A stretch of DNA of 64,000 nucleotides from Panaeolus papilionaceus (lineage: Eukaryota; Basidiomycota; Agaricomycetes; Agaricales), in the NCBI GenBank assembly GCA_015501605.1, contig JADNRZ010000021.1:372001-436000 (forward strand), in the 5' to 3' direction. The notes beneath the pieces are model-generated. The model saw only the letters and a program-made list of their open reading frames with translations, was not told the origin of the DNA and searched no databases. Positions within the stretch are counted from its first letter, which is position 1. Every line of letters starts with the position of its first letter. Positions 1 through 64,000 of this stretch are shown piece by piece. The position numbers and the translations under genes were made by a program.

Positions 1-854
1 CCTTTCCTCTACTTAAAGCATATACTTGGATTCTCTATAATGCCGGAAATTGTATCTTCTGTTTTTGTGATAATGTACATGGATTTGTAGCACCGAGTTT
101 TTTCTGTTTATACTAGACCCATGACCTTTGGTGATCTCATTAGTTATACAGCTAGACAAATATAATGTTTTTTGTGAATTACTACCAAACTGAGTGAAGT
201 CAAGCACGATACTATCAGCGTAATTCGAAATTATGAGCTCAAAATTGAACAATAATCTACAATATTTACCAAATGTACAGTTGGAAGGGAGTCAAAAAAT
301 CTTATACATTTGCCAATAATCAGCTATAACTGAGAAACATCACTCTCCATGAATGGAGTTGCCCCGCTTCACACAATTAATTGGTTCAGAATGTTGACAA
401 GGGTAATAATCGGCTTAACTCCCGTTAATTTGCTCCTTCCTTTTATAATCAGACACATTGAGCCGAATTAACATCCAATGATGCGAATAGCTTTTTCCTG
501 ATGGAAGATTCCCTTATATTTCAGTCAGAAAGCAATTGTTGCTCACCAGCCGTCCCAATTCGTCATTTTGTCGTATAAATTGCTCGCGTCTACATTTACC
601 TTGCGAGGTGTCGTATAAAAATGCAGTACAGCACACACCATACCGCAGGGGCTGCGTAGTAACTTCATGCAGTTTAAATGGGTATCGCGAATTCATAATA
701 TTTAATTTGATATATATACCGATGTCCTTAAAATTTCACCAGGTATTGCAGTGGCGAGAACTGCATCCTTTCTGAAACTTCACCATTACTGATCCAGTTT
801 CTTCTTTTCCTTCTCTTCCCCTGTATCTTTTGTCCTTACGCTTTTCTTTTCCTT

Positions 855-878
855 TCTCGTTCTCGTTCTCGTTCTCGT
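855..878. repeat. TCTCGT microsatellite
   Basis: Four tandem perfect copies of the hexamer TCTCGT within a longer pyrimidine-rich tract. Confidence 0.85.
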
Positions 879-1380
879 TTCCTTATTTTTAAGTTGGTCC
901 TTCTCCCCTCCTTCTTCTTCTTTGATGATGATTCTGCCCAGGTTGTTCGTCTGTGCCTACACGCGAAGTTGGAGGATTTGGAATATGGGGTTATATGAGT
1001 GCTCGGATTTAACAGAGTCTGCGTGTTGTGGGTAGTGGGCTGTTGCGCGGCATGGCTCACCACTATCATCAGAGTTTTCGGGCTCAGAGGTAAATATTAC
1101 TGGAGTTTCTCCTCCGCCAAAACAATACTCACATGACCATCACTAGAGTCAGCTGTCGGAACGGGTCTGGAAGTACGGAGCCTTTCAGCTGAGGTAGTGT
1201 CAATGCATTTCTCATGATTGGGTGCGATTTTCGGTCAACCAGGTAGAGTCCATCCGATGATGCGTGCGTGTAGATACGGAAATGAGATAACATATAATAT
1301 CATGTGTAACGATGGGTGAGTAAGCGCAACGTCGGAAGATCGTAGAGCCTGCCAGTGTTGAGGGAGGGTGCGCTGAATAC

Positions 1381-1870
1381 ACACAGAACGATGAAATACA
1401 AATGTTACGAGACGAAATACGAAGACACAAACGACAAGGAACGAAACTGAGACTCTGGCGGCAAACTTGGGCGTTTTCTATTCTGGGGTGAAAGTACTGT
1501 ACACTAAGTATGCTAGATGAGCTGCAGTGGTGCTACGAAGGTTAAACTAAATAGGAAATGTGAACAAAATAACAAGTAAATGAAAGGATTCAAGAAAATT
1601 AGCGCCGAAGTGTTTCAAAGAATTGAAAATATAATGAAAAATAAACAAAATATATGGAAGAGGAAGGTACCGTGCAGCCAAGGTGGACTACACTGAACGT
1701 GGTCGTGAACGGGAGGGTGACGATGTCTGGAAATGCAGGATAAACGACATGTCGTAAAGCTACCGAAAATGCGAAATTCGGAGGGATGTGGGTTCGAAGC
1801 CCATCACCAAGTTTTTATGATGCCCAGAAAGGTTGACGGAAAGGGGGTGTAGAGAATAGGCATCGATCCT
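1381..1870. repeat. Segmental repeat D1, copy A
   Basis: This stretch matches 45,476-45,935 in the same orientation with scattered substitutions and indels. Shared blocks include GACGAAATACGA, ACAAAACTGAGAC-like text, the run before GCACCGTGCAG, and ATTCGGAGGGATGTGG. No coding function is evident; it is diverged duplicated DNA. Boundaries are approximate. Confidence 0.65.
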
Positions 1871-2330
1871 CATCACTTACCACGTCTGTCCAACGCGGCG
1901 CTGATCATTTTTCAACATATATTCGGAGTGCATCGTGGGACGAAAAAATCGTTTATTTGTTTCACAACGTCAAGATCTGGGTGAGTCTGTTAGATTACCT
2001 CTGTCAATCTAGGGGGTAGTTTTGGTTAAATGAACTCACTTCAGCCAGCTTAGGGTTTTCGGTGGGGTTTGACCTTCGCCGTCCATAGTAAGACATGGAC
2101 CCGTTTTACTTGCGTCTTCCTGAGGTGTAGCCTAAGTGTCGTTCGTTGACTTTCTCTGGATGTCTCAACGTCATAACCGTGATAATATTGACATCATTTG
2201 ATATTTGAAGTATCCGAAACAAGGCACCAGAGTGACCAGTGGGTAAGAGCTGTGTACTAGGTACTCATATAGCTTTGATACTAAATCACTTTGTTGACTG
2301 CGTCCACAATTTCTACTCTATTAATTGTCT

Positions 2331-2968
2331 CTAGTACAAGGGAGCATCAGCCGGGAGCGGGACTGCGGGCCAATATGCAGGTCGCGCGTTGTAGGGTGCT
2401 TGAATCGTCGCAGGCGGCCAGTTCCCATCAAAGAAATCATCAGTCTCAAACCCTGCAGGAACACTTGTGAACGCGCGCCAGGTTTGGTCCGTGACGATGG
2501 TCTCAACTGAACCGTCCGTATAATGGATTTTGATGGTTGCGAGGACTCCAGCTGGGTTAGGGACGTTACCACCGTTGGTTGCGTTTACAGCAAAAATGTT
2601 GCATCCGCGATCGAGAGGGACATGGTACAACTGGGAGGTTTGGAAGCTATTTCCACTCCCGATTTTGACCTCGTTGACAAAGAGCTGGTATTTGTCATCG
2701 GTGCTGATGAGGATATCAGCGTACTTGGTATGCTTGTTACGAGGGGCGTATGCCGCACGTCTGAATGCACGAGAGCCTGGCGGAGGCTGGCGGGACGGTG
2801 GTTGCCCTTCGTTGGTCCAGATGTAGTTGGAAGTGCTGAAGTCGATTGCAGCAACCTGAGCGATGCAAGTTGCGACGAGACCCATGAGGACACCTATGTG
2901 GTATAGAATGGTTAGCGAGTCGATACGCCTTATCATGTTGAGGATGCAGGCCCACCTTTGAAGTACAT
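2331..2968 (-). CDS. Secreted protein with rhamnosidase-N-like (galactose-binding-like) fold
   Basis: Two exons on the minus strand. Exon 1 is 2968-2956 (Met-Tyr-Phe-Lys and one base), the intron is 2955-2894 (62 nt, CTAAC branch site), and exon 2 is 2893-2331, giving 191 aa. This start is preferred over the unspliced ATG at 2936 because splicing gives a compact signal peptide (MYFKGVLMGLVATCIAQVAA). The mature part has the pattern of basidiomycete secreted beta-sandwich proteins related to alpha-L-rhamnosidase N-terminal regions: an IWTNE-type start, YADILISTDDKYQLFVN, a NIFAVNATN segment, and YTDGSVETIVTDQTWRA near the C-terminus. No catalytic domain follows, so a carbohydrate-binding or extracellular accessory role is inferred. 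The family assignment is from memory of the pattern; secretion is well supported. Confidence 0.75.
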
Positions 2969-3030
2969 ATCTGCTTGTAGTGTTAACGAGTGATGAAGGG
3001 ATGAGATATCATAATACCCGCATCTACAGG

Positions 3031-3046
3031 TATTTATACTATATGG
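3031..3046 (-). promoter_or_regulatory. TATA box of the 2.3-kb secreted protein gene
   Basis: The minus strand reads AGTATAAATACC about 65-75 nt upstream of the proposed ATG at 2968, a normal fungal TATA placement. This supports the spliced gene model. Confidence 0.5.
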
Positions 3047-3811
3047 CTTCAAGACAGCAATTCTAATCTTCGTGATCCGTGCTCCTAGTAGAAGACACAG
3101 GTGCACATGAGCTAAATAATTCTAGCGCCCACTGTCATAAAAATAGTTTATTGACTAGATTCTGCTACCTGTTAGTTCTAGCAGCGGAAGGTGTTCTTAG
3201 CATCGGAGATAAAGCTTAGGAGCTAAATAAGCGGATGTATCAACTGCTTGATCCACGAGATCTAACCAGAACGAGACAAGAAGCGACGACGGCTGAACCC
3301 CCTCGCTTAGCGCTGTCTCCCGAACTAACAAATCTGGTTGAGCCGTGTAGAGGTGAGGGGTTAATAAGGGAGGGGGGTGGGTAAAAGAAATTAACAGGTA
3401 TAAATTAAATGATTATAAATATGACGAGCTACAAGCCACGAGAAAATTACTAGCAATGAGAAAGAATATGGACTAACAGATGAGGGAGAGAACTGGCCAA
3501 GGATATAGTGTAAGCTGGCAGATCCACATGATCAAGAAGATGAACGTGGACTCCATCCAGGTTCTTCCATAACTGAATTGACAAGCCACTGTCAAGCCAT
3601 CTTCCTAGTGATTTCAACTTCTAACACGTCAAATGTGATAAATAGTGATGGATGCAAAAATGATGTTCGCATACGAACACTTATTTATCTATCGTAGATG
3701 CAAGAATCCGCTGATCGTTTGGAAATACGGACAACCAATATATTTACCAATAATATTGGCAAAGCCTCAATGCTATTGCAAATGTGGAATTTATGACACG
3801 GAATACCGAAT
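3047..3811. other. Intergenic stretch
   Basis: I see no gene, terminal repeat or structured element in this interval. Confidence 0.5.
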
Positions 3812-4063
3812 TTAACATGCCATATACAACTGTAGCCCTAGAAAGTATGCCAGGTCGCCGATAGGACCGTATCCGAAGGATTTAGCGAGCTCCTGGGCCT
3901 TGTTTTCAAGCGCAGAGCCAACTGCAGTCTTGATGAATCGGTGCTTTTCGACAATGTAAGTGGCGAGGTTCTGGCTCGAGTTGATGTGGAAGAGTTTGTT
4001 GGCAGCCTCGGCATCGAACATAGGGATAAGAATTTCATTTCCATATTCAATCGGAGCAGGCAT
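3812..4063 (-). pseudogene. Truncated paralogue of the 16-kb gene (exons 2-3 deleted)
   Basis: An 83-aa open frame starts MPAPIEYGNEILIPMFDAEA, the same start as the intact four-exon gene at 16,003-16,680. After SSQNLAT it jumps into EKHRFIKTAVGSALENKAQE, which corresponds to the last exon of that gene. The middle of the family protein (end of exon 1, exons 2 and 3) is missing. The bases just before the join end in AG before CACCG, like the intron-3 acceptor of the paralogue, so the deletion probably joined exon 1 to the tail of intron 3. The frame is open, but the C-terminus (LAYFLGLQLYMAC) differs from the paralogue (GSLAKNFVGDYLHTF). A truncated peptide could still be made; a non-functional remnant is the simpler reading. 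Confidence 0.65.
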
Positions 4064-4884
4064 TTTAAATGGTTTGTGAAAAGGAAATCAGAGGAGAGAC
4101 CTGACTTGTGGTGCTGCTTTGCGTACTTTATGTACATTGAGAACCGCACAATGTTTGATGTTCTTATCAAGTTTTCATGCCGTTCATTACGACAACGAGA
4201 AAAGACATCTTAACAACGTTCATCACAGCACGCACCTCAGGACAAGACGGCAGTCCCTTTTACAAGAAGAAAGAAAGAAAAATTGAATGTGCAGCCGACG
4301 CGCACGATTGACCATAAACGGCAGCCTGAATGACGTTGAGTGTGACGTCATTAGATACGGCCCAATGCTGCCACAAGTATTCGAATGCCCAGGTCGCTCA
4401 GACATACACTATATGCCCATACTACGAATCACTCCACAACATCAGCACCCCTTTCAGATGGATATATCAGCAAATTTTCGCGTATATATCGGGCTTATTT
4501 AAATAGAGACACGGAATTTTACACACCAGCTGAATGAAGAAATGAATAACATAAGCTGATTTGAGGGAATATAGATACACGAGGAAAATATTAAAAATGC
4601 AGTTGGTACACCATAGTAAATGTTCGAGGCAAAAGGTGAGTAAGCATACAGGAATAGAACGGAGAACGGCATATGAGAAGTAATGAGTCGAATTTTAAAG
4701 GGCTATATAGTGGGAATGGATGGCGAATTAAAGTCCGAATAAAGTTCAGGTAATGCGTGTCCGAAATTGGAGACGAAGGGCGTCGAATGAGGGGTATAAG
4801 TAGAATGCTGGTTGTCAATGTTATGACCAACTCGTCGAGGACGATGTTTGAGGCTGGCGCCCCGTCCATATCGAAGTTGTTGAT
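4064..4884. other. Stretch without a recognised gene
   Basis: No coding signal seen. From about 4505 onward it belongs to segmental repeat D2. Confidence 0.5.
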
Positions 4885-5010
4885 TTATTTCTTTTGACTA
4901 TCATCCTTTTGACCGCCTTCGGAAACGGCACCGTCAAGGCTGCTTGTGTTCGAAATTTGACCTGCAGCGACAGGTTTGTGGAGAGGGTTGGTGTGGCCCT
5001 GCTGAGACAT
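4885..5010 (-). CDS. NPLH-family small protein (41 aa, single module)
   Basis: A complete 41-codon frame, starting MSQQGHTNPLHKPVAAGQIS and ending GGQKDDSQKK. It is nearly identical to the frame at 46,492-46,617, and its core aligns with both modules of the 65/66-aa proteins at 7840-8037 and 15,521-15,721: NPLHxPV, then a Ser-rich segment, then SLxGAV and GGQ. Most base changes between copies are at third positions or are conservative, which suggests the peptide is translated. It has no signal peptide, no cysteine and no membrane segment; it is hydrophilic and Gly/Ser/Lys-rich, probably disordered and cytosolic. I do not recognise the family and assign no function. It lacks a C-terminal CaaX box, so it is not a mating pheromone precursor. 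Confidence 0.75.
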   Translation of the reverse strand: MSQQGHTNPLHKPVAAGQISNTSSLDGAVSEGGQKDDSQKK

Positions 5011-5119
5011 TGTGTTCAATTGCCCTGATGTCGAGTGGGTGTTTAGGTTTGCGATGTTGCGACTATTGTCGGAAGACTGGTTGTGGGTTGGACTCTGAAA
5101 AATTTGTTCTTTGACAACA

Positions 5120-5132
5120 CACGAATATATAC
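5120..5132 (-). promoter_or_regulatory. TATA box of the 41-aa NPLH gene
   Basis: The minus strand reads CGTATATATTCG about 110-120 nt upstream of the ATG at 5010. The duplicated gene has TTATAA at the equivalent place (about 46,736-46,741). Confidence 0.4.
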
Positions 5133-6570
5133 GAATTTTTTTTATTGAATACTGTTCATCTACAGCAGCGAATTATTCCATCAGGCATTCATCTCGAGAG
5201 TTTCGGGAGGTAAAACCTTTCGGGAGTCGAAGCGGGGCAACACTCATTCCCGTCCCTATACTGCACCTTGAATTTCATGCGCTCCCATCGGGTCAGCTCA
5301 GAAAAGTAAAGGCGGGATCACAGGTCAATCAGGAGGTTACTGCAAATGGTTGTCGACTCGGCCTACGGTTTGGACTCAGAATATTCTAACCTGTCGAACT
5401 AGGCACTGCCACGTTGTGCGCACATGTCGTGCTATTTTGGGCTTACACTAGAGTGTGCAGTACCTCGGATGATCGGAGGTGGCACTGCTCTCGAATGAGG
5501 TCACCCTACCTTTGCTGCACAATGTCGTTTATTATAGCCCTGCAGTATCCGCTCCATATAGTCATCACTTACAACCATAAAACCAAAATGTCCTGAATTG
5601 AATTATAATAATGCTGTAACATTCAGACTCGAACGGGAAGCTCATCACAGTGTACTTGAGAAGTGTTATGGTAACTCGACTGTTAAAGGTAATTTAGAAA
5701 CGCGTGCCGAGAACGCGGCAAGGTTATAATTAAGTCGAGATTCGAGGAGTGCACATCTCTTGCTTTCTTACCGGCATCCATTTGTCTGTTTGAGTCTAAA
5801 ACTTACGAAATACGCCCGCGTCGTTCTCCTTCTGACCATGAGTCGTCCCCTTGTATTTGCCTCCCATTATCTATAACTCAATAGCTTCGGCTTTCGCTGC
5901 TCTCAGATTTAATTCTAGCAACGCTGACCCACGTCTTTGCTTTAACTCGATGAGTCTAGAGTATGATAATGATGATGAGCGTCTCGCCCACAAGCCCCTG
6001 TTTTCGTGATTTTGAACTATTTCTGCGACCCATCGCGCACGCGCTTACGCCACGGTATCAGGATCCCACACAAGCACACACGCTGTCCCGTCCACCACGA
6101 ATTTCTGCATCTTACCGCATTTCATAACACATTCATCCCACCCTGAGGCCTGGTCCAACCGTTGCGCGGGCTCATCAGCGGCCTTCATATTCGTCGCTGT
6201 ATTAGTTTGGGGAAATCCTGTTTGCTGTATCCCTCACAACTTCGTCTCGTGCGAGGTTCGTATCCATGAAGGGATGTCAACGACTAATGCCCATTTTTTA
6301 TACCTCCCCTTTCAACACATCGTGACAAAAGGTGGGGTTTGATGGGGCCGATCGTGGCTCTACTTATGGATAAGGATAAGACCGCTGGGAAATGGATGAT
6401 CATCATCAGGTAGTGAGGATATGAGCCAGTAAGATGCGTCAACTCAAGTCTATTATTGGAGTACTGGGAACAGGTGAACCTCGATTGGTTCGTGGTGCGA
6501 TAAGCGTAGGTGTTCGAGAGATCGATATCTCTAATCCAAACACTTGCTAAGATGCACATAGATATTATGT
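5133..6570. other. Intergenic stretch
   Basis: The first 500 bases are part of repeat D2. Beyond about 5650 I see no gene or element. Confidence 0.5.
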
Positions 6571-7021
6571 CGTTGGCAAATGGAATACCACCTGTGGAAC
6601 TCTTGTTCGCTTCGCAATCTGTGGAACCTTCTAGACAAGTCCTTCGCCGCAGATGAACCGTGTATGATACAAGGCCCAGATGTAGAGACAATTGCGATGT
6701 TTGTTCGTTTGCATGCTCCGAGAAGGATAAATGAAGTCATAGATGAGATCGGTCTCTGCTCAAGGTCTGGCATCCCTAAGTTGAAAGGGTACTCAAATCA
6801 CCAAAGCTGTTGAAATCCATCTGGGTATATCTGAGTCATCCCTCGTGTGAGCGAGAAAGACATTTAACTTGAAGTTTGAGGGTTGCGCCACCGCATCGAG
6901 ATGGATTCGACATGCCAAAATGGGACATTTATTTGATTTAGTCGTCGGACATAATGCACGATAGCGACCTATGAGGACAACCAGTTTCCGAACAGAATTA
7001 CGGCTTAATCACGATGTTGCC

Positions 7022-7040
7022 ATAAAAAAGGGTATATAAG
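7022..7040 (+). promoter_or_regulatory. TATA box of the I66-like unit, copy A
   Basis: GGGTATATAAGG lies about 70 nt before the first codon. The equivalent positions of the two other copies read GGTATATAGG (near 57,203) and a weaker CTATTTATGG (near 58,880). Confidence 0.5.
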
Positions 7041-7102
7041 GAGCTGTGTAACGAATCAATACGGTAGAACGCTCCTGTTATCTAGCGCTCGAACACTGAA
7101 CA

Positions 7103-7565
7103 ATCCCTCTTCACAACGGCCTCTACAGGATCTACTACGTTGGAACCCCTGATAAACCCGTTTTCCTTCCACTCGGCTGTAACGACGACAATGAAATTGC
7201 CATCCTCCCTAAGGATACAGATACTCCCGTGGTATGCCTTACCATCACGCTCATGATTCCAGGCATTGCTCATTTCATGATTGTAGTGGCGCATTTCCTT
7301 TATAGAAACTAACACTCAAGCCAAACTCAGCATTGGAGGTATGCCAGTCGTTCCATCCGGTGGAAGCATCAAGGCTTTGGAAGCTGGGTCACAGACCACG
7401 CATATGTGGCATGTGCTACACACCGGCTCCTCCATCAACCGTCACATAAGTATAAATTCATACACACTATGCCCACTTGCCTCGATAGCATTATTAACAC
7501 CTCACATGATTCAGCTTGAACTTGCGTCCAGTCACTCCCCATTCTTCTTCCTACATCTTGATTAA
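7103..7565 (+). pseudogene. Decayed I66-type beta-trefoil inhibitor-like gene, copy A
   Basis: Exon 1 (7103-7231) reads IPLHNGLYRIYYVGTPDKPV..., aligning with MPLENGLYKIFYVRYF of copy B at 57,280. The start codon is ATC instead of ATG. A 55-nt intron (7232-7286) follows, then WRISFIETNTQAKLSIGG...MWHV. The last exon ends SPFFFLHLD before a stop at 7565, aligned with TPFLFERIE in copy B. The short N-terminal xLxNGLYxI start, the phase-0 intron before WR, the internal W-H-V and the aromatic C-terminal tail resemble mushroom serine-protease inhibitors of MEROPS family I66 (cospin-like beta-trefoil proteins), which act in the cytosol against foreign proteases. The family call is moderate. Loss of the start codon and an unclear second intron make this copy probably dead. 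Confidence 0.5.
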
Positions 7566-7839
7566 GCAATAAATTCAGACTTGTAACATAGCTTGTAACT
7601 TATTCGTACATCGTCAATGATGCATTCTGTCTTTCCCTTGCCCTGGACGTGTTGTAAATGATATATGTGTTTACTATCTCAACCGCCTACATCAGTACAT
7701 GATCCAGAAATTCAAAATAAAAACAAATTCAAACTATGAACCAGTATCTCTTCAAGTTAGCTCAGCTGTTCCTCCAAGTCAATTCATGATACACATATGG
7801 AGACTAGATGCTCTAATTGCTCGACTGTGGCACGCTACA
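7566..7839. other. 3' region between convergent genes
   Basis: This is the 3' untranslated part of the I66-like unit: the block around TTGTAACATAGCTTGTAACT is shared with copies B and C. No further gene. Confidence 0.5.
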
Positions 7840-8037
7840 TCACTTCCCTGAAACCGCTCCTGATAGAGAACTGTATCCCGAGACCTTGGAGCCTCCTACT
7901 AGGGGGTGAAGGGGATTGCCACCACCCACAGCGGATGTGCTGCCAGCTTGACCACCAGTGGGGACAGCGCCAGATAGAGAAGTGTAACCCGAGACTTTGG
8001 AAGAGGTGACAGAGGCATGCAAAGGGTTGGAAGACAT
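7840..8037 (-). CDS. NPLH-family small protein (65 aa, two modules)
   Basis: The 65-codon frame starts at the second in-frame Met (8037), because MSSNPLHASVTSSKVSGYTS then aligns with the N-terminus of the 66-aa protein at 15,521. It consists of two copies of one module: NPLHASVTSSKVSGYTSLSG plus AVPTGGQ, a Gly-rich linker, then NPLHPLVGGSKVSGYSSLSG plus AVSGK. The single-module 41-aa proteins at 4885 and 46,492 carry the same core. A TATA-like GTATATATCC lies upstream near 8157. No signal peptide, cysteine or membrane segment. Function unknown; conservation of the module across four loci argues for a real protein. Confidence 0.75.
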   Translation of the reverse strand: MSSNPLHASVTSSKVSGYTSLSGAVPTGGQAGSTSAVGGGNPLHPLVGGSKVSGYSSLSGAVSGK

Positions 8038-8747
8038 TGTTGGTGATGGTAACATGGACTAGTGAGTTGAGGCCTATGGAACGAAGTATTTGTGTGGTGG
8101 GTCGGTGTGTTTGGTGAGGAGTTGGTTTTGATAATTTGACCCCAAAACCCCGAGGGATATATACGGGGAGGGGTGGTTGTGCATTGTCGTTCACACAGGA
8201 CGTTGCATGTGAGCGGATAGTTGAGCGGACCAGTGAGAGGGTCGATGAGCGGGCAATGGAAGTTGACATTGCGCGCCTGTCTCGCAATGTTGGCTATTTC
8301 CACAATGCAATCAATATACTGTTGTCCTACTCCAGAATTATGGTCGTTAGAGTAGGGTCGAGACATGGAAAATCGACCAACAATACAAACCCAATATGGC
8401 AAGGGTTCTACCATGCAGAGTTACGGTCATAGCACAAACTGCCAGTCCTCGAGTCGCAGGTATGCCGACGTCAATCACCAATGCCTCTGCTAAGTGGGTG
8501 GATATTGAAATGCCTTCGCTAGATGATGTCCCAAATCAATTTGAAATAAGAGCGCCGAATTGAAGGGAGATTCAAGAGAAAATAGGAAGACATGACAGGA
8601 CAACCTTTCGAAAGGTTCTCTGCTCTACCCGTCGTGTGATGGTAGATGCCCCCTTGGGTAACTTTTTGAGATAGGTGGCAAGGACAACTCTCAAAAACGA
8701 AATGAATGCCACGATGCTCTTGCCCTACACGACCGCAATGGGCATAG
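8038..8747. other. Upstream region of the 65-aa gene, otherwise no gene
   Basis: The first 150 bases hold the promoter of the small gene. I see nothing else I can support. Confidence 0.45.
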
Positions 8748-8905
8748 GTAAAACGCCGTGCAAAGCCGGGATCTGCCGTGCGCGACCGTGCATTACCGTG
8801 CAAAGCCGTGCGGAACCGTGAGCGAGCCGTGCATAATCGTACATGTACCGTGCATGTACCGTGCGTGTACCGTGCAGCGTACCGTGAGTGTGCCGTGCAA
8901 CGCCC
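8748..8905. repeat. Degenerate GCCGTGCAAA array 1
   Basis: About 15 copies of (G/A)CCGTGC, many as GCCGTGCAAA or ACCGTGCATGT, at roughly 10-12 base spacing. Open frames across it are simple-sequence artefacts. It shares AAAACGCCGTGCAAAGCCG with the reverse complement of about 15,190-15,216. Confidence 0.7.
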
Positions 8906-9600
8906 CACGCATGGCTGTTGACGTGGTCGTGGGGTTGTCTGACTGAAAAGGTGAGCAGTGGTGAAGGTGTGACTGAGGGATAAGCTGGTGCAATGGAAAG
9001 GCAAGGGAGTGACAAGCAGTACGAGTTAGTGGGGTCGATATATGAGAGAGAGATGAGGAGATGAAAAGGGCATACCAGCGTAATGTGAGCTGGGGGCAAA
9101 TACAACAGTGAATACGACGAAAATGACAAATATATGCGCTGACGAAGGTGCGTACGGGCACCGGGCGACGACGAAGAGGAAATACGAAGAGGAAACACGA
9201 AATAAGGGGTGGAAAGAGGCATTTATTCTTTGTAAAATAGGTACATAATATATGTAAAACTATGTAAAATCATGGAAATAGAAACAACGCGTGAACGAAA
9301 CGCTGTGGCGAATAGAAATGCATGGGAAATATTGAAAATCCGAAAAATGAGGGGATATCGATGCAGCGCTCATCAGCGTGTGTGGAATTGAAGAGGTACT
9401 CGGGGATCGGTGAATCTTTGATGAAATAAATATGATTTGATTGTCTGATATTGTCATTTGTAGGGCTGAGGATGGGGCTTACCTTCTGAAATGTATGATT
9501 GATGAAAGATAATTGTGATACAGTGCTACTGAGGATTCAGACACTCTTCGAAGGAACAAACAGATGGAACTATCTTACCTTTCTAAGTGTATCAATCAAC
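8906..9600. other. Stretch without a recognised gene
   Basis: Purine-rich, CGA-rich sequence between the two GCCGTGC arrays. No gene supported. Confidence 0.45.
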
Positions 9601-9775
9601 CGTGTCGTACCGTGTAGCTTAACGTGAGAGATGTGCCACCGCCGTGCTGAAAACACCTAAAACCGTGCAGAGACGTGAAGAGCCATGCAAGGACGTGCAA
9701 AGCCGTGCAAAGCCGTTTCCCTGCCGTGGTCAACCGTGATGAGCCGTGTCCCTACCGTGTCGAAGACATACGGAG
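9601..9775. repeat. Degenerate GCCGTGCAAA array 2
   Basis: A second cluster of (A/G)CCGTG(C/T) words, including GTGCAAAGCCGTGCAAAGCC, ACCGTGATGAGCCGTG and CTACCGTGTCG, in the same orientation as array 1 about 700 bases away. Confidence 0.65.
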
Positions 9776-10195
9776 ACGTGGAAAGTTCTAAAAAATAGTC
9801 GCTCTACATCAGCAAAATAATCAAAACCTGTTTTGTCGTTCTGGCACTGACCATTATGTAACAGACCTTGCCTCACTGATATGCCAGTGCATGGACGTGC
9901 ACTGAGGTACCATTCTGCTATTAAGTATATATTCAATAAACCATCTTGATGGTAGACTTGTCTGGAAATAAAATGGTTGTATTTTGTTCATGATACATGT
10001 GTCAGAATTGTAGCATGCTTATATTCCCTGACACCGCCTGATATTCACCTTGGGAAAAAGGACTTAGCAAAATTCCTTCGATTGGATGTGACAGACAGCA
10101 CACCGTCACGCCTGTGATGCTTATGAACACTACACGTGATAGTTGGTTCATAATTCAGCACGAAGTTCGAGGACCCTCATGCGACCTCTCTCACT
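9776..10195. other. Stretch without a recognised gene
   Basis: No coding or repeat signal that I can support. Confidence 0.45.
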
Positions 10196-10299
10196 TAACT
10201 CACTACCAGGCCTGTGACTTGGGCCCCTCACCCGAGGCATCAGCCGCCGTGAGGCTGATGCCTCGGGTGAGGGACTGCGTCACCAGTCTAACTCACTAC
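10196..10299. repeat. Perfect hairpin flanked by 11-bp direct repeats
   Basis: The two 21-base arms at 10,225-10,245 (CCCTCACCCGAGGCATCAGCC less its last base) and 10,253-10,273 are perfect reverse complements around a 7-base loop GCCGTGA. Direct copies of TAACTCACTAC flank it at 10,196-10,206 and 10,289-10,299. The unit looks like a tiny foldback insertion with target duplication, or an expressed stem-loop. Confidence 0.7.
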
Positions 10300-10798
10300 G
10301 ATTCCTCCTAATTTCCCTTAAGGTGAGCCAGTTGAGCTAGAATAATATAAGGTATGACTGGCTTGTCATATCTCTCAACATTAACAGGCACTAACACCTA
10401 TTTAAACTTTATAGGTATAGTTCTATGCTCATGGGTTGGTTCGTTTGAAGGGTTCAGGTATGTTCCTTTTTACTTTCTAGCAATTGTCGCACCTAAATTA
10501 AAACTGTATTTTCAAGGCAACACCTCCACTTTTCAAACATCGTGACGTGCTAGTGTGCCATTTCCACTCGTTTCTTCCTCCAATCTTTCAGCATGTAGTT
10601 ATATAGAGGACAGCACTATGGAGAATATTAATTGGCTCACGGTTTGGACACCCCTTCTCATGATTAATTAATACTTTAGTAGAATATTGTTTTGAGTTCT
10701 AATGTATATTTCCGTTAAATGATAATGACATGTTTTTCCATCTATTTATTTCATGACCAACTGCAAGAAATCTGGGATCCAGTTCTGATATAAGGTAA
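10300..10798. other. AT-rich stretch before the palindrome
   Basis: No gene or element recognised. Confidence 0.5.
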
Positions 10799-11089
10799 TT
10801 ACAATGTAGCGACTTTGTTGATCCATGGACTAGCTACAACATAATGACTGAGTGTGATCCATGGATCGCCATGGATTTCCTACATTTTGGGTAACTACAC
10901 TAAATAGTTATTTCATTAGATAGAATATAAGTGAATTAATTATTACTAGTAGGTGGGCGGGTTGGGTAGGGTGGATTTCCGAGTGAGCGGCGGGTGAGCT
11001 GAAATGGGTGGATTGGTAGTTTTCCAAGGGAATGGGAGGGGGGTAGCGGGTAGGTTGGGGTGGGTGGGTAGTAGTGGATTGGGGTGGAT

Positions 11090-11703
11090 TGGGAGATTTC
11101 CGCGGAAATGGGGGGAGGTTGGGGGGTGGTTTGGGGTGAGTTTATTGTAGTGGATTAGGTTGGATTAGATGAATTTACAAGGGAATGGGCAGGTAGGGAT
11201 GGGGGGATTTTTATATTTCCGCGGAAATGGTGATCCAAAATTGCCCATTTCCGCGGAAATGGGCAAATTTAGGAATTTTTCAATGCATGGATTTTTGAAT
11301 TTCCGCGGAAATGGGCAAATTTAGACATTTTAAATACATGGATTTTTGAATTTCCGCGGAAATGGGGGAATTTAGAGATTTTTAAATGCATGGATTTTTT
11401 GAATTTCCGCGGAAATGGGTGAATTTAGATATTTTCAATGCATGGATTTTGGATTTCCGCGGAAATGGGGAATTTTGAAAATGGTGGATTCTTGAATTTC
11501 CGCGGAAACAGTTAAATTTGGAGATTTTCAAATGAGTGGATTTGTGAATTTCCGCGGAAATGGTGGACTTGTTAATTCGTGAGCAAAGGTTCCGCGGTAT
11601 CGGAAATTCATTCCAATATTGAAATGAGTCAATTGTTGAACTTCCGCGGAAATGGTGGATTTTCTGTGGAATTGGGTGCATGCCATTCATAGATTTCCGC
11701 AGA
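11090..11703. repeat. 51-bp periodic CCGCGG palindrome array, left arm
   Basis: About ten exact and several degenerate copies of the self-complementary 14-mer ATTTCCGCGGAAAT occur, mostly 50-53 bases apart from 11,246 onward. The spacers are AT-rich (for example CATGGATTTTTGAATTT). The mirror array is at about 13,999-14,612. Confidence 0.85.
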
Positions 11704-11811
11704 AGAGGTGGATATTAACAAACTATAACCCAAGGGTGTTGCAAACATTGTCAGCAAATAAGCAGAAGTAATTAACTCCTGCAGGTTGGGAAATAATTTT
11801 ACAATTAAATT

Positions 11812-12330
11812 CTGACCCAGTACCATGTACCCGCGGGTAGTCTTTACAAAATGAATCCAAAATCATCCAAAACGAGCAACATTTGGCAGAGATACTAATA
11901 TTTCAAGCATTTTCTGCTTGATTTTACACCGTTTCAGGCGCTCTTGGACCTGTTTTGAAGTCCGCGGGTACACCAGCTTTCATTCATGACCCGGTACCAT
12001 GTACCTGCCAGTATTCCGCCCAAAACAAGTCCCAAATCATTCAAAATGGCTGTCATTTAGCTAAGATATCCATGTTTTGAGGATATTATGCTCAATTCTG
12101 CACCGTTTTGGGCGCTCCGGGGCTTGTTTTGAAGCCCGCGGGAACACCAGAATACAACCGGAAACATATCAGACCGTTTACTTCATCCACCCCCAGGTGG
12201 AAAAGCAATATTGATTGAGGAAAAGGCAGAAATCATCATACCTGCAGGCAACAAGGTGTATTAAAGTATGTTTTCCCGCGGGTAGCCCACATTTCATCAA
12301 ACAACACCCTATCTAACTCTGGCATAAATT
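11812..12330. repeat. Diverged 165-bp tandem units, left arm
   Basis: Units begin around GACCCAGTACCATGTACC and GACCCGGTACCATGTACC and end in GAAGTCCGCGGGTACACC or GAAGCCCGCGGGAACACC. A third, weaker unit runs from CCCGCGGGTAGCCC. The mirror set lies at about 13,372-13,890. Confidence 0.65.
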
Positions 12331-12544
12331 AGATGTAACTCCCTCAGTTCTGCATTATTTTGAGTGATATTGGGCTTGTTATGAGCGGATTATCTATGGC
12401 TACAATATGGTATGTATATTCAGGTGTTTAGAGAATGATAGCAGTTGATCTTTGCAATATTTCCTCTTTTACAGGTACCCCTCTCAGCCCTACATCATAG
12501 ATAAGGATATTTCTGGCAATAGAGAGCATTCAAATAATGCTGAT

Positions 12545-13156
12545 GTTCTAAATTTTAGACTTGAATTGTGTTCTACATGTTTCATTCACAACAAAGTTCC
12601 AGAATACACCTGACAGACAAGGACTGGACAACTATTTTACAGGATATGGTTCCAATGTACCATATTACATCCATTTTTGTAGCTTATATGACTGATATAT
12701 CGGAAGAAAGAAGGAAACAAGAGTCAGAAGCAATTCTTAATGATATCTTGAGACTTTCTTCAACAAAAGTACCAAAGAAAACACCCACCAGACAATGGTG
12801 AGACAATGGTTAGACAGGATGCAGTTGAAACAGAAGCATAAGTCTCTTCTTCCACCTGTTAAAACAACAAAAGGGAAAGGGAATATTGCATGGAGACTAA
12901 GAATCATAACATGTAGAACATATCTTGTCTCAAATATGATCATATTACTGTCAAATGTTGCTTCTAGACCATCCTCCCCTCTTGTTGTATCATTGTCCAA
13001 TATATCACCCATATAAACCTGATAAATGAGTCACATGTACTGTGGTTTCGCTATATTCTGTCATCCAGTTGTCTAACCATTAGCTCTTGTGAGTGCACTA
13101 GGGCCTTCTTTGTTGACAATACTTGCATATCTCAATTAGATACAGCAATTTGTTAT
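12545..13156. other. Unique spacer at the centre of the palindrome
   Basis: 612 bases separate the arms. The longest frame (12,568-12,801, 77 aa, with ISEERRKQESEAILNDILRL) has no recognised motif and no transposase signature. It may be what is left of an internal gene of a non-autonomous element, or non-coding. Confidence 0.4.
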
Positions 13157-14903
13157 ATCAGCATTATTTTGAATGCTCTCTATTGCCAGAAATATCCTTA
13201 TCTATGATGTAGGGCTGAGAGGGGTACCTGTAAAAGAGGAAATATTGCAAAGATCAACTGCTATCATTCTCTAAACACCTGAATATACATACCATATTGT
13301 AGCCATAGATAATCCGCTCATAACAAGCCCAATATCACTCAAAATAATGCAGAACTGAGGGAGTTACATCTAATTTATGCCAGAGTTAGATAGGGTGTTG
13401 TTTGATGAAATGTGGGCTACCCGCGGGAAAACATACTTTAATACACCTTGTTGCCTGCAGGTATGATGATTTCTGCCTTTTCCTCAATCAATATTGCTTT
13501 TCCACCTGGGGGTGGATGAAGTAAACGGTCTGATATGTTTCCGGTTGTATTCTGGTGTTCCCGCGGGCTTCAAAACAAGCCCCGGAGCGCCCAAAACGGT
13601 GCAGAATTGAGCATAATATCCTCAAAACATGGATATCTTAGCTAAATGACAGCCATTTTGAATGATTTGGGACTTGTTTTGGGCGGAATACTGGCAGGTA
13701 CATGGTACCGGGTCATGAATGAAAGCTGGTGTACCCGCGGACTTCAAAACAGGTCCAAGAGCGCCTGAAACGGTGTAAAATCAAGCAGAAAATGCTTGAA
13801 ATATTAGTATCTCTGCCAAATGTTGCTCGTTTTGGATGATTTTGGATTCATTTTGTAAAGACTACCCGCGGGTACATGGTACTGGGTCAGAATTTAATTG
13901 TAAAATTATTTCCCAACCTGCAGGAGTTAATTACTTCTGCTTATTTGCTGACAATGTTTGCAACACCCTTGGGTTATAGTTTGTTAATATCCACCTCTTC
14001 TGCGGAAATCTATGAATGGCATGCACCCAATTCCACAGAAAATCCACCATTTCCGCGGAAGTTCAACAATTGACTCATTTCAATATTGGAATGAATTTCC
14101 GATACCGCGGAACCTTTGCTCACGAATTAACAAGTCCACCATTTCCGCGGAAATTCACAAATCCACTCATTTGAAAATCTCCAAATTTAACTGTTTCCGC
14201 GGAAATTCAAGAATCCACCATTTTCAAAATTCCCCATTTCCGCGGAAATCCAAAATCCATGCATTGAAAATATCTAAATTCACCCATTTCCGCGGAAATT
14301 CAAAAAATCCATGCATTTAAAAATCTCTAAATTCCCCCATTTCCGCGGAAATTCAAAAATCCATGTATTTAAAATGTCTAAATTTGCCCATTTCCGCGGA
14401 AATTCAAAAATCCATGCATTGAAAAATTCCTAAATTTGCCCATTTCCGCGGAAATGGGCAATTTTGGATCACCATTTCCGCGGAAATATAAAAATCCCCC
14501 CATCCCTACCTGCCCATTCCCTTGTAAATTCATCTAATCCAACCTAATCCACTACAATAAACTCACCCCAAACCACCCCCCAACCTCCCCCCATTTCCGC
14601 GGAAATCTCCCAATCCACCCCAATCCACTACTACCCACCCACCCCAACCTACCCGCTACCCCCCTCCCATTCCCTTGGAAAACTACCAATCCACCCATTT
14701 CAGCTCACCCGCCGCTCACTCGGAAATCCACCCTACCCAACCCGCCCACCTACTAGTAATAATTAATTCACTTATATTCTATCTAATGAAATAACTATTT
14801 AGTGTAGTTACCCAAAATGTAGGAAATCCATGGCGATCCATGGATCACACTCAGTCATTATGTTGTAGCTAGTCCATGGATCAACAAAGTCGCTACATTG
14901 TAA
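13157..14903 (-). repeat. Right arm of the 4.1-kb palindrome
   Basis: Reverse complement of 10,799-12,544, ending CTACATTGTAA. Immediately inside-out analysis gives CAATGTAGCG...CGCTACATTG bounded by TA on both sides. That would fit a 2-bp TA target duplication, but two bases are weak evidence. No longer direct repeat flanks the structure. Confidence 0.9.
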
Positions 14904-15380
14904 CTTCCCTACCTGATTCTGATATCAATCTGATGACACTGACATATCAGAGGGTGGGCTTATAAGGTCGATATATGGTATGTTGTAAGATTATGCCAGA
15001 TTATACCGCTGACAGCAAGTTACATCGATTACATGACCCTTATGATGCATTATCTGAACCTCTTAAATTTACTGATGTAATTGTATGCTACCTATTGATT
15101 CACTACCGTGCTACTGTGTGCTCAAGTGAAGAGCTGTTCGCAGCTGTGCAAAGCCATGAAATTTGCTGTGGGACACAGTAGTGAGTTCACGGCAGCGCAC
15201 GGCTTTGCACGGCGTTTTCTAGTTGCCCGACCGCAATCACGCATAACATGCAAAGCTGGACGAAAGTCCAGGACTGATGGGCCGGACACTGCGAAGCGGG
15301 CAATGCGGGACCTCTGAGACGCATTGTGCGCTTGCGAAGTTATAGCAACTTGGGCGCAAACGACAACGCTCAAGCTTTTA
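14904..15380. other. Stretch with an inverted GCCGTGC fragment
   Basis: Around 15,180-15,240 a reverse-complement copy of the GCCGTGC array start (GCACGGCTTTGCACGGCGTT) is followed by CGACCGCAAT-type sequence, as at 8727-8770 in opposite orientation. No gene is supported. Confidence 0.5.
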
Positions 15381-15382
15381 CT

Positions 15383-15393
15383 CGGATATATAA
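15383..15393 (+). promoter_or_regulatory. TATA box of the 66-aa NPLH gene
   Basis: GGATATATAAA lies about 130 bases before the ATG at 15,521. It is followed by a CA-rich leader typical of fungal 5' untranslated regions. Confidence 0.5.
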
Positions 15394-15520
15394 ACCATGT
15401 CCAATATCCTGGATTCATCAGTACAAAAACACCAGTATCGCCCATCCAACAGCACAACGTATCTAACTATCCAGCTATCCAACCGACCGACCTCACCACA
15501 ACTACACCACCATCACTATC

Positions 15521-15721
15521 ATGTCTAACACTCTCCACAATTCTATCCCCACTTCCAAAGTCTCAGGCTACAGTTCCCTCTCTGGTGCTGTTCCTGCTGG
15601 TGGTCAGGGTGGAAAGCCTGGAAATGCGCCCGTGGGTGGGGGTAATCCCCTTCATGCCCCTGTCGGAGGTTCCAAGATTTCGGAGTATAGCTCGCTATCT
15701 GGCGCTGTCACCGGAAAATAA
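15521..15721 (+). CDS. NPLH-family small protein (66 aa, two modules)
   Basis: MSNTLHNSIPTSKVSGYSSL opens the first module and NPLHAPVGGSKISEYSSLSG the second; the protein ends GAVTGK. It is the closest relative of the 65-aa protein at 7840-8037, with similar length, TATA-box promoter and Gly-rich linker (GGKPGNAPVGGG). The first module has drifted from NPLH to NTLH. The ATG follows ACTATC in a normal fungal context. It is convergent with the MPAP-type gene whose stop lies 280 bases away; a member of the same MPAP family also neighbours the NPLH gene at 4885. Function unknown. Confidence 0.75.
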   Translation: MSNTLHNSIPTSKVSGYSSLSGAVPAGGQGGKPGNAPVGGGNPLHAPVGGSKISEYSSLSGAVTGK

Positions 15722-16002
15722 ACTCATGGATGAAGGAAACAAAAGCGATGTTCAAGGCAGTTGCTTCAAAGACAGCATTAAAGACACGATTATTTATCTG
15801 TAGCTTTGAATAAATTTTGACTTTGGAGGAATGATAATCACGGTGATCCCTATAATTTGAACATTCGTGAAGTGTTTCATTGAGAATACCGATGTATTTA
15901 AGCGCCTCTGCGAAGTGTTTCGGATACTAAATATATACGAGTATTCGAAATACTGACGATAACTGACGCTAGTACTTCATAAGACCGATGCGCACTCAGA
16001 AT
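15722..16002. other. Convergent 3' region
   Basis: Shared 3' space of two convergent genes; no other feature seen. Confidence 0.5.
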
Positions 16003-16680
16003 TTAGAAAGTGTGCAAGTAGTCGCCAACAAAGTTCTTGGCAAGGCTGCCAACCTGATCACCAATGGCGCCATATCCAAAGGACTTGGCGAGCTCTTGAG
16101 CTTTGGTGGCACTTGCAGAGCCAACGGCTGTCTCAATGAAACGGTGCTGTTCAAATATTAATTGTCATTAATTTTTCAGCTGAGGTAGGACGATATAACA
16201 CACCTGGTACGGCTTGCGCTCCTTGTCGTGGTAAACGACAAAGCGGAGCTCGCCAGCAGCGTTCTTCTGGCCGTATTGGAGGGAGTTACCGACTTTCAAT
16301 TTGTATCCCTCTACAAGAACACCAATCAAGTTAGCAGGCTTTCGAGGGTAATCAGTACAAGAATTCGTACCTCCTGGCAAGAGCTGTCCGACACGGGTGA
16401 TATGGTTCGGGTTAGCACTGGTGCTGGTCTTGTAGTACTCGGCGGCGATGAAGAAAGGGAATTGGGTTCCTACATACCTTCAATGTCGGTACGAGATCGT
16501 AGAAATAATTTTAGATGAGGTGTACTCACCGGTGGTGATATTGTCAGCGGTGACAAGATAATAGTCAGCATTGCGAGTGGCGAGGTTCTGGCTCCAGGTG
16601 ATGTGGAACAGCTTGTTAGCAGCCTCGGCGTCGAACAAGGGGATGAGAATTTCATTTCCGGATTCAACTGGTGCGGGCAT
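16003..16680 (-). CDS. Conserved fungal protein of unknown function (MPAP type, four exons)
   Basis: Four exons on the minus strand: 16,680-16,530, 16,469-16,371, 16,310-16,204 and 16,146-16,003. The introns are 57-60 nt with GT..AG ends and the frame holds throughout (166 aa). The protein starts MPAPVESGNEILIPLFDAEA; mid-protein segments include GTQFPFFIAAEYYKTS, HITRVGQLLPGEGYKLKVGN and ELRFVVYHDKERKPYQHRF. The C-terminal part is amphipathic (AQELAKSFGYGAIGDQVGSL). No signal peptide or transmembrane segment. The alternation of short beta-rich segments suggests a small beta-structured cytosolic protein, but I do not recognise the family. A deleted paralogue lies at 3812-4063. The clean splicing is good evidence of a live gene. 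Confidence 0.8.
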
Positions 16681-16747
16681 TGTGATGATTGACTATAAGA
16701 TAGCAGATGAGTTGCGTTGCTTGTTGGATCAAGAAGGCTGGGCTGGG

Positions 16748-16757
16748 TCCTTATATA
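16748..16757 (-). promoter_or_regulatory. TATA box of the MPAP-type gene
   Basis: The minus strand reads GATATATAAGG about 70 nt upstream of the ATG at 16,680. Confidence 0.55.
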
Positions 16758-16759
16758 TC

Positions 16760-17153
16760 GTACCGTTGTGACTATGAAGTGAGACATGTAAAGTTTTCGC
16801 TGATATGGCTGCGAAAATGCTCATCTTCTCCATACCTTAGAAAAAGTTAACTGGTTCAATTTTTTTTCCTCTTCGCTGAAAATTTTCGCATGGCGGACCC
16901 TGACAGGCTTCGTGATCACGTAATGTCTCAGCGTACAGTTTTCAATCAAGCACAATTTCACAGCCAAAGTACTCATTCTAGCTGCCAAAAAAACCCTCTG
17001 CTTAGCAATTGGTTCTAAAAGCGATGTCGGCTGAAATGTTGGATGCAGTTCAAATCGAGTTTCACTTTCATTGACAACCACGCAGGGATTGTCCGGCGGA
17101 GTGGGCGTGTACGTACCCTGCTTTGTGTTCTATTCACTCCTTGAACATTTCCG
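16760..17153. other. Intergenic stretch up to the large element
   Basis: No gene seen; ends at the TTTTCT target duplication at 17,154-17,159. Confidence 0.5.
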
Positions 17154-17159
17154 TTTTCT

Positions 17160-17198
17160 TATGGTGCGCAATTAGCACATTTATTATTTAGGGAAAAC
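17160..17198 (+). repeat. Left TIR of the large element
   Basis: Begins TATGGTGCGCAATTAGCACA and ends TTTAGGGAAAAC; perfect reverse complement of 35,224-35,262. The preceding six bases TTTTCT are the target duplication. Confidence 0.9.
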
Positions 17199-17288
17199 TT
17201 TTACTTACTGTAAGAGACCTTGCAAAATATTTTCAGTAGTCCTACAAAAATAAAAACAAACTGTGAACCTGGTTGACGACTTCCAGAC

Positions 17289-17510
17289 TTTTTATGAGCG
17301 CCTATGATGTTTCTCAAAATCCCTGGAACTTTTTTTCGGGCGCTTACAAGTCGTGAACCATAAGAAAGAGAAATTGAGTGGGCGTCTAAGAAAAAGCGAA
17401 AATATTCTTGAGCATCTATGAAAAAAAAGGAAAATATTTTCAAGCGTCTAAAAAAAAGAAGAGGAAATCTGAGCGCTTAAGTGAAACATCCAGAAAATAT
17501 TTAAGACTCA
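17289..17510 (+). repeat. Left subterminal A-run/GCGCTTA repeats
   Basis: Irregular units combine GAGCGCCTATG, GGGCGCTTACAAG, GGGCGTCTAAG, AAGCGTCTAAAA or GAGCGCTTAAG with a following A-rich run such as AAAAAAAAGGAAAATATTTT, spaced about 35-60 bases. The same kind of unit occurs in opposite orientation inside the right TIR. Subterminal repeats of this sort are often transposase binding sites; that role is inferred. Confidence 0.65.
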
Positions 17511-18163
17511 CTTGATTAGATTATACATTTTTTAACATATTAATGTCGTCTCAAAAAGCCTGAAAACCCGAATATTTCCAGTACAAGTAGCCTGATATAG
17601 GGTGTTGAGCGGAGTTTGAAATACCATCAGGTACTCGGCATTACAAGTCGGCGACATCAGCGGAGCTTCAAATCAATGAAAAAAGGCCGCCCCTAAACAT
17701 GGTGGTGGCGAAATCGTCACACAGGCCTATTGTTAGCCTTCCTTTCTCCCACCAACGTCCCCTATAGATAGCATCAGTGTTCGTAGATAGTAAATTGCCG
17801 GATTGGATAGTAATTAGTAACGATAATTAAGAAGGATGTATAGTAATAATAAACCAGGACCCACAAGAAGAAAGTTCAAACGAGCGAGGGTATCCAATAC
17901 CTCAGCCAATCTAAGTCAAGAACCAATAACTATGCCAGGCCCCCGAAAAAGGAGTTGGCGGGCAATGGTAAGGATGGTCGGGTAGCGGCGTGCCTTCGGA
18001 AAGCCGACACTCACCCTTCCTTGCCAGAGTGAAGAAAGCCCTGAAGGCACAATGCCCGCGCCCAACCCAGAAGAAACACAAGAGATGTCATGACGCAAAG
18101 GTAAAAAGTACACAAACATCACCCAAGACAACTGGATTTCATTGACATGAACATATATTACAG
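17511..18163. other. Left interior of the element, possible first exons of the SPT5-like gene
   Basis: A frame opening MPGPRKRSWRAM near 17,934 followed by GTAAGG, and a basic segment (KKHKRCHDAK) before GTAAAAAG at about 18,101, could be upstream exons. I could not keep a single frame through both junctions, so these are not asserted. Confidence 0.3.
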
Positions 18164-21100
18164 TCTGTATACCTGGATCTACCGATCCAGAAGACGAAGA
18201 TCAAAGCATGAACAACAACGAGGAGGGCGAGGAGGAGGGCGATGATGATCAAAGCATGGAAGAGACGACCGAGGAGGGTAGTAACAATGATCAAGACATG
18301 TACAACGAGGAGGATGGTGAGGAGGATGGCGAGGGTGAGGAGGAGGATGTCAAAGAGACAGGATCGCGTGCAGGTAAGTGTCATGTCAAAGTCTATTATG
18401 CTGCTCAAATACATATCTAACTATCCGGAAGATTGGAACAACGAAGATGATGAAGACGTGGACAGCGAGGACAACAGTGAGGATGAGGAAGCCAATAGCA
18501 AGGACGACGAAAACAGAGTTGAAAACAAGGAGGATCAGAACGGCGAGGACTCCAACGATATCGAAGAAGATGAGGATGATGCGGATGCAGAGGGGCAGGA
18601 TGGTGGGGACGATGAGAACGAAATGAAGGAACAGCAGCACCCTCGGCCGCCGCATACACAGAAACACAGAGGCAAAGAGAAGCATAGAGCCAACATATTC
18701 GTTGACGACAAGGCCAACGGAGGGGAAACATCTGAAGACTCAGATATACATGGTGGCGAAGACTTCACTTTGTTCATCAATGATAGGGAAAACACAGATA
18801 CGGAGAGGTCAAGAGATCCAGGCAGGTCACTCATTATAATATGTCAAATATTCATACTTATATATATGATATACAGTATTCAACTCCGATTGTCTACAGA
18901 GTGGAGATCTTGAAGACCGTCAGTACTACTGGGACGGTCTACTCGAGAGGGCCTACAACCATGCAAAGGATGGAGATCGTTGGCATACTGTACCAATTGG
19001 AGTAGTTTGGCAGTCAGCAGTCAGCAGAGGCCTGGCCGTGCCGAAATCGGTCAGCAGTCAGCAGTCAGAGGGTGCTCTGCCGAAACCATCCACCAAGCCT
19101 GCAAATTCCAACGCCCCCCAAAAAGGTAATTTCAGTCAAATTCGAGAGAATTTCCGCCAAACCCGCCTGTGTCATTGGGCTGGTGCCCTTCAAATTAAAT
19201 TCCTCGGTTGGACACCGTTGCAGAGGCGTTATAGTGCGTTGATGACTATGGGGTGCCCCGATGTCAGCACGAAATGGAGGTGTTGCCGAAACCAAAATTT
19301 CGGCAGAGCGGTCAGCAGTCAGACCCCCTGCCGAACTGGTCCAATTGGTACAGTATTGGGGTCGATCTGACAGCGGATGATAACCAGAACGACGATGATT
19401 ATATGATCACAGCAAATGATCTTCTCTGGGTTGTACCCTGCGCTGTACATCTTGACTTCGTATTTGTTATGATTTTAAATGATTTATCCCGTTGGTTTGT
19501 TGTACAGGCAGGGAGTGAAGAAGACGCTGTGTTTGATATTTTCAATCGCTCATCATCAAACATCACAGGGGCATCAGCAATATTCAACCCGTCGCATCCC
19601 CAACGTATATTCATCGAGGCTGCCAGTGAAAGCATCGCCAGAGCCACCATTGATGGCGTTTCGGGATTATTTCCATCGCAGCTGAAGCTTGTGCCATACT
19701 CTGAACGTCGATGCTGCATGGTGAACTTTCCGAGACATATGCCACTATGGGTCCGGATCCACGACTTTAGGCGCAATCTGGCAGACTTAAATGGGACTGT
19801 CGCCATCGTGGTGCCACTTCTCAACAACATGTACAGCAACCTTGTGGAAATGTGGACTGTCGTCACTGCTTCCAAGGATCCTTATGAAGCATCGGCGCCA
19901 TGGGTTTATGAGCAATTCAAAATCGACGACATCAAATTCAAGATCAATCCGGATGAACTGCCAACAATACGCGACATCCAAAAGTTTGTGGGCTGCGACA
20001 AGATTCAGGAGTACACCCTCAACGTTCTTTTCAAGCGTATTTATTCCGCCAACATTCGTCCAGGAGCTCGTGTCTGCGTCACATCAGGGGAGTTCGTGGG
20101 GTTAACAGGGGAGGTAGTCGGAACGGCTTGTGCGGCTGCCACTGTCCGACTGGAGAATGGCATTGTCGAACCGATCCCTCTCGATATCCTTCACCGCGCC
20201 TTTGTCGTTGGCGACCAGGTTGCTATCGCCACACTACCATGGAGGGGTGTAACTGGCTGGGTGGTGAATGCTGAAGAGCAGCATGTAAGCATTTGGTCCG
20301 ACAAAGATCAAAAAGAGGTACGTGTTTCTCTCACTTTTAATTGAAGAAACCCTCATCGTATTTGTCGCCAGTACCATGTAGCCTCTAACGAGGTAGAATT
20401 CTTCTCGCCGTCATTCCACCAAACGTTTTTGCTACCACCACAAATCAAACGTCCAAATATATCCATGTTTGACGTTTATCAATGTTTCAAAGGGAGAACA
20501 GTCTACATAACGGGGCAACATCCTTTCAAAGGTCAACGGGGTCTTATCAAAGATACGCACCCTGACGGGCGCGTTTGGATTCAAATGGAGTCCATGCTTA
20601 GTGGCAACCAGACCACGATATTCAAGCATACCAAACTCTCTCTCATGTGTGTATCTGTGCTGCCTATGTATTTCCACAACTGAATTTTGGTGTAGTGACA
20701 TCAAGACTGATCGCCATTTACTGCCCTTAAGTGGCAACAATGTTGGAGCCACGCGCAGAGTCATACCTTTTGCCGAACAGAGCATTGCTGCTCATACCTC
20801 TGACACAGCCACCCACTGCGACAGTCTGTTAGAGCAGATTCAAGACCTACCCGTTGTCGACGATACGATCAGCTTTCCTGAATCTGATCCAATCGTACTT
20901 GCACCAAACATGGATCCATACTGGTTGGTTGAAGCCTGCTTTCAGCATCGCATCAAACTTGCACACGTCAATGACCCCAACCACATTGTCCAGCTATTGG
21001 GAAGGGGTTCAGGGCCAGGGTTGGTCGAGGTGCGCGACCACATGAACATGCTTCAGGTAGCATCACACATGTTGACTGCGCTTCCACCACAAAAAAAAGA

Positions 21101-21275
21101 TGATGTTGTTGTCGTGCTTTCGGGGGAACACGTAGGCAAAATGTTCAAGGTGGTTGAGGTTCACGAGAACCACTCACAAGTCAAGAAGCCGGGGAGGGTT
21201 TTACGGAAAAATGAAGTTAATCCGTGTTTCAGTAATGACAATCTAGTACACGCATTTGGACCATTAAATAGATAA
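18164..21275 (+). pseudogene. SPT5-like KOW/NGN transcription-elongation protein, coding exon split by a MITE
   Basis: Acidic Asp/Glu-rich exons (18,164-18,376 and 18,435 on) are followed by SGDLEDRQYYWDGLLERAYN, a linker, then an NGN-like domain (AGSEEDAVFDIFNRSSSN after the intron 19,433-19,507). KOW-like modules follow: RPGARVCVTSGEFVGLTGEV with GDQVAIATLPWRGVTGWVV, GRTVYITGQHPFKGQRGLIK, and C-terminal KDDVVVVLSGEHVGKMFKVV. Further introns are 20,318-20,371 and 20,647-20,695; the stop is at 21,275. SPT5/NusG-type proteins bind RNA polymerase II and aid elongation; shorter divergent paralogues are common in Agaricomycetes. A 366-bp MITE plus TA sits in the exon between GDRWH and IGVDLTADDNQ; removing it restores one frame exactly. 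The junction near 18,824-18,875 does not keep frame in my reading. This copy is probably inactive. Confidence 0.7.
18988..19353. mobile_element. Mariner-like MITE (366 bp) with TA duplication
   Basis: Terminal inverted repeats CTGTACCAATTGGAGTAGTT and, read from the right end, CTGTACCAATTGGACCAGTT continue to GGCAG. TA dinucleotides flank the unit at 18,986-18,987 and 19,354-19,355. Inside are repeats of GGTCAGCAGTCAG and CTGCCGAAA. No transposase gene. It interrupts the SPT5-like reading frame. Its first eight bases CTGTACCA match those of the MITE at 38,665-39,043. Confidence 0.85.
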
Positions 21276-21468
21276 ACAAAACTTCGGTATATTACTCAGG
21301 ATAGCTGTCATTGATATACGTACTTGTAATATTGGTTTCTTGACTTAATTTTGCAGTTCCGGCATCTAATTTTTAATTACAAGAACAGGCAGGCCCAGAG
21401 GCATGCAAGAAGCGCTGAAAATGGAATTGTATCAAGTGAGTCCTGTATCTATGTCTAACGTGCACTAT
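21276..21468. other. Convergent 3' region
   Basis: Short AT-rich interval between the SPT5-like gene (+) and BTB gene 1 (-). Confidence 0.5.
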
Positions 21469-22443
21469 CTAATCAAACTGCGATCTAATTTTGTTGACAG
21501 TGTCATGGTACAAGTCCTCCTCGAAGTCAAACTCGTTATTCTCTCGCAATCTACGCAATGCTTCCTTGCGGCATGCATTAGGCTTGGGCGAGTTGGCAAC
21601 CATGACGGCGTAACACTGGTTCAGGGGTTGGGGCAGGTCTGCGCGGAGAACTGGTTCCATAATGTAATGCCTCCAGTCGTTGCGCCACTTGATGGTGCAC
21701 ATGTGATGGTCAACGCAGGAGTCCATCTTCGGTATATAATCAGGAATCTGGACAATTTGGCGGACGACTTCATTTAGGCGAATCTTCAGCTTCATTATCG
21801 GCTCATATATCGACAGGTTGTCAAATTTCCAGTCTGGCGATGGAAGCTTAACGGCCTCCTCAACGAGTGCCCTCAGTCTGTCCCATCTCCAGTAGCCAGC
21901 CACAAGTTTCAACATAAAGAAAGGGTCCCCAGCGATCTGCGCAAGACCTTGGAAACAAAACTTCTCTGTCTCCTTCATGTCCCACTGGTCCGCAAGAAAA
22001 AGCATCCCAAGAAGATCCCTGAGCGTGTAGTCGTGATCCTGGGGTGGGCTAACCAAAACACAAGTGAGTATTACATCTAACCATCGCGGATATTAAAAAA
22101 CTTACTTGCTTCCGAACCTCAACCAGCGTATGAGGGGCTCAAAGTCATCGTGTTTTATCCCTTCAAGGACAAGCGGCATGTGGTTAGACCCCTCCTCCGC
22201 TGATCCAATGTCCTTTCCATCAGAGAACATGGCTTTAAAGACGGTGGAATAACAAGTCAGGCTGTCTTTGGTGAGCCAGAAACAGGTCCCTTGAACCTGA
22301 TAACGATGTGAGCACTGACCGCCAACTTATAGATCACAGAGGCCAAAAAAAAAACACACCATGACCACGAGTGGGGTTTCAGCTTTTGAGGGCAAGCTGT
22401 CAGTCGCTGTAGGTGACGGAGGGGTGGTCTGAGCTGAAGACAT
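21469..22443 (-). CDS. BTB/POZ-domain protein 1
   Basis: Three exons on the minus strand (22,443-22,360, 22,296-22,106, 22,048-21,469), with introns 63 and 57 nt, keep one frame of 284 aa. The N-terminus is MSSAQTTPPSPTATDSLPSK. The BTB core follows: QVQGTCFWLTKDSLTCYSTV, FKAMFSDGKDIGSAEEGSNH, MPLVLEGIKHDDFEPLIRWL, then TLRDLLGMLFLADQWDMKET. The C-terminal half has CVDHHMCTIKWRNDWRHYIM with a Cys/His cluster, as in many mushroom BTB proteins. BTB folds dimerise and can act as cullin-3 adaptors or chromatin factors; these lineage-expanded fungal proteins have no assigned target. It lies in tandem with BTB gene 2 and inside the large TIR element. Confidence 0.8.
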
Positions 22444-22586
22444 CGATACTGGTAGTGACAAAGAGGAAAAACCTAACGACGTCAGCTTGATTGCAAGTCG
22501 CTGGGGAGTAAGTCAAACTCAATCAACCTATTTATACTGCGAGAAGATAATAACAACCATTATCTACAAGCGAATAAACAATTTAT
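22444..22586. promoter_or_regulatory. Promoter region of BTB gene 1
   Basis: The interval holds the upstream region of BTB 1 and the 3' end of BTB 2. A minus-strand TATA-like GTATAAATAG occurs at about 22,528-22,537, roughly 90 nt before the ATG. Confidence 0.4.
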
Positions 22587-23892
22587 TTAGTTTGGGGCCC
22601 CCTCCTGAATAAGTCTTGAAATTTTCAGCCTTAGCTGCCGCAAAATGGAAGTCTCATTTCCCCAAGCTATAACCCAATCGTCGCATGTCTCCAAATCACT
22701 TCGTAAGTGTTCCTTGCAGCCTGGATTGATAGCGTCACAGTCAGCTAACGCATTCAAGAAGGAATCGCAAGCTTCCGGTGCAGGAACATTACTACAAAGA
22801 AGATCGGTTGTAACGTGTACCTGCCAAAGGTGGTCGCAGTTGATTTCGCAATCGTCATGCCTGTGGGTAACATCGCCTACATCCGGAATTGTAGGGAAAT
22901 GCCCTGCAATTGCCGCTCTTTGGACCATAATCGTGTCTCGTGTCAACGCTAGTGCCCGATATACTTTGAAGCTCAGCAAGCCAAGATCGGGTTGTGATTT
23001 GTTTAGCGGGGTGAAGACGAGCGCATTTATGGCACCATGAAGTAACGACTCGTCTCTGAACTTCAGGGCGGCATAGAGTCGGAAAGCAGGGCTCTGGGCA
23101 GGTATGTCCAGTTTCCGGACAAGCTGTTGTTCAGCTGACTTAAGATCCCATCTTTGAGCCAGCTCAACACATCGCATGATCAAGTCATTAGGATAGCTCT
23201 CGTCCTTTAATGGAGATTCATTCCACTCTCTATCAGCATTTGGTGAGTTAATTGTGAAAGTTTGTGCACGGAAAGCTAACCGATGTATTTTGATGACCTC
23301 TATGAAGAGCGCCATCTGCTCCTTGTTGACCCCATCTACTTTAATGGGAAAGGATTGCAAGACGCCAGGTTTTGACGGTTCAGGTCCGGGTCCTCTAGAT
23401 TTAGCGTCCTGGTAGTCCTGGAGATCCTTGTACAAAGATGCCATGTAGGCTGACTCGTCGACGTAACGGCTCACATCGACACAGAATACACTATTGTCAA
23501 CCTAATATTGCTAGGTGAGAGACGTTTTTTCACAACACATTGATATCAACTGACTTCAAACCAGCTGTACAACGGCATGCACGAATACAAGTTGTGCCAT
23601 TGTAACGACTGCACCTGGGCTGGCAGTGGCTGCTCTGGCTCCAAGTCCATATGATGGTCATCAACAGACACATGTAAAGGAGCTATGGGCTTGTCCGTTG
23701 TCTTTCTGATCGGCAGTCGTTGATTGGGTTCAAAATCCATAGGGGTGTCATCGACAGACAACTTATGGAAGCCACAGGTTTGTTCATCATTGTCGTGGTA
23801 GGGGAGCCAATCTGATTGTCAGAGTTAGGATTCTCAGCAGTAGGAGGAGTGCTGTTAGGTTGAACGTCGCCATCTAAAAGCATGCTATCCAC
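22587..23892 (-). CDS. BTB/POZ-domain protein 2 (possible frameshift near the N-terminus)
   Basis: The C-terminal exon (23,501-22,587) is joined through a 53-nt intron (23,554-23,502) to an upstream exon ending NLYSCMPLYSWFE, so the BTB start reads SWFEVDNSVFCVDVSRYVDE. It continues ASLYKDLQDYQDAKS, EQMALFIEVIKIHRLAFRAQ, YPNDLIMRCVELAQRWDLKS and a C-terminal Cys/His part (HDDCEINCDHLWQVHVTTDL). Before the BTB is an imperfect internal repeat, SVDDTPMDFEPNQRLP and SVDDHHMDLEPEQPLP. The upstream Met (MDSMLLDGDVQPNSTP at 23,892) is in another frame from about 23,765, so either a small intron or a 1-base indel separates them; the Met before SVDD at 23,761 is an alternative start. Parallel and adjacent to BTB 1, probably a tandem duplicate. 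Confidence 0.7.
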
Positions 23893-24170
23893 AATGGGAG
23901 ATGATGCAGGGGAATGGATGGGCTTGGATTATCCATATCAAGTGTTTAGATTAGTCCTCGGTTCTTTCAGCCTAGATGTTTTATAAGTACGAGACAGCAT
24001 TTCGCCGATATTATGCCATTAACTAACAATTTTCCGTTGATAACAGTCTATATTTATATCCCTTGTTTGTTGGTTAATGGCAGATCTGATGCGATAGTCT
24101 TTATCCGGAGGTGAGTTCTGAATCGTTTATAATTGGTATTGCTACTGAAAACCTCCATTACTTTCATAGG

Positions 24171-26275
24171 ATGGTCTTTCCCTCTCTTCCTGACTGTGAA
24201 ACGGCGCCGAATTGGCCTGCCTCTATCATCATTGCTACTGGACAAATATACAATGCATACTCGTCGACTACCCGCTTAGTAGAATCTGGAAATTATAATA
24301 GTCATCAGGTCGCTGCCCACCTGCATGTATTCCATACCCAGGTTCAGCCTCTCATCGAATCGATAAGGAACCAGGAGCCTCTTCTAGAGGATTGGATCTC
24401 CGATGTATGTGAGATCATGCTTGATTTGCATGAAGAGCTTCAAAAGATCAAGAAGGATGCCCAGTTGGTGTCGCACTATCTATTGTTTACTGGATCTTTT
24501 GAAGTAATATTTCGATGAAATAGATCACAAGGGACATCAGCAATACCCGTCAATCCCTATGTTCTTGTTTATACGGGACAGCCAGGCAGGCCCGCCAAGC
24601 GCATCAGTCAAGATGCACTCCAATGGGCATCAAGGTGCAGCCTCAAACTCAAGCAGATCGCAGCCCTATTTGGTGTCCACCAGAATCACCTTTGTCTTCA
24701 GATGCAGGCTGCAGGTTTATCAACATCACGATATACTGATATTGATGATGAAGAACTCAATGATATTGTTCGCGACGAGATGTCAAATCGACCAGATACA
24801 GGTGTTGCATACTTGACAGGTTATCTACGGGCCCACCACAAACTTCGCATCCAACATTCCAGAATCCGAACAGCCGTGCAACAGGTGGATGCTGTAGGAG
24901 CAACCCTTCGTAAACAAGCAGCGGCCAAGAAGCCACGTGGCAACTATCACGTCTCAGGACCGCATGCTCTTTGGCATATAGACAGCCACCATAAGTTAAT
25001 CAAATGGGGGATAGTCATACATGGTGTAATCAACGGTTATTCAAGAAAGGTGTGTTAGATTATATTATATTAAACATTCCCCTTATTTTGACACAATTAC
25101 CTACAGATAACGGGGCTTAGGGCCAGCACATCTAATTCAGCAAACACTGTCATTGACATGTTTATTGACTCTATCTTAGAGCACGGTATTCCATCTCGCG
25201 TGCGTGGCGATCGTGGAGGAGAGAACCGTGATGTGTCCATTGCGATGATCCGATTTCGTGGACGCAATCGCGGAAGTTTTCTTTGGGGCCCCAGTGTCCA
25301 CAACACGCCAATTGAGAGACTCTGGGTAGAGCTAGGGCGGAGGTTCTGTCGGGCTTGGAGAGTTTTCTTCCTTCGTTTGGCACGCCTGCATAATCTTGTC
25401 CAGGACAACCCCGTTCACCGATGGTTGTTGCAATATCTCTTTCTTGAAATGATAAACAAGGACTGCAAGTCCTTTGTAGAGGAATGGAATGCACATCCCA
25501 TGCGTAATCGAAACAACAAAAGTCCCAACGTAATTAATTTCACTTCGTTTATTTATGATAATTAATTTCAAGAACGCTAACCATGTTTTACAATATACAG
25601 GATCTTGAAATTGAAGGGATGATCAAATATGGCGTATACGACAGCACACTCAGCTCATTTACGTTCACCGACGAATGTGAAGGTCTTCGGGAAGAAGACA
25701 TTGAAATGTACTATCAATACCCTAGGGAGAGAGCTGGTAGTGGAGACGAAGCAGATTCCAACAGCGAAGATGCAGAGAGTATGGATCTTGATGCAAGTGA
25801 TTGCGGGTCTGATGATGGTGAGGGGAGTTCATTGGAAGGCAGCGACAACAACATGTATAGTGACAGTGAAGAGGGGGAGGAGGGGGATGTAGACGTAAAA
25901 ATAGATGAAGTCGATTTTAGCGAGGATGAGGCGGAGGATGATGACTTGCACGAGGTAGATCCTGCCGCTGATGTCGACCCCAACATACATCACGAGGCAG
26001 TCGATGTTCCCGACGGAAGGTGTCCATTCACCAAGGACCAATTGGCCACTTTTAAGATATTTATTGAAGAGATTCACCAGGAAGGGCAGCTACCTCATGG
26101 ATATGGTGTTCAGCCAGATGAATGGGAAGACGGAGTGTATTCCGAAGTTGAAGAGTTGCCAATTGGACACGCTCAACGAACCAAATTGATCCATCTTCCT
26201 AACTGTGTGTGGCAGGCAAGATCTGTATTATGGGCGCAGGCCCTGTGTCTTCTGGAAACATCGGAGGTGTTATAG
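24171..26275 (+). CDS. DDE/rve-like integrase core protein of the large element
   Basis: Four exons: 24,171-24,469, 24,524-25,049, 25,107-25,529 and 25,601-26,275, about 640 aa. Donor 1 (GTCGCA) is weak and chosen to keep frame. An N-terminal helical region is followed by a GQPGRPAKRISQDALQWASR segment and a helix-turn-helix (KLKQIAALFGVHQNHLCLQM). The catalytic core has its first Asp in LWHIDSHHKLIKWG, its second Asp in RVRGDRGGEN and its Glu in HNTPIERLW; EEWNAHPMRN closes the core. The C-terminal exon is strongly acidic (SEDAESMDLDASDCGSDDGE). It matches a family of uncharacterised eukaryotic proteins labelled integrase core domain. It would cut and join DNA in the nucleus; all three acidic residues are present. 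A 5'-UTR intron (24,111-24,169) probably precedes the ATG. It is the only recombinase in the TIR unit. Confidence 0.75.
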
Positions 26276-26393
26276 CACTTGTAGTTATTGTATATATAGA
26301 GTATGAATGTAGGGCACATTCTTTCAGCGCTATTTCCCCCTAGTGATAGTGCCCATCCATTCTTTATTCTACATCTCTATTTCTAAATCCACT
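26276..26393. promoter_or_regulatory. Promoter interval of the 26.4-kb gene
   Basis: Short spacer between two same-strand genes; TATATATAG near 26,292-26,300 lies about 95 bases before the ATG. Confidence 0.35.
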
Positions 26394-27840
26394 ATGACCA
26401 GCCATCACAAGCGCAAGGCAGCAGAACCGGACTCGTCTATTGAGATCATCCCTCCTCCTTCCACCCAGCCCGGGTCCCCCCCACCCAAGAGAGCTCGTTA
26501 CAACACCAGCACCAGCACCTCTGCCACCAAAGCCAAGGACGACGACGACAGCAATAGCAACAGCAGCAATCAGTCACTCGCTAAATCCAGTACCAGTGCA
26601 GGCGCCGCCAATCCCGCTTTTGCATTCAAAGGTTTTTTATTGTCACAGATCAAGTCTGATAAAGGTGCCGCCCGAAAGGAGACCAACAGCCAAGGCGGTA
26701 AGGGACCTTCAGCAAGGGCAGCAGCGTCCACCTCGGCTTCCTCTCGCACTAAGAAGAAGGCCCAAACCGACGTTATCTGGCGACCACGTACAGTGGACTC
26801 TTTCCGAGCACGGATTGTGATGATCATACCCTATGGTGTTAGATCGGTATGTCACCCAGACTCTGCACCATTTTCTGATTAATAGCTCTTATATTTCAGG
26901 CCCCTTTATCCAATCGTAACAAGTACAACTTGCCGTTCAACATTCGCAAGAACCCCTTTTGGAACAAAGAGATGGGTTTTCTTGCATCTAAGAGGTTTGC
27001 AGTTCGTGCTCCGGATTCAGAGGGATTTGTATTCAATGTCGACTGGTCTGAGGATCGTTTCTTCGAGGAGATCAGCTCGCTTCTCCCCAATGCAGTTGAG
27101 AAGATGCTTGAGAGCCACCACAAAGAGAAGAATGGTCCCCGTGTCTGGCTTCCCTGTGTCAAAGCTGGTGGTAAGTTCTTTGTGCATCCAGCAGATGGGC
27201 CGTATTCTGCTGCTGCAATGAGGGATATCTGCGGTCTGGCTGGCAATACCTGGCGTTGTGACGACAACAATGGGATCTTCATTGGTAAGTCATCGCTCCA
27301 ATTTTATTTATACTATTTACTATTTGTTATTCATTTCATTATATAGTGTCAACGGCTAAGATCTCCTTTGGTGAAGACGACGTGGATTCAGATAAAGAAA
27401 ATCAAGACGAAGATGTCCTTATGGCCAACGCATCAGCAAGCCACAGGCCAGCCAAAGCATTGCCAGCATCTGATTCATACAAGCCAACCTGTGCAGCAGC
27501 CCAAAAATCAAAGAAGAAATTGGAGTATATCGATGGTGAGTACTGTGTTTTGAATCACTTCCCATTTCAACAACACTGAAACATAGCAGTGACCGATGAC
27601 GAGTCTGATGGGGTTTCCACCAGCTCACACAGTGGAGACACGGAGCCAGCTGCAAGCCACACAGGCACTCCTGCTGTTGATCTTGACCAGTCCTTCTCAG
27701 ATTTTACTATTGGTTACTCACGCCGCCCGTCTGCTCTCTCCAGTTCCTCGCGCTGCCCGTCTGCCCTTGCTGGTTCCTCCCACTTTGGCTGCAAGCCTGA
27801 CACCCCTGCCTATTCTGTTTATTGCCCTTCATTGCCTTAA
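26394..27840 (+). CDS. Probable nuclear protein of the large element, function unknown
   Basis: Four exons (26,394-26,846, 26,900-27,284, 27,347-27,535, 27,590-27,840) join in frame to about 425 aa. The low-complexity N-terminus MTSHHKRKAAEPDSSIEIIP continues to PPPKRARYNTSTSTS, a likely nuclear localisation signal. A conserved-looking central part follows, with WRPRTVDSFRARIVMIIPYG, NLPFNIRKNPFWNKEMGFLA, FVFNVDWSEDRFFEEISSLL, VWLPCVKAGGKFFVHPADGP and DICGLAGNTWRC. An acidic, Ser-rich tail closes it. I recognise no catalytic motif. It could be a DNA- or chromatin-associated accessory protein of the transposon; that is inference from its location directly downstream of the integrase. Clean splicing supports a functional frame. 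Confidence 0.7.
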
Positions 27841-28507
27841 TTTCACTTCACGTCATTCTTCTTGTTGCTGATTTCATCATGTCCGAGTATATATTAATGT
27901 CACTACCTAATGTGCTCTTGTCTATACCTTTTTCCGTAATACCTTCCACCCCTTCATCCTCTCCTTTATCTCGTTTACCCACCCTCTCCTCTCCTTTAAC
28001 ATGTCCATCCATTTCTTCTTTATCTTGCCCCTTCCACGCTCTTCATCTCACCCTTTCTACCCTCTCTTTTTCCTTGCCCTTCCCCTCGCTCCTGTACCTT
28101 GCCCTCTACACTATCTGCTATATCTCCTACTCTCCCTCCCTTATCTCCCTTATCTCCGACTCCTTAGATCTCTCTTATCTTGTCTAGTTGTTATCTTGTC
28201 GCTCTCAATGGTCCTGCTTGCTAGTTATCGCTCTTTGGCTTTAGGTAGACTACTTTAGTTAGAGACATGTTCACTACATATCACAAATTGGGACTGTTGC
28301 TCAGCATGCTAAACTTGGAAGCCACATGTCGCAATCTTTGGTGAGTTATATGATGGAGATGTAATTATCCCATCACTCCATCTTATCTTGCTTATCTTTT
28401 ATCTGTATCTCTTATCTCCGTCTCTTAATCTAGGCCTTATGCAGGCTCCAGTGCGTGACAGTACTCAATATTCAGCCTCCGACAAGCGTGCCATATTGCC
28501 TTATTGC
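27841..28507. other. Pyrimidine-rich non-coding stretch
   Basis: Dense CTCTCC/TTATCTCC runs on the plus strand; no gene supported. It ends at the ATTGC target site of the LTR element (28,503-28,507). Confidence 0.55.
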
Positions 28508-28912
28508 TGTCAGGGGATCTCCTGCTACCTCCTATTCCTTTCCTTATTACCATCTCTCTGTCTCTCCTTTCTCCATTTCCTTTGCTCTATCTCATTATCT
28601 GGACATATCATGGACTCATAGATATTATATTACACTCTCCTTTAGTTGCCATTCATTCATTATTTAGTTGTTGCCACTGTTCCATAGTCATTCCTTTGTG
28701 TTTCCCTTTGTTTGTTTCCAAAGGCATTGTTTGGCATCAAGGCTGATGCCAATGCCAGCTCATCACTTAAATAGCTGTTTCACCTGGGTTTGATCCTTTA
28801 CCTCTTTCTCTTTGGATCTCCCCCAGGTGAGCCTACTTCCTGTATTTATGTAGAGCTGATATATATCTTTGGATCTCCCCCAGGACTTGTGTGTGTCTGA
28901 GGTGCCCTTACA
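28508..28912 (+). repeat. 5' LTR
   Basis: Begins TGTCAGGGGATC and ends GAGGTGCCCTTACA, 405 bp. It contains TAAATA at 28,768-28,773 and the putative transcript start near 28,800. Confidence 0.95.
28768..28809 (+). promoter_or_regulatory. LTR promoter: TATA-like box and probable transcript start
   Basis: TAAATA at 28,768-28,773 lies 27 bases before ACCTCTTTCT (28,800-28,809). That 10-mer is the exact reverse complement of AGAAAGAGGT located 2 bases after the LTR. In Tf1/sushi-type elements the mRNA 5' end pairs with the PBS to prime reverse transcription; the spacing fits a transcript start at about 28,800. Confidence 0.6.
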
Positions 28913-28914
28913 GT

Positions 28915-28924
28915 AGAAAGAGGT
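28915..28924 (+). promoter_or_regulatory. Putative self-priming primer-binding site
   Basis: AGAAAGAGGT, complementary to the predicted first bases of the element transcript. I see no tRNA-type PBS starting TGG directly at the LTR edge. Confidence 0.55.
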
Positions 28925-29042
28925 CACCTTGGAGACTGAGACTGCATACAGTCTGTTACATCCTCTGTTCTGCTTCTTCTGTTCAGCTGCATTATAGACT
29001 CTGTGCTTTCTCCCTCTCCTCTCTTCTCCCTGTCTGGCAACC

Positions 29043-30374
29043 ATGGATCTCCATACTTCACCACCTCCAGCTGCTTCTGTCTCTCTGTCTCAGTTGCCTT
29101 CCCTGGAAGACCAGGTATCCTCCATGCTTGCTCAGCAGGAATCCCAACAGGTAGCTATCTCCCACTTGAGGTCTTCTGTTCTTTCCTTGCTTCATTATTT
29201 TTCTTCTACCTTTAATCCTCCTTCTTCCCTTTCCCTTTCTCTTTCTTCTTCCTCCCCTTCTTCCTCTCCTGTTTCTTCTACTTTTCCCCCACTCCCTTCC
29301 CACTCTGTTGGACAGCTGACAGATGGGATACTACACTCTTTAAACCATGGAACTGTAGATAGAAACTTTTCCCCTTCTTCTTCTTTCCCTTTACCTAGTG
29401 TAAACATGGAACAATCTTCACCTTCTCCTCACCCTCTTTCTTCTTCTCATTTTATTAGTGTACCTATGGAACATTCTTCTTCTTCTTCTTCTTCTTCTAG
29501 TAGTAGTCTTCCTCTTCCCCCCACTTCTATTCGGTCATCCAATAGAGTGGATCCTCCCCTCCCCACTGTCTCTTCTGGTTGCCCCAGTGGAATAGTGTCT
29601 TCCCCTCTCCTCACTGCCTCTTCTGGTTATCCTAGTGGAGTAGTGCATCCCTCTGCCCCTTCTTCTCATCGTCTTGGGACTCCTTTGATGATTGCAGAAA
29701 AGGTTAGGCCAGCTCCTCCTCCCCGGTATGATGGTGATCGTCTCAAGGGCAAAGCCTTCTACAACTCTCTCATGGGATACTTTAGACTTCGTCCAGATCT
29801 CTTTCCTGACGAGTCTACCATGATTAGTTGGGCCCTCACGTTCATGTCTGCTGGTCGAGCTGCTCTATGGTCCTGCAGGATCTTTGAGCTCATTGAGGAA
29901 GGTTCCTCCCCTTACGCAACTTGGGATCACTTTGCTGAAGACTTTCGCAAAGAGTTCTTCCCCTTGCGTGAGCAGGAAACTGCTGCCCTCATCTTGGAAG
30001 GTACCTTCTACTTCCAAGGGGATCGTTCTGTTGACGATTATGTCGACTCCTTCCGTGACCTTGTTGCTGAAGCTGGCTACTCTGACCCCTCCTACATCGT
30101 GGTCAAGTTCCGTCGTGGCCTCCACCCCTCCATCACTGATCATCTCAGTAAGCAGGTAGCTTCACATCCAGCTCATAACGATCCCTCTGGCTGGTATGAA
30201 TTGGCCCGCCTTGTTGCTCTCAACTTGGCTGCTAATGACACCTTCCATCCGCAGCCTCCTCCTCCTGTGCCTAGCCCACTCTCTTCTCTTCCTCCTTCCT
30301 TCTCACATTTCCTTGACCCCTCCCCTGGTCCTTTGTCTATTCGCACCACTCATGCCCCTTACGAAAGCCTGTGA
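29043..30374 (+). CDS. gag: Gag polyprotein of the Ty3/Gypsy element
   Basis: 443 aa from ATG 29,043. A long Ser/Pro-rich N-terminus with a start MDLHTSPPPAASVSLSQLPS and a run of Ser residues near 29,479-29,510 is followed by the capsid-like Retrotrans_gag region (APPPRYDGDRLKGKAFYNSL, WALTFMSAGRAALW, FAEDFRKEFFPLREQETAAL, VDDYVDSFRDLVAEAGYSDP). It forms the virus-like particle that houses reverse transcription. A TGA at 30,372-30,374 stops it, but the frame continues open to 30,632 after one stop codon, so the original gag may have been longer. I see no CCHC zinc knuckle. Confidence 0.85.
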   Translation: MDLHTSPPPAASVSLSQLPSLEDQVSSMLAQQESQQVAISHLRSSVLSLLHYFSSTFNPPSSLSLSLSSSSPSSSPVSSTFPPLPSHSVGQLTDGILHSLNHGTVDRNFSPSSSFPLPSVNMEQSSPSPHPLSSSHFISVPMEHSSSSSSSSSSSLPLPPTSIRSSNRVDPPLPTVSSGCPSGIVSSPLLTASSGYPSGVVHPSAPSSHRLGTPLMIAEKVRPAPPPRYDGDRLKGKAFYNSLMGYFRLRPDLFPDESTMISWALTFMSAGRAALWSCRIFELIEEGSSPYATWDHFAEDFRKEFFPLREQETAALILEGTFYFQGDRSVDDYVDSFRDLVAEAGYSDPSYIVVKFRRGLHPSITDHLSKQVASHPAHNDPSGWYELARLVALNLAANDTFHPQPPPPVPSPLSSLPPSFSHFLDPSPGPLSIRTTHAPYESL

Positions 30375-30559
30375 CAAGTGAAGTCTCTGTGCAAACGCCT
30401 GCACAAACTCCACCCTGTCCAAAGTCATCCTGACTCTCGTAATCGGTATGCTCCTCTGGTTGATGAGACTCCATCTCTCCCAGATGAAGACAAGGTTCCC
30501 TCCTCTCCATCCTCCCTCCATGATCCTTCTGCTCCGCCCCGCCTACCTCGTCGCTCCAA

Positions 30560-33500
30560 ATGGGAATGTCGTCGCCTTCCATCCTCGTGCACCATCTCTT
30601 CTCTTGCACCTGGACCTACTCCCTTCACCTGAAGGTTGAGATAGAACCACCGACTCCCATGAGGCTCGATCTGTCAAGGCCTTGCTCGACACTGGCGCTA
30701 CTGGTCTGTTCATCGATCGAGAGTACGTCAAGTCCAACCGAATTGCCACCAGGAAGCTCAGCCGCCCCATCCCTGTTCGTAACGTGGATGGAACGCTCAA
30801 CGAGTCTGGTTCAATTACTGAGGTGGTTGACTTGATCCTCCGGTACAACGGCCACACAGAACGTGCACTCTTCTGTGTCACGGGCTTAGGGAAGCAGAAG
30901 CTGATCATTGGATACACTTGGTTCAGGGATCACAATCCTGAAGTCAATTGGGAAACTGGAGAAGTCAAGATGTCTCGTTGCAAGCCTAGCAGTCGATGCT
31001 TTGGTTGCAAGAAGGAACTCAATGAGGAAAAGAAGGCTGCTCGTAAGGAAGAAGCCAAGGTGAATGCCTGCCGCTCTGGTCCTGCCCCCTCTCTCACCCC
31101 TGAAGAGTCTTCCCCTGAAGATTCTGATGATCTCAAGTCCTCTGATCTGCCATTTGATCTTGAGGAAGGTGATCGTGTCTGGGTTTCTGGCTTACTCCCC
31201 GAGGAAGCTGAAGAGCATATCAAGCTACTTCAACCATCAGTCAACGCCTGGCTGAAGGTTTCTTGCGTAACTCTGCTCCTCAACCAGAACAGACCACTCT
31301 CCCTTCCTCACCTCATGGTCCAGTCCCTGACTATCAGAGTCTCTTCCATCGTGTCTTCTCTGAAGCTGAGTTTCTTAAGCTTCCTGAGAGAAGACCTTGG
31401 GATCATGCAATTGAGCTCATTCCTGGAGCCCAACCCAAGGGATGCAAGGTTTACCCATTAAACCCTGCAGAACGTGAAGAGGCTGAGCGCTTCCTTGCTG
31501 AGAACGAGGCTCAGGGAAAGATTCGCCGCTCCAAGTCCCCCATGGCATCACCAGTCTTCTTTGTGAAGAAAAAGGATGGCTCCCTTCGTCTGGTCCAGGA
31601 CTATCGCATGCTCAACGATATGACTGTGAAGAACAAGTACCCTCTCCCTCTCATCTCTGACCTTATCAACCAACTTCGTGGTGCGCGCTACTTCACCAAG
31701 CTTGACATTCGTTGGGGTTTCAACAATGTCCGCATCAAAGAAGGAGATGAGTGGAAGGCTGCTTTTCGCACTCACAGAGGTCTCTTCGAACCTCTTGTCA
31801 TGTTCTTTGGTCTCACCAACAGTCCTGCCACCTTCCAAACCATGATGAACGAGATCTTCCAAGACATGATCTCTGAAGGTGTGGTTGTGGTATACCTGGA
31901 TGACATCCTGATCTTCACCAAGGATATTCCTGAGCATCGAGAGGTCACTCATAGGGTCCTGAAGCGTCTAGAGGAACATGGTCTCTGCCTCCGCCTGGAG
32001 AAATGCGAATTTGAGAAGACACGCATTGAGTACCTTGGGCTTATTGTTGCTGAGAACCGAGTCGAGATGGATCCTGTCAAAGTTGCTGGAGTTGCTCAAT
32101 GGCCCACCCCCACCAATAGGAAAGAAGTCCAATCTTTCCTGGGTTTTGCCAACTTCTATCGACGGTTCATCAAGGACTTCTCTCATCATGCACGTCCCCT
32201 CTTTGACCTTACCAAGAGCTCCACTGAGTTTTCCTGGTCTCCTGCTGCCGCTACTGCCTTCCAGTCCATCAAGGATGCTGTCACCTCTTCCCCTGTCCTT
32301 GCTGCTCCCAATGATGATCTCCCTTTCCGGCTTGAAGCTGACTCTTCAGACTTCGCCACTGGTGCTGTACTCTCCCAGCAGTCTCCAGAAGATGGAAAGT
32401 GGCATCCCATTGCTTTCTTCTCCAAGTCACTCTCTCCTGTCGAAAGGAACTATGAGATTCATGACAAGGAAATGCTTGCAATCATTCGAGCCTTGCAGGA
32501 ATGGAGACACTTCCTTGAGGGTGCCCGCCACAAGTTTGAGATCTGGACTGACCACAAGAACTTGGAGTACTTCATGTCATCTCAGAACCTCAACCACAGG
32601 CAAGCCTGCTGGTCTCTCACTCTGGCACGCTTTGACTTTGTCATGCAGCACAAGGCAGGAGCTACTATGGGAAAAGCAGATGCCCTCTCACGTCGGTCTG
32701 ACCATGGTTCTAGTGAACGTGACAACCAGAACATCACCCTCCTCACCCCAGGGATGTTTGCAGTTGTGCACTAGAAGGTCTGGAATTTGTTGGACAGGAA
32801 CGCTCTCTGGTTCATGAGATCCGTCGACATTCCAAGGAGGCCTCTGATCTTGAGGACACTGTGGCCAAGGCAGTCAAGGCACTCAGAAAGACTGGATCTC
32901 AGTCTCTTCGCTCCTCAGAGTGGGATGAAGCTGATGGTCTTATCTACTTCTGTGGAAAGCTCTATGTTCCACCAGGTGGTGATCTTCGTCGTCGCATTGT
33001 GGCTCTCTGTCATGACTCCACTCTTGCTGGACACCCTGGACGTTGGAAGACCTTGGAGCTTGTGTCTAGGAACTACTGGTGGCCACGCATGTCTAAGTTC
33101 ATTGGACTCTACACCAGCACCTGTGACATGTGTCTTAGGACCAAGACCATCAGGCAACGACCCCTTGGAGAGCTTGAGCCCCTTGCAGTTCCTGACCGCC
33201 GTTGGGACCATATCAGTGTGGACTTCATTGTCGAGCTTCCTGAGTCCAATGGTTATGATGCCATCATGGTTGTTGTTGACTCCCTTTCCAAACGCGCCCA
33301 CTTCACTGCTACCACTACCACTGTCTCTGCCCTAGGCACTGCCCGTATGTATCGTGACCATATCTGGAAACTCCATGGCCTTCCATCCAAGGTAGTCTCT
33401 GATCGCGGTCCACAGTTCATTGCAGAGTTCACTACTGAACTCTACAGGCTGCTTGGGATTGAGCCAGCTCGTAGCACTGCCTATCACCCTCAAACTGATG

Positions 33501-34339
33501 GGCAGACTGAGCGTGTCAACCAGGAGTTGGAACAATACCTCAGGCTCTACATCTCTGAGCGACAGGACGACTGGTACGACATCCTTTCCATGGCTGAGTT
33601 TGCCTACAACAACCATGTCCACTCCTCCACCCAGCAGACTCCCTTCCTTCTAGACTCTGGTCAACATCCTCGCATGGGCTTTGAACCTCTTCCTCCCTCC
33701 CGGATGGAAACTGTGAATGAGTTCACTGATAGGATGAAGACTGCTCTTGAGGAAGCTCGTGCTGCCTTAGCAGCTGCTAAGGAGGACATGGCTAGGTACT
33801 ACAACCGGCGTCGCACCAAGGCTCCTGAGATCAAGCCTGGAGATCGTGTCTACCTTGATGCTTCAGACATCCAAACCACTCGGCCATCCAAGAAGCTCTC
33901 CCACAAGCGAGTTGGTCCTTACCCAGTCATTTCTAGTGTTGGAAAGAATGCCTACCGTCTTCAGCTTCCTAAATCCCTCTCCCGCATCCATCCAGTCTTC
34001 CATGTTGTCAGACTCACTCCTGCTCCTTATGACCCCATCTCTGGTCGAAGAGCCAAGCTACCCCCACCTCCTGTGCTTGTTGACAATGTTGAAGAGTTTG
34101 TTGTGGAGAAGATTTTGAACAGCAAGTTCATCAGAGGCAAACTCCGATACCTGATCAAATGGGAAGGATACGATGCTGGTTGGAATTCTTGGGAACCAGC
34201 TGGCGATGTCCATGCTCCTGACCTCATCAGGGACTTCTATGCAGAGAATCCTAAGGCTCCAAAGGTTATCAGGACCACTTATACTCACATTCCTTATAAA
34301 CGGACTGGACTTCATGCTTCGAGGGCGAAGCAATCCTAG
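30560..34339 (+). pseudogene. pol: Pol polyprotein (PR-RT-RH-INT-chromodomain), frameshifted
   Basis: The protease active site is in LLDTGATGLFIDREYVKSNR (about 30,682). Reverse transcriptase at 31,263-32,100 shows PVFFVKKKDGSLRLVQDYRM and the catalytic YLDDILIF (about 31,892). RNase H shows LEADSSDFATGAVLS and EIWTDHKNLEYF. Integrase has the HHCC zinc region (CHDSTLAGHPG to CDMCLR), the DDE residues in VDFIVELP, SDRGPQF and QTERVNQELEQY, and a C-terminal chromodomain (KLRYLIKWEGYDAGWNSWEP). The frame changes near 30,648, near 31,220 and near 32,763, each consistent with a 1-2 base indel in a formerly continuous frame. Pol copies the RNA and inserts the cDNA in the nucleus; chromodomain elements target chromatin marks. 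The frameshifts imply this copy needs help, unless they are sequencing errors. Confidence 0.9.
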
Positions 34340-34349
34340 AGGGGGGTAA
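34338..34349 (+). promoter_or_regulatory. Polypurine tract
   Basis: AGAGGGGGGTAA directly precedes the 3' LTR, the standard site for plus-strand priming. Confidence 0.85.
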
Positions 34350-34754
34350 TGTCAGGGGATCTCCTGCTACCTCCTATTCCTTTCCTTATTACCATCTCTC
34401 TGTCTCTCCTTTCTCCATTTCCTTTGCTCTATCTCATTATCTGGACATATCATGGACTCATAGATATTATATTACACTCTCCTTTAGTTGCCATTCATTC
34501 ATTATTTAGTTGTTGCCACTGTTCCATAGTCATTCCTTTGTGTTTCCCTTTGTTTGTTTCCAAAGGCATTGTTTGGCATCAAGGCTGATGCCAATGCCAG
34601 CTCATCACTTAAATAGCTGTTTCACCTGGGTTTGATCCTTTACCTCTTTCTCTTTGGATCTCCCCCAGGTGAGCCTACTTCCTGTATTTATGTAGAGCTG
34701 ATATATATCTTTGGATCTCCCCCAGGACTTGTGTGTGTCTGAGGTGCCCTTACA
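34350..34754 (+). repeat. 3' LTR
   Basis: 405 bp, beginning TGTCAGGGGATC and ending CCTTACA; I found no difference from the 5' LTR. ATTGC follows as the target duplication. Confidence 0.95.
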
Positions 34755-34759
34755 ATTGC

Positions 34760-35135
34760 CGCTTCTGCCGCTTTTAAGCCCCGACAGCATCTTGTTTTTG
34801 AATGTTTTTAATACAACTTTTCTTGGTCTTTACTTTTTTTTGGATATTTAGAGCCTTTCCGCAAAACTAGAAAATATATCAGTCTTTGTTCTTTAGCGCC
34901 CATGTGTTTTTCTATTTTTTGTAGAATTTACAAGGTTTTCTGGGATATAATTGTTAGCGCCCAATAAAGTTTTCTTTTTTTCGCGTTTTTGTTTTAACCG
35001 CGCAAAAAGTTTTTCTTTTTTTTGGGGTTTGTGCTTTAAGCGCACAAAAAGTTTTCCTTTTTTTCACGTTTTTGGTTTAAGCGCACAGAAAGGTTTTTTT
35101 TTTTGGTTTCTGTGTGGTAGGCGCCCGTAATAGTC
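34760..35135 (-). repeat. Right subterminal A-run/GCGCTTA repeats
   Basis: On the plus strand, words such as TTAGCGCCCA, TTTAAGCGCACAAAAAG and AAGCGCACAGAAAGG alternate with T-runs (CTTTTTTTCGCG, CTTTTTTTCACG). They are the inverted counterpart of 17,289-17,510. No gene here. Confidence 0.65.
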
Positions 35136-35223
35136 TCTGAGGTCGACAAAAGTTGTTTGGAAAAAAGAAAACAAATGTGTACATTTTCAAAATTGTTACA
35201 AGGTATAGTATCACGTTCAAAAT

Positions 35224-35262
35224 GTTTTCCCTAAATAATAAATGTGCTAATTGCGCACCATA
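35224..35262 (-). repeat. Right TIR of the large element
   Basis: Reads GTTTTCCCTAAATAATAAAT and on to GCGCACCATA; perfect reverse complement of 17,160-17,198, followed by TTTTCT (35,263-35,268). Confidence 0.9.
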
Positions 35263-35268
35263 TTTTCT

Positions 35269-36049
35269 AACATCTCGCATATCTAATGCTGCTGGGAGCA
35301 AAGATGGCGCAGATGTAACTGATCTCAGTCTTGTCTACACTATCATTCATGACGACTTAACTAGCGTTGCTGCTGGACCCGGGAGGAGTTGGGTGACCTG
35401 ACGTTACTTCTGGCCACACAGATTGTGCTCACACATCGGGGTGGATGCCACTCAGGTAGGGTCTCACTTTGGAATTTGTTCCTCGATCATGTGCTGATTG
35501 TTTCTGCAACGCAGGACATGACGGATATGCGTTTACATCTGGACACAATTCAGTCTCTCGACGTTATGCTTGCAAATGTTACGCTGAATCTGGAATCATC
35601 GTCTATCGATCCTGACTAGTGACTTCTGGATGCATCATGCCTTGCCTTCCGATTCTACCCATCGTTAGTTGGCTCTGGTAGAATCTCGGTATTGGCTCTA
35701 TTTGGATCACTTAATGGGTATCATGATTATAATTTCATTCTCGCGGATGAATTTGCATCTAATCCATTGACTGAGAGCTAGCCAGATAGTCACCAAAAGG
35801 TTCTATCATCCTTCGTTCTCGTCCCCTGAGCCACCGACGCAAACGAAGCCAAACAGAAGCGCATCACTTCTTAGCTGGGTCCTTCGCAACATCTTTTACT
35901 TTCTTTCCTTCCTTCCACCAACTTTACGATCCCTCACAGCTACCATTAGCTCATCAGATACGCATCAAACGGTTATTATGGAGTTGACACCTGGACAAGG
36001 AGTTTTCTACTTTGAATCTTTTCAGGCTAAACAGGTCGATCCGAGCACG
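35269..36049. other. Flank of the large element, no recognised gene
   Basis: Several short frames but none with recognisable motif or splice pattern that I can defend. Confidence 0.45.
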
Positions 36050-37090
36050 ATGAACCGCAACTTGCGATGCGCGAATTGTCGCAAGACGAAGGACGATTGT
36101 GAGTCTGGAGGGTTGAAACGATGTACAGCCGTGAGTATATGCGCTCATATTCTCTGTTGTTGGGGGTATCTGATGTGGTTATCAATGTGAATATGTTGCA
36201 TATTGCTCAAAAGAGGTCTGTGTTCTTCATATCGTCGTCGATTTTCAAATTACTGATGCCAAATTTCAACATTACGAGGACAGTGTCAAACGAAGGACTG
36301 GTGAGTCTTTAATTACCGTGACGTCATCTCATTTATACCTGATCTATGAAATGTAGGCGTAATCACAAACCTCAGTGCCAACTCGTCTGCTTCCAACTCA
36401 AAGTCCTCGAAGCCGTTCGTTGCGCGCTTGACGACCCCAAAATTGCGCACTACCTACGCGTTACCATAGCCGTAAACGGGAACCTCGCATCCCTCACCCC
36501 GGCCATACGTGCTAAGACGCTCCGTTCAAACTTCATCCTCCCTCAAAATTTGCCTGGACCCCGACGCCAAGACCACGAGCGCGATCTCGGCTCATCTCAT
36601 CGAGGAGATGTTCAAGCAAAACCTTCGTCCTGAGCAGATGGTCATCCCTACGCATGACAAAATCCAGTTGTTGAAGAACAGGGATGGCTATCTCCACATC
36701 CGCCGTGCGCCAACGTGCGTAGTAGGAAGCCAAGACGTGGACCCGAAGGAGGCAATGGATTTATGGAACCTCTCGAAGGAGACGCAGAGGGGGGGCTTTT
36801 ATCCTCATGGGAGGTGGACAGCGGAACAGGAGAGGAGGTATGAGGGTAAGATGGGTCCGGAGAGGGCTATGAACCCTGTTGTGGTGCTTGATTGGATGTG
36901 GGATAAGTTTGTTGTGAAGAATGCGATTGAGATTACGCCTGAGGCGATGAGGGATGCTGAGAGGTTGCGTGTGGATAAGACGATGCGGTTTGGAGAGTGT
37001 GGTGGAGAGAGAGCTGGGGATGGGGATTTGAAGATTGAGGTTGTGAATGGGGTCTGTGGGTTGGTTCAGTACGCGTTTGTCTCAGGTTGA
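36050..37090 (+). pseudogene. MYND-finger-like protein gene, incomplete finger and frameshift
   Basis: Exon 1 (36,050-36,130) reads MNRNLRCANCRKTKDDCESG then GLKRCTA. A 17-base exon (36,284-36,300) gives CQTKDW, and exon 3 from 36,357 gives RNHKPQCQLVCF. CxxC, the later Cys and CQxxDWxxHKxxC are the hallmarks of MYND zinc fingers, which bind proline-rich partners in transcriptional regulators. The middle YCSxxC part is missing between exons 1 and 2, perhaps a lost or degenerate small exon in the 153-base intron. Around 36,510-36,535 the frame changes: the rest (LDPDAKTTSAISAHLIEEMF, PEQMVIPTHDKIQLLKNRDG, NPVVVLDWMWDKFVVKN) is in the next frame to the stop at 37,090. I read this as a recently broken gene; an unrecognised short intron is the alternative. 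Confidence 0.6.
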
Positions 37091-37841
37091 GTTTGATGGG
37101 GCCATTGCTTATGCTGCCTGATAGCAACATCAACGTGTATATCAAGTCGAAAGAACCGTCGAACATGAAGGTGAAGATGGCGCCGTACGATAAAAGGTGT
37201 GTTTTACCTCCCACTGAAACACCTTGGAGTAGCTCATTGTTCGTGTTAGGATCCATATGGAGATGCAGATGCAGGTGATGAATAATATTCAGGCTAGGAT
37301 AAATAGGGGTCTGCCTCCGTGAATGAGGAGCGGTGAATAGTGATACCTTTCTCATGTGTTTGTGTGCATGAGTAGCTTTTCGTTGGTGTATTCGCAACCG
37401 ATGATTGGGGTTGAAAAATAATTCTACTCATTGTTTCGGGTAATTCGCTGTACATGTTCTCGTCATCGCGCGTCGGGTCGCGCTCCACATTGATGGGGAT
37501 GTGGCAGTGTTTAAGTTCTCTGACGTCCCTTGCCACGTCGCGTCCCGTTACCCCATCACCAACTATTTCAGCTTCATCACCTCCTCCCAGTCACTGAACC
37601 ATTCCTCGTCCTCAAAGTATAACTCGGAGCTCGTAGAAGGAATGTCAATACCTCCGATGGCTTCCGGCGAGGGCAAGTCTCAAACACCAAATCTGGATGC
37701 AGCAGTAGATGCGGGAGAGTGGAAGGATATGGTTGGTGTCAAATTTAAAATAGGACGTCGGCAGGTGATGTGCGTCTTCGTTTAACTTCATATCTCTATC
37801 CTCTTCGAAGCTCATTCTTCCCTTCTGGCACGTTATTCAGT
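37091..37841. other. Stretch without a recognised gene
   Basis: Contains the 3' end of the MYND-like gene and upstream sequence of the 37.8-kb frame; frames present show no family features. Confidence 0.45.
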
Positions 37842-38261
37842 ATGTCTGAGCAGGGACTCATCCTACCTGATCTAACACCCACTAATGTACGCGTCCTCGC
37901 TCAACGCATATGGTCAGCGCGCCACAAATCCACCAAACGTGCCGAAATTTCAGCTCAGGCGATACGAGACAAGTGTTCAGCGAGCGAAACGCAGATTCGG
38001 CTGAATGCAGTGGGAAAGAGGGGTTACACGGAGGAAGAGATTGAGGATCGGGATGGGTATATTGAGGGAGTGGTAAATGTGCATAAGGAGAGGTATCCGG
38101 GGTTGTATGAGGTGGTGAGAGAGGAGGTAGAGGGAGGGGGGAAGGAGAAGAAGAGGAGGAAGAATGCGGATGCGCATGTTGTGAGAGAGGCGAGGGAGCT
38201 GTTGGGTTCTGTGAAGCGAAGGAAGATGGAGGATGAGGGTTCTTCACCGTCCGAGGCCTAG
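37842..38261 (+). CDS. Small basic protein, unknown function
   Basis: 139 codons from ATG 37,842 (MSEQGLILPDLTPTNVRVLA). The protein is helical and charged, with ETQIRLNAVGKRGYTEEEIE in the middle and basic clusters KEKKRRKNAD and VKRRKMEDEG near the C-terminus that could be nuclear localisation signals. A preceding TTATTCAG could be a splice acceptor, so an upstream exon is possible. I do not recognise the family. Purine-rich codon use in the second half is unusual but consistent with a coding strand. Confidence 0.45.
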   Translation: MSEQGLILPDLTPTNVRVLAQRIWSARHKSTKRAEISAQAIRDKCSASETQIRLNAVGKRGYTEEEIEDRDGYIEGVVNVHKERYPGLYEVVREEVEGGGKEKKRRKNADAHVVREARELLGSVKRRKMEDEGSSPSEA

Positions 38262-38664
38262 TTGAATGGTGTCTTGTCGCCTTTTTTACCCTGCTGAGCT
38301 TGCTCATACCCACTGGTTGTTTTTCACTTTTTATCCTTACCTTTTTATCCCGCTGCACACTCAACTATCATCTCGTTGTGCATCATCGTTCATGTTTTAT
38401 TCTATATATAATACCATGCGTAAACGGTGTAACTGCAAACAAGCAGGACGTGTGGGCATGTTGTGTGAAGGCGGCGAAAGCAAGGATAAAATTGGCTAGA
38501 TTCGAAAGAATGTCTTTTTGTAGCACAAGCGAAGTCAAAGACGACGGTTATGCCACAAGGGGTATGAGTTGAGGTAAGTTCCAACTGTGAGATGACTGCT
38601 TAGAGCTATCGTATTTCAGTAGAACTTGTTCTGGGGTACATAGTGATAACTACGAGGGTATATA
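38262..38664. other. Intergenic stretch
   Basis: No gene or repeat recognised. Confidence 0.5.
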
Positions 38665-39043
38665 CTGTACCATTTTAAATTGTTCGTCAGTCACAGGTCA
38701 CAAGCCCTTCTGACGGCGACGAATTTTGTACCATGTCCCAGGTCACAAGGCAATGTGTCGGCCATGACCAACCAATTAAAAAATGTATGTATAAAACCTT
38801 AAAAAAATCACACTAAACTGTCCAAAATTATAGAGACCGCGCCTATGTTAAAATCCACTCTACATGAGGAAGTAAAGAGAGGTTGTAATATTAGTGTTGT
38901 TTAATCTGGGATATGCCATGACGAAATTTGGCTTGCGCTGAAATTTGGTCTGGGTCACAGGTCCCAGCCCTTGTTGACGGGGACAAAGTTCGTCAGGGAG
39001 GTCACCGGTCACACCCCCTGACGAACAATTTAACATGGTACAG
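38665..39043. mobile_element. Mariner-like MITE (379 bp) with TA duplication
   Basis: The left end CTGTACCATTTTAAATTGTT and the right end (reverse complement) CTGTACCATGTTAAATTGTT both continue CGTCAG. TA flanks at 38,663-38,664 and 39,044-39,045. Internal GTCACAGGTC words are repeated near both ends. No coding capacity. It shares CTGTACCA termini with the MITE at 18,988-19,353 but differs inside. Confidence 0.85.
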
Positions 39044-39073
39044 TATACTCGACAGAATCTAGGGTAGTCCGAA

Positions 39074-39603
39074 TAGGGACTAACATGGTTAGGGTTTAAC
39101 CGGATAATTGACACTAATTATCCGTATCCGTAACCTAAATCGCATTACCGTGGGTTGATGGGCAATATCCGTGGTTTTGATGGATATCCGGGTAATCCGT
39201 GCCTCTTGAGGCAAATGACTATGTGCTACCTGCAGAGTGTATAAAATACTCTCAAGAGGTAATTTCGAAACCTATCAATATTTTTTTAAATGTATTTGGG
39301 GTATGCAGAGGGAGTACGGCCGTTTTTTGTGAAACCCCCCATTTCTGGAGACAGTCAGGGGAATGGGTGACGTTGTCACAATGCGTGACTCATCTTCATA
39401 ATTGAGCAATTGATGAATGCATTAGAAATTTTTGTAATATAATAATTTGTTCCATTAATATTATTATTAATATACAAGAAAGCGGACAGATTGCCCGGAT
39501 TGAACCGGATATTGGGCGAACCGTACCCATACCGTACCGTAAATGGTCATGATCCGTGGTTATGTAACCGGATAGTACCCGGATAGACCCATGTTAGTCC
39601 CTA
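39074..39603. mobile_element. hAT-like MITE (530 bp) with 8-bp target duplication
   Basis: Terminal inverted repeats TAGGGACTAACATGG are flanked by exact 8-bp direct repeats AGTCCGAA (39,066-39,073 and 39,604-39,611). Many subterminal words of the type ATCCGTA, CCGGATA and ATCCGGGTA lie inside both ends. An 8-bp duplication and TAGGG-type ends are hallmarks of hAT transposons. No transposase gene is present. It lies 30 bases from the right end of the mariner-like MITE. Confidence 0.9.
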
Positions 39604-40636
39604 AGTCCGAATAAGGAATGCGAGATAACGGCAAAGCCGGCGAAGGGGAACGTAAAGACAAAGGAATGTAAATACGAAGGGTAAAGGAACAGTGTAATCG
39701 CTACACTTTTGAAGGCGACGATGTAGAAGATCAAATTTTATGACATACATGGTGACCAAAACCTCAGCCCACTTTGATAATGGTGGGGGGCTGTTAATAG
39801 CCTCGTTGTTTCTTTTCGCTTGGATCCCAATTGAGATGCGCTCATGAATGTCGTCATAGAAAGGGCTTGAGCGGGTTTCCATGTTGTGGTCGGCAAATGC
39901 TATAGTCGGTGCGGTCAAATTATCAGTGCTAGGAGTGCAGAGGATAGCTCACCGTGGAACGGTCTGATTCTAGCTCCACCAGAAACAAACTCCTGTAATC
40001 AACAGAAGGAAATCAGTCGGTTTTAAGACTCCACACTTAAGGAAGAGAGCAGACACCTGCAAAAATTCGTCTTGCAGCTGTTTGACATTCGAATCTCAGC
40101 CCGCTCATTCGACAGTAGGTTCCACATGGTGGTTACGAACGTTACTGAGCGCATTTCGGTGTAAGCTCCTAGATAGGATTGAAACATATCGAGAACTCTG
40201 CGCTTGGATCCACTCAGCCTGGTTTCATTGATCGGAATGGTGTATAAAATGTGATGAATTTCCGATAAACTAATGCAACATGAGCTAGAAAACCATAACC
40301 GTTGGAGAAGAACCTACCTGTTTTCGTCTAACCATTTGCGAATCTTGACGACAATTTCGAAACCTGCTATTTCGGGGTCTGCTAATCCGGGAGTGTCGAT
40401 GAGGTAAACAGGTGCACCATAGTGGTACACGTTGTCGAGTCTGTATGCGTTCACATGCTGGGTGTAGCCCGAGAGCTGGTCCTTAGATATGTTTAATGGC
40501 AATGCGGCTCCAGCAAACGCCTCAACAAACTGACCCACACAACAAAGGAGTCAACTTTCAAAAATATCTACCTGACAGATAGAGGTGTTACAGGTCGCTC
40601 ACACTACTCTTTCCAGCCCCAGTTGGACCCAAAAGA
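39601..40636 (-). pseudogene. AIG1-like P-loop GTPase gene 1, frameshifted, 5' end not found
   Basis: Minus-strand exons: 40,636-40,603 (G1 motif LLGPTGAGKSS), 40,529-40,318 (FVEAFAGAALPLNISKDQLS; G3 in VYLIDTPGLADPEIAGFEIV), 40,269-40,057 (HHILYTIPINETRLSGSKRR; G4-like TTMWN), 39,992-39,953, and 39,899 down to about 39,770. Introns are 48-73 nt. The homologous exons at 51-52 kb and 63.6-64 kb have the same boundaries. Near 40,095 one extra base moves the family segment VKQLQDEFLQEFVSGG out of frame. The hAT-like MITE inserted just beyond the 3' end. Family members are small GTP-binding proteins related to septin/AIG1 GTPases; their role in fungi is unknown. The 5' exon above 40,636 was not identified. 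Confidence 0.7.
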
Positions 40637-40841
40637 CTGTGAAAGTCTCCATCAGTGCGCGATGAATCCCCAATACAGATATGCTGTCGTACCGCCTACG
40701 GTATACGGTATAAAAACAACCAAATAAAATAATATGTCACACAAGACGTGCAACACGAGAGGTGGATAGTGATGGGTAATGGGAATACCGAAGGTAAGCG
40801 GGTATGTAGTTGAGCGAGGGCGAAGGCACGGAGCACGGTAG

Positions 40842-41182
40842 TGTTAGAATATTTTTCTATCGTCTACCAGTTCCCGAGTCGTCTCTATTCTTGTCTCCTT
40901 ATTGTTCCATCTATCTTTACTTGTAACCAGGAACTTCTTCATACCCACATTATGCATCATCCCTTATACCAAAGTATTGGTATCGTTTCAGCTATATTTA
41001 CCTAGCTACTCTACATGTATATAAGCAGTCGAGTAGCACCTCAATTCCATAGTGTTTTCTCTCTTTTCTTTACCTCTGCTTAAGGACTCAACACTCAGTC
41101 CTTTCTTCTTTATCGTTCACCAAGGTTCCTCTCCACAGTTGCGACTGTTGGAGTTCACTATCGCCTTAGCCTTACTCTTTTA
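40842..41182 (+). mobile_element. Probable solo LTR (341 bp)
   Basis: The unit starts TGTTAGAATATTTTTC and ends CTCTTTTA, and is flanked by 5-bp direct repeats GGTAG (40,837-40,841 and 41,183-41,187). Inside is a TATATAAG box (about 41,020) followed by a pyrimidine-rich region, as in LTR promoters. The end is TA where CA is usual, consistent with one transition. No internal retroelement remains, so recombination between LTRs is inferred. Confidence 0.55.
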
Positions 41183-41187
41183 GGTAG

Positions 41188-42176
41188 GTACCACGTAGGC
41201 CTGTAGTCGGTATTATAGCGTCGTTTCTAATGAATGAGACGCTGTGCAAGTGTATTGGACGTGTGTGAAGCGCTGGGCTTCGAGATTTCGAACGCTGGTG
41301 ATGAAACTGAAGAGATGCGAAGCTGGGGTGAGTGCCGATTGACTCAGATACTAATAAACTCGAATGTGAGGGATAAAGAACCTGCTTTTTCATTCGTTCT
41401 CGTGCTGTACTTTCATACTACAAGAGAGTGTACAAACACGAAGCTACTAAGATGATAAGAAACAGTCATATGGTACAAGGTATGGAGGATGGCTATCCAA
41501 TCGGAAAGCAAGAATGAAAAATATTACAATTAATACTACATTTAAGGAAGAGAGCATAGAGGTTGTGTTGTGGGTTCATATGGGTGAGGAGTGATATTTA
41601 CAAGAAAATGAAGAATAAAATGTTACAAATATTGATATCAATCGCGCATTGGGGCGCGAGAATGAAACGAGCGTTTAACTCGTACTTGGCGCTTAGCTCT
41701 GCTGTGGAGCAAAGCTGCGGTCGCTCGGGATCGTTATGGAGCCGATTTCATGGGGTAAACCGTGCGGAGCGCGACAATGCTCACAGGCAGATCCATGATA
41801 CTTTAGGGATGTATGCGGTCGGTGTGGCAGAAATCTCCCCAGAAAAGGTTAGGTTTTGGGTACGGATGAGCGGATAGTATTTATCCATTGGAGCAAGGGG
41901 CTTGACAGAGATTAAGTCCAAAGGATAGAAGGACGTGGCAGAGTGAACTGTGACTCGTTCACTGCCAAGTCTGCCACCAGTGTGAGTGAGGTACAGCATG
42001 CTGTGTGGATAATCACACGGTCACGCACTAGGTGGATGACTTTGCCCATGTCGCATGTCGCGGAGGTGAACGGACTACTTTCACCTGATCTGCTCATGAA
42101 TAGATCGAAAAAGGAATATTTATGTGATATTTTCAATGCACTATACAAAGAGAATAGCTCCCTTAATACGACTGAT
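41188..42176. other. Stretch without a recognised gene
   Basis: No coding or repeat signal I can support. Confidence 0.45.
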
Positions 42177-43670
42177 CTACTTTCTGCGCTTCCTACCACT
42201 ACCCCCCAACAAGAAGTTCGCCAACCCTGACTCTTGCTTCTTCTTTCCTTTCTTGTTAGATGACGACGCAGCAGCAGCATCTTCAGCTGGCTGCTCCGTT
42301 GAGGGTCCTGCATGTGGTGCTAGGGGCGCTTCGTGAGCGTGATCATAGTGAGCGTGGTCATAGTGAGCTGGGTCATAGTGAGCGGGATCATAGTGAGCGG
42401 GGTCATAGTGAGCGGGATCATCAGCGGGAGGAAGTCCAGGCGATGGAGGACGCGACCCAGTTATGCTGTCGCTCCCAGAGGATGAGGTGGTAGAGCTCGA
42501 GCTCACAGAGGAGTGTGATTTGACTGAATTGGTCCGTGGAGGAGGATGCGCATAAGCACCAGAACCCTGGCCTGGATCTTCCTCGAAAGGGATGTGATGC
42601 TGGTCGTAGTAGGGAAGTTGCTCCTCGGCTAAGATTACACCATCGAAACTGTCGTTGTCGTCCGTTGGGACGGGATCGGGAATAAATGCGGCGAGCATGG
42701 GTGGTGTGAGATGTTGACTCATGATGGGGTGGGTTTTTCGGACTGAGATTGGGTAGCGGTCGTCCCCTGTGTGTCCTTCTGCCATGCGACGAACGAAGAT
42801 GGCGAAGGTGTACCAAAAGTCGGCGTTGAGAAGGAACTTTGAGCCGCACTTGTTATATATCGTCCAGTAGCTCTTGTGTCGGTCTATTATCACGTCAAAG
42901 TTGAATAATGAGCGTTCAAGTTGAGTAAAGTGCGAGGAATTAACTTACATCCCATAAGAAGCCCTTTGCCCTCCTTCCTGACCTTTGGCTCGTGACTGAC
43001 AGGCACAATCTTACCATCGGCCGTCTCCTTCCACCAATCAATGGTTCCAGCACGATGTGAAACCTCATGAAAAATGGTCCCGACCTGGTCATCGATGGAG
43101 TGTATCCAAAACTTCTCCGATATCGACATACGGTCTGACATCGCCCCAGCACTGATATGAGCTAGGGTCTTCTTCCTGTCTCCCGTATTCTCAAAGTTGA
43201 ACTCGTAGATGCGCAGAACGTAACGCTCGAAGAACTTGATGAAACTGTAAATGGTTGATATGCTGGCCTCAGGATTGGCAAGTTCATGTAGAATTTTGCG
43301 TGCTTCGGGATCCTTGTCGACGTGGGCACGGCGTACGAGGGCTTTCATGAGCTTCAGAGTTGATTTAACTGTCATGGATGGAAATCAGTGCGCAGTGAAA
43401 ATTTGGGGGTGAGATGCGTACTTTCTGTGCGTAGTTTTTCAAGGTCTGCCTTTTGGTCGTGCGACTTAGGAGTGCTTCCTGTGATGTGAGCTTGCCAGTG
43501 TATCTCGAGGTCGATAGGTTGAGGTAATGGTGCTGGGTTCGGGGATGGTGTAGGAGCACATAGTGAATCTGGTTCAATGATGTGAGCAACGAGCGTAATC
43601 CCTTGACACCAACAGAAGACGTACATGATAAAAGTGATAATATGAAAGCGAGGTAGAGAGTTAAGCAGCG
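42177..43670 (-). CDS. HExxH metallopeptidase, aspzincin (M35)-like, with 5-aa tail repeats
   Basis: Minus-strand exons: a 5' region ending 43,422, then 43,368-42,949, then 42,883-42,177; introns 53 and 65 nt. The zinc site reads TIFHEVSHRAGTIDWWKE (HEVSH plus GTxD), as in the lysine-specific/deuterolysin aspzincin family, whose third zinc ligand is that Asp. After the second intron GYRHKSYWTIYNK leads to LLNADFWYTFAIFVRR, matching the NADxYxxFA segment of the family. The C-terminus is extended by six DPAHY/DHAHY pentapeptides and a basic end GSGRKRRK. A signal-like MRCLTLYLAFILSLLSCTSS (43,670) is in a different frame from the exon that splices onward (CQGITLVAHIIEPDS...LEKLRTE), so the 5' end is uncertain: either an intron is missed or the secretion signal is frameshifted. 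Confidence 0.7.
42345..42434 (-). repeat. 15-bp tandem repeat in the metallopeptidase tail
   Basis: Six in-frame 15-base units (plus strand GGTCATAGTGAGCGG type) encode DPAHY or DHAHY. Length variation between strains would be expected. Confidence 0.8.
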
Positions 43671-45475
43671 CATAGGGTTTAATATTAGAAAGTTGATTTA
43701 TGATAGGATTGGTTGTTTTTGTTGTAGTGTAAGAGGAAAGGTGGATTATTGATAGTTTTACGTTGGTTGGTTGCGTCGACCAGCGACGGAAGGATAGGGA
43801 TTCGAGTTCCTCCCTTGTGTTCATTTAAATACTCTCTGAGAGAGGTCTTACATATTTGCAGGGTGGTTTGACGGGTTAATATTTTAATGCGTAAGACAAT
43901 GCTGGGTAGCTCTACCCCGATATTCGTGTCATGGAGAGAAACAACAGGTTACGAAATACGTCTGACATCCCAAAGCTATGCACCATGTGTAGGTAATTGA
44001 TTTTTAAGCAACCGATATGTCAAAGGGTGTATGCGTAAAATCTGGGGATGGAAGTAGCTCGGAAGCGGTTTGGGGTCCTAGTACGGTGTCGCTGGACATA
44101 ATTCCAAAGCCCGTCTCCCATTCGTCCCAAGTCGAAGACAGTCTGTGCTCCATTGTGCAATTACAACTCGGAGCAGTTAGATGGACGTACAACACTCAAC
44201 CCACAACACCACGTCCCTTGATAGTCGATCTCTTGGCCGGATTGAGCTTATCAAGGGTCACCGAAAGCGCAGCAAGTACTACAGTGATGGTGTACCTGAG
44301 CTTACCATTTCAAAATTCTGGATCAGCCTTCATTTTCAGTCTGGTGTGCGAAAATTACGACGTACTTGGATGACAAAGATGTTACATACCCCCTTGCTGC
44401 ACCATACATTCATCAAGGCGCAGTCAGTACACGGGCTTGGGCGGTCTAAGTACTCTTGTGTATTCACTCGAGAGGGCCGAAAATCTTTCGTTGGCATCTA
44501 AGGAGATATCCGGTATCTTACGAGACCCTTTCCTAATAAACCGATACTATGACATCAAGGCACCTTGCTTATTCACCAGGATTTTTATCATACCGTCCGT
44601 GGCTGCGCGGTGACCAAGGGGACTCATAGGTACATTCTGCTGTTGCTGAGGGCACTGCAATTGAGGCAAGAAGGCCGTGGTAGCGAACGGACCGTCACTA
44701 AATAGTAGAGCAGGAGACGGAGATGGCCGAATTGAGGCAGCGGCTGTGAATCGAGTGGTGACGTAAGCTTGCTCTTCGTCCCGTCGGGTAAGACGCACAG
44801 CGCTGCCATGGATATTGCATTCAGCCAATAGGGACGTTCAGGGTTGACGCAGTGACGCATCACTGCGGAATCTGCGTCGCTGCGAAATTCGCAGCGCTGC
44901 GCAGCTGCGCCAACTTTGAATGACCCTAATTTTTAGTAGAACGAACGTGAAGCTTACCGGTGAAGAGCCCATCCAACCAGGCAACAGATGAGTTCTGAGA
45001 CGCGATAGCTCAGATGCATGAAACTACAAGAGGAAATCACGATACATGTGGATATCAGCTATCGAGACTTGAAAACGTCGTTGTGAAACATTCGGAAAAT
45101 GATTTACTCCTGCCAGTGCCGCCACAGATTCCGACATGCATGTGTCGAGAAGAAAACATTTTATCAACGTGAGTAGGGAATATGGGGCATAGTGAAGCAG
45201 ATACCAAACGGGAAAAGGGTCTGAATTGATGTCTGGGCGGGGGTATAATCCAGGGAGGTGCGGCGAAAGAACACAATGTAGAACTCGAATCTTGATTTAA
45301 GTCCATCAGACAAGTCCAAAACTCACACATGAGAAGCCATCTGACAGCCAGAACGGTCTTCTAAATGCCAGATTACGTCAGCCTAGAGCCAACGAGGGTG
45401 AGGAAGCGCGACTTTGCCAGGCCGTGGGTCCTGCAGATATATGGGAAACGAGAGGAAAGAGGTGCCGACTGCACG
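43671..45475. other. Stretch without a recognised gene
   Basis: Upstream region of the metallopeptidase gene, then sequence without coding support. Near 44,855-44,920 is a run rich in CTGCG and GCAGC words (GCTGCGAAATTCGCAGC is nearly self-complementary). Confidence 0.45.
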
Positions 45476-45935
45476 CTGAACGAAGACTACGAAACGAGAC
45501 GAAATACGAGGACGAATACGACGAGGGACAAAACTGAGACGCTCCAGACCAACTGGTGCGAACCTGATTTATTCTGTGTTGAAAACTGGGTATAGTAAAT
45601 AATATACATGAGCTGTGGTGGTGCTGGTACAAAGGTAAACTGAATGGAGAATGCGAATGAAAACAAAAGAAAATAACAAGGTTCAAGAGAATTAGGGCTG
45701 AAGTGTTTCAAAGTATTGAAAATAAAACCAAAAATAAACGAAATAAACCGAAAGAGGAAGGCACCGTGCAGTCAAGTTATGCTACACCCATAACCAGAGG
45801 TGACGATGTCGGGGAATGTAGGGAGAATGGTGCGCCGTAAAACTACCGAGAATGATAGATTCGGAGGGATGTGGCACCCATCATTGTACGCAAAGAAATC
45901 TGGAATAAGGTGGAATAGAATAGAGAAAAAGGAAA
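45476..45935. repeat. Segmental repeat D1, copy B
   Basis: Counterpart of 1381-1870, same orientation. In copy A the D1 and D2 blocks are about 2.6 kb apart, here about 0.3 kb; the secreted-protein and truncated MPAP genes of copy A are absent here. Confidence 0.65.
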
Positions 45936-46214
45936 GGGCAGTGTGACGTATGAGTCGACCCGTGTCACGTGCTCAAGAAGGTCTACATACTTATCCTCCC
46001 AATCAGGTAGAAATTACTCATTTTGGAAAGTGCCCTCCTATTTCCTGGTCTCTTCAAGCGCCTGTACGAGCGGAAGAAGACGGGTTTTGCAATGTAATGC
46101 AATAAGTTGATGCATTTTATTCATTCAGACCTCGACGTTCACAACATCGAGCGGCGCACATAGGTATCACAATCAACACAATTAAACATTGCATCTAGAG
46201 TACTATAACGGATA
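45936..46214. other. Spacer between D1 and D2, copy B
   Basis: No gene seen. Confidence 0.5.
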
Positions 46215-47235
46215 CAAAACACGCTGATAACAGTCATAAAAATCCGACTCAAGAGGTAATCAAGAGAGGTATATGGAGAGTGGAATATGCATAAGTAACG
46301 GGTCTAACTTCAAAGGGCTACATAGTGGGGATGGATGGCGAATTAAATAATTTTTAGATGATGCTGTCCGGAATTGGAGACAAATGGTATCGAATGAGGG
46401 GCATATGAAGAGCGCTGGAGGTTAATTTCACGATCAAACTTGTCGAGGACCATTGTTGAGGCTGGCGCCCCGTCTCCATCGATTTGGTGATTTATTTCTT
46501 CTGTCCATCATCCTTCTGACCGCCTTCGGAAACAGCACCGTCAAGACTGCTCGAACTCGAAATTTGACCTGTAGCAACAGGTTTGTGGAGAGGATTTGTG
46601 TACCCTTGCTGGGACATTGTGTTAAGAAGCTTTGGTATTCAGTGGTAGTTGAAGGTTGCGATGTTGCGCAAGATTGTTGTCGAAAGACTGGTCGGTGGGG
46701 TTGAGTTGACACAGCTCGTTCTCTAACATACGAATTTATAAGAAGGTATTTTACTGAATACTGCTCGTGTACAGTAGCGAATTATTCCATTAGGCATTCG
46801 ACTTGCGAGGTTCGGGAGGTTAGAAATTTTCGGGAGTTGAAGTGCGGGAAGAGTCATCCCGCCAGAATACTGCATCTTGACTCTAATGCGCTGCCGTCGG
46901 GTGCCTCAAAGAGTAGAACAGGCGGGATCACAGGTGAAGTTACTGCAAATGGTTGTTGAGTCGGTCTATAAATCGGACTCAGAACATTCAAATATTTCAG
47001 TCGAGTCACTGGCACGTTGTGCGCACATGTCGCGCTAATCGCACGTTTCATTAGACTTTGCAGTATCTCGACGCTTGGGGGTGGCAATGTCATGAGGTCA
47101 TTCTGTCTTCACTGCATAATGCAATTTATTATAGCAGTGCAGTGTACAGCGTACACATAGAGACATTGAATAAAACCTTAAATATTTTAATCCCCTGATT
47201 TAAGTCATATCATACGATCAAGGCTCGAACGGGAA
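46215..47235. repeat. Segmental repeat D2, copy B
   Basis: Counterpart of 4505-5650, containing the 41-aa NPLH gene and its upstream region. Divergence from copy A is visible throughout. Confidence 0.7.
46492..46617 (-). CDS. NPLH-family small protein (41 aa, single module), second copy
   Basis: The frame starts MSQQGYTNPLHKPVATGQIS and ends GGQKDDGQKK, 41 codons. It differs from the copy at 4885-5010 by a handful of residues (for example H/Y, A/T, NT/SS, S/G) with no indel, while the flanking DNA has several indels. That contrast is direct evidence for selection on the peptide. TTATAA at about 46,736-46,741 is the likely TATA box. Function unknown. Confidence 0.75.
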   Translation of the reverse strand: MSQQGYTNPLHKPVATGQISSSSSLDGAVSEGGQKDDGQKK

Positions 47236-50200
47236 GCTCGACAACTGCATGCAATCACCATTGCAACCTCCGCCATCTTTCCTCCGAATCCTGACACTGT
47301 GAATGAAATAAAATTGCGTGTCATTGTGCATTTATGGGTCTGATTTGAAGATGTAGGAGAACTTTTTTTATGCGAGTTATGGTTTTTGTCGGGAACGTTG
47401 CTCCTTATGCCTTTAGGGATGCTGTCTCTTGTGCGTGCAGTATTTCTGAGCACGCTTTGATTCGCAAATTTTGTTTAATTCTCGACTACTCTCTCTCCTA
47501 ACTTGAATGGATTTGTTTAGATTTTTTCTTTATTTTACAGATATTCTGTGCATGTATTAGCATGAATTCAGCCTGAATTGTGCTCCAAGTAATTCCGTAG
47601 AGCAGTTTTCTACAATAGCTCGTACACAGATATGATATGACAGGACACTAGCGTATATAGTCCCCTTTCATAGGGCAGATGTCGATCGTCGATGAGCATC
47701 CAGTTAGCTGCTCTCTTGGTCCCTACTCGTGAAACGAAGAGCGACCTACATAGGTGAGATGAACTCCAGTCAGAGTGGATATTGGTCACTGTTCCCTAAA
47801 GTTTGAGTCTCCTGGACTGTAAGGTTCACGGTTCTTATAGGATTTCACTTGGCTTAGTCTTACTCCAACTCTTTCCACTTCGTGCTATTGAGTCATGGAG
47901 CCTTATCATCATCTCTAACCCTTCGCATTCACAGCGATATGTAGGTGTCTCAGGGATCTCGTGAGCATTACTTCTTTATTCTGGATATCGTGCAGAAATG
48001 TGAATATGGAGTTGGTAATTGTGTGGTTTCAAGCCGATGGGGATGTGGTGAAAATGTGCTTGACGACAGTACACTATCACTGGTTACTGGCAGTGAAGTC
48101 TTCACCCGAAGCCAGCGGGCCCATGAACATGGTCCATTATATGTAACCCTCACATGTCGTTGGTCCATTAAATTTGCCTTCAAACAGGGCATATGACATT
48201 TGTAATGAAGGATGTCATTCGCGTGAAAAGCCGACATGGGCGGTGTCCCTATAACAATAATGGATGTCAGGTAGAATTGGCGCTTGAAACGCTTGCTTTA
48301 ATGTCTCCCGCGCGCCTGAGCAGGAGATGCGAGATTTTGGACCTCCCCCCCCCCAGAAGTCTCGCTCCCGCCCGCTCCTGAACCTGCGACACCGACTATG
48401 GTTACCTCTTCTCAGAACGCAATCCACAAGAAACCCCATTCAAGCTTACGACTGATTCCGAACCAACTCCCATTGACTCTTCTGCAAAGATGGTAGTCGA
48501 TTTTACTCCGGGACTAGCCCCACAAGCTTTGGAACCTATACCCCGCCATCCAACCAGCGAGTTGATGCTCAACCAGTCTGGTACCAGTATGTCCCCCAAG
48601 AAAATCATAGCTAAGGGCCTTGATTGGATGAAGAGGTCGTCCAAAAGGCTTGGGAAGTGTCGTGATGTCTAAAGTAGACAGTGAGTTTATCAGTTTGTGA
48701 ATCTTAGGGGTTACAAACTTAACACCGTTGCTCTTTAAAATTCAGCCAATGTAGACTGCTTATGTTATATGCCTGTAGTCCTTCGATTTTATTTCTCATT
48801 GTGCAATGACCGAATCTCATAATGGTCCTCTTGCTTAAATAATGTCTGATGTCTCCCTCCCCTGTAGTACTTGTGTCAAAACTCGATCCCACTTCTATCA
48901 TACAGCTCGGCACTTAGGATCATGATTAGACATAATAAACTTTCGGTTATCGCTGTATGAGAGCAAGAAATTGAACATGAACGATAATATAATGTCGATG
49001 GTTAGGCACGTTGAGTCGTTGCAGATCGCCCAGTCTCAAATGTGGACCGCGATGTTTCCGCTGTATCCATGCAGCGGCTTGAGCTCGACATCGAGTCCCC
49101 CATCGCGTATCGCAGTAGCTGGAGTCCATCCCCAACATATTCTCCAGATCTGACATCGAATCACCAGGGACATGCGTGAGGACCTTCGGCGTGCAGCGCC
49201 TAGTAGAGGGGTTGACGGTAGGACGTGTATGTTGTTAACTTACATGCTTCAGTGGGCCGGGTTGGTACAGGGAAGGAAAATCTGAAGCGTGGGCCGGATT
49301 CAGGAGTGTTTTAAGTCGAACCAGTAGGTCGAATGAGGCACTTCTCCTACCAAATTGTCACTGGATGAAGGAAATCCGACAAAGAGATGTAGACGCTAGT
49401 GCTTATAATGGCTATTGAATGAGCATAGACGACTACGATCTCTCGTTGAGCGTCTAGGGAGCCTTACAAACGAGAGGGAAACTAGGAATAAAAAATGTTT
49501 ACCTGTGAATCATCATGTGCGATGCGATGAACGGTTGTTGGGCCGGAGCCCCCTGATTATAGTCAGGAAGAGTTAAGTGGTTATATGGAACAATAACTGT
49601 AACCAATTGGAATGATCATGGACCGTAGAACTAGACGAGCTTCAATGTGAGGTGAGACTTGAACGATCAAGTAGAAACCCTGGAAACGCACCAGTTTATA
49701 ATATCTTTTTGATCTGTTCAACGAACCCACATCCCTCCAATAGACGATCATAGATAAGATAATCGGAGACATGACCAAAGACCAGTTGATGGGACACAGA
49801 GGAATAGAGGGATTGAGGATTGAGGATTGAGGTCAATGTCGAAGCGGTCCACTCGTTCAGTTTGGAGGAATGAACTACAACAGAGCTCTTGCAGAGGATC
49901 AGGAAAGCTGCTGCTCAAAGGTCAGTACTCATTGCTCAATGATGACGATAAAAGGCGGGGATTGTGCGTAACATATGAATGATTTTGGACCAAGGATTGA
50001 GCGTAGGGTGGAATGGGTATGGTGGTGTGATGATTATGCTGCATTTGTTGCCAGCCCGCTCACAGGAGTAACGACAGCCGAACAGCTTGCATGCGACCTT
50101 TCAACGCAATACGCATGAGAATCTCAGTTGAAATTGATATTGTCTAAATAATACAGCTAAGTAGGAGAAACAGTCAGAATTCATTTTCAATGTCTGAACC

Positions 50201-51075
50201 CCAAACTCACGATTTCCCTCGCTACACATATTTGTTGTTCCTCCCAGATTCTACTCCACACCGTACGAATGGTTATACCCAGACGTATCTCAGCATGCTT
50301 ATTATGGGCAACTCCATGAGAAATCAGCGCGAACACTTCCAGCAAGGGGTGGGTGGTCGCGTCGGGGATGATGGGGAAAGGAAGGAAAGATTGACATGAA
50401 AAATGTCACAGGTAGGTGACCGTGACCGTGGAGACAGCTGTGGGAATGCTCTCCGACATGACACTCCCCAACTCCCCATAGAAGGATTTGCCCGGAGATT
50501 CAAGGGTCATTGTCATCAAATCGATCGATGGGAAATAAATAGATGGGATATCAATAAGAAACGAGGCAGTATAGAAAATGATACAGTAGCACCTACCCTT
50601 TCGACCAACAAAACCGCACGACGAGAAGTGTCAGTTGTTTTAGACTTGAGAACAACCTGAGTGTTAGAGGAATCAGCGACCTTGAGAGAGCAGGAGAGGG
50701 AGTGATGGGGAGAGAGAGAGAGAGGTGCGTGTCATAATTAAGTGAATCTAGGTGGCGATGTATTCCCCACTTCATGGTCATGCTCGCTTATGCAACGAAA
50801 TCGAGATCGAGCTTCTACTTTCCTTGCATTCATTTTTTGTTATTAGAAACACAATTTGACTGAAAGAGCCCGGATTATGGCCTTTCAAATCAAATTTCGG
50901 AAATTTCTTTTCATAGAGATGTCGCCACTGAAGCCTCATGGCTCACTCGTGTTGTTGTGACTACGGCCTCAGAAGTGGAGCATTCACTTTCTCCACCTGC
51001 CTCTCCATTCTTATTTGCCGTTACCCCGCCACCACCTTCTCTACCTTGACGTATACTTCCATACAGCTAACCGCA
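47236..51075. other. Long stretch without a recognised gene
   Basis: The only frame with a protein-like composition is around 48,379-48,672 (includes PGLAPQALEPIPRHPTSELM and a basic end KKIIAKGLDWMKRSSKRLGK). It has no clear start and no recognised family, so it is not called. GGATTGA triplication occurs near 49,810-49,832. Nothing else supported. Confidence 0.45.
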
Positions 51076-52222
51076 ATGGAAAATCATCCCTCAACAGACT
51101 GGGAAAATTTCGAGGTTTCCGGGCCTGTATCAATCGAAAGACTGGAGAACATCGGGGAGTTAAGAGGCATGAATTTTGTCAATATTTTTTTGTGCGCCAA
51201 GATTTCCAGTCAGCTTCACAACTAGTGTGTATTTACAATCACCCGTAGCGCTGTCGGGCCCATTGAATCAGGAAAAGCAGTGTGAGTTAGATAGTTACTG
51301 GTTGTGGAATTGAATTCGCTGTTGAAGCTAATTGGCCATCCCCTGACTCTAGTTCATAGAATCCCTGGCGTCAGACAACTCACTCCAAATCTCCAGTGAT
51401 AAGTTGGAAGGATTCACGCAGTCAGCATCCGCTGTCAGAGGGGAGGATCGTCACAATGTTGAAGGATTGGATGCCTCTAGTGAAGTAAGCACATTAGTAC
51501 CCCTCTCTCTATCGCAACGGAACCGCTAAGTATACTCATCAGGATGCTCTTTATGGCTCGTGTTCTATACCTTATGCCTGTAAACAATCCGCGCTTGCCA
51601 GGCGGCAAGCGAGAGGCGGTTCGTATATCTAAAGCTCTATTGGGTGTGAAATCAGCCGAGAGGTTAACGGTACTTACAACGATGTGGGACCTTCTTGGAA
51701 GCGACACAGGAATGAACCGAGCAGAATGTAACTTTATTCAGCTTCAGGAAGATTTTTGGAAGGTACGTCTGCCGTCGATATGCATCACCGTGTGGGCCTG
51801 ACATTGTGTTTAAGGACTACGTCAACGAGGGCACAAAGTTTTTAAAGTTTCACAACACGCAGCATTCGGCTCTTTCGATCCTGAATGAAGTTCTCGACCG
51901 GTCATCTCTCCCGATTTTTATGCCGAAGTTTAATCATATCAAACTAGCAGTCAACCCCATTTTCTCTCAAAACACCGTCCTTGGCGCTAGTCTTTATAAA
52001 AAGCTCAATAACCGTATTCAAAACGTCCGCGTGGAGCTGTGTGCTCTACAGGATGATTTGGAGAGAGCGACTGAGAGGGGAGACGAACAGCTAGCTAGTC
52101 TGCTTATGGTTCAGCTTGAACAGTCGCAGAAACTCCTCGCAACATTTGAGCAGGAGAAGATGAGGTTCGACCCGGACACACTCGTCTTTTCCACCTCCTT
52201 AACAAACACTCTCACGGGTTGA
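51076..52222 (+). pseudogene. AIG1-like P-loop GTPase gene 2, degenerate
   Basis: It starts MENHPSTDWENFEVSGPVSI. The G1 region is GPIESGKA instead of GPTGAGKST/S; the bases GGAAAAGCAGT look like GGAAAAAGCAGT with one A lost. The next exon (FIESLASDNSLQISSDKLEG) stops short: the G3 exon (DTPGLAD/DVPGFAD in the paralogues) is absent. Later exons are good: NNPRLPGGKREAVRISKALL, LTVLTTMWDLLG (G4-like), AECNFIQLQEDFWK, DYVNEGTKFLKFHNTQHSAL and a coiled-coil-like C-terminus (ELCALQDDLERATERGDEQL). Loss of G1 Ser/Thr and of G3 means no GTP hydrolysis, so this is a decayed paralogue of the genes at 40 and 63.6 kb. Confidence 0.7.
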
Positions 52223-53297
52223 AAAGGTTTGTTGCGATACGAGATAAGTGATTTGGAACGCTTGACAGGATTGGTACGAACTTCATGTTGTGCATCGTCT
52301 CTCGAACTGGGTAGTATAGTTTTTCATGTCACGGTGCTGTATCGGTATTTGCTGGAAACTTTCCTCTTTATTTGATGCTCAATTTGCTTACGATCCCGTC
52401 GTATCAAGATAACGGGTCTCAAAATACTCAGTATCTACCATAGAAATTTGGACCCGGCTCTGCCGTTCTCGTTGTCCACATCCCTGCCTCAATGGAACGA
52501 AGAAACCTACGTCCAAATTGAAGTTCACGGCGCGTTTGTCGTTGGACGAACGAGTGAAAAGAAAAGCGTAACGGCAGATCGGAGCGTCGCGATGACGCAC
52601 ACCGGCTCGTCATCGAAGTCGCATAATGATATTCATAATGACTCATGTTAACGCTACTAAACGATGGGTTTTACTCCCCTAGAGCCCCCCTGATTGTTTT
52701 GTGGCTTCTTTGTCCTTCCCCGCCTACGCACATACGCACGAGCTTACGGCTACCGTCCGTCCTGACTACTTTGGCTGTTCATGTTCCGTGCAGTATAACA
52801 ACAGTCATCACCTTTTCGCGCAGTCGTGAAAGTCCTTGATTAATCACACCTCTCATAGAGACGGTTGCACCAACGGCACTTCGTCGTCGGGATCAAAGTA
52901 TTTCACGACTGCGCCTCTGTATGGCCGTCGAGGACTTCCGTGTGGGGTTGCCGGATAGGGAATAACCGACGCTGGATGTTTGTCAAACAAAGTGAAGCTC
53001 TGCATGTTGTCCGAAACCGTTTCGTCGACATTGAGGAATTGTATTGGTGGTATTCATCTGAGGGTCAATAGTAACCATGAACGGTGCAGATGCAATCAAG
53101 GAAAGGCAGGGCAATGGTTGTGGAGAAAAATATAAATAGGGCTCACTGCTCACTCAGGCAGAGCAGTGTCTTCCATCTAGACAGTTCCACCTCGACATCT
53201 GAATCTCCACCTGAGAGGTTTGTTCGCCTTATATTTCCCCCTGCTCCATATTCACAAACTAAACCACCATCTCTTGTAACAGAATTAAATACCAACA
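52223..53297. other. Intergenic stretch
   Basis: No gene recognised; the last 170 bases are the promoter of the Hce2-type gene, with TATAAATAG at about 53,131-53,139. Confidence 0.5.
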
Positions 53298-53826
53298 ATG
53301 AAACTGAACCAAATCATCTTGCCTGTCGCAGCTCTCGTCGCCGTATCGAGCGCTGTGCCCAACCCCGCCCCTGAAGCGGGTGCTGCAATCGACCTCGCAG
53401 CTCGCGGTGTCGGCACCTGTGATGACTCAACGTTCATCAACCAATCCAGCGGCGGTTCCCCTCGCGTTGACGACTGTCTTCAAATCACTCGCAATGTTGA
53501 CCCAAACAGGGTATATGTACGTGACTCCATTGTATCATGTTCCTGATCAAGCACTAATTTAACTATCCCCCAAGACCCTCCCCATCGACTCCTACTTTGA
53601 AATCGAGTCCTTTGGTACATGCGCCATTGGCGGGTTCTCAGCGTTCGTCAGGCCCATGTCCAACGTGAAGATTGGCGGTCAGGACGTGATTGATATTATC
53701 ACCGACTCGGTGAGGAGGTTCCAGTGGAACGGGTTGGTGGGCGCCAAGGGTGATATGAGGTGTCAGATGAATCCGGATCTTTATCATTGGAGTCAGAGAG
53801 TGGATTGGGGTATTTATCATAAGTAG
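53298..53826 (+). CDS. Hce2/Ecp2-like secreted protein
   Basis: Two exons (53,298-53,516 and 53,575-53,826; intron 58 nt) give 156 aa. A signal peptide is clear (MKLNQIILPVAALVAVSSAV, cleaved near VPNPAP). The mature domain shows the Hce2 pattern: GTCDDSTFINQSSGGSPRVD with DDCLQITRNV, then ESFGTCAIGGFSAFV, IGGQDVIDIITDSVRRFQ, GLVGAKGDMRCQ and the end RVDWGIYHK. Four cysteines (in GTCDDS, DDCLQ, GTCAIG, MRCQM) would form two disulfides. Hce2 proteins are homologues of a plant-pathogen effector but occur widely in non-pathogenic fungi, where roles in antagonism or signalling are proposed. The gene is intact with clean splicing and a TATA box. The family call rests on pattern recognition. Confidence 0.8.
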
Positions 53827-56564
53827 GTGGAGTAGCCGTAGGGTCGTAGGAAGTGGCAATAATCAGGAGATTGGTGGAGGGCAGTGAGGAGGAGGTGCTG
53901 AGTTAGGATGCTTTTATCCACGAGCTTTGGATTTGTGCCCAGTGACGAAGTTTATGACTGGATGAAGAATTTAATTGCTCTTGTATTTTGCCATGTTACG
54001 ACCTTCCAGTATCGAATCCACACAACGAGAGTACGAATATCAGACCAATGACGTTTCTTAAGCTTAGCTCGCTTCACCGACTCGTGTAGTGCAAGTGAGA
54101 ACGGCGACAAAGGGAAAGCAGCAAGTTTGGCGTCAACCTATAATACTATGAAACATTGGAACGTCATAATGAAAAGGAACACTAGAAATAAATCCCAATC
54201 TTCAAGTGAAATGTGCAACTAAAACACGATTGAAACCACCGATATACGGATCGGAGAGATGACCCGTCCCTCGTCATCGCGTTGCGAGTAAGAGGATTAC
54301 GCAACGTCGAATAAATCCGGTTTGGGTGGTTTCGATGTGTGCGGATGCTGCATACGTGAATGCAAGCCACTTATTGTGAATGAAGGTGTTGCCTGATCCT
54401 TCGAAAGCTTTAGATGGGCTTCCTACGCTTACGCGCCAGATACTCGGTGCGATCGCGATGGATGCGTCGATAGATAATACAAAGGAAAAGAAGTGCGGAA
54501 GGAGGTCGCCGAGAGCATTTTAAGGATTGAAACGTACCTCACCGGAAACCACCCAAATTGGCTTTAACTAACACCATGACTACGCTCCGTCGCCGCTGAA
54601 ACAACAACTCAAACGAAGCATCGATCATGCTAGATTGATCCGAGTGGTTTCGGGTGGGGTGTAGCTTGATCAGAGGAACTCAGATGTGGAGAGAGGTGAA
54701 TGGGAGAACAGAATATGAAGGCAAGAAGCGAAGAAGCGAGAATTAGACATCGCAAGATGACTAGCGGAAAGCAGCGCTGGAATTTGAGCATTGATGAGCA
54801 CCGTGCACAACATGCCCTAACTTCTTCTGCCGGAACCATGGATAGGAACTCAGAATCAATGAATCCGATTACCAATCGATGAAAAGGTAGTAACGCTTAT
54901 AGGCAAATGCATAAGCATTGAAACAGACGTACTTGACTGTTGCATTGGGCACTGGCAGCGTACTCGTGTCATCGTTTGGAGAGCATTCGGTACCAATCCA
55001 CGAAGCAGAATCGAATGATGTAGGGAGGATTGAGTACCAGAGAAAAAGGTGCTCCACAGGTGAATAACCATATGAGAGTGCGTATAAGGAAGAGCCCAGA
55101 TGACGAGGTGATGGTGGTCGAAAGCAAAGGGGACTTGGAGGGGCTCACGGGATGGTTATCGGAAATTTGCTGGGAATAACTCGAGTGACGATAAGATCCG
55201 TCACTTGCGTGACATTTTGCGCATGATTGTGACAATACATCCACATCCTATTCGTGTTTCGCGTCTCGTTCTTCTTCTTTGCCTCCGAGCACCTCGAAGT
55301 CGCACACGCTTTCAAGCTGTGTGTGGCAACCCCTTTGAGCATATCCCTACATCGTCAAGCCGTCAGAGGGTTTGGGAAGTCAGAATGGTTGGTGGTTGTC
55401 GGGTTGCTGACGAGTTACGAGGCGCGATGGACGCAAGGTTAGGGATGTGGTTTCCGCGCGTAACCTATCCGCATCCCCATTTATGCACGTCGGTAGTACG
55501 CCTACACCTTATAATATAATATGAATGTCGCCCCACCCGACACGCTGCTATACTTCCTTGAATCAATTCAACGCTGTCGATGAGACCAGTAAGCACATTG
55601 CATTGACTGAGATCTATGGTTAGATGACCTTGCATCGAATCGAGGGAAGTCCTTGAAGATGCCGGGTGCGTCAAAGTCGATAACTTTGTTGTACCGTACA
55701 TGCGCCGATATATCGTTTCTTTGACTCCTATTTCTTTTCTGTGATTTCTCTCAAATTTTCCCTATAACGGTAGCACTTCGTCCATAGACTCGACTATTCT
55801 GCTTACCTCCGGCTCTACGATCGTTTCCCAGACATTCTACTCATTCAGCTGTGTCTTTCAGTTTGATATGAACTTTGTACACCCACGCTGCAAGTGTAGC
55901 ATTGCTTGTCATGCTCTTGAATGTCAACCTCCAAACGATCTTGCCCTACATTATCTCAATTTGGGGTTGCTCTGAAGTGCTGAGGCCTGGTCTGGTCGAT
56001 CTAACTGGTACGTTAAGCTTATACATCATTCAAACACATTATAATACCCGCTGAATCCATGCCTGTCAAATCGAGCCTCCTGGAGGCCTCAGCTGGCAGG
56101 CTCACCAGAAGCAAAATGTGGGTATGAAGGAGAATGTCCCACGGTGTGATTGAGCACCTAGACCCTATACTTGACTCCAATTATGACGAAGTACGAGGAA
56201 AAGGTTCAATGAACCTTTCCATTCTGGACCCTACATACGAGTCTCTGGGGAGGGTGCTCGGTCTCCGTGGGTACAGGGAGACATAAATAAACCAATATGG
56301 AAAAACAGGAACGAGAATTGTGAAACTGAGTCCTTTTATGAAAAACCATGTCGTGGAGTTGAATAAGCGGGGTGGGGCGACAAGGTGGGAAGGATGAAAA
56401 GATAGTCATGAAGTGGAAGGGATTAGCGAACAGATGATCAAATAAGCAAAAGAGGATGAGCGATATATTTCTGTGTGTTGACTAATGTATCTCAAATAAT
56501 GACAGCGGCGATCGGGAAGTTGACAAGATGAATGATGAGTCACGTATTATAATCGGAGGGCCTA
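53827..56564. other. Long stretch without a recognised gene
   Basis: No coding or repeat feature I can support. Confidence 0.45.
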
Positions 56565-58205
56565 GACAATGCGACTGGCACAGAGTACGGCTCAGTCATA
56601 ATACACTCTTACACCTAGAAGCATAAGAAAGAGAATTCGGGAGCGAGTTGAAGGGTCTTATCTCTCAAGACCGACACTAAGATGCTTTAAGGATGTCAAT
56701 TTGGCTTTGACCAGATGGCGGTTTATCCATGCATTTATTTAGTCACCTAGACTTCGTTCCACTTTCACCTTTCATTTTATTCGTACCACTTCCGATACCT
56801 GTTCCCTTCTGTGGTTCCTGGACTATATTTGATGTTTCAGATGAAGTGAGAGAAGTGGGAGTGTTATTCGCATCGCGATCTTTGGAACCTTCCACATGAC
56901 CTCTTCGTCGCCATGTGTGAATGTTGTGTGAAAGCTCAAATGTAGGGACAATTCGGCCATTTGTTCGTTTTCATGGACCGAGAATGAAAAATGAGGTCAC
57001 TGAGGAGTTTTGCGACCTCATGTGAGTGAGAAATAGATAAATTTGAAGTTCGAGGGTTGCGCCACCGCGATATAGATATGACAAGCCATAAGTGAGACAT
57101 CTATTCGGTTTGGAGTCAGCCATGATGCACAATATCAACGTTCGAGGACGCCTAAATTCCGAATAGAAACACGGCTAGATCACGAGACGAGCTTACCATG
57201 AAACGGTATATAGGACCTCTACCACGAGTCCATAGAGCAGAACCACTCCTGTTATCCAGCTATCAAATACGTAGCAATAATGCCTCTTGAAAACGGCTTG
57301 TACAAAATTTTCTACGTCCGATACTTCGGTGGACCTTTTGATTTCGTTCTCCGCCCACTTGGTCCTTTCTTCACCGAGGAGATTGCGATCCTCCCCAGGA
57401 ATGCGAAGCCTCCCGTTGTATGTTTATCTTCACTCCCATGATACAATGATTGATCATTCCATGATTTGTAGTGGCGCGTCTCTGTTATGGAGAACGATAC
57501 TGACATCAGCCTCACCGTTGATGATCAGTCAGTCATCCCTTTTGAGGGACGGATCCTGGCAGGAGCCCCAGTCAGCCATGTTTGGCATGTGGAACGAAGC
57601 GACTTCTCCACCGATCCTCCCGTGGAACAGAATTGGTATACGTAAGTCTCTGTCAGCTGTGTCTTGGAGCTATATTCTAGATGTTGATCGAACCATTAGC
57701 CTCACTCAGAGTAAAGATGATGTCCACAAGGCCTGGAGATCTCCTCACCATTACATTGGCGAAGAAGCGACGATGGTGAGTTTCCCAGGCCAGCTTTCCT
57801 CAAAATCCTATTAAAATTTTCATTGCATTCAGGTCGACTTAGGACCCGGTGGTGGTACCCCGTTCCTCTTCGAACGCATTGAATAAGCTTTAGATTCATT
57901 CTTGTAACATAGCTTGTAACTCAATTGTATATCGTCAATGATGCTTTCTACCGACGGGCCATTGCCCTACATGTGTCGTAAATGATCAAATCGTGTATAT
58001 ACGTTACTACGTATCTCACCCCCTACCCAAAGGCGTGTTCGGGAAATTCGAACTACGAATCAATAACTTGTCGAGGTAGCAAGTAGTACAGTTGCTCCTC
58101 CAAATTTATTCATGATGTGCGTGTGGGCCAGACGTTACGGGAAGCATGGAACTAGAAGACAATTTGGGTATCGGGAGGGTGACCATAGCGCACATGGTTT
58201 GAATG
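56565..58205 (+). repeat. I66-like unit, tandem copy B
   Basis: Unit of promoter, gene and 3' region. Its upstream part (CAGTCATAATACACTCTTA, AAGAAAGAGAATTCGGG) recurs at 58,225 on, and its gene part recurs at 7000-7700 as well. Confidence 0.75.
57280..57886 (+). pseudogene. I66-type beta-trefoil inhibitor-like gene, copy B
   Basis: Exon 1 57,280-57,417 reads MPLENGLYKIFYVRYFGGPF then FVLRPLGPFFTEEIAILPRN. Intron 57,418-57,471 (54 nt). Exon 2 from 57,472 reads WRVSVMENDTDISLTVDDQS and VSHVWHVERS. The third region (WSYILDVDRTISLTQSKDDV, then KAWRSPHHYIGEEATM) is in a different frame, and no GT..AG choice I tried restores it, so a frameshift or unusual short intron is present. The last exon after TTCAG gives VDLGPGGGTPFLFERIE and stop. 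This is the best preserved of the three copies. The pattern is close to mushroom I66 serine-protease inhibitors; target protease unknown. Confidence 0.5.
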
Positions 58206-60200
58206 TATCGTAGGGCTTGGACAGCTCAGTCATAATACACTCTTATACCTGGAAACATAAGAAAGAGAATTCGGGCGAAAGTCGAAGGCGTCATACCTCT
58301 AAAGAGCGAAGATAAGATGCGTTAGGGATGTCAATTGTGTATTTAGTCACCCGGACTTTGTTCCACTTCACCTTTCATATTATTAGTACTATTTCCGGTA
58401 TCTGGTCCCTTCTGTGGTTCCTGGCGGAACCATATTTGATGTTTGGGATGAAGTGGGAGCGTTATTCGCATCGCGATGTTGGGGACCTTCCACATGACTT
58501 CTTCATTGCCATGTGTGAATATTGCGTGAAAGGTCACATGTAGGGACAATTCGGATATTTATTCGTTTCCAAGGACCAAGAATGAGATTTGAGGTCATTG
58601 AGTTCGTCCCCCGCTTAAAGGTCTGGGATCCCTGAGTTGAAAGAGTAATGAAGTTGTCACAGCTTTTGATTTCGGTCGTAGTATACCTCAGTCGTCTCTC
58701 GTGTGAGCGAGAAATACATAAATTTGAAGTTCGAGGGCTGCGCCACCTTATCGATATCGATATGACACGCCAGAAATGGGACATTTGTTCGATTTGGACG
58801 TCGGACAAGATGCACCATCTCAACCTTCGAGGACGTCCAATTTCCAATTGGAAATACGACTCAATCACGAGGTCCCCATAAAAAGCTATTTATGGACCTT
58901 CATAACGAGGCCGTATAGAAACACAACTTGATATCACCTATCACGGTACTCAACAATGCCTCTTGAAACTGGCTCATACAATCTTCTACATCGACAACTC
59001 TGATCCATATTATAATTATGTTCTCCGCCCACTTGGCCTTGACGCCTCGAAGCTGATTGCCGTCCTTGTACGAAGCCCCGCATTGTATGGCTTACCCTCA
59101 CTCTCATGATTTCAGTGATTGCTCATTTGATGATTGCAGTGGTACATCTCTGTTAAGGAAGATAGTGATAACATTATTCTCACTCTCACCGTTGGTGATA
59201 TGTCAATCATGACCTGGACCCGTGACAATGGTGGAATCATCGAGGCCATGGAACATGAACCCCAGTGAAACTCGCATCTGAGCGCATAGCACTTTAACTG
59301 TGCACGTCTGAGCAGAACTGTGGATGTGTGAGAAAAACTGCGGGCAGATGAGCACTCTGCTCAATTTTTTTCAGGTGTTATTCGAATGAATTTTCGATAA
59401 GCTGACATTGCCATGAATGATCACATGATATGATACTTTGTCGAGAGTCGAGAATTTCAATACGTCCAAGTCCCCTTCCTTCCTTCCTTGTTACCACCAC
59501 CACCACCACCGACTTCACCCACATCACTACCGTCCCCCGTCCTCTTGTCTTCCATGCTCATGGCCACGCCTCCCTAACTACACTACGGTTGTCTGTCACG
59601 GCCATAAGTACATCTTCATGCCAGAGGTGAGTTAGTTCGAATGAATGTGCTAAAAAAAACGCGCATATATGCGTACTTTTTTGGGGGGATTATGGCGACG
59701 ATGTGATTCAAGAACGGGTTAGAGGTGCAGAGCGGCCTCTTTCTCGTGTTTCTGGAAGTGAAACCGCTCTTCAATTATCAGCCCCACTGTGGCCAGGGTG
59801 TCGTAGTCGCTCTTGTGAGTCTTGTCAGAAGGTAAGTTGATATTTTTCCGCTTCTCATGTCCATTGTAAACCTCTTTTGTTTCTTTTTCATCACGATTTG
59901 CTCTCAAAGACCATCAAAGCGCCCCGGTTACCAAGTTCCACGGACCTCCGACCACATGATATATGGCCCCTTGACAAACGCGCGGCGCCGGTGAGCTCCC
60001 CCATGCCTGCTTTCCTCAAAATCCCTATTAACATCCCATTTTGATTCAGATTCTAATTGGAGCCAAAGGCCAGCTGTTATACTTCACACGCGTTGAATAA
60101 GCAATAAATTCAGTCTTGTAACATAGTTTGTAACTCGATTTTACATCGTCCATGATGCTGTCCAGGGTCCACTTGTCCAGGATGTGTTTTAAATGTTATA
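58206..60200 (+). repeat. I66-like unit, tandem copy C with about 0.7-kb insertion
   Basis: Begins like copy B; similarity is lost at about 59,250 and resumes at about 59,980 (CCTGCTTTCCTCAAAATCCC), continuing through GTAACATAGTTTGTAACTCG. The inserted piece has no TIR that I recognise. Confidence 0.7.
58956..60100 (+). pseudogene. I66-like gene, copy C, broken in several ways
   Basis: ATG 58,956 opens MPLETGSY, but a 2-base deletion relative to copy B (in TACAATCTTCTAC) shifts the frame and gives a stop within 15 codons. The shifted frame then continues IDNSDPYYNYVLRPLG. The intron before exon 2 is kept (ends TTGCAG at about 59,140). Exon 2 reads WYISVKEDSDNIILTLTVGD and ends in a stop near 59,267. 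After the insertion the last exon reads ILIGAKGQLLYFTRVE. Three independent lesions make it a clear pseudogene. Confidence 0.65.
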
Positions 60201-63200
60201 TTTTTGCGTATCCGTGTTTCCACTGGGTCAATGGCTGTTGTGACTCGTCATGTTTCCAACCGCTACAGCTTGAGCTGTACCTCTCTACCCGAAGAGTTGG
60301 AGCAGGTACCCTATTCGGGATTTGAACTGTGACAGGCTGCACATGATGTGACATTTGGCGATGATACCCGTTGGTCGTCCAGTCCTGAACATCTCCTTTG
60401 CTTTTGTCCAGACGGACGGAGGACGACAACACTCGCAATCGCTTTTATTATCTGCTTTGCTCGCTCTTTTTCTTCATATTTCCATTACCCTGATAGATAT
60501 TCTTTGATATTCTGACATTTGGTTGCTCAGAATTAGTTGTTTGCACCCCGCCGTCGTAGTTCTGACTGATTCTCTGACATGGACGCTGCGTCTTTCTCAT
60601 AGCTTTCACTGCCCTTCTTTGAATTTTAGTTCTTTATTAACTTTTATCCAGATATCCACTAAAGCTTCATTCCACCTGACCGAGTTGCTATACCGCTCAC
60701 GAAACAACACCAGTCATCAATAGCTGAATAACCAGCTCTCATTCTCTGCGCCTAACCCAACTCCCCACATCTCCTGCCCAACCCGAACTGGACGCATCAC
60801 CTCTGTGCATTCTCCACAAGGGAGCCTTGCCACATACCCCGTACATGACAATGACGATGACTACAAACAGTGATGTATGCCCGAAGGATACCAATGCCGT
60901 TCACGTCTCGTCCGCGAACCGTCGTTACCTGTTGACTTGGAGAGTTCGTAGTATCTTTTAACGATGCGGGTGTATCGGGTATCATGTATTTGGAGGGAGA
61001 CCAGGAGGGCAATGTGGATGTTCTTACGTTCAAAAGTAGGTTTCTGTTCCTATTCGTTCCCTTTTCCTAGGTCGTTGATGTTCTCTCTTACGCAGCACTA
61101 CGCCGCCATAAGTATCATCTTCATAATGCCACGTGGCGTCGCGTGGGTATATCCCTGCGCCTATTTCGCCATATTCATGTGCACATCATCGTACTCAAGA
61201 GTTATAAATTCTGAATTACATCTTCGCTCGCAATGGTGACATATTCATGGTCTTTCTTATTCATCATCGCCGTGTCTAAAGGACGCACCGTCAATCCGGG
61301 ATCATCCTTGTTCTTGTTTCCTTTGCTTGTTCACATCTCCATGTCCTCATCTCTCATCTCAGTCTGCCACGTCGTCTGCTATCCCCTCAATCACGAGTCC
61401 CTATTGGCTGTAATCGAAACCTCCCCATTGCACTTTCCTTCCGTTACAGGTTTACGACTTCATATTTCGCGATTCCCTCTTCCGATTTGTTTCCGTCGGT
61501 AGAGTGTGGGGTCACAAGAACGTTGGAATGCATCCATTCGTCGTTTCTTTTACACCCATTTCTCTACCTTCTGTCAATCTCAACAGCCTTGCATGGGAAA
61601 GCTGCTACAGGGACGTGGATATGAAAGCGAAATGGGGTTTCAGAGGACGCGGCCTACCGGTTATCAGGAGGACAAGGGCATGTTGAGGTAATCGCGTTTG
61701 GGTGGGGATGGTCTTGGGTGGTTGTTCTTTTCGTTCTTTTCGTTCTTTTCATCATTTCCTTTGCCATTTTCTCATCCTTTTTCGTTTATTTAGTGTCCCA
61801 AGGTGTTGATTCTTCTTCTGAAGTCGCCATTGTGTCTTTTATCACTGCCGTTCAACAATTTGGCGAATACTGACATCCTCTTTCCAACCTATTCACCAAT
61901 ATCCTACTATCCACGCGTCCCCTCTCATGTTGATATCATTTCTCAACACCGGCTCAACGCTCACCTGAAGCATGCGATACCGCTCATGATAATGCGTTGA
62001 TATGGTCTCATGCTCGTCAATCACTCCAACTTTCACAATGCCCCTTTAAACCACCGAAGCTTGGCCAGCCCACCAGATACTCATCTCCAGTCTCACAGAA
62101 TGGCCATAAACACGTCATCTCACAGCAAGAATTCTAGCGCGAATACGGACGGAACTGGGGCGAGAGGAATCACAGACAAGTCTATCCCCAACCCACTCGT
62201 TTCGGGCTCTCTCTCTGGACTCCGCGTTATACCAGAATCCACAATCTCCTCGTACGCACCGTTACACCGCCCCCTCACCTAATGCGTATCAACCGTACTT
62301 GTTCCATACGACAATCGCACCTCGCTCATCTCACCCACCTCGCCACCCCCCTCCGACTCTCGTTCTTAGGACGCCATGGAGCTGTTGTGGGTGGTGTTGT
62401 CGCTGCTGGGGAAGAGAAGCGGGCTTCCGCAGGTGGTAGGGAGAAGTGGGCGTTGGGTTGGGTTGTCGCAAGTGCAGTACGATGCTGGCTTCGAAGGTGT
62501 GTATGGCGAGGACGGGTATGGATATAGATGGGGAGGGGGTGTGGGGGAAGATTTAGTGGTGACAATTTGGAGTTCGGCGTTAGGGACTGCAACGTGGAAG
62601 GTCCCGACGAAGCCCTCGCTTGTGAAATAGTACATAATTAATGTCGGGCGTGTTCTGATATTGGGGTACGAAGGCGGAGGTGCTAGGATCTACAATTGCG
62701 CGGACATAGGAGGAATTGAGGAGCCTCTTAACCTATGTTTCATTCCCGTTTCTTTCTTGACTACGAAAATATTTTGATGGCGTGAAGGAGGTGACCATGT
62801 TGGCTTGCACTATTGTTGATTGTGAATGAAGTGTTGGTTTTCTTTGTACTTGCATCTTCTCATCTTCATTTTCTCTCCTGCCCTATTGTTTTCGTTCGAT
62901 TGTTCGCACATTCAATTTTTCTTTACGGAACCAATCTCGCATCCTCAGCTCCCACCAGTTTCACCTCTTCGTTCTCCAGCATATCAATGCGACATCGACG
63001 AGCGCATCGACGAGCCTGAGATCGAAGTAGAGGTCGGACCGGCTGTTCGTATTGTGCTCGTTGCATACGCACGAGATTGTGAAGAGGATTAGGATCGCTG
63101 ACTTTGGCGTCATGTTTTTCGCCAATACACGTATACTTCCCTCACATACGTCGATGTAATGGCGGTAGCTAACAATATAATATAAATGTTTGCATTCCTA

Positions 63201-63566
63201 CACATTCACGTCATGCATGACACGTTACAAAAAGTTCTCATCCGATGAATCACTACATCCATTGGGAAGGCAACAGAATGTCCTTCCGTCAAAAGGGTGA
63301 AGCCCATCGGCGATTCTACTACGCGGTTGCTGGTCAGAGCACTGAACGTCTTGATCTGACAACTTGGATTCACGTCCAGCATGGGTGGTATCTAGCACCT
63401 AATTGATGTGACACTCACATGCCAAGACGTGGATGCCTCGCGGTTCACTCATGTGCGTTTCACCGGATATGGGGACCCTGCAGTTCATCATCTCCTCCCC
63501 TTTACCAACTTGACTTGATACGACGACCACCCAGTTTTACACTCGCAATTATCTTGCTACCAGCAT
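60201..63566. other. Long stretch without a recognised gene
   Basis: Several short frames (for example 62,010-62,279 with SGSLSGLRVIPESTISSYAP) but none with recognised features. I see no repeat or element with defined ends. Confidence 0.4.
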
Positions 63567-64000
63567 GGAAACTCCTCCTACCACCGAGTACAAGGCAATC
63601 AATGTTGTCGGCACTGTATCAGTTGAATTGATTGACCGTCTCGAGGAGGTCAGGGGCAAAATAGGTCCTTCCGAAGTTATCTTGTGAATGGATACCTCTT
63701 TTCGTATGTCCAATTTGTTATTAACCATTGTTTAGGATTTTGGGTCCCACAGGAGCGGGAAAAAGCACCGTAAGTCTCCATCACAAGGAGATTGATTCGA
63801 GATTGATAATGCTGGGCTATAATTTCCCAGTTTATAGAAGCACTGGACTCCAACAAATCCCTCAAAATTTCCAGCAATCAGCTCGAAGGTTTCACGCAGT
63901 CCATATCTCTTTACAAACGCATCAATGTGAAGCGAGCCTTTGACCCAGTTTATCTTATCGATGTTCCCGGCTTCGCAGATACAAAAATATCGGAGATGAA
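63567..64000 (+). CDS. AIG1-like P-loop GTPase gene 3, partial (runs off the window)
   Basis: The exons start METPPTTEYKAINVVGTVSV, then the G1 exon ILGPTGAGKST (about 63,736-63,770), intron GTAAGT..CAG (about 63,771-63,830), then FIEALDSNKSLKISSNQLEG and KRAFDPVYLIDVPGFADTKI (G3 DVPGFAD) to the window end. G1 and G3 are intact, unlike gene 2. The exon-1 donor is uncertain, because the phase at the first intron does not match the paralogues exactly. Gene order and splice sites match genes 1 and 2. It is likely the functional member of the family in this window, but its C-terminal half is not visible. Confidence 0.75.

Follow-up and report, generated by a model that had tools for sequence, protein, structure and literature searches.

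The window, a 64,000-nucleotide stretch of the Panaeolus papilionaceus genome, contains an 18.1-kb DNA transposon at positions 17160-35262. Its terminal inverted repeats (TIRs; 17160-17202 and 35220-35262) are 98% complementary over 43 bases, with the outer 39 perfectly matched, and a 6-bp direct repeat, TTTTCT, flanks them as a target site duplication (TSD). Under a simple random model, about 1e-13 perfect 39-bp inverted repeats would be expected in 64 kb. An earlier sequence-only reading had proposed these repeats, together with a nested LTR element and a MITE, and all were located; subtracting the two insertions leaves about 11.5 kb, the length that reading had given. The following anatomy of the element can be regarded as nearly certain.

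17154..17159, no strand: left TSD copy, TTTTCT
17160..17202, plus strand: left TIR, TATGG..., 43 bp with one mismatch; the same TIR is seen at other loci
18208..21272, plus strand: SPT5-like gene, BJ165DRAFT_1408550 (P0002), with acidic N-terminus, NGN and KOW
18985..19356, no strand: MITE-like insertion, 372 bp, with inverted ends, within the SPT5-like gene
about 19337-20341, plus strand: SPT5-like NGN-KOW exon
about 20697-21272, plus strand: SPT5-like C-terminal exon
21469..22440, minus strand: gene B1, conserved
22587..23707, minus strand: gene B2, conserved
about 24171..26272, plus strand: DDE integrase/transposase, Pfam rva_4 (PF24764), several exons
26394..27513, plus strand: conserved "nuclear protein" gene, function unassigned
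28508..34754, plus strand: nested LTR retrotransposon, outside the element proper
35220..35262, minus strand: right TIR, ...CCATA
35263..35268, no strand: right TSD copy, TTTTCT

The nested LTR retrotransposon is young, with two identical 405-bp LTRs and a 5-bp end repeat, ATTGC. Short matches to the 372-bp MITE-like insertion occur at other places in the genome. In its full form of ~11 kb, the transposon consists of five genes: the SPT5-like gene (+), B1 (-), B2 (-), the integrase (+) and an uncharacterised gene (+).

B1 and the larger B2 are real, conserved genes. B2 lies on the opposite strand to the integrase at 16 of the 18 integrase loci in the genome, and all 34 B2 matches fall at those 16 loci. 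The label "BTB" that both genes had been given is unsupported: Pfam yielded no BTB match in either window ORF, in the spliced models of the C24 copy or in any of five alignment members of each gene, and searches of the PDB with B1 and B2 profiles returned no BTB match and nothing below E 0.4. A very diverged BTB fold is possible in both. One B2 alignment member matches USP8_interact weakly (E 0.0032). The "nuclear protein" gene of the sequence-only reading exists and is conserved, but it has no convincing named domain; in at least one P. cyanescens model (P0009), it is fused with the integrase.

Superfamily placement and genomic copies

The block had been credited with a gene of the rve-type integrase core, and Pfam bears this out at about 24171-26272: rva_4 matches two window exons (E 4.4e-13 and 6.3e-39) and the spliced integrase model of the C24 copy (E 1.9e-58). 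All 17 aligned integrases share residues D249, D306 and E341 (P0008 numbering), whose motif and spacing mark them as putative catalytic residues.

These features recall the IS3EU/GingerRoot transposons described by Kojima, which have TA..TA ends (TAYGG..CCRTA in fungi), TIRs longer than 30 bp, a 6-bp TSD and a DDE transposase with its first D at 100-300 aa (PMC10045372, PMC12730594). The window copy ends in TATGG...CCATA directly abutting the TSD, as in fungal IS3EU; its TIRs of 43 bp with one mismatch exceed 30 bp, its TSD is 6 bp long, and the putative D249 falls within the 100-300 residues from the N-terminus expected of the first catalytic D. By comparison with published features, the ends, TSD and DDE integrase make membership of the IS3EU superfamily highly probable. 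Polintons also combine a 6-bp TSD with an rve-type integrase, but a Polinton-like or other giant element is very improbable here: the ends match IS3EU, the copies compared share five conserved genes, and, as the sequence-only reading had already remarked of Polinton genes, Pfam detected no protein-primed DNA polymerase B, packaging ATPase or capsid domain in 10 ORFs of the window and 4 spliced models. A Starship is likewise set aside as unlikely, in view of the TIRs and the DDE integrase.

Accessory genes are a further point of likeness, as they are already known from fungal IS3EU members; the TET+ members described in PMC12730594 carry genes for a TET/JBP dioxygenase and an alpha-kinase. The cargo itself differs: the present element has an Spt5 homologue, two conserved genes on the minus strand and one more gene. 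In PMC12730594, the main text does not mention "Spt5", "KOW" or "BTB", and no report of a transposon-borne Spt5 was found in the literature searched. An element with such cargo had seemed new to the sequence-only reading; its type is already known, whereas the Spt5 cargo appears to be new.

Other copies in the 50.85-Mb genome were located by a TIR pattern. Allowing up to 3 mismatches, it gave 22 matches forward and 15 reverse; with its core made degenerate, the numbers were 79 and 74, against 0 for the reversed control. Because this pattern itself starts TATGG, the copies provide no independent test of the TATGG ends. The genome holds further large copies and many short ones. Among 16 end pairs read, seven have exact 6-bp repeats (4 of 6 large copies with both ends read, the other two large copies being without a TSD, and 3 of 10 short ones), three short ones have repeats of 7-8 bp, and six have none. 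A paralogous empty site exists for a copy other than that of the window: the 10.8-kb C23 copy (TSD AAATTA) is inserted in a 671-bp MITE, and a relative of this MITE on C7 is uninterrupted, with 652 of 673 aligned columns identical. Gene order is the same in five copies that have both TIRs. The element moves as a unit bounded by TIRs and TSDs, and its gene order is kept between diverged copies. Short TIR elements without an integrase are also present, as expected of non-autonomous relatives, so that TIRs occur both with and without the integrase gene. With second copies, an empty site and co-occurrence of the element genes between TIRs all found, the sequence-only proposal of a mobile unit stands.

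The SPT5-like protein and its linkage to the integrase

The SPT5-like protein has the architecture of the Spt5/NusG family: an acidic N-terminus, an NGN domain and then KOW domains. The NGN match in the window exon, at 22.9 bits, is barely above the Pfam cut-off of 22.4. Spt5-NGN also exceeds its cut-off in P0003, P0004, P0007 and the C31 model, clearly so in the full-length relatives, while KOW models are above the cut-off in P0003 and P0007 and below it in P0004 and C31. A PDB search with the profile of the SPT5-like proteins matched Spt5 chains in order, with a whole-chain E of 7.4e-31 that includes the acidic, biased stretch; scored singly, the acidic region plus NGN gave 3.5e-15 and the KOW stretch 1.1e-10. 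The SPT5-like KOW gene reported by the sequence-only reading is thus confirmed by the Pfam domains of its relatives and by the PDB match. By eye, P0003, P0004 and P0007 stop shortly beyond a KOW-like segment, and the C-terminal repeat region (CTR) of canonical Spt5 is not seen in them.

The 372-bp insertion breaks the SPT5-like gene of the window copy. Stops also occur in several matches from other copies, where they reflect either introns or damage. Over exons only, leaving out the acidic repeat region and the intron-spanning alignments of C24 and C31, dN/dS is 0.16 (C14-C24), 0.22 (C14-C31) and 0.24 (C24-C31), with upper bootstrap limits of at most 0.34. Domain matches and substitution patterns together identify the protein, at the sequence level, as a genuine Spt5 homologue under purifying selection.

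An SPT5-like gene lies upstream of the integrase on the same strand at 13 of the 18 integrase loci, and C20 counts weakly as a 14th. The C20 integrase is about 40-46% identical and its Spt5-like protein about 21-27%; one test found no TIRs there. The position of C20 in the Spt5 tree depends on a long branch, and no claim is drawn from it. The other four loci are without a nearby SPT5-like gene: the near-identical C45:1835133 and C45:1843463, the decayed C45:1861591, and the C13 locus, where an LTR element takes up the room between the integrase and the beginning of the contig. These tallies exclude a match 13.5 kb on the wrong side of C45:1861591, which is part of a neighbouring copy, and six matches of 32-47 residues restricted to query residues 1-50, which are MITE sequence (C34:222921, C9:759053, C38:67991, C23:1962449, C19:145465 and C2:1082798). 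The short exon match C24:373118 belongs to the C24 copy and is not counted separately, and two C27 pieces are treated as one locus. Trees of the SPT5-like gene and of the integrase are free of conflict, with the clade C14+C24+C31 common to both.

In P. cyanescens, the SPT5-like CVT24_008268 adjoins the integrase CVT24_008269 on a 24,750-bp contig, and CVT24_008497 adjoins the integrase CVT24_008496 on a 10,626-bp contig. Two protein searches, each scoring about 8000 candidates, found SPT5-like homologues in Panaeolus only, in these two species; canonical Spt5 was also missing from the matches, which makes this weak evidence of absence. Since related integrases occur in other Agaricales, the Spt5 cargo is probably not essential for such elements in general.

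A second Spt5-like lineage is found in the same genome, and 4 of its 17 loci lie 2.5-2.8 kb from Plavaka transposases; the Plavaka loci singled out are C45:1899302, C14:539815, C14:71023 and C4:1642716 (for chance estimates, 112 rows of Plavaka matches were merged to 62 loci, 25 of them on the contigs concerned). Because of this proximity, two unrelated transposon superfamilies, IS3EU and Plavaka, may carry Spt5 paralogues. The second lineage is also under selection, with a dN/dS of 0.25. By eye, a Thr-Pro-rich stretch follows the Plavaka-linked gene and may be its tail. The KDZ transposases nearest to the 17 loci lie at 5.0 kb (C67) and about 7 kb (C26), from which nothing is drawn.

Possible roles of the Spt5 cargo

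Spt5 rides RNA polymerase and keeps the polymerase moving. The speculation of the sequence-only reading that such cargo could help expression from silent chromatin is still the leading hypothesis. The NGN domain of the SPT5-like protein would contact Pol II and host Spt4, and the protein would serve as an elongation factor specific to the element, allowing the polymerase to read through element genes lying in repressive chromatin. Alternatively, it would displace host Spt5, on which co-transcriptional silencing draws. Either way, the protein would play in eukaryotes the part that RfaH and other specialised NusG paralogues play in bacteria. The explanation as a whole, an IS3EU element of five genes with an Spt5 homologue as its own elongation factor, is probable; the role of the cargo taken by itself, as elongation factor or displacer of host Spt5, is proposed tentatively, as a serious possibility.

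Without a CTR, the protein could instead be a decoy or dominant-negative Spt5 that competes with host Spt5 for Spt4 and Pol II, weakening co-transcriptional silencing rather than promoting elongation. Full-length P. cyanescens models stop just past the KOW-like segment by eye, and specialised paralogues elsewhere are reported to serve silencing or DNA elimination. In S. pombe, however, truncating the Spt5 CTD is reported to have enhanced RNAi-independent heterochromatin (PMC10659198), the opposite of what the element needs, and the Thr-Pro-rich stretch of the Plavaka-linked gene may be a tail of this kind. A decoy is unlikely. Passive capture, with the SPT5-like gene a hitch-hiking host gene that has no part in the element's life cycle, is somewhat less likely again. 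The broken window copy, the four integrase loci without the gene and the detection of homologues in Panaeolus only all suit it; purifying selection between diverged copies, the lack of conflict between the trees, constant position and orientation in this genome, adjacency to the integrase in a second species, and selection on the Plavaka-side lineage all argue against it. Finally, the Spt5 homologue might tether the integrase complex to transcribed chromatin and steer insertion, in the way that LTR integrases are guided by host factors. The two genes do stay together, and Spt5 is known to travel with the polymerase; such targeting seems improbable.

An element-specific elongation factor has several parallels. 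TET/JBP genes are carried by several unrelated fungal transposon superfamilies, with coding regions mostly undisrupted (PMC12730594). As in those transposons (Kyakuja, Plavaka, IS3EU, hAT and others), one candidate anti-silencing family would span unrelated superfamilies, but here the shared cargo, found inside IS3EU and next to Plavaka, is an elongation factor homologue. Bacterial RfaH, ActX and further specialised NusG proteins are likewise paralogues of the universal NusG/Spt5 factor. ActX is plasmid-encoded and reportedly has no known function; others of this kind lie within long foreign operons (PMC7819879). Unlike these, the SPT5-like protein has the eukaryotic Pol II Spt5 architecture, and no element-specific recruitment site is known for it. 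Plant KTF1/SPT5L and Paramecium Spt5m also tie specialised Spt5 paralogues to transposon-related transcription; those are host genes for silencing or DNA elimination, whereas the SPT5-like gene is transposon-encoded. It is a serious possibility, though slightly more tentative than the role proposed for the present element, that IS3EU and Plavaka each took up a copy of Spt5 and have kept it under selection as a gene devoted to countering silencing or to elongation, analogous to RfaH and parallel to the TET/JBP cargo.

In bacteria, Rho, NusG and RfaH make transcription elongation one of the places where genome and mobile DNA come into conflict. Should transposons indeed encode an Spt5 of their own, the same would hold for eukaryotes, beyond DNA and histone marks. 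The elements would also supply naturally occurring Spt5 variants, apparently lacking a CTR, that may reveal which parts carry Pol II through silenced chromatin. Together, these observations suggest that the accessory gene types common to fungal transposon superfamilies extend beyond TET/JBP.

Copies, target-site duplications and an empty site

The element is a mobile, multi-copy family of the 50.85-Mb P. papilionaceus genome, in which C-numbers denote contigs. The window copy lies on C14 (962,734 bp) and comes to about 11.5 kb without its nested LTR element and MITE-like insertion.

Features of the C14 copy (window positions)
17160-35262: the element, bounded by terminal inverted repeats (TIRs) and a target-site duplication (TSD)
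Element ends: 43-bp TIRs, perfect over the outer 39 bp and with a single mismatch further in
Directly outside both TIRs: TSD, TTTTCT
18985-19356: MITE-like insertion of 372 bp inside the SPT5-like gene
28508-34754: nested LTR element, its 405-bp LTRs identical and its ends marked by a 5-bp repeat

The nested LTR retrotransposon is young and, judged by eye, has a chromodomain-like C-terminus; stretches of C24 and C13 hold ORFs up to 99-100% identical to its own.

A genome search with the first 26 TIR bases, allowing up to three mismatches, gave 22 and 15 matches on the two strands, and a degenerate core gave 79 and 74; the reversed-TIR control pattern gave none in the same genome. Both flanks were read for 16 pairs of ends, from six large and ten short copies. 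Exact 6-bp TSDs flank the large copies on C14 (TTTTCT), C24 (GGCGTT), C45:1873013-1891664 (TACCGA) and the inner C23 copy (AAATTA), as well as short copies on C3, C45:2106852 and C9. Short MITE copies on C12, C36 and C6 have direct repeats of 7-8 bp instead of 6. No TSD was found in the flanks of the outer C23 MITE or of the short pairs on C7, C43 and C34 (1.57 kb), nor in those of the large copies on C31 and C45:2383606-2394425. In the latter, the flanks are inverted duplicates of each other over 1,880 bp (99.8% identity), reflecting either a palindromic rearrangement or an assembly artefact.

The strongest single proof of mobility comes from C23, where a 10.8-kb copy with AAATTA on each side is nested in a 671-bp MITE with different TIRs. 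Joined through a single AAATTA, the MITE flanks make 671 bp and match the uninterrupted C7 MITE, reversed, at 652 of 673 columns. Read forward, the C7 MITE also aligns well (633 of 678), because it is nearly palindromic.

Gene content and probable IS3EU assignment

Comparing the ORFs of five copies bounded by both TIRs (one each on C14, C24 and C31, two on C45) revealed a common order: SPT5-like (+), the conserved genes B1 (-) and B2 (-), integrase (+), and a further gene (+; 26394-27513 in the C14 copy). The integrase core (PF24764, rva_4) occurs at no fewer than 18 loci genome-wide. Among the 18 counted, 13 have an SPT5-like gene upstream on the same strand, at 5 to 25 kb where nested insertions intervene, and 16 have B2 on the opposite strand; all 34 B2 matches in the genome fall at those 16. 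SPT5-like is missing at four (the near-identical C45:1835133 and C45:1843463; C45:1861591, which is decayed; and C13, where the room left before the start of the contig is taken up by an LTR element), and at C20 its match is weak (27% identity). Conversely, no integrase match lies near three SPT5-like loci: one on C64, and those on C49 and C27, which are at contig ends. For seven copies, trees built from the NGN-KOW region and from the integrase are compatible, both containing the clade C14+(C24+C31).

C45:1830695-1840006 is a copy with TATGGCACGCC ends in which integrase and B2 were matched and SPT5-like was not. C20:474669-482307 holds a divergent integrase and, about 7 kb from it, an Spt5-like gene that is divergent too; neither a B2 match nor TIRs were found there, and the locus may represent an older branch of this type of element.

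Fungal IS3EU elements are described by Kojima (PMC12730594) as having 6-bp TSDs, TIRs longer than 30 bp and TAYGG..CCRTA ends, and TET/JBP genes between transposase and alpha-kinase. IS3EU elements generally have TA..TA ends and a first catalytic D 100-300 residues in, according to PMC10045372. The element shares the 6-bp TSD, the TIR length, the TAYGG..CCRTA ends and the position of the putative first catalytic D, and by these described features it very probably belongs to IS3EU. No published account of a transposon-borne Spt5 was found among the literature matches listed.

The Spt5 homologue and a second lineage, in part beside Plavaka

A profile of five SPT5-like proteins (three from P. cyanescens, two from P. 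papilionaceus) matched Spt5-named PDB chains, best 8qsz (E 7.4e-31) and 5oik (1.1e-27), collinearly across the acidic N-terminus, NGN and KOW domains. The whole-chain 8qsz value includes a biased acidic stretch, and single stretches score 3.5e-15 and 1.1e-10. Chains 8qsz and 5oik are the S. pombe and human proteins, and 5xon that of K. phaffii. A canonical Spt5 is present as well, on C2 (E 4.3e-86 to 8qsz), and the element proteins, P. cyanescens included, form one clade with 100/100 support. Glu256, in a strand reading YIEA, is invariant in all five aligned proteins; the matching yeast residue contacts Spt4. By eye, no CTR was seen in the full-length P. cyanescens models, which end after a KOW-like segment.

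In three pairs with dS below 1, SPT5-like dN/dS is 0.16, 0.22 and 0.24 (bootstrap upper bounds no higher than 0.34); seven more pairs are saturated or nearly so. Integrase values are 0.09-0.11. For B1, B2 and the gene downstream of the integrase, pairs whose dS is under 1.3 give 0.19-0.31, and their aligned stretches contain 0-2 stops, marking introns or damage. Synonymous divergence varies along the C24 and C31 elements (SPT5 exons 0.25, integrase 0.63, B1 1.05), which suggests exchange between these copies.

Searching the genome with one member of a second Spt5-like lineage uncovered 17 loci; this lineage is separate from the element clade in a tree holding two of its members. The four best members each lie on the strand of a Plavaka transposase.

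Spt5-like genes beside Plavaka transposases (member; stretch; gap)
C45:1903053; C45:1899302-1904219; 2750 bp
C14:535972; C14:535972-540816; 2737 bp
C14:67399; C14:67399-72025; 2539 bp
C4:1646258; C4:1642716-1647343; 2540 bp

They appear to form two families, each of two copies, with transposase and Spt5-like gene travelling together. Plavaka matches lie within 5 kb of 4 of the 17 loci and within 10 kb of 6, leaving 11 without. A simple binomial over 62 Plavaka loci, merged by hand, puts the chance of such proximity at 7e-5 and 3e-6, respectively, for copies that are not independent. The pair compared has dN/dS 0.25, indicating purifying selection. By eye, a Thr-Pro-rich stretch follows the Plavaka-linked gene and may be its tail. 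Another member, C67:1742655-1743575, has a KDZ transposase match at a distance of 5.0 kb and a Plavaka match at 6.5 kb.

Possible role and host range

The integrase would cut at the TIRs, and the joining step would be staggered by 6 bp. Together with host Spt4, the Spt5 homologue could associate with Pol II as it transcribes the element and help it traverse repressed chromatin; alternatively, it might displace host Spt5 that serves silencing. Possible analogues have been described. The bacterial NusG paralogue RfaH lifts Rho silencing from long foreign operons, and its relative ActX is plasmid-encoded, with no established function (both PMC7819879). KTF1/SPT5L and Spt5m (the latter PMC8934623) are described as specialised eukaryotic Spt5 paralogues in transposon-linked transcription, and the S. 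pombe Spt5 CTD as restricting heterochromatin (PMC10659198).

Protein searches found four SPT5-like and four integrase homologues in P. cyanescens. CVT24_008268 (SPT5-like) and CVT24_008269 (integrase) have adjoining locus tags on a 24,750-bp contig, as do CVT24_008497 (SPT5-like) and CVT24_008496 (integrase) on one of 10,626 bp; the remaining two of each, from contigs measuring 4.7 to 15.6 kb, gave no further pairs. The P. cyanescens integrase model P0009 runs on into sequence resembling the gene downstream of the integrase. Integrase relatives number 27 matches, five from Panaeolus, the others including Agrocybe, Gymnopilus, Pleurotus, Tetrapyrgos, Favolaschia, Leucocoprinus, Mycena, Psilocybe, Rhizophagus and one record named Salix. 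Protein searches scoring about 8000 candidates found no SPT5-like homologue outside Panaeolus. Since these homologues turned up only in Panaeolus in those searches and the integrase relatives range more widely, the Spt5 cargo may be a feature of the Panaeolus lineage.
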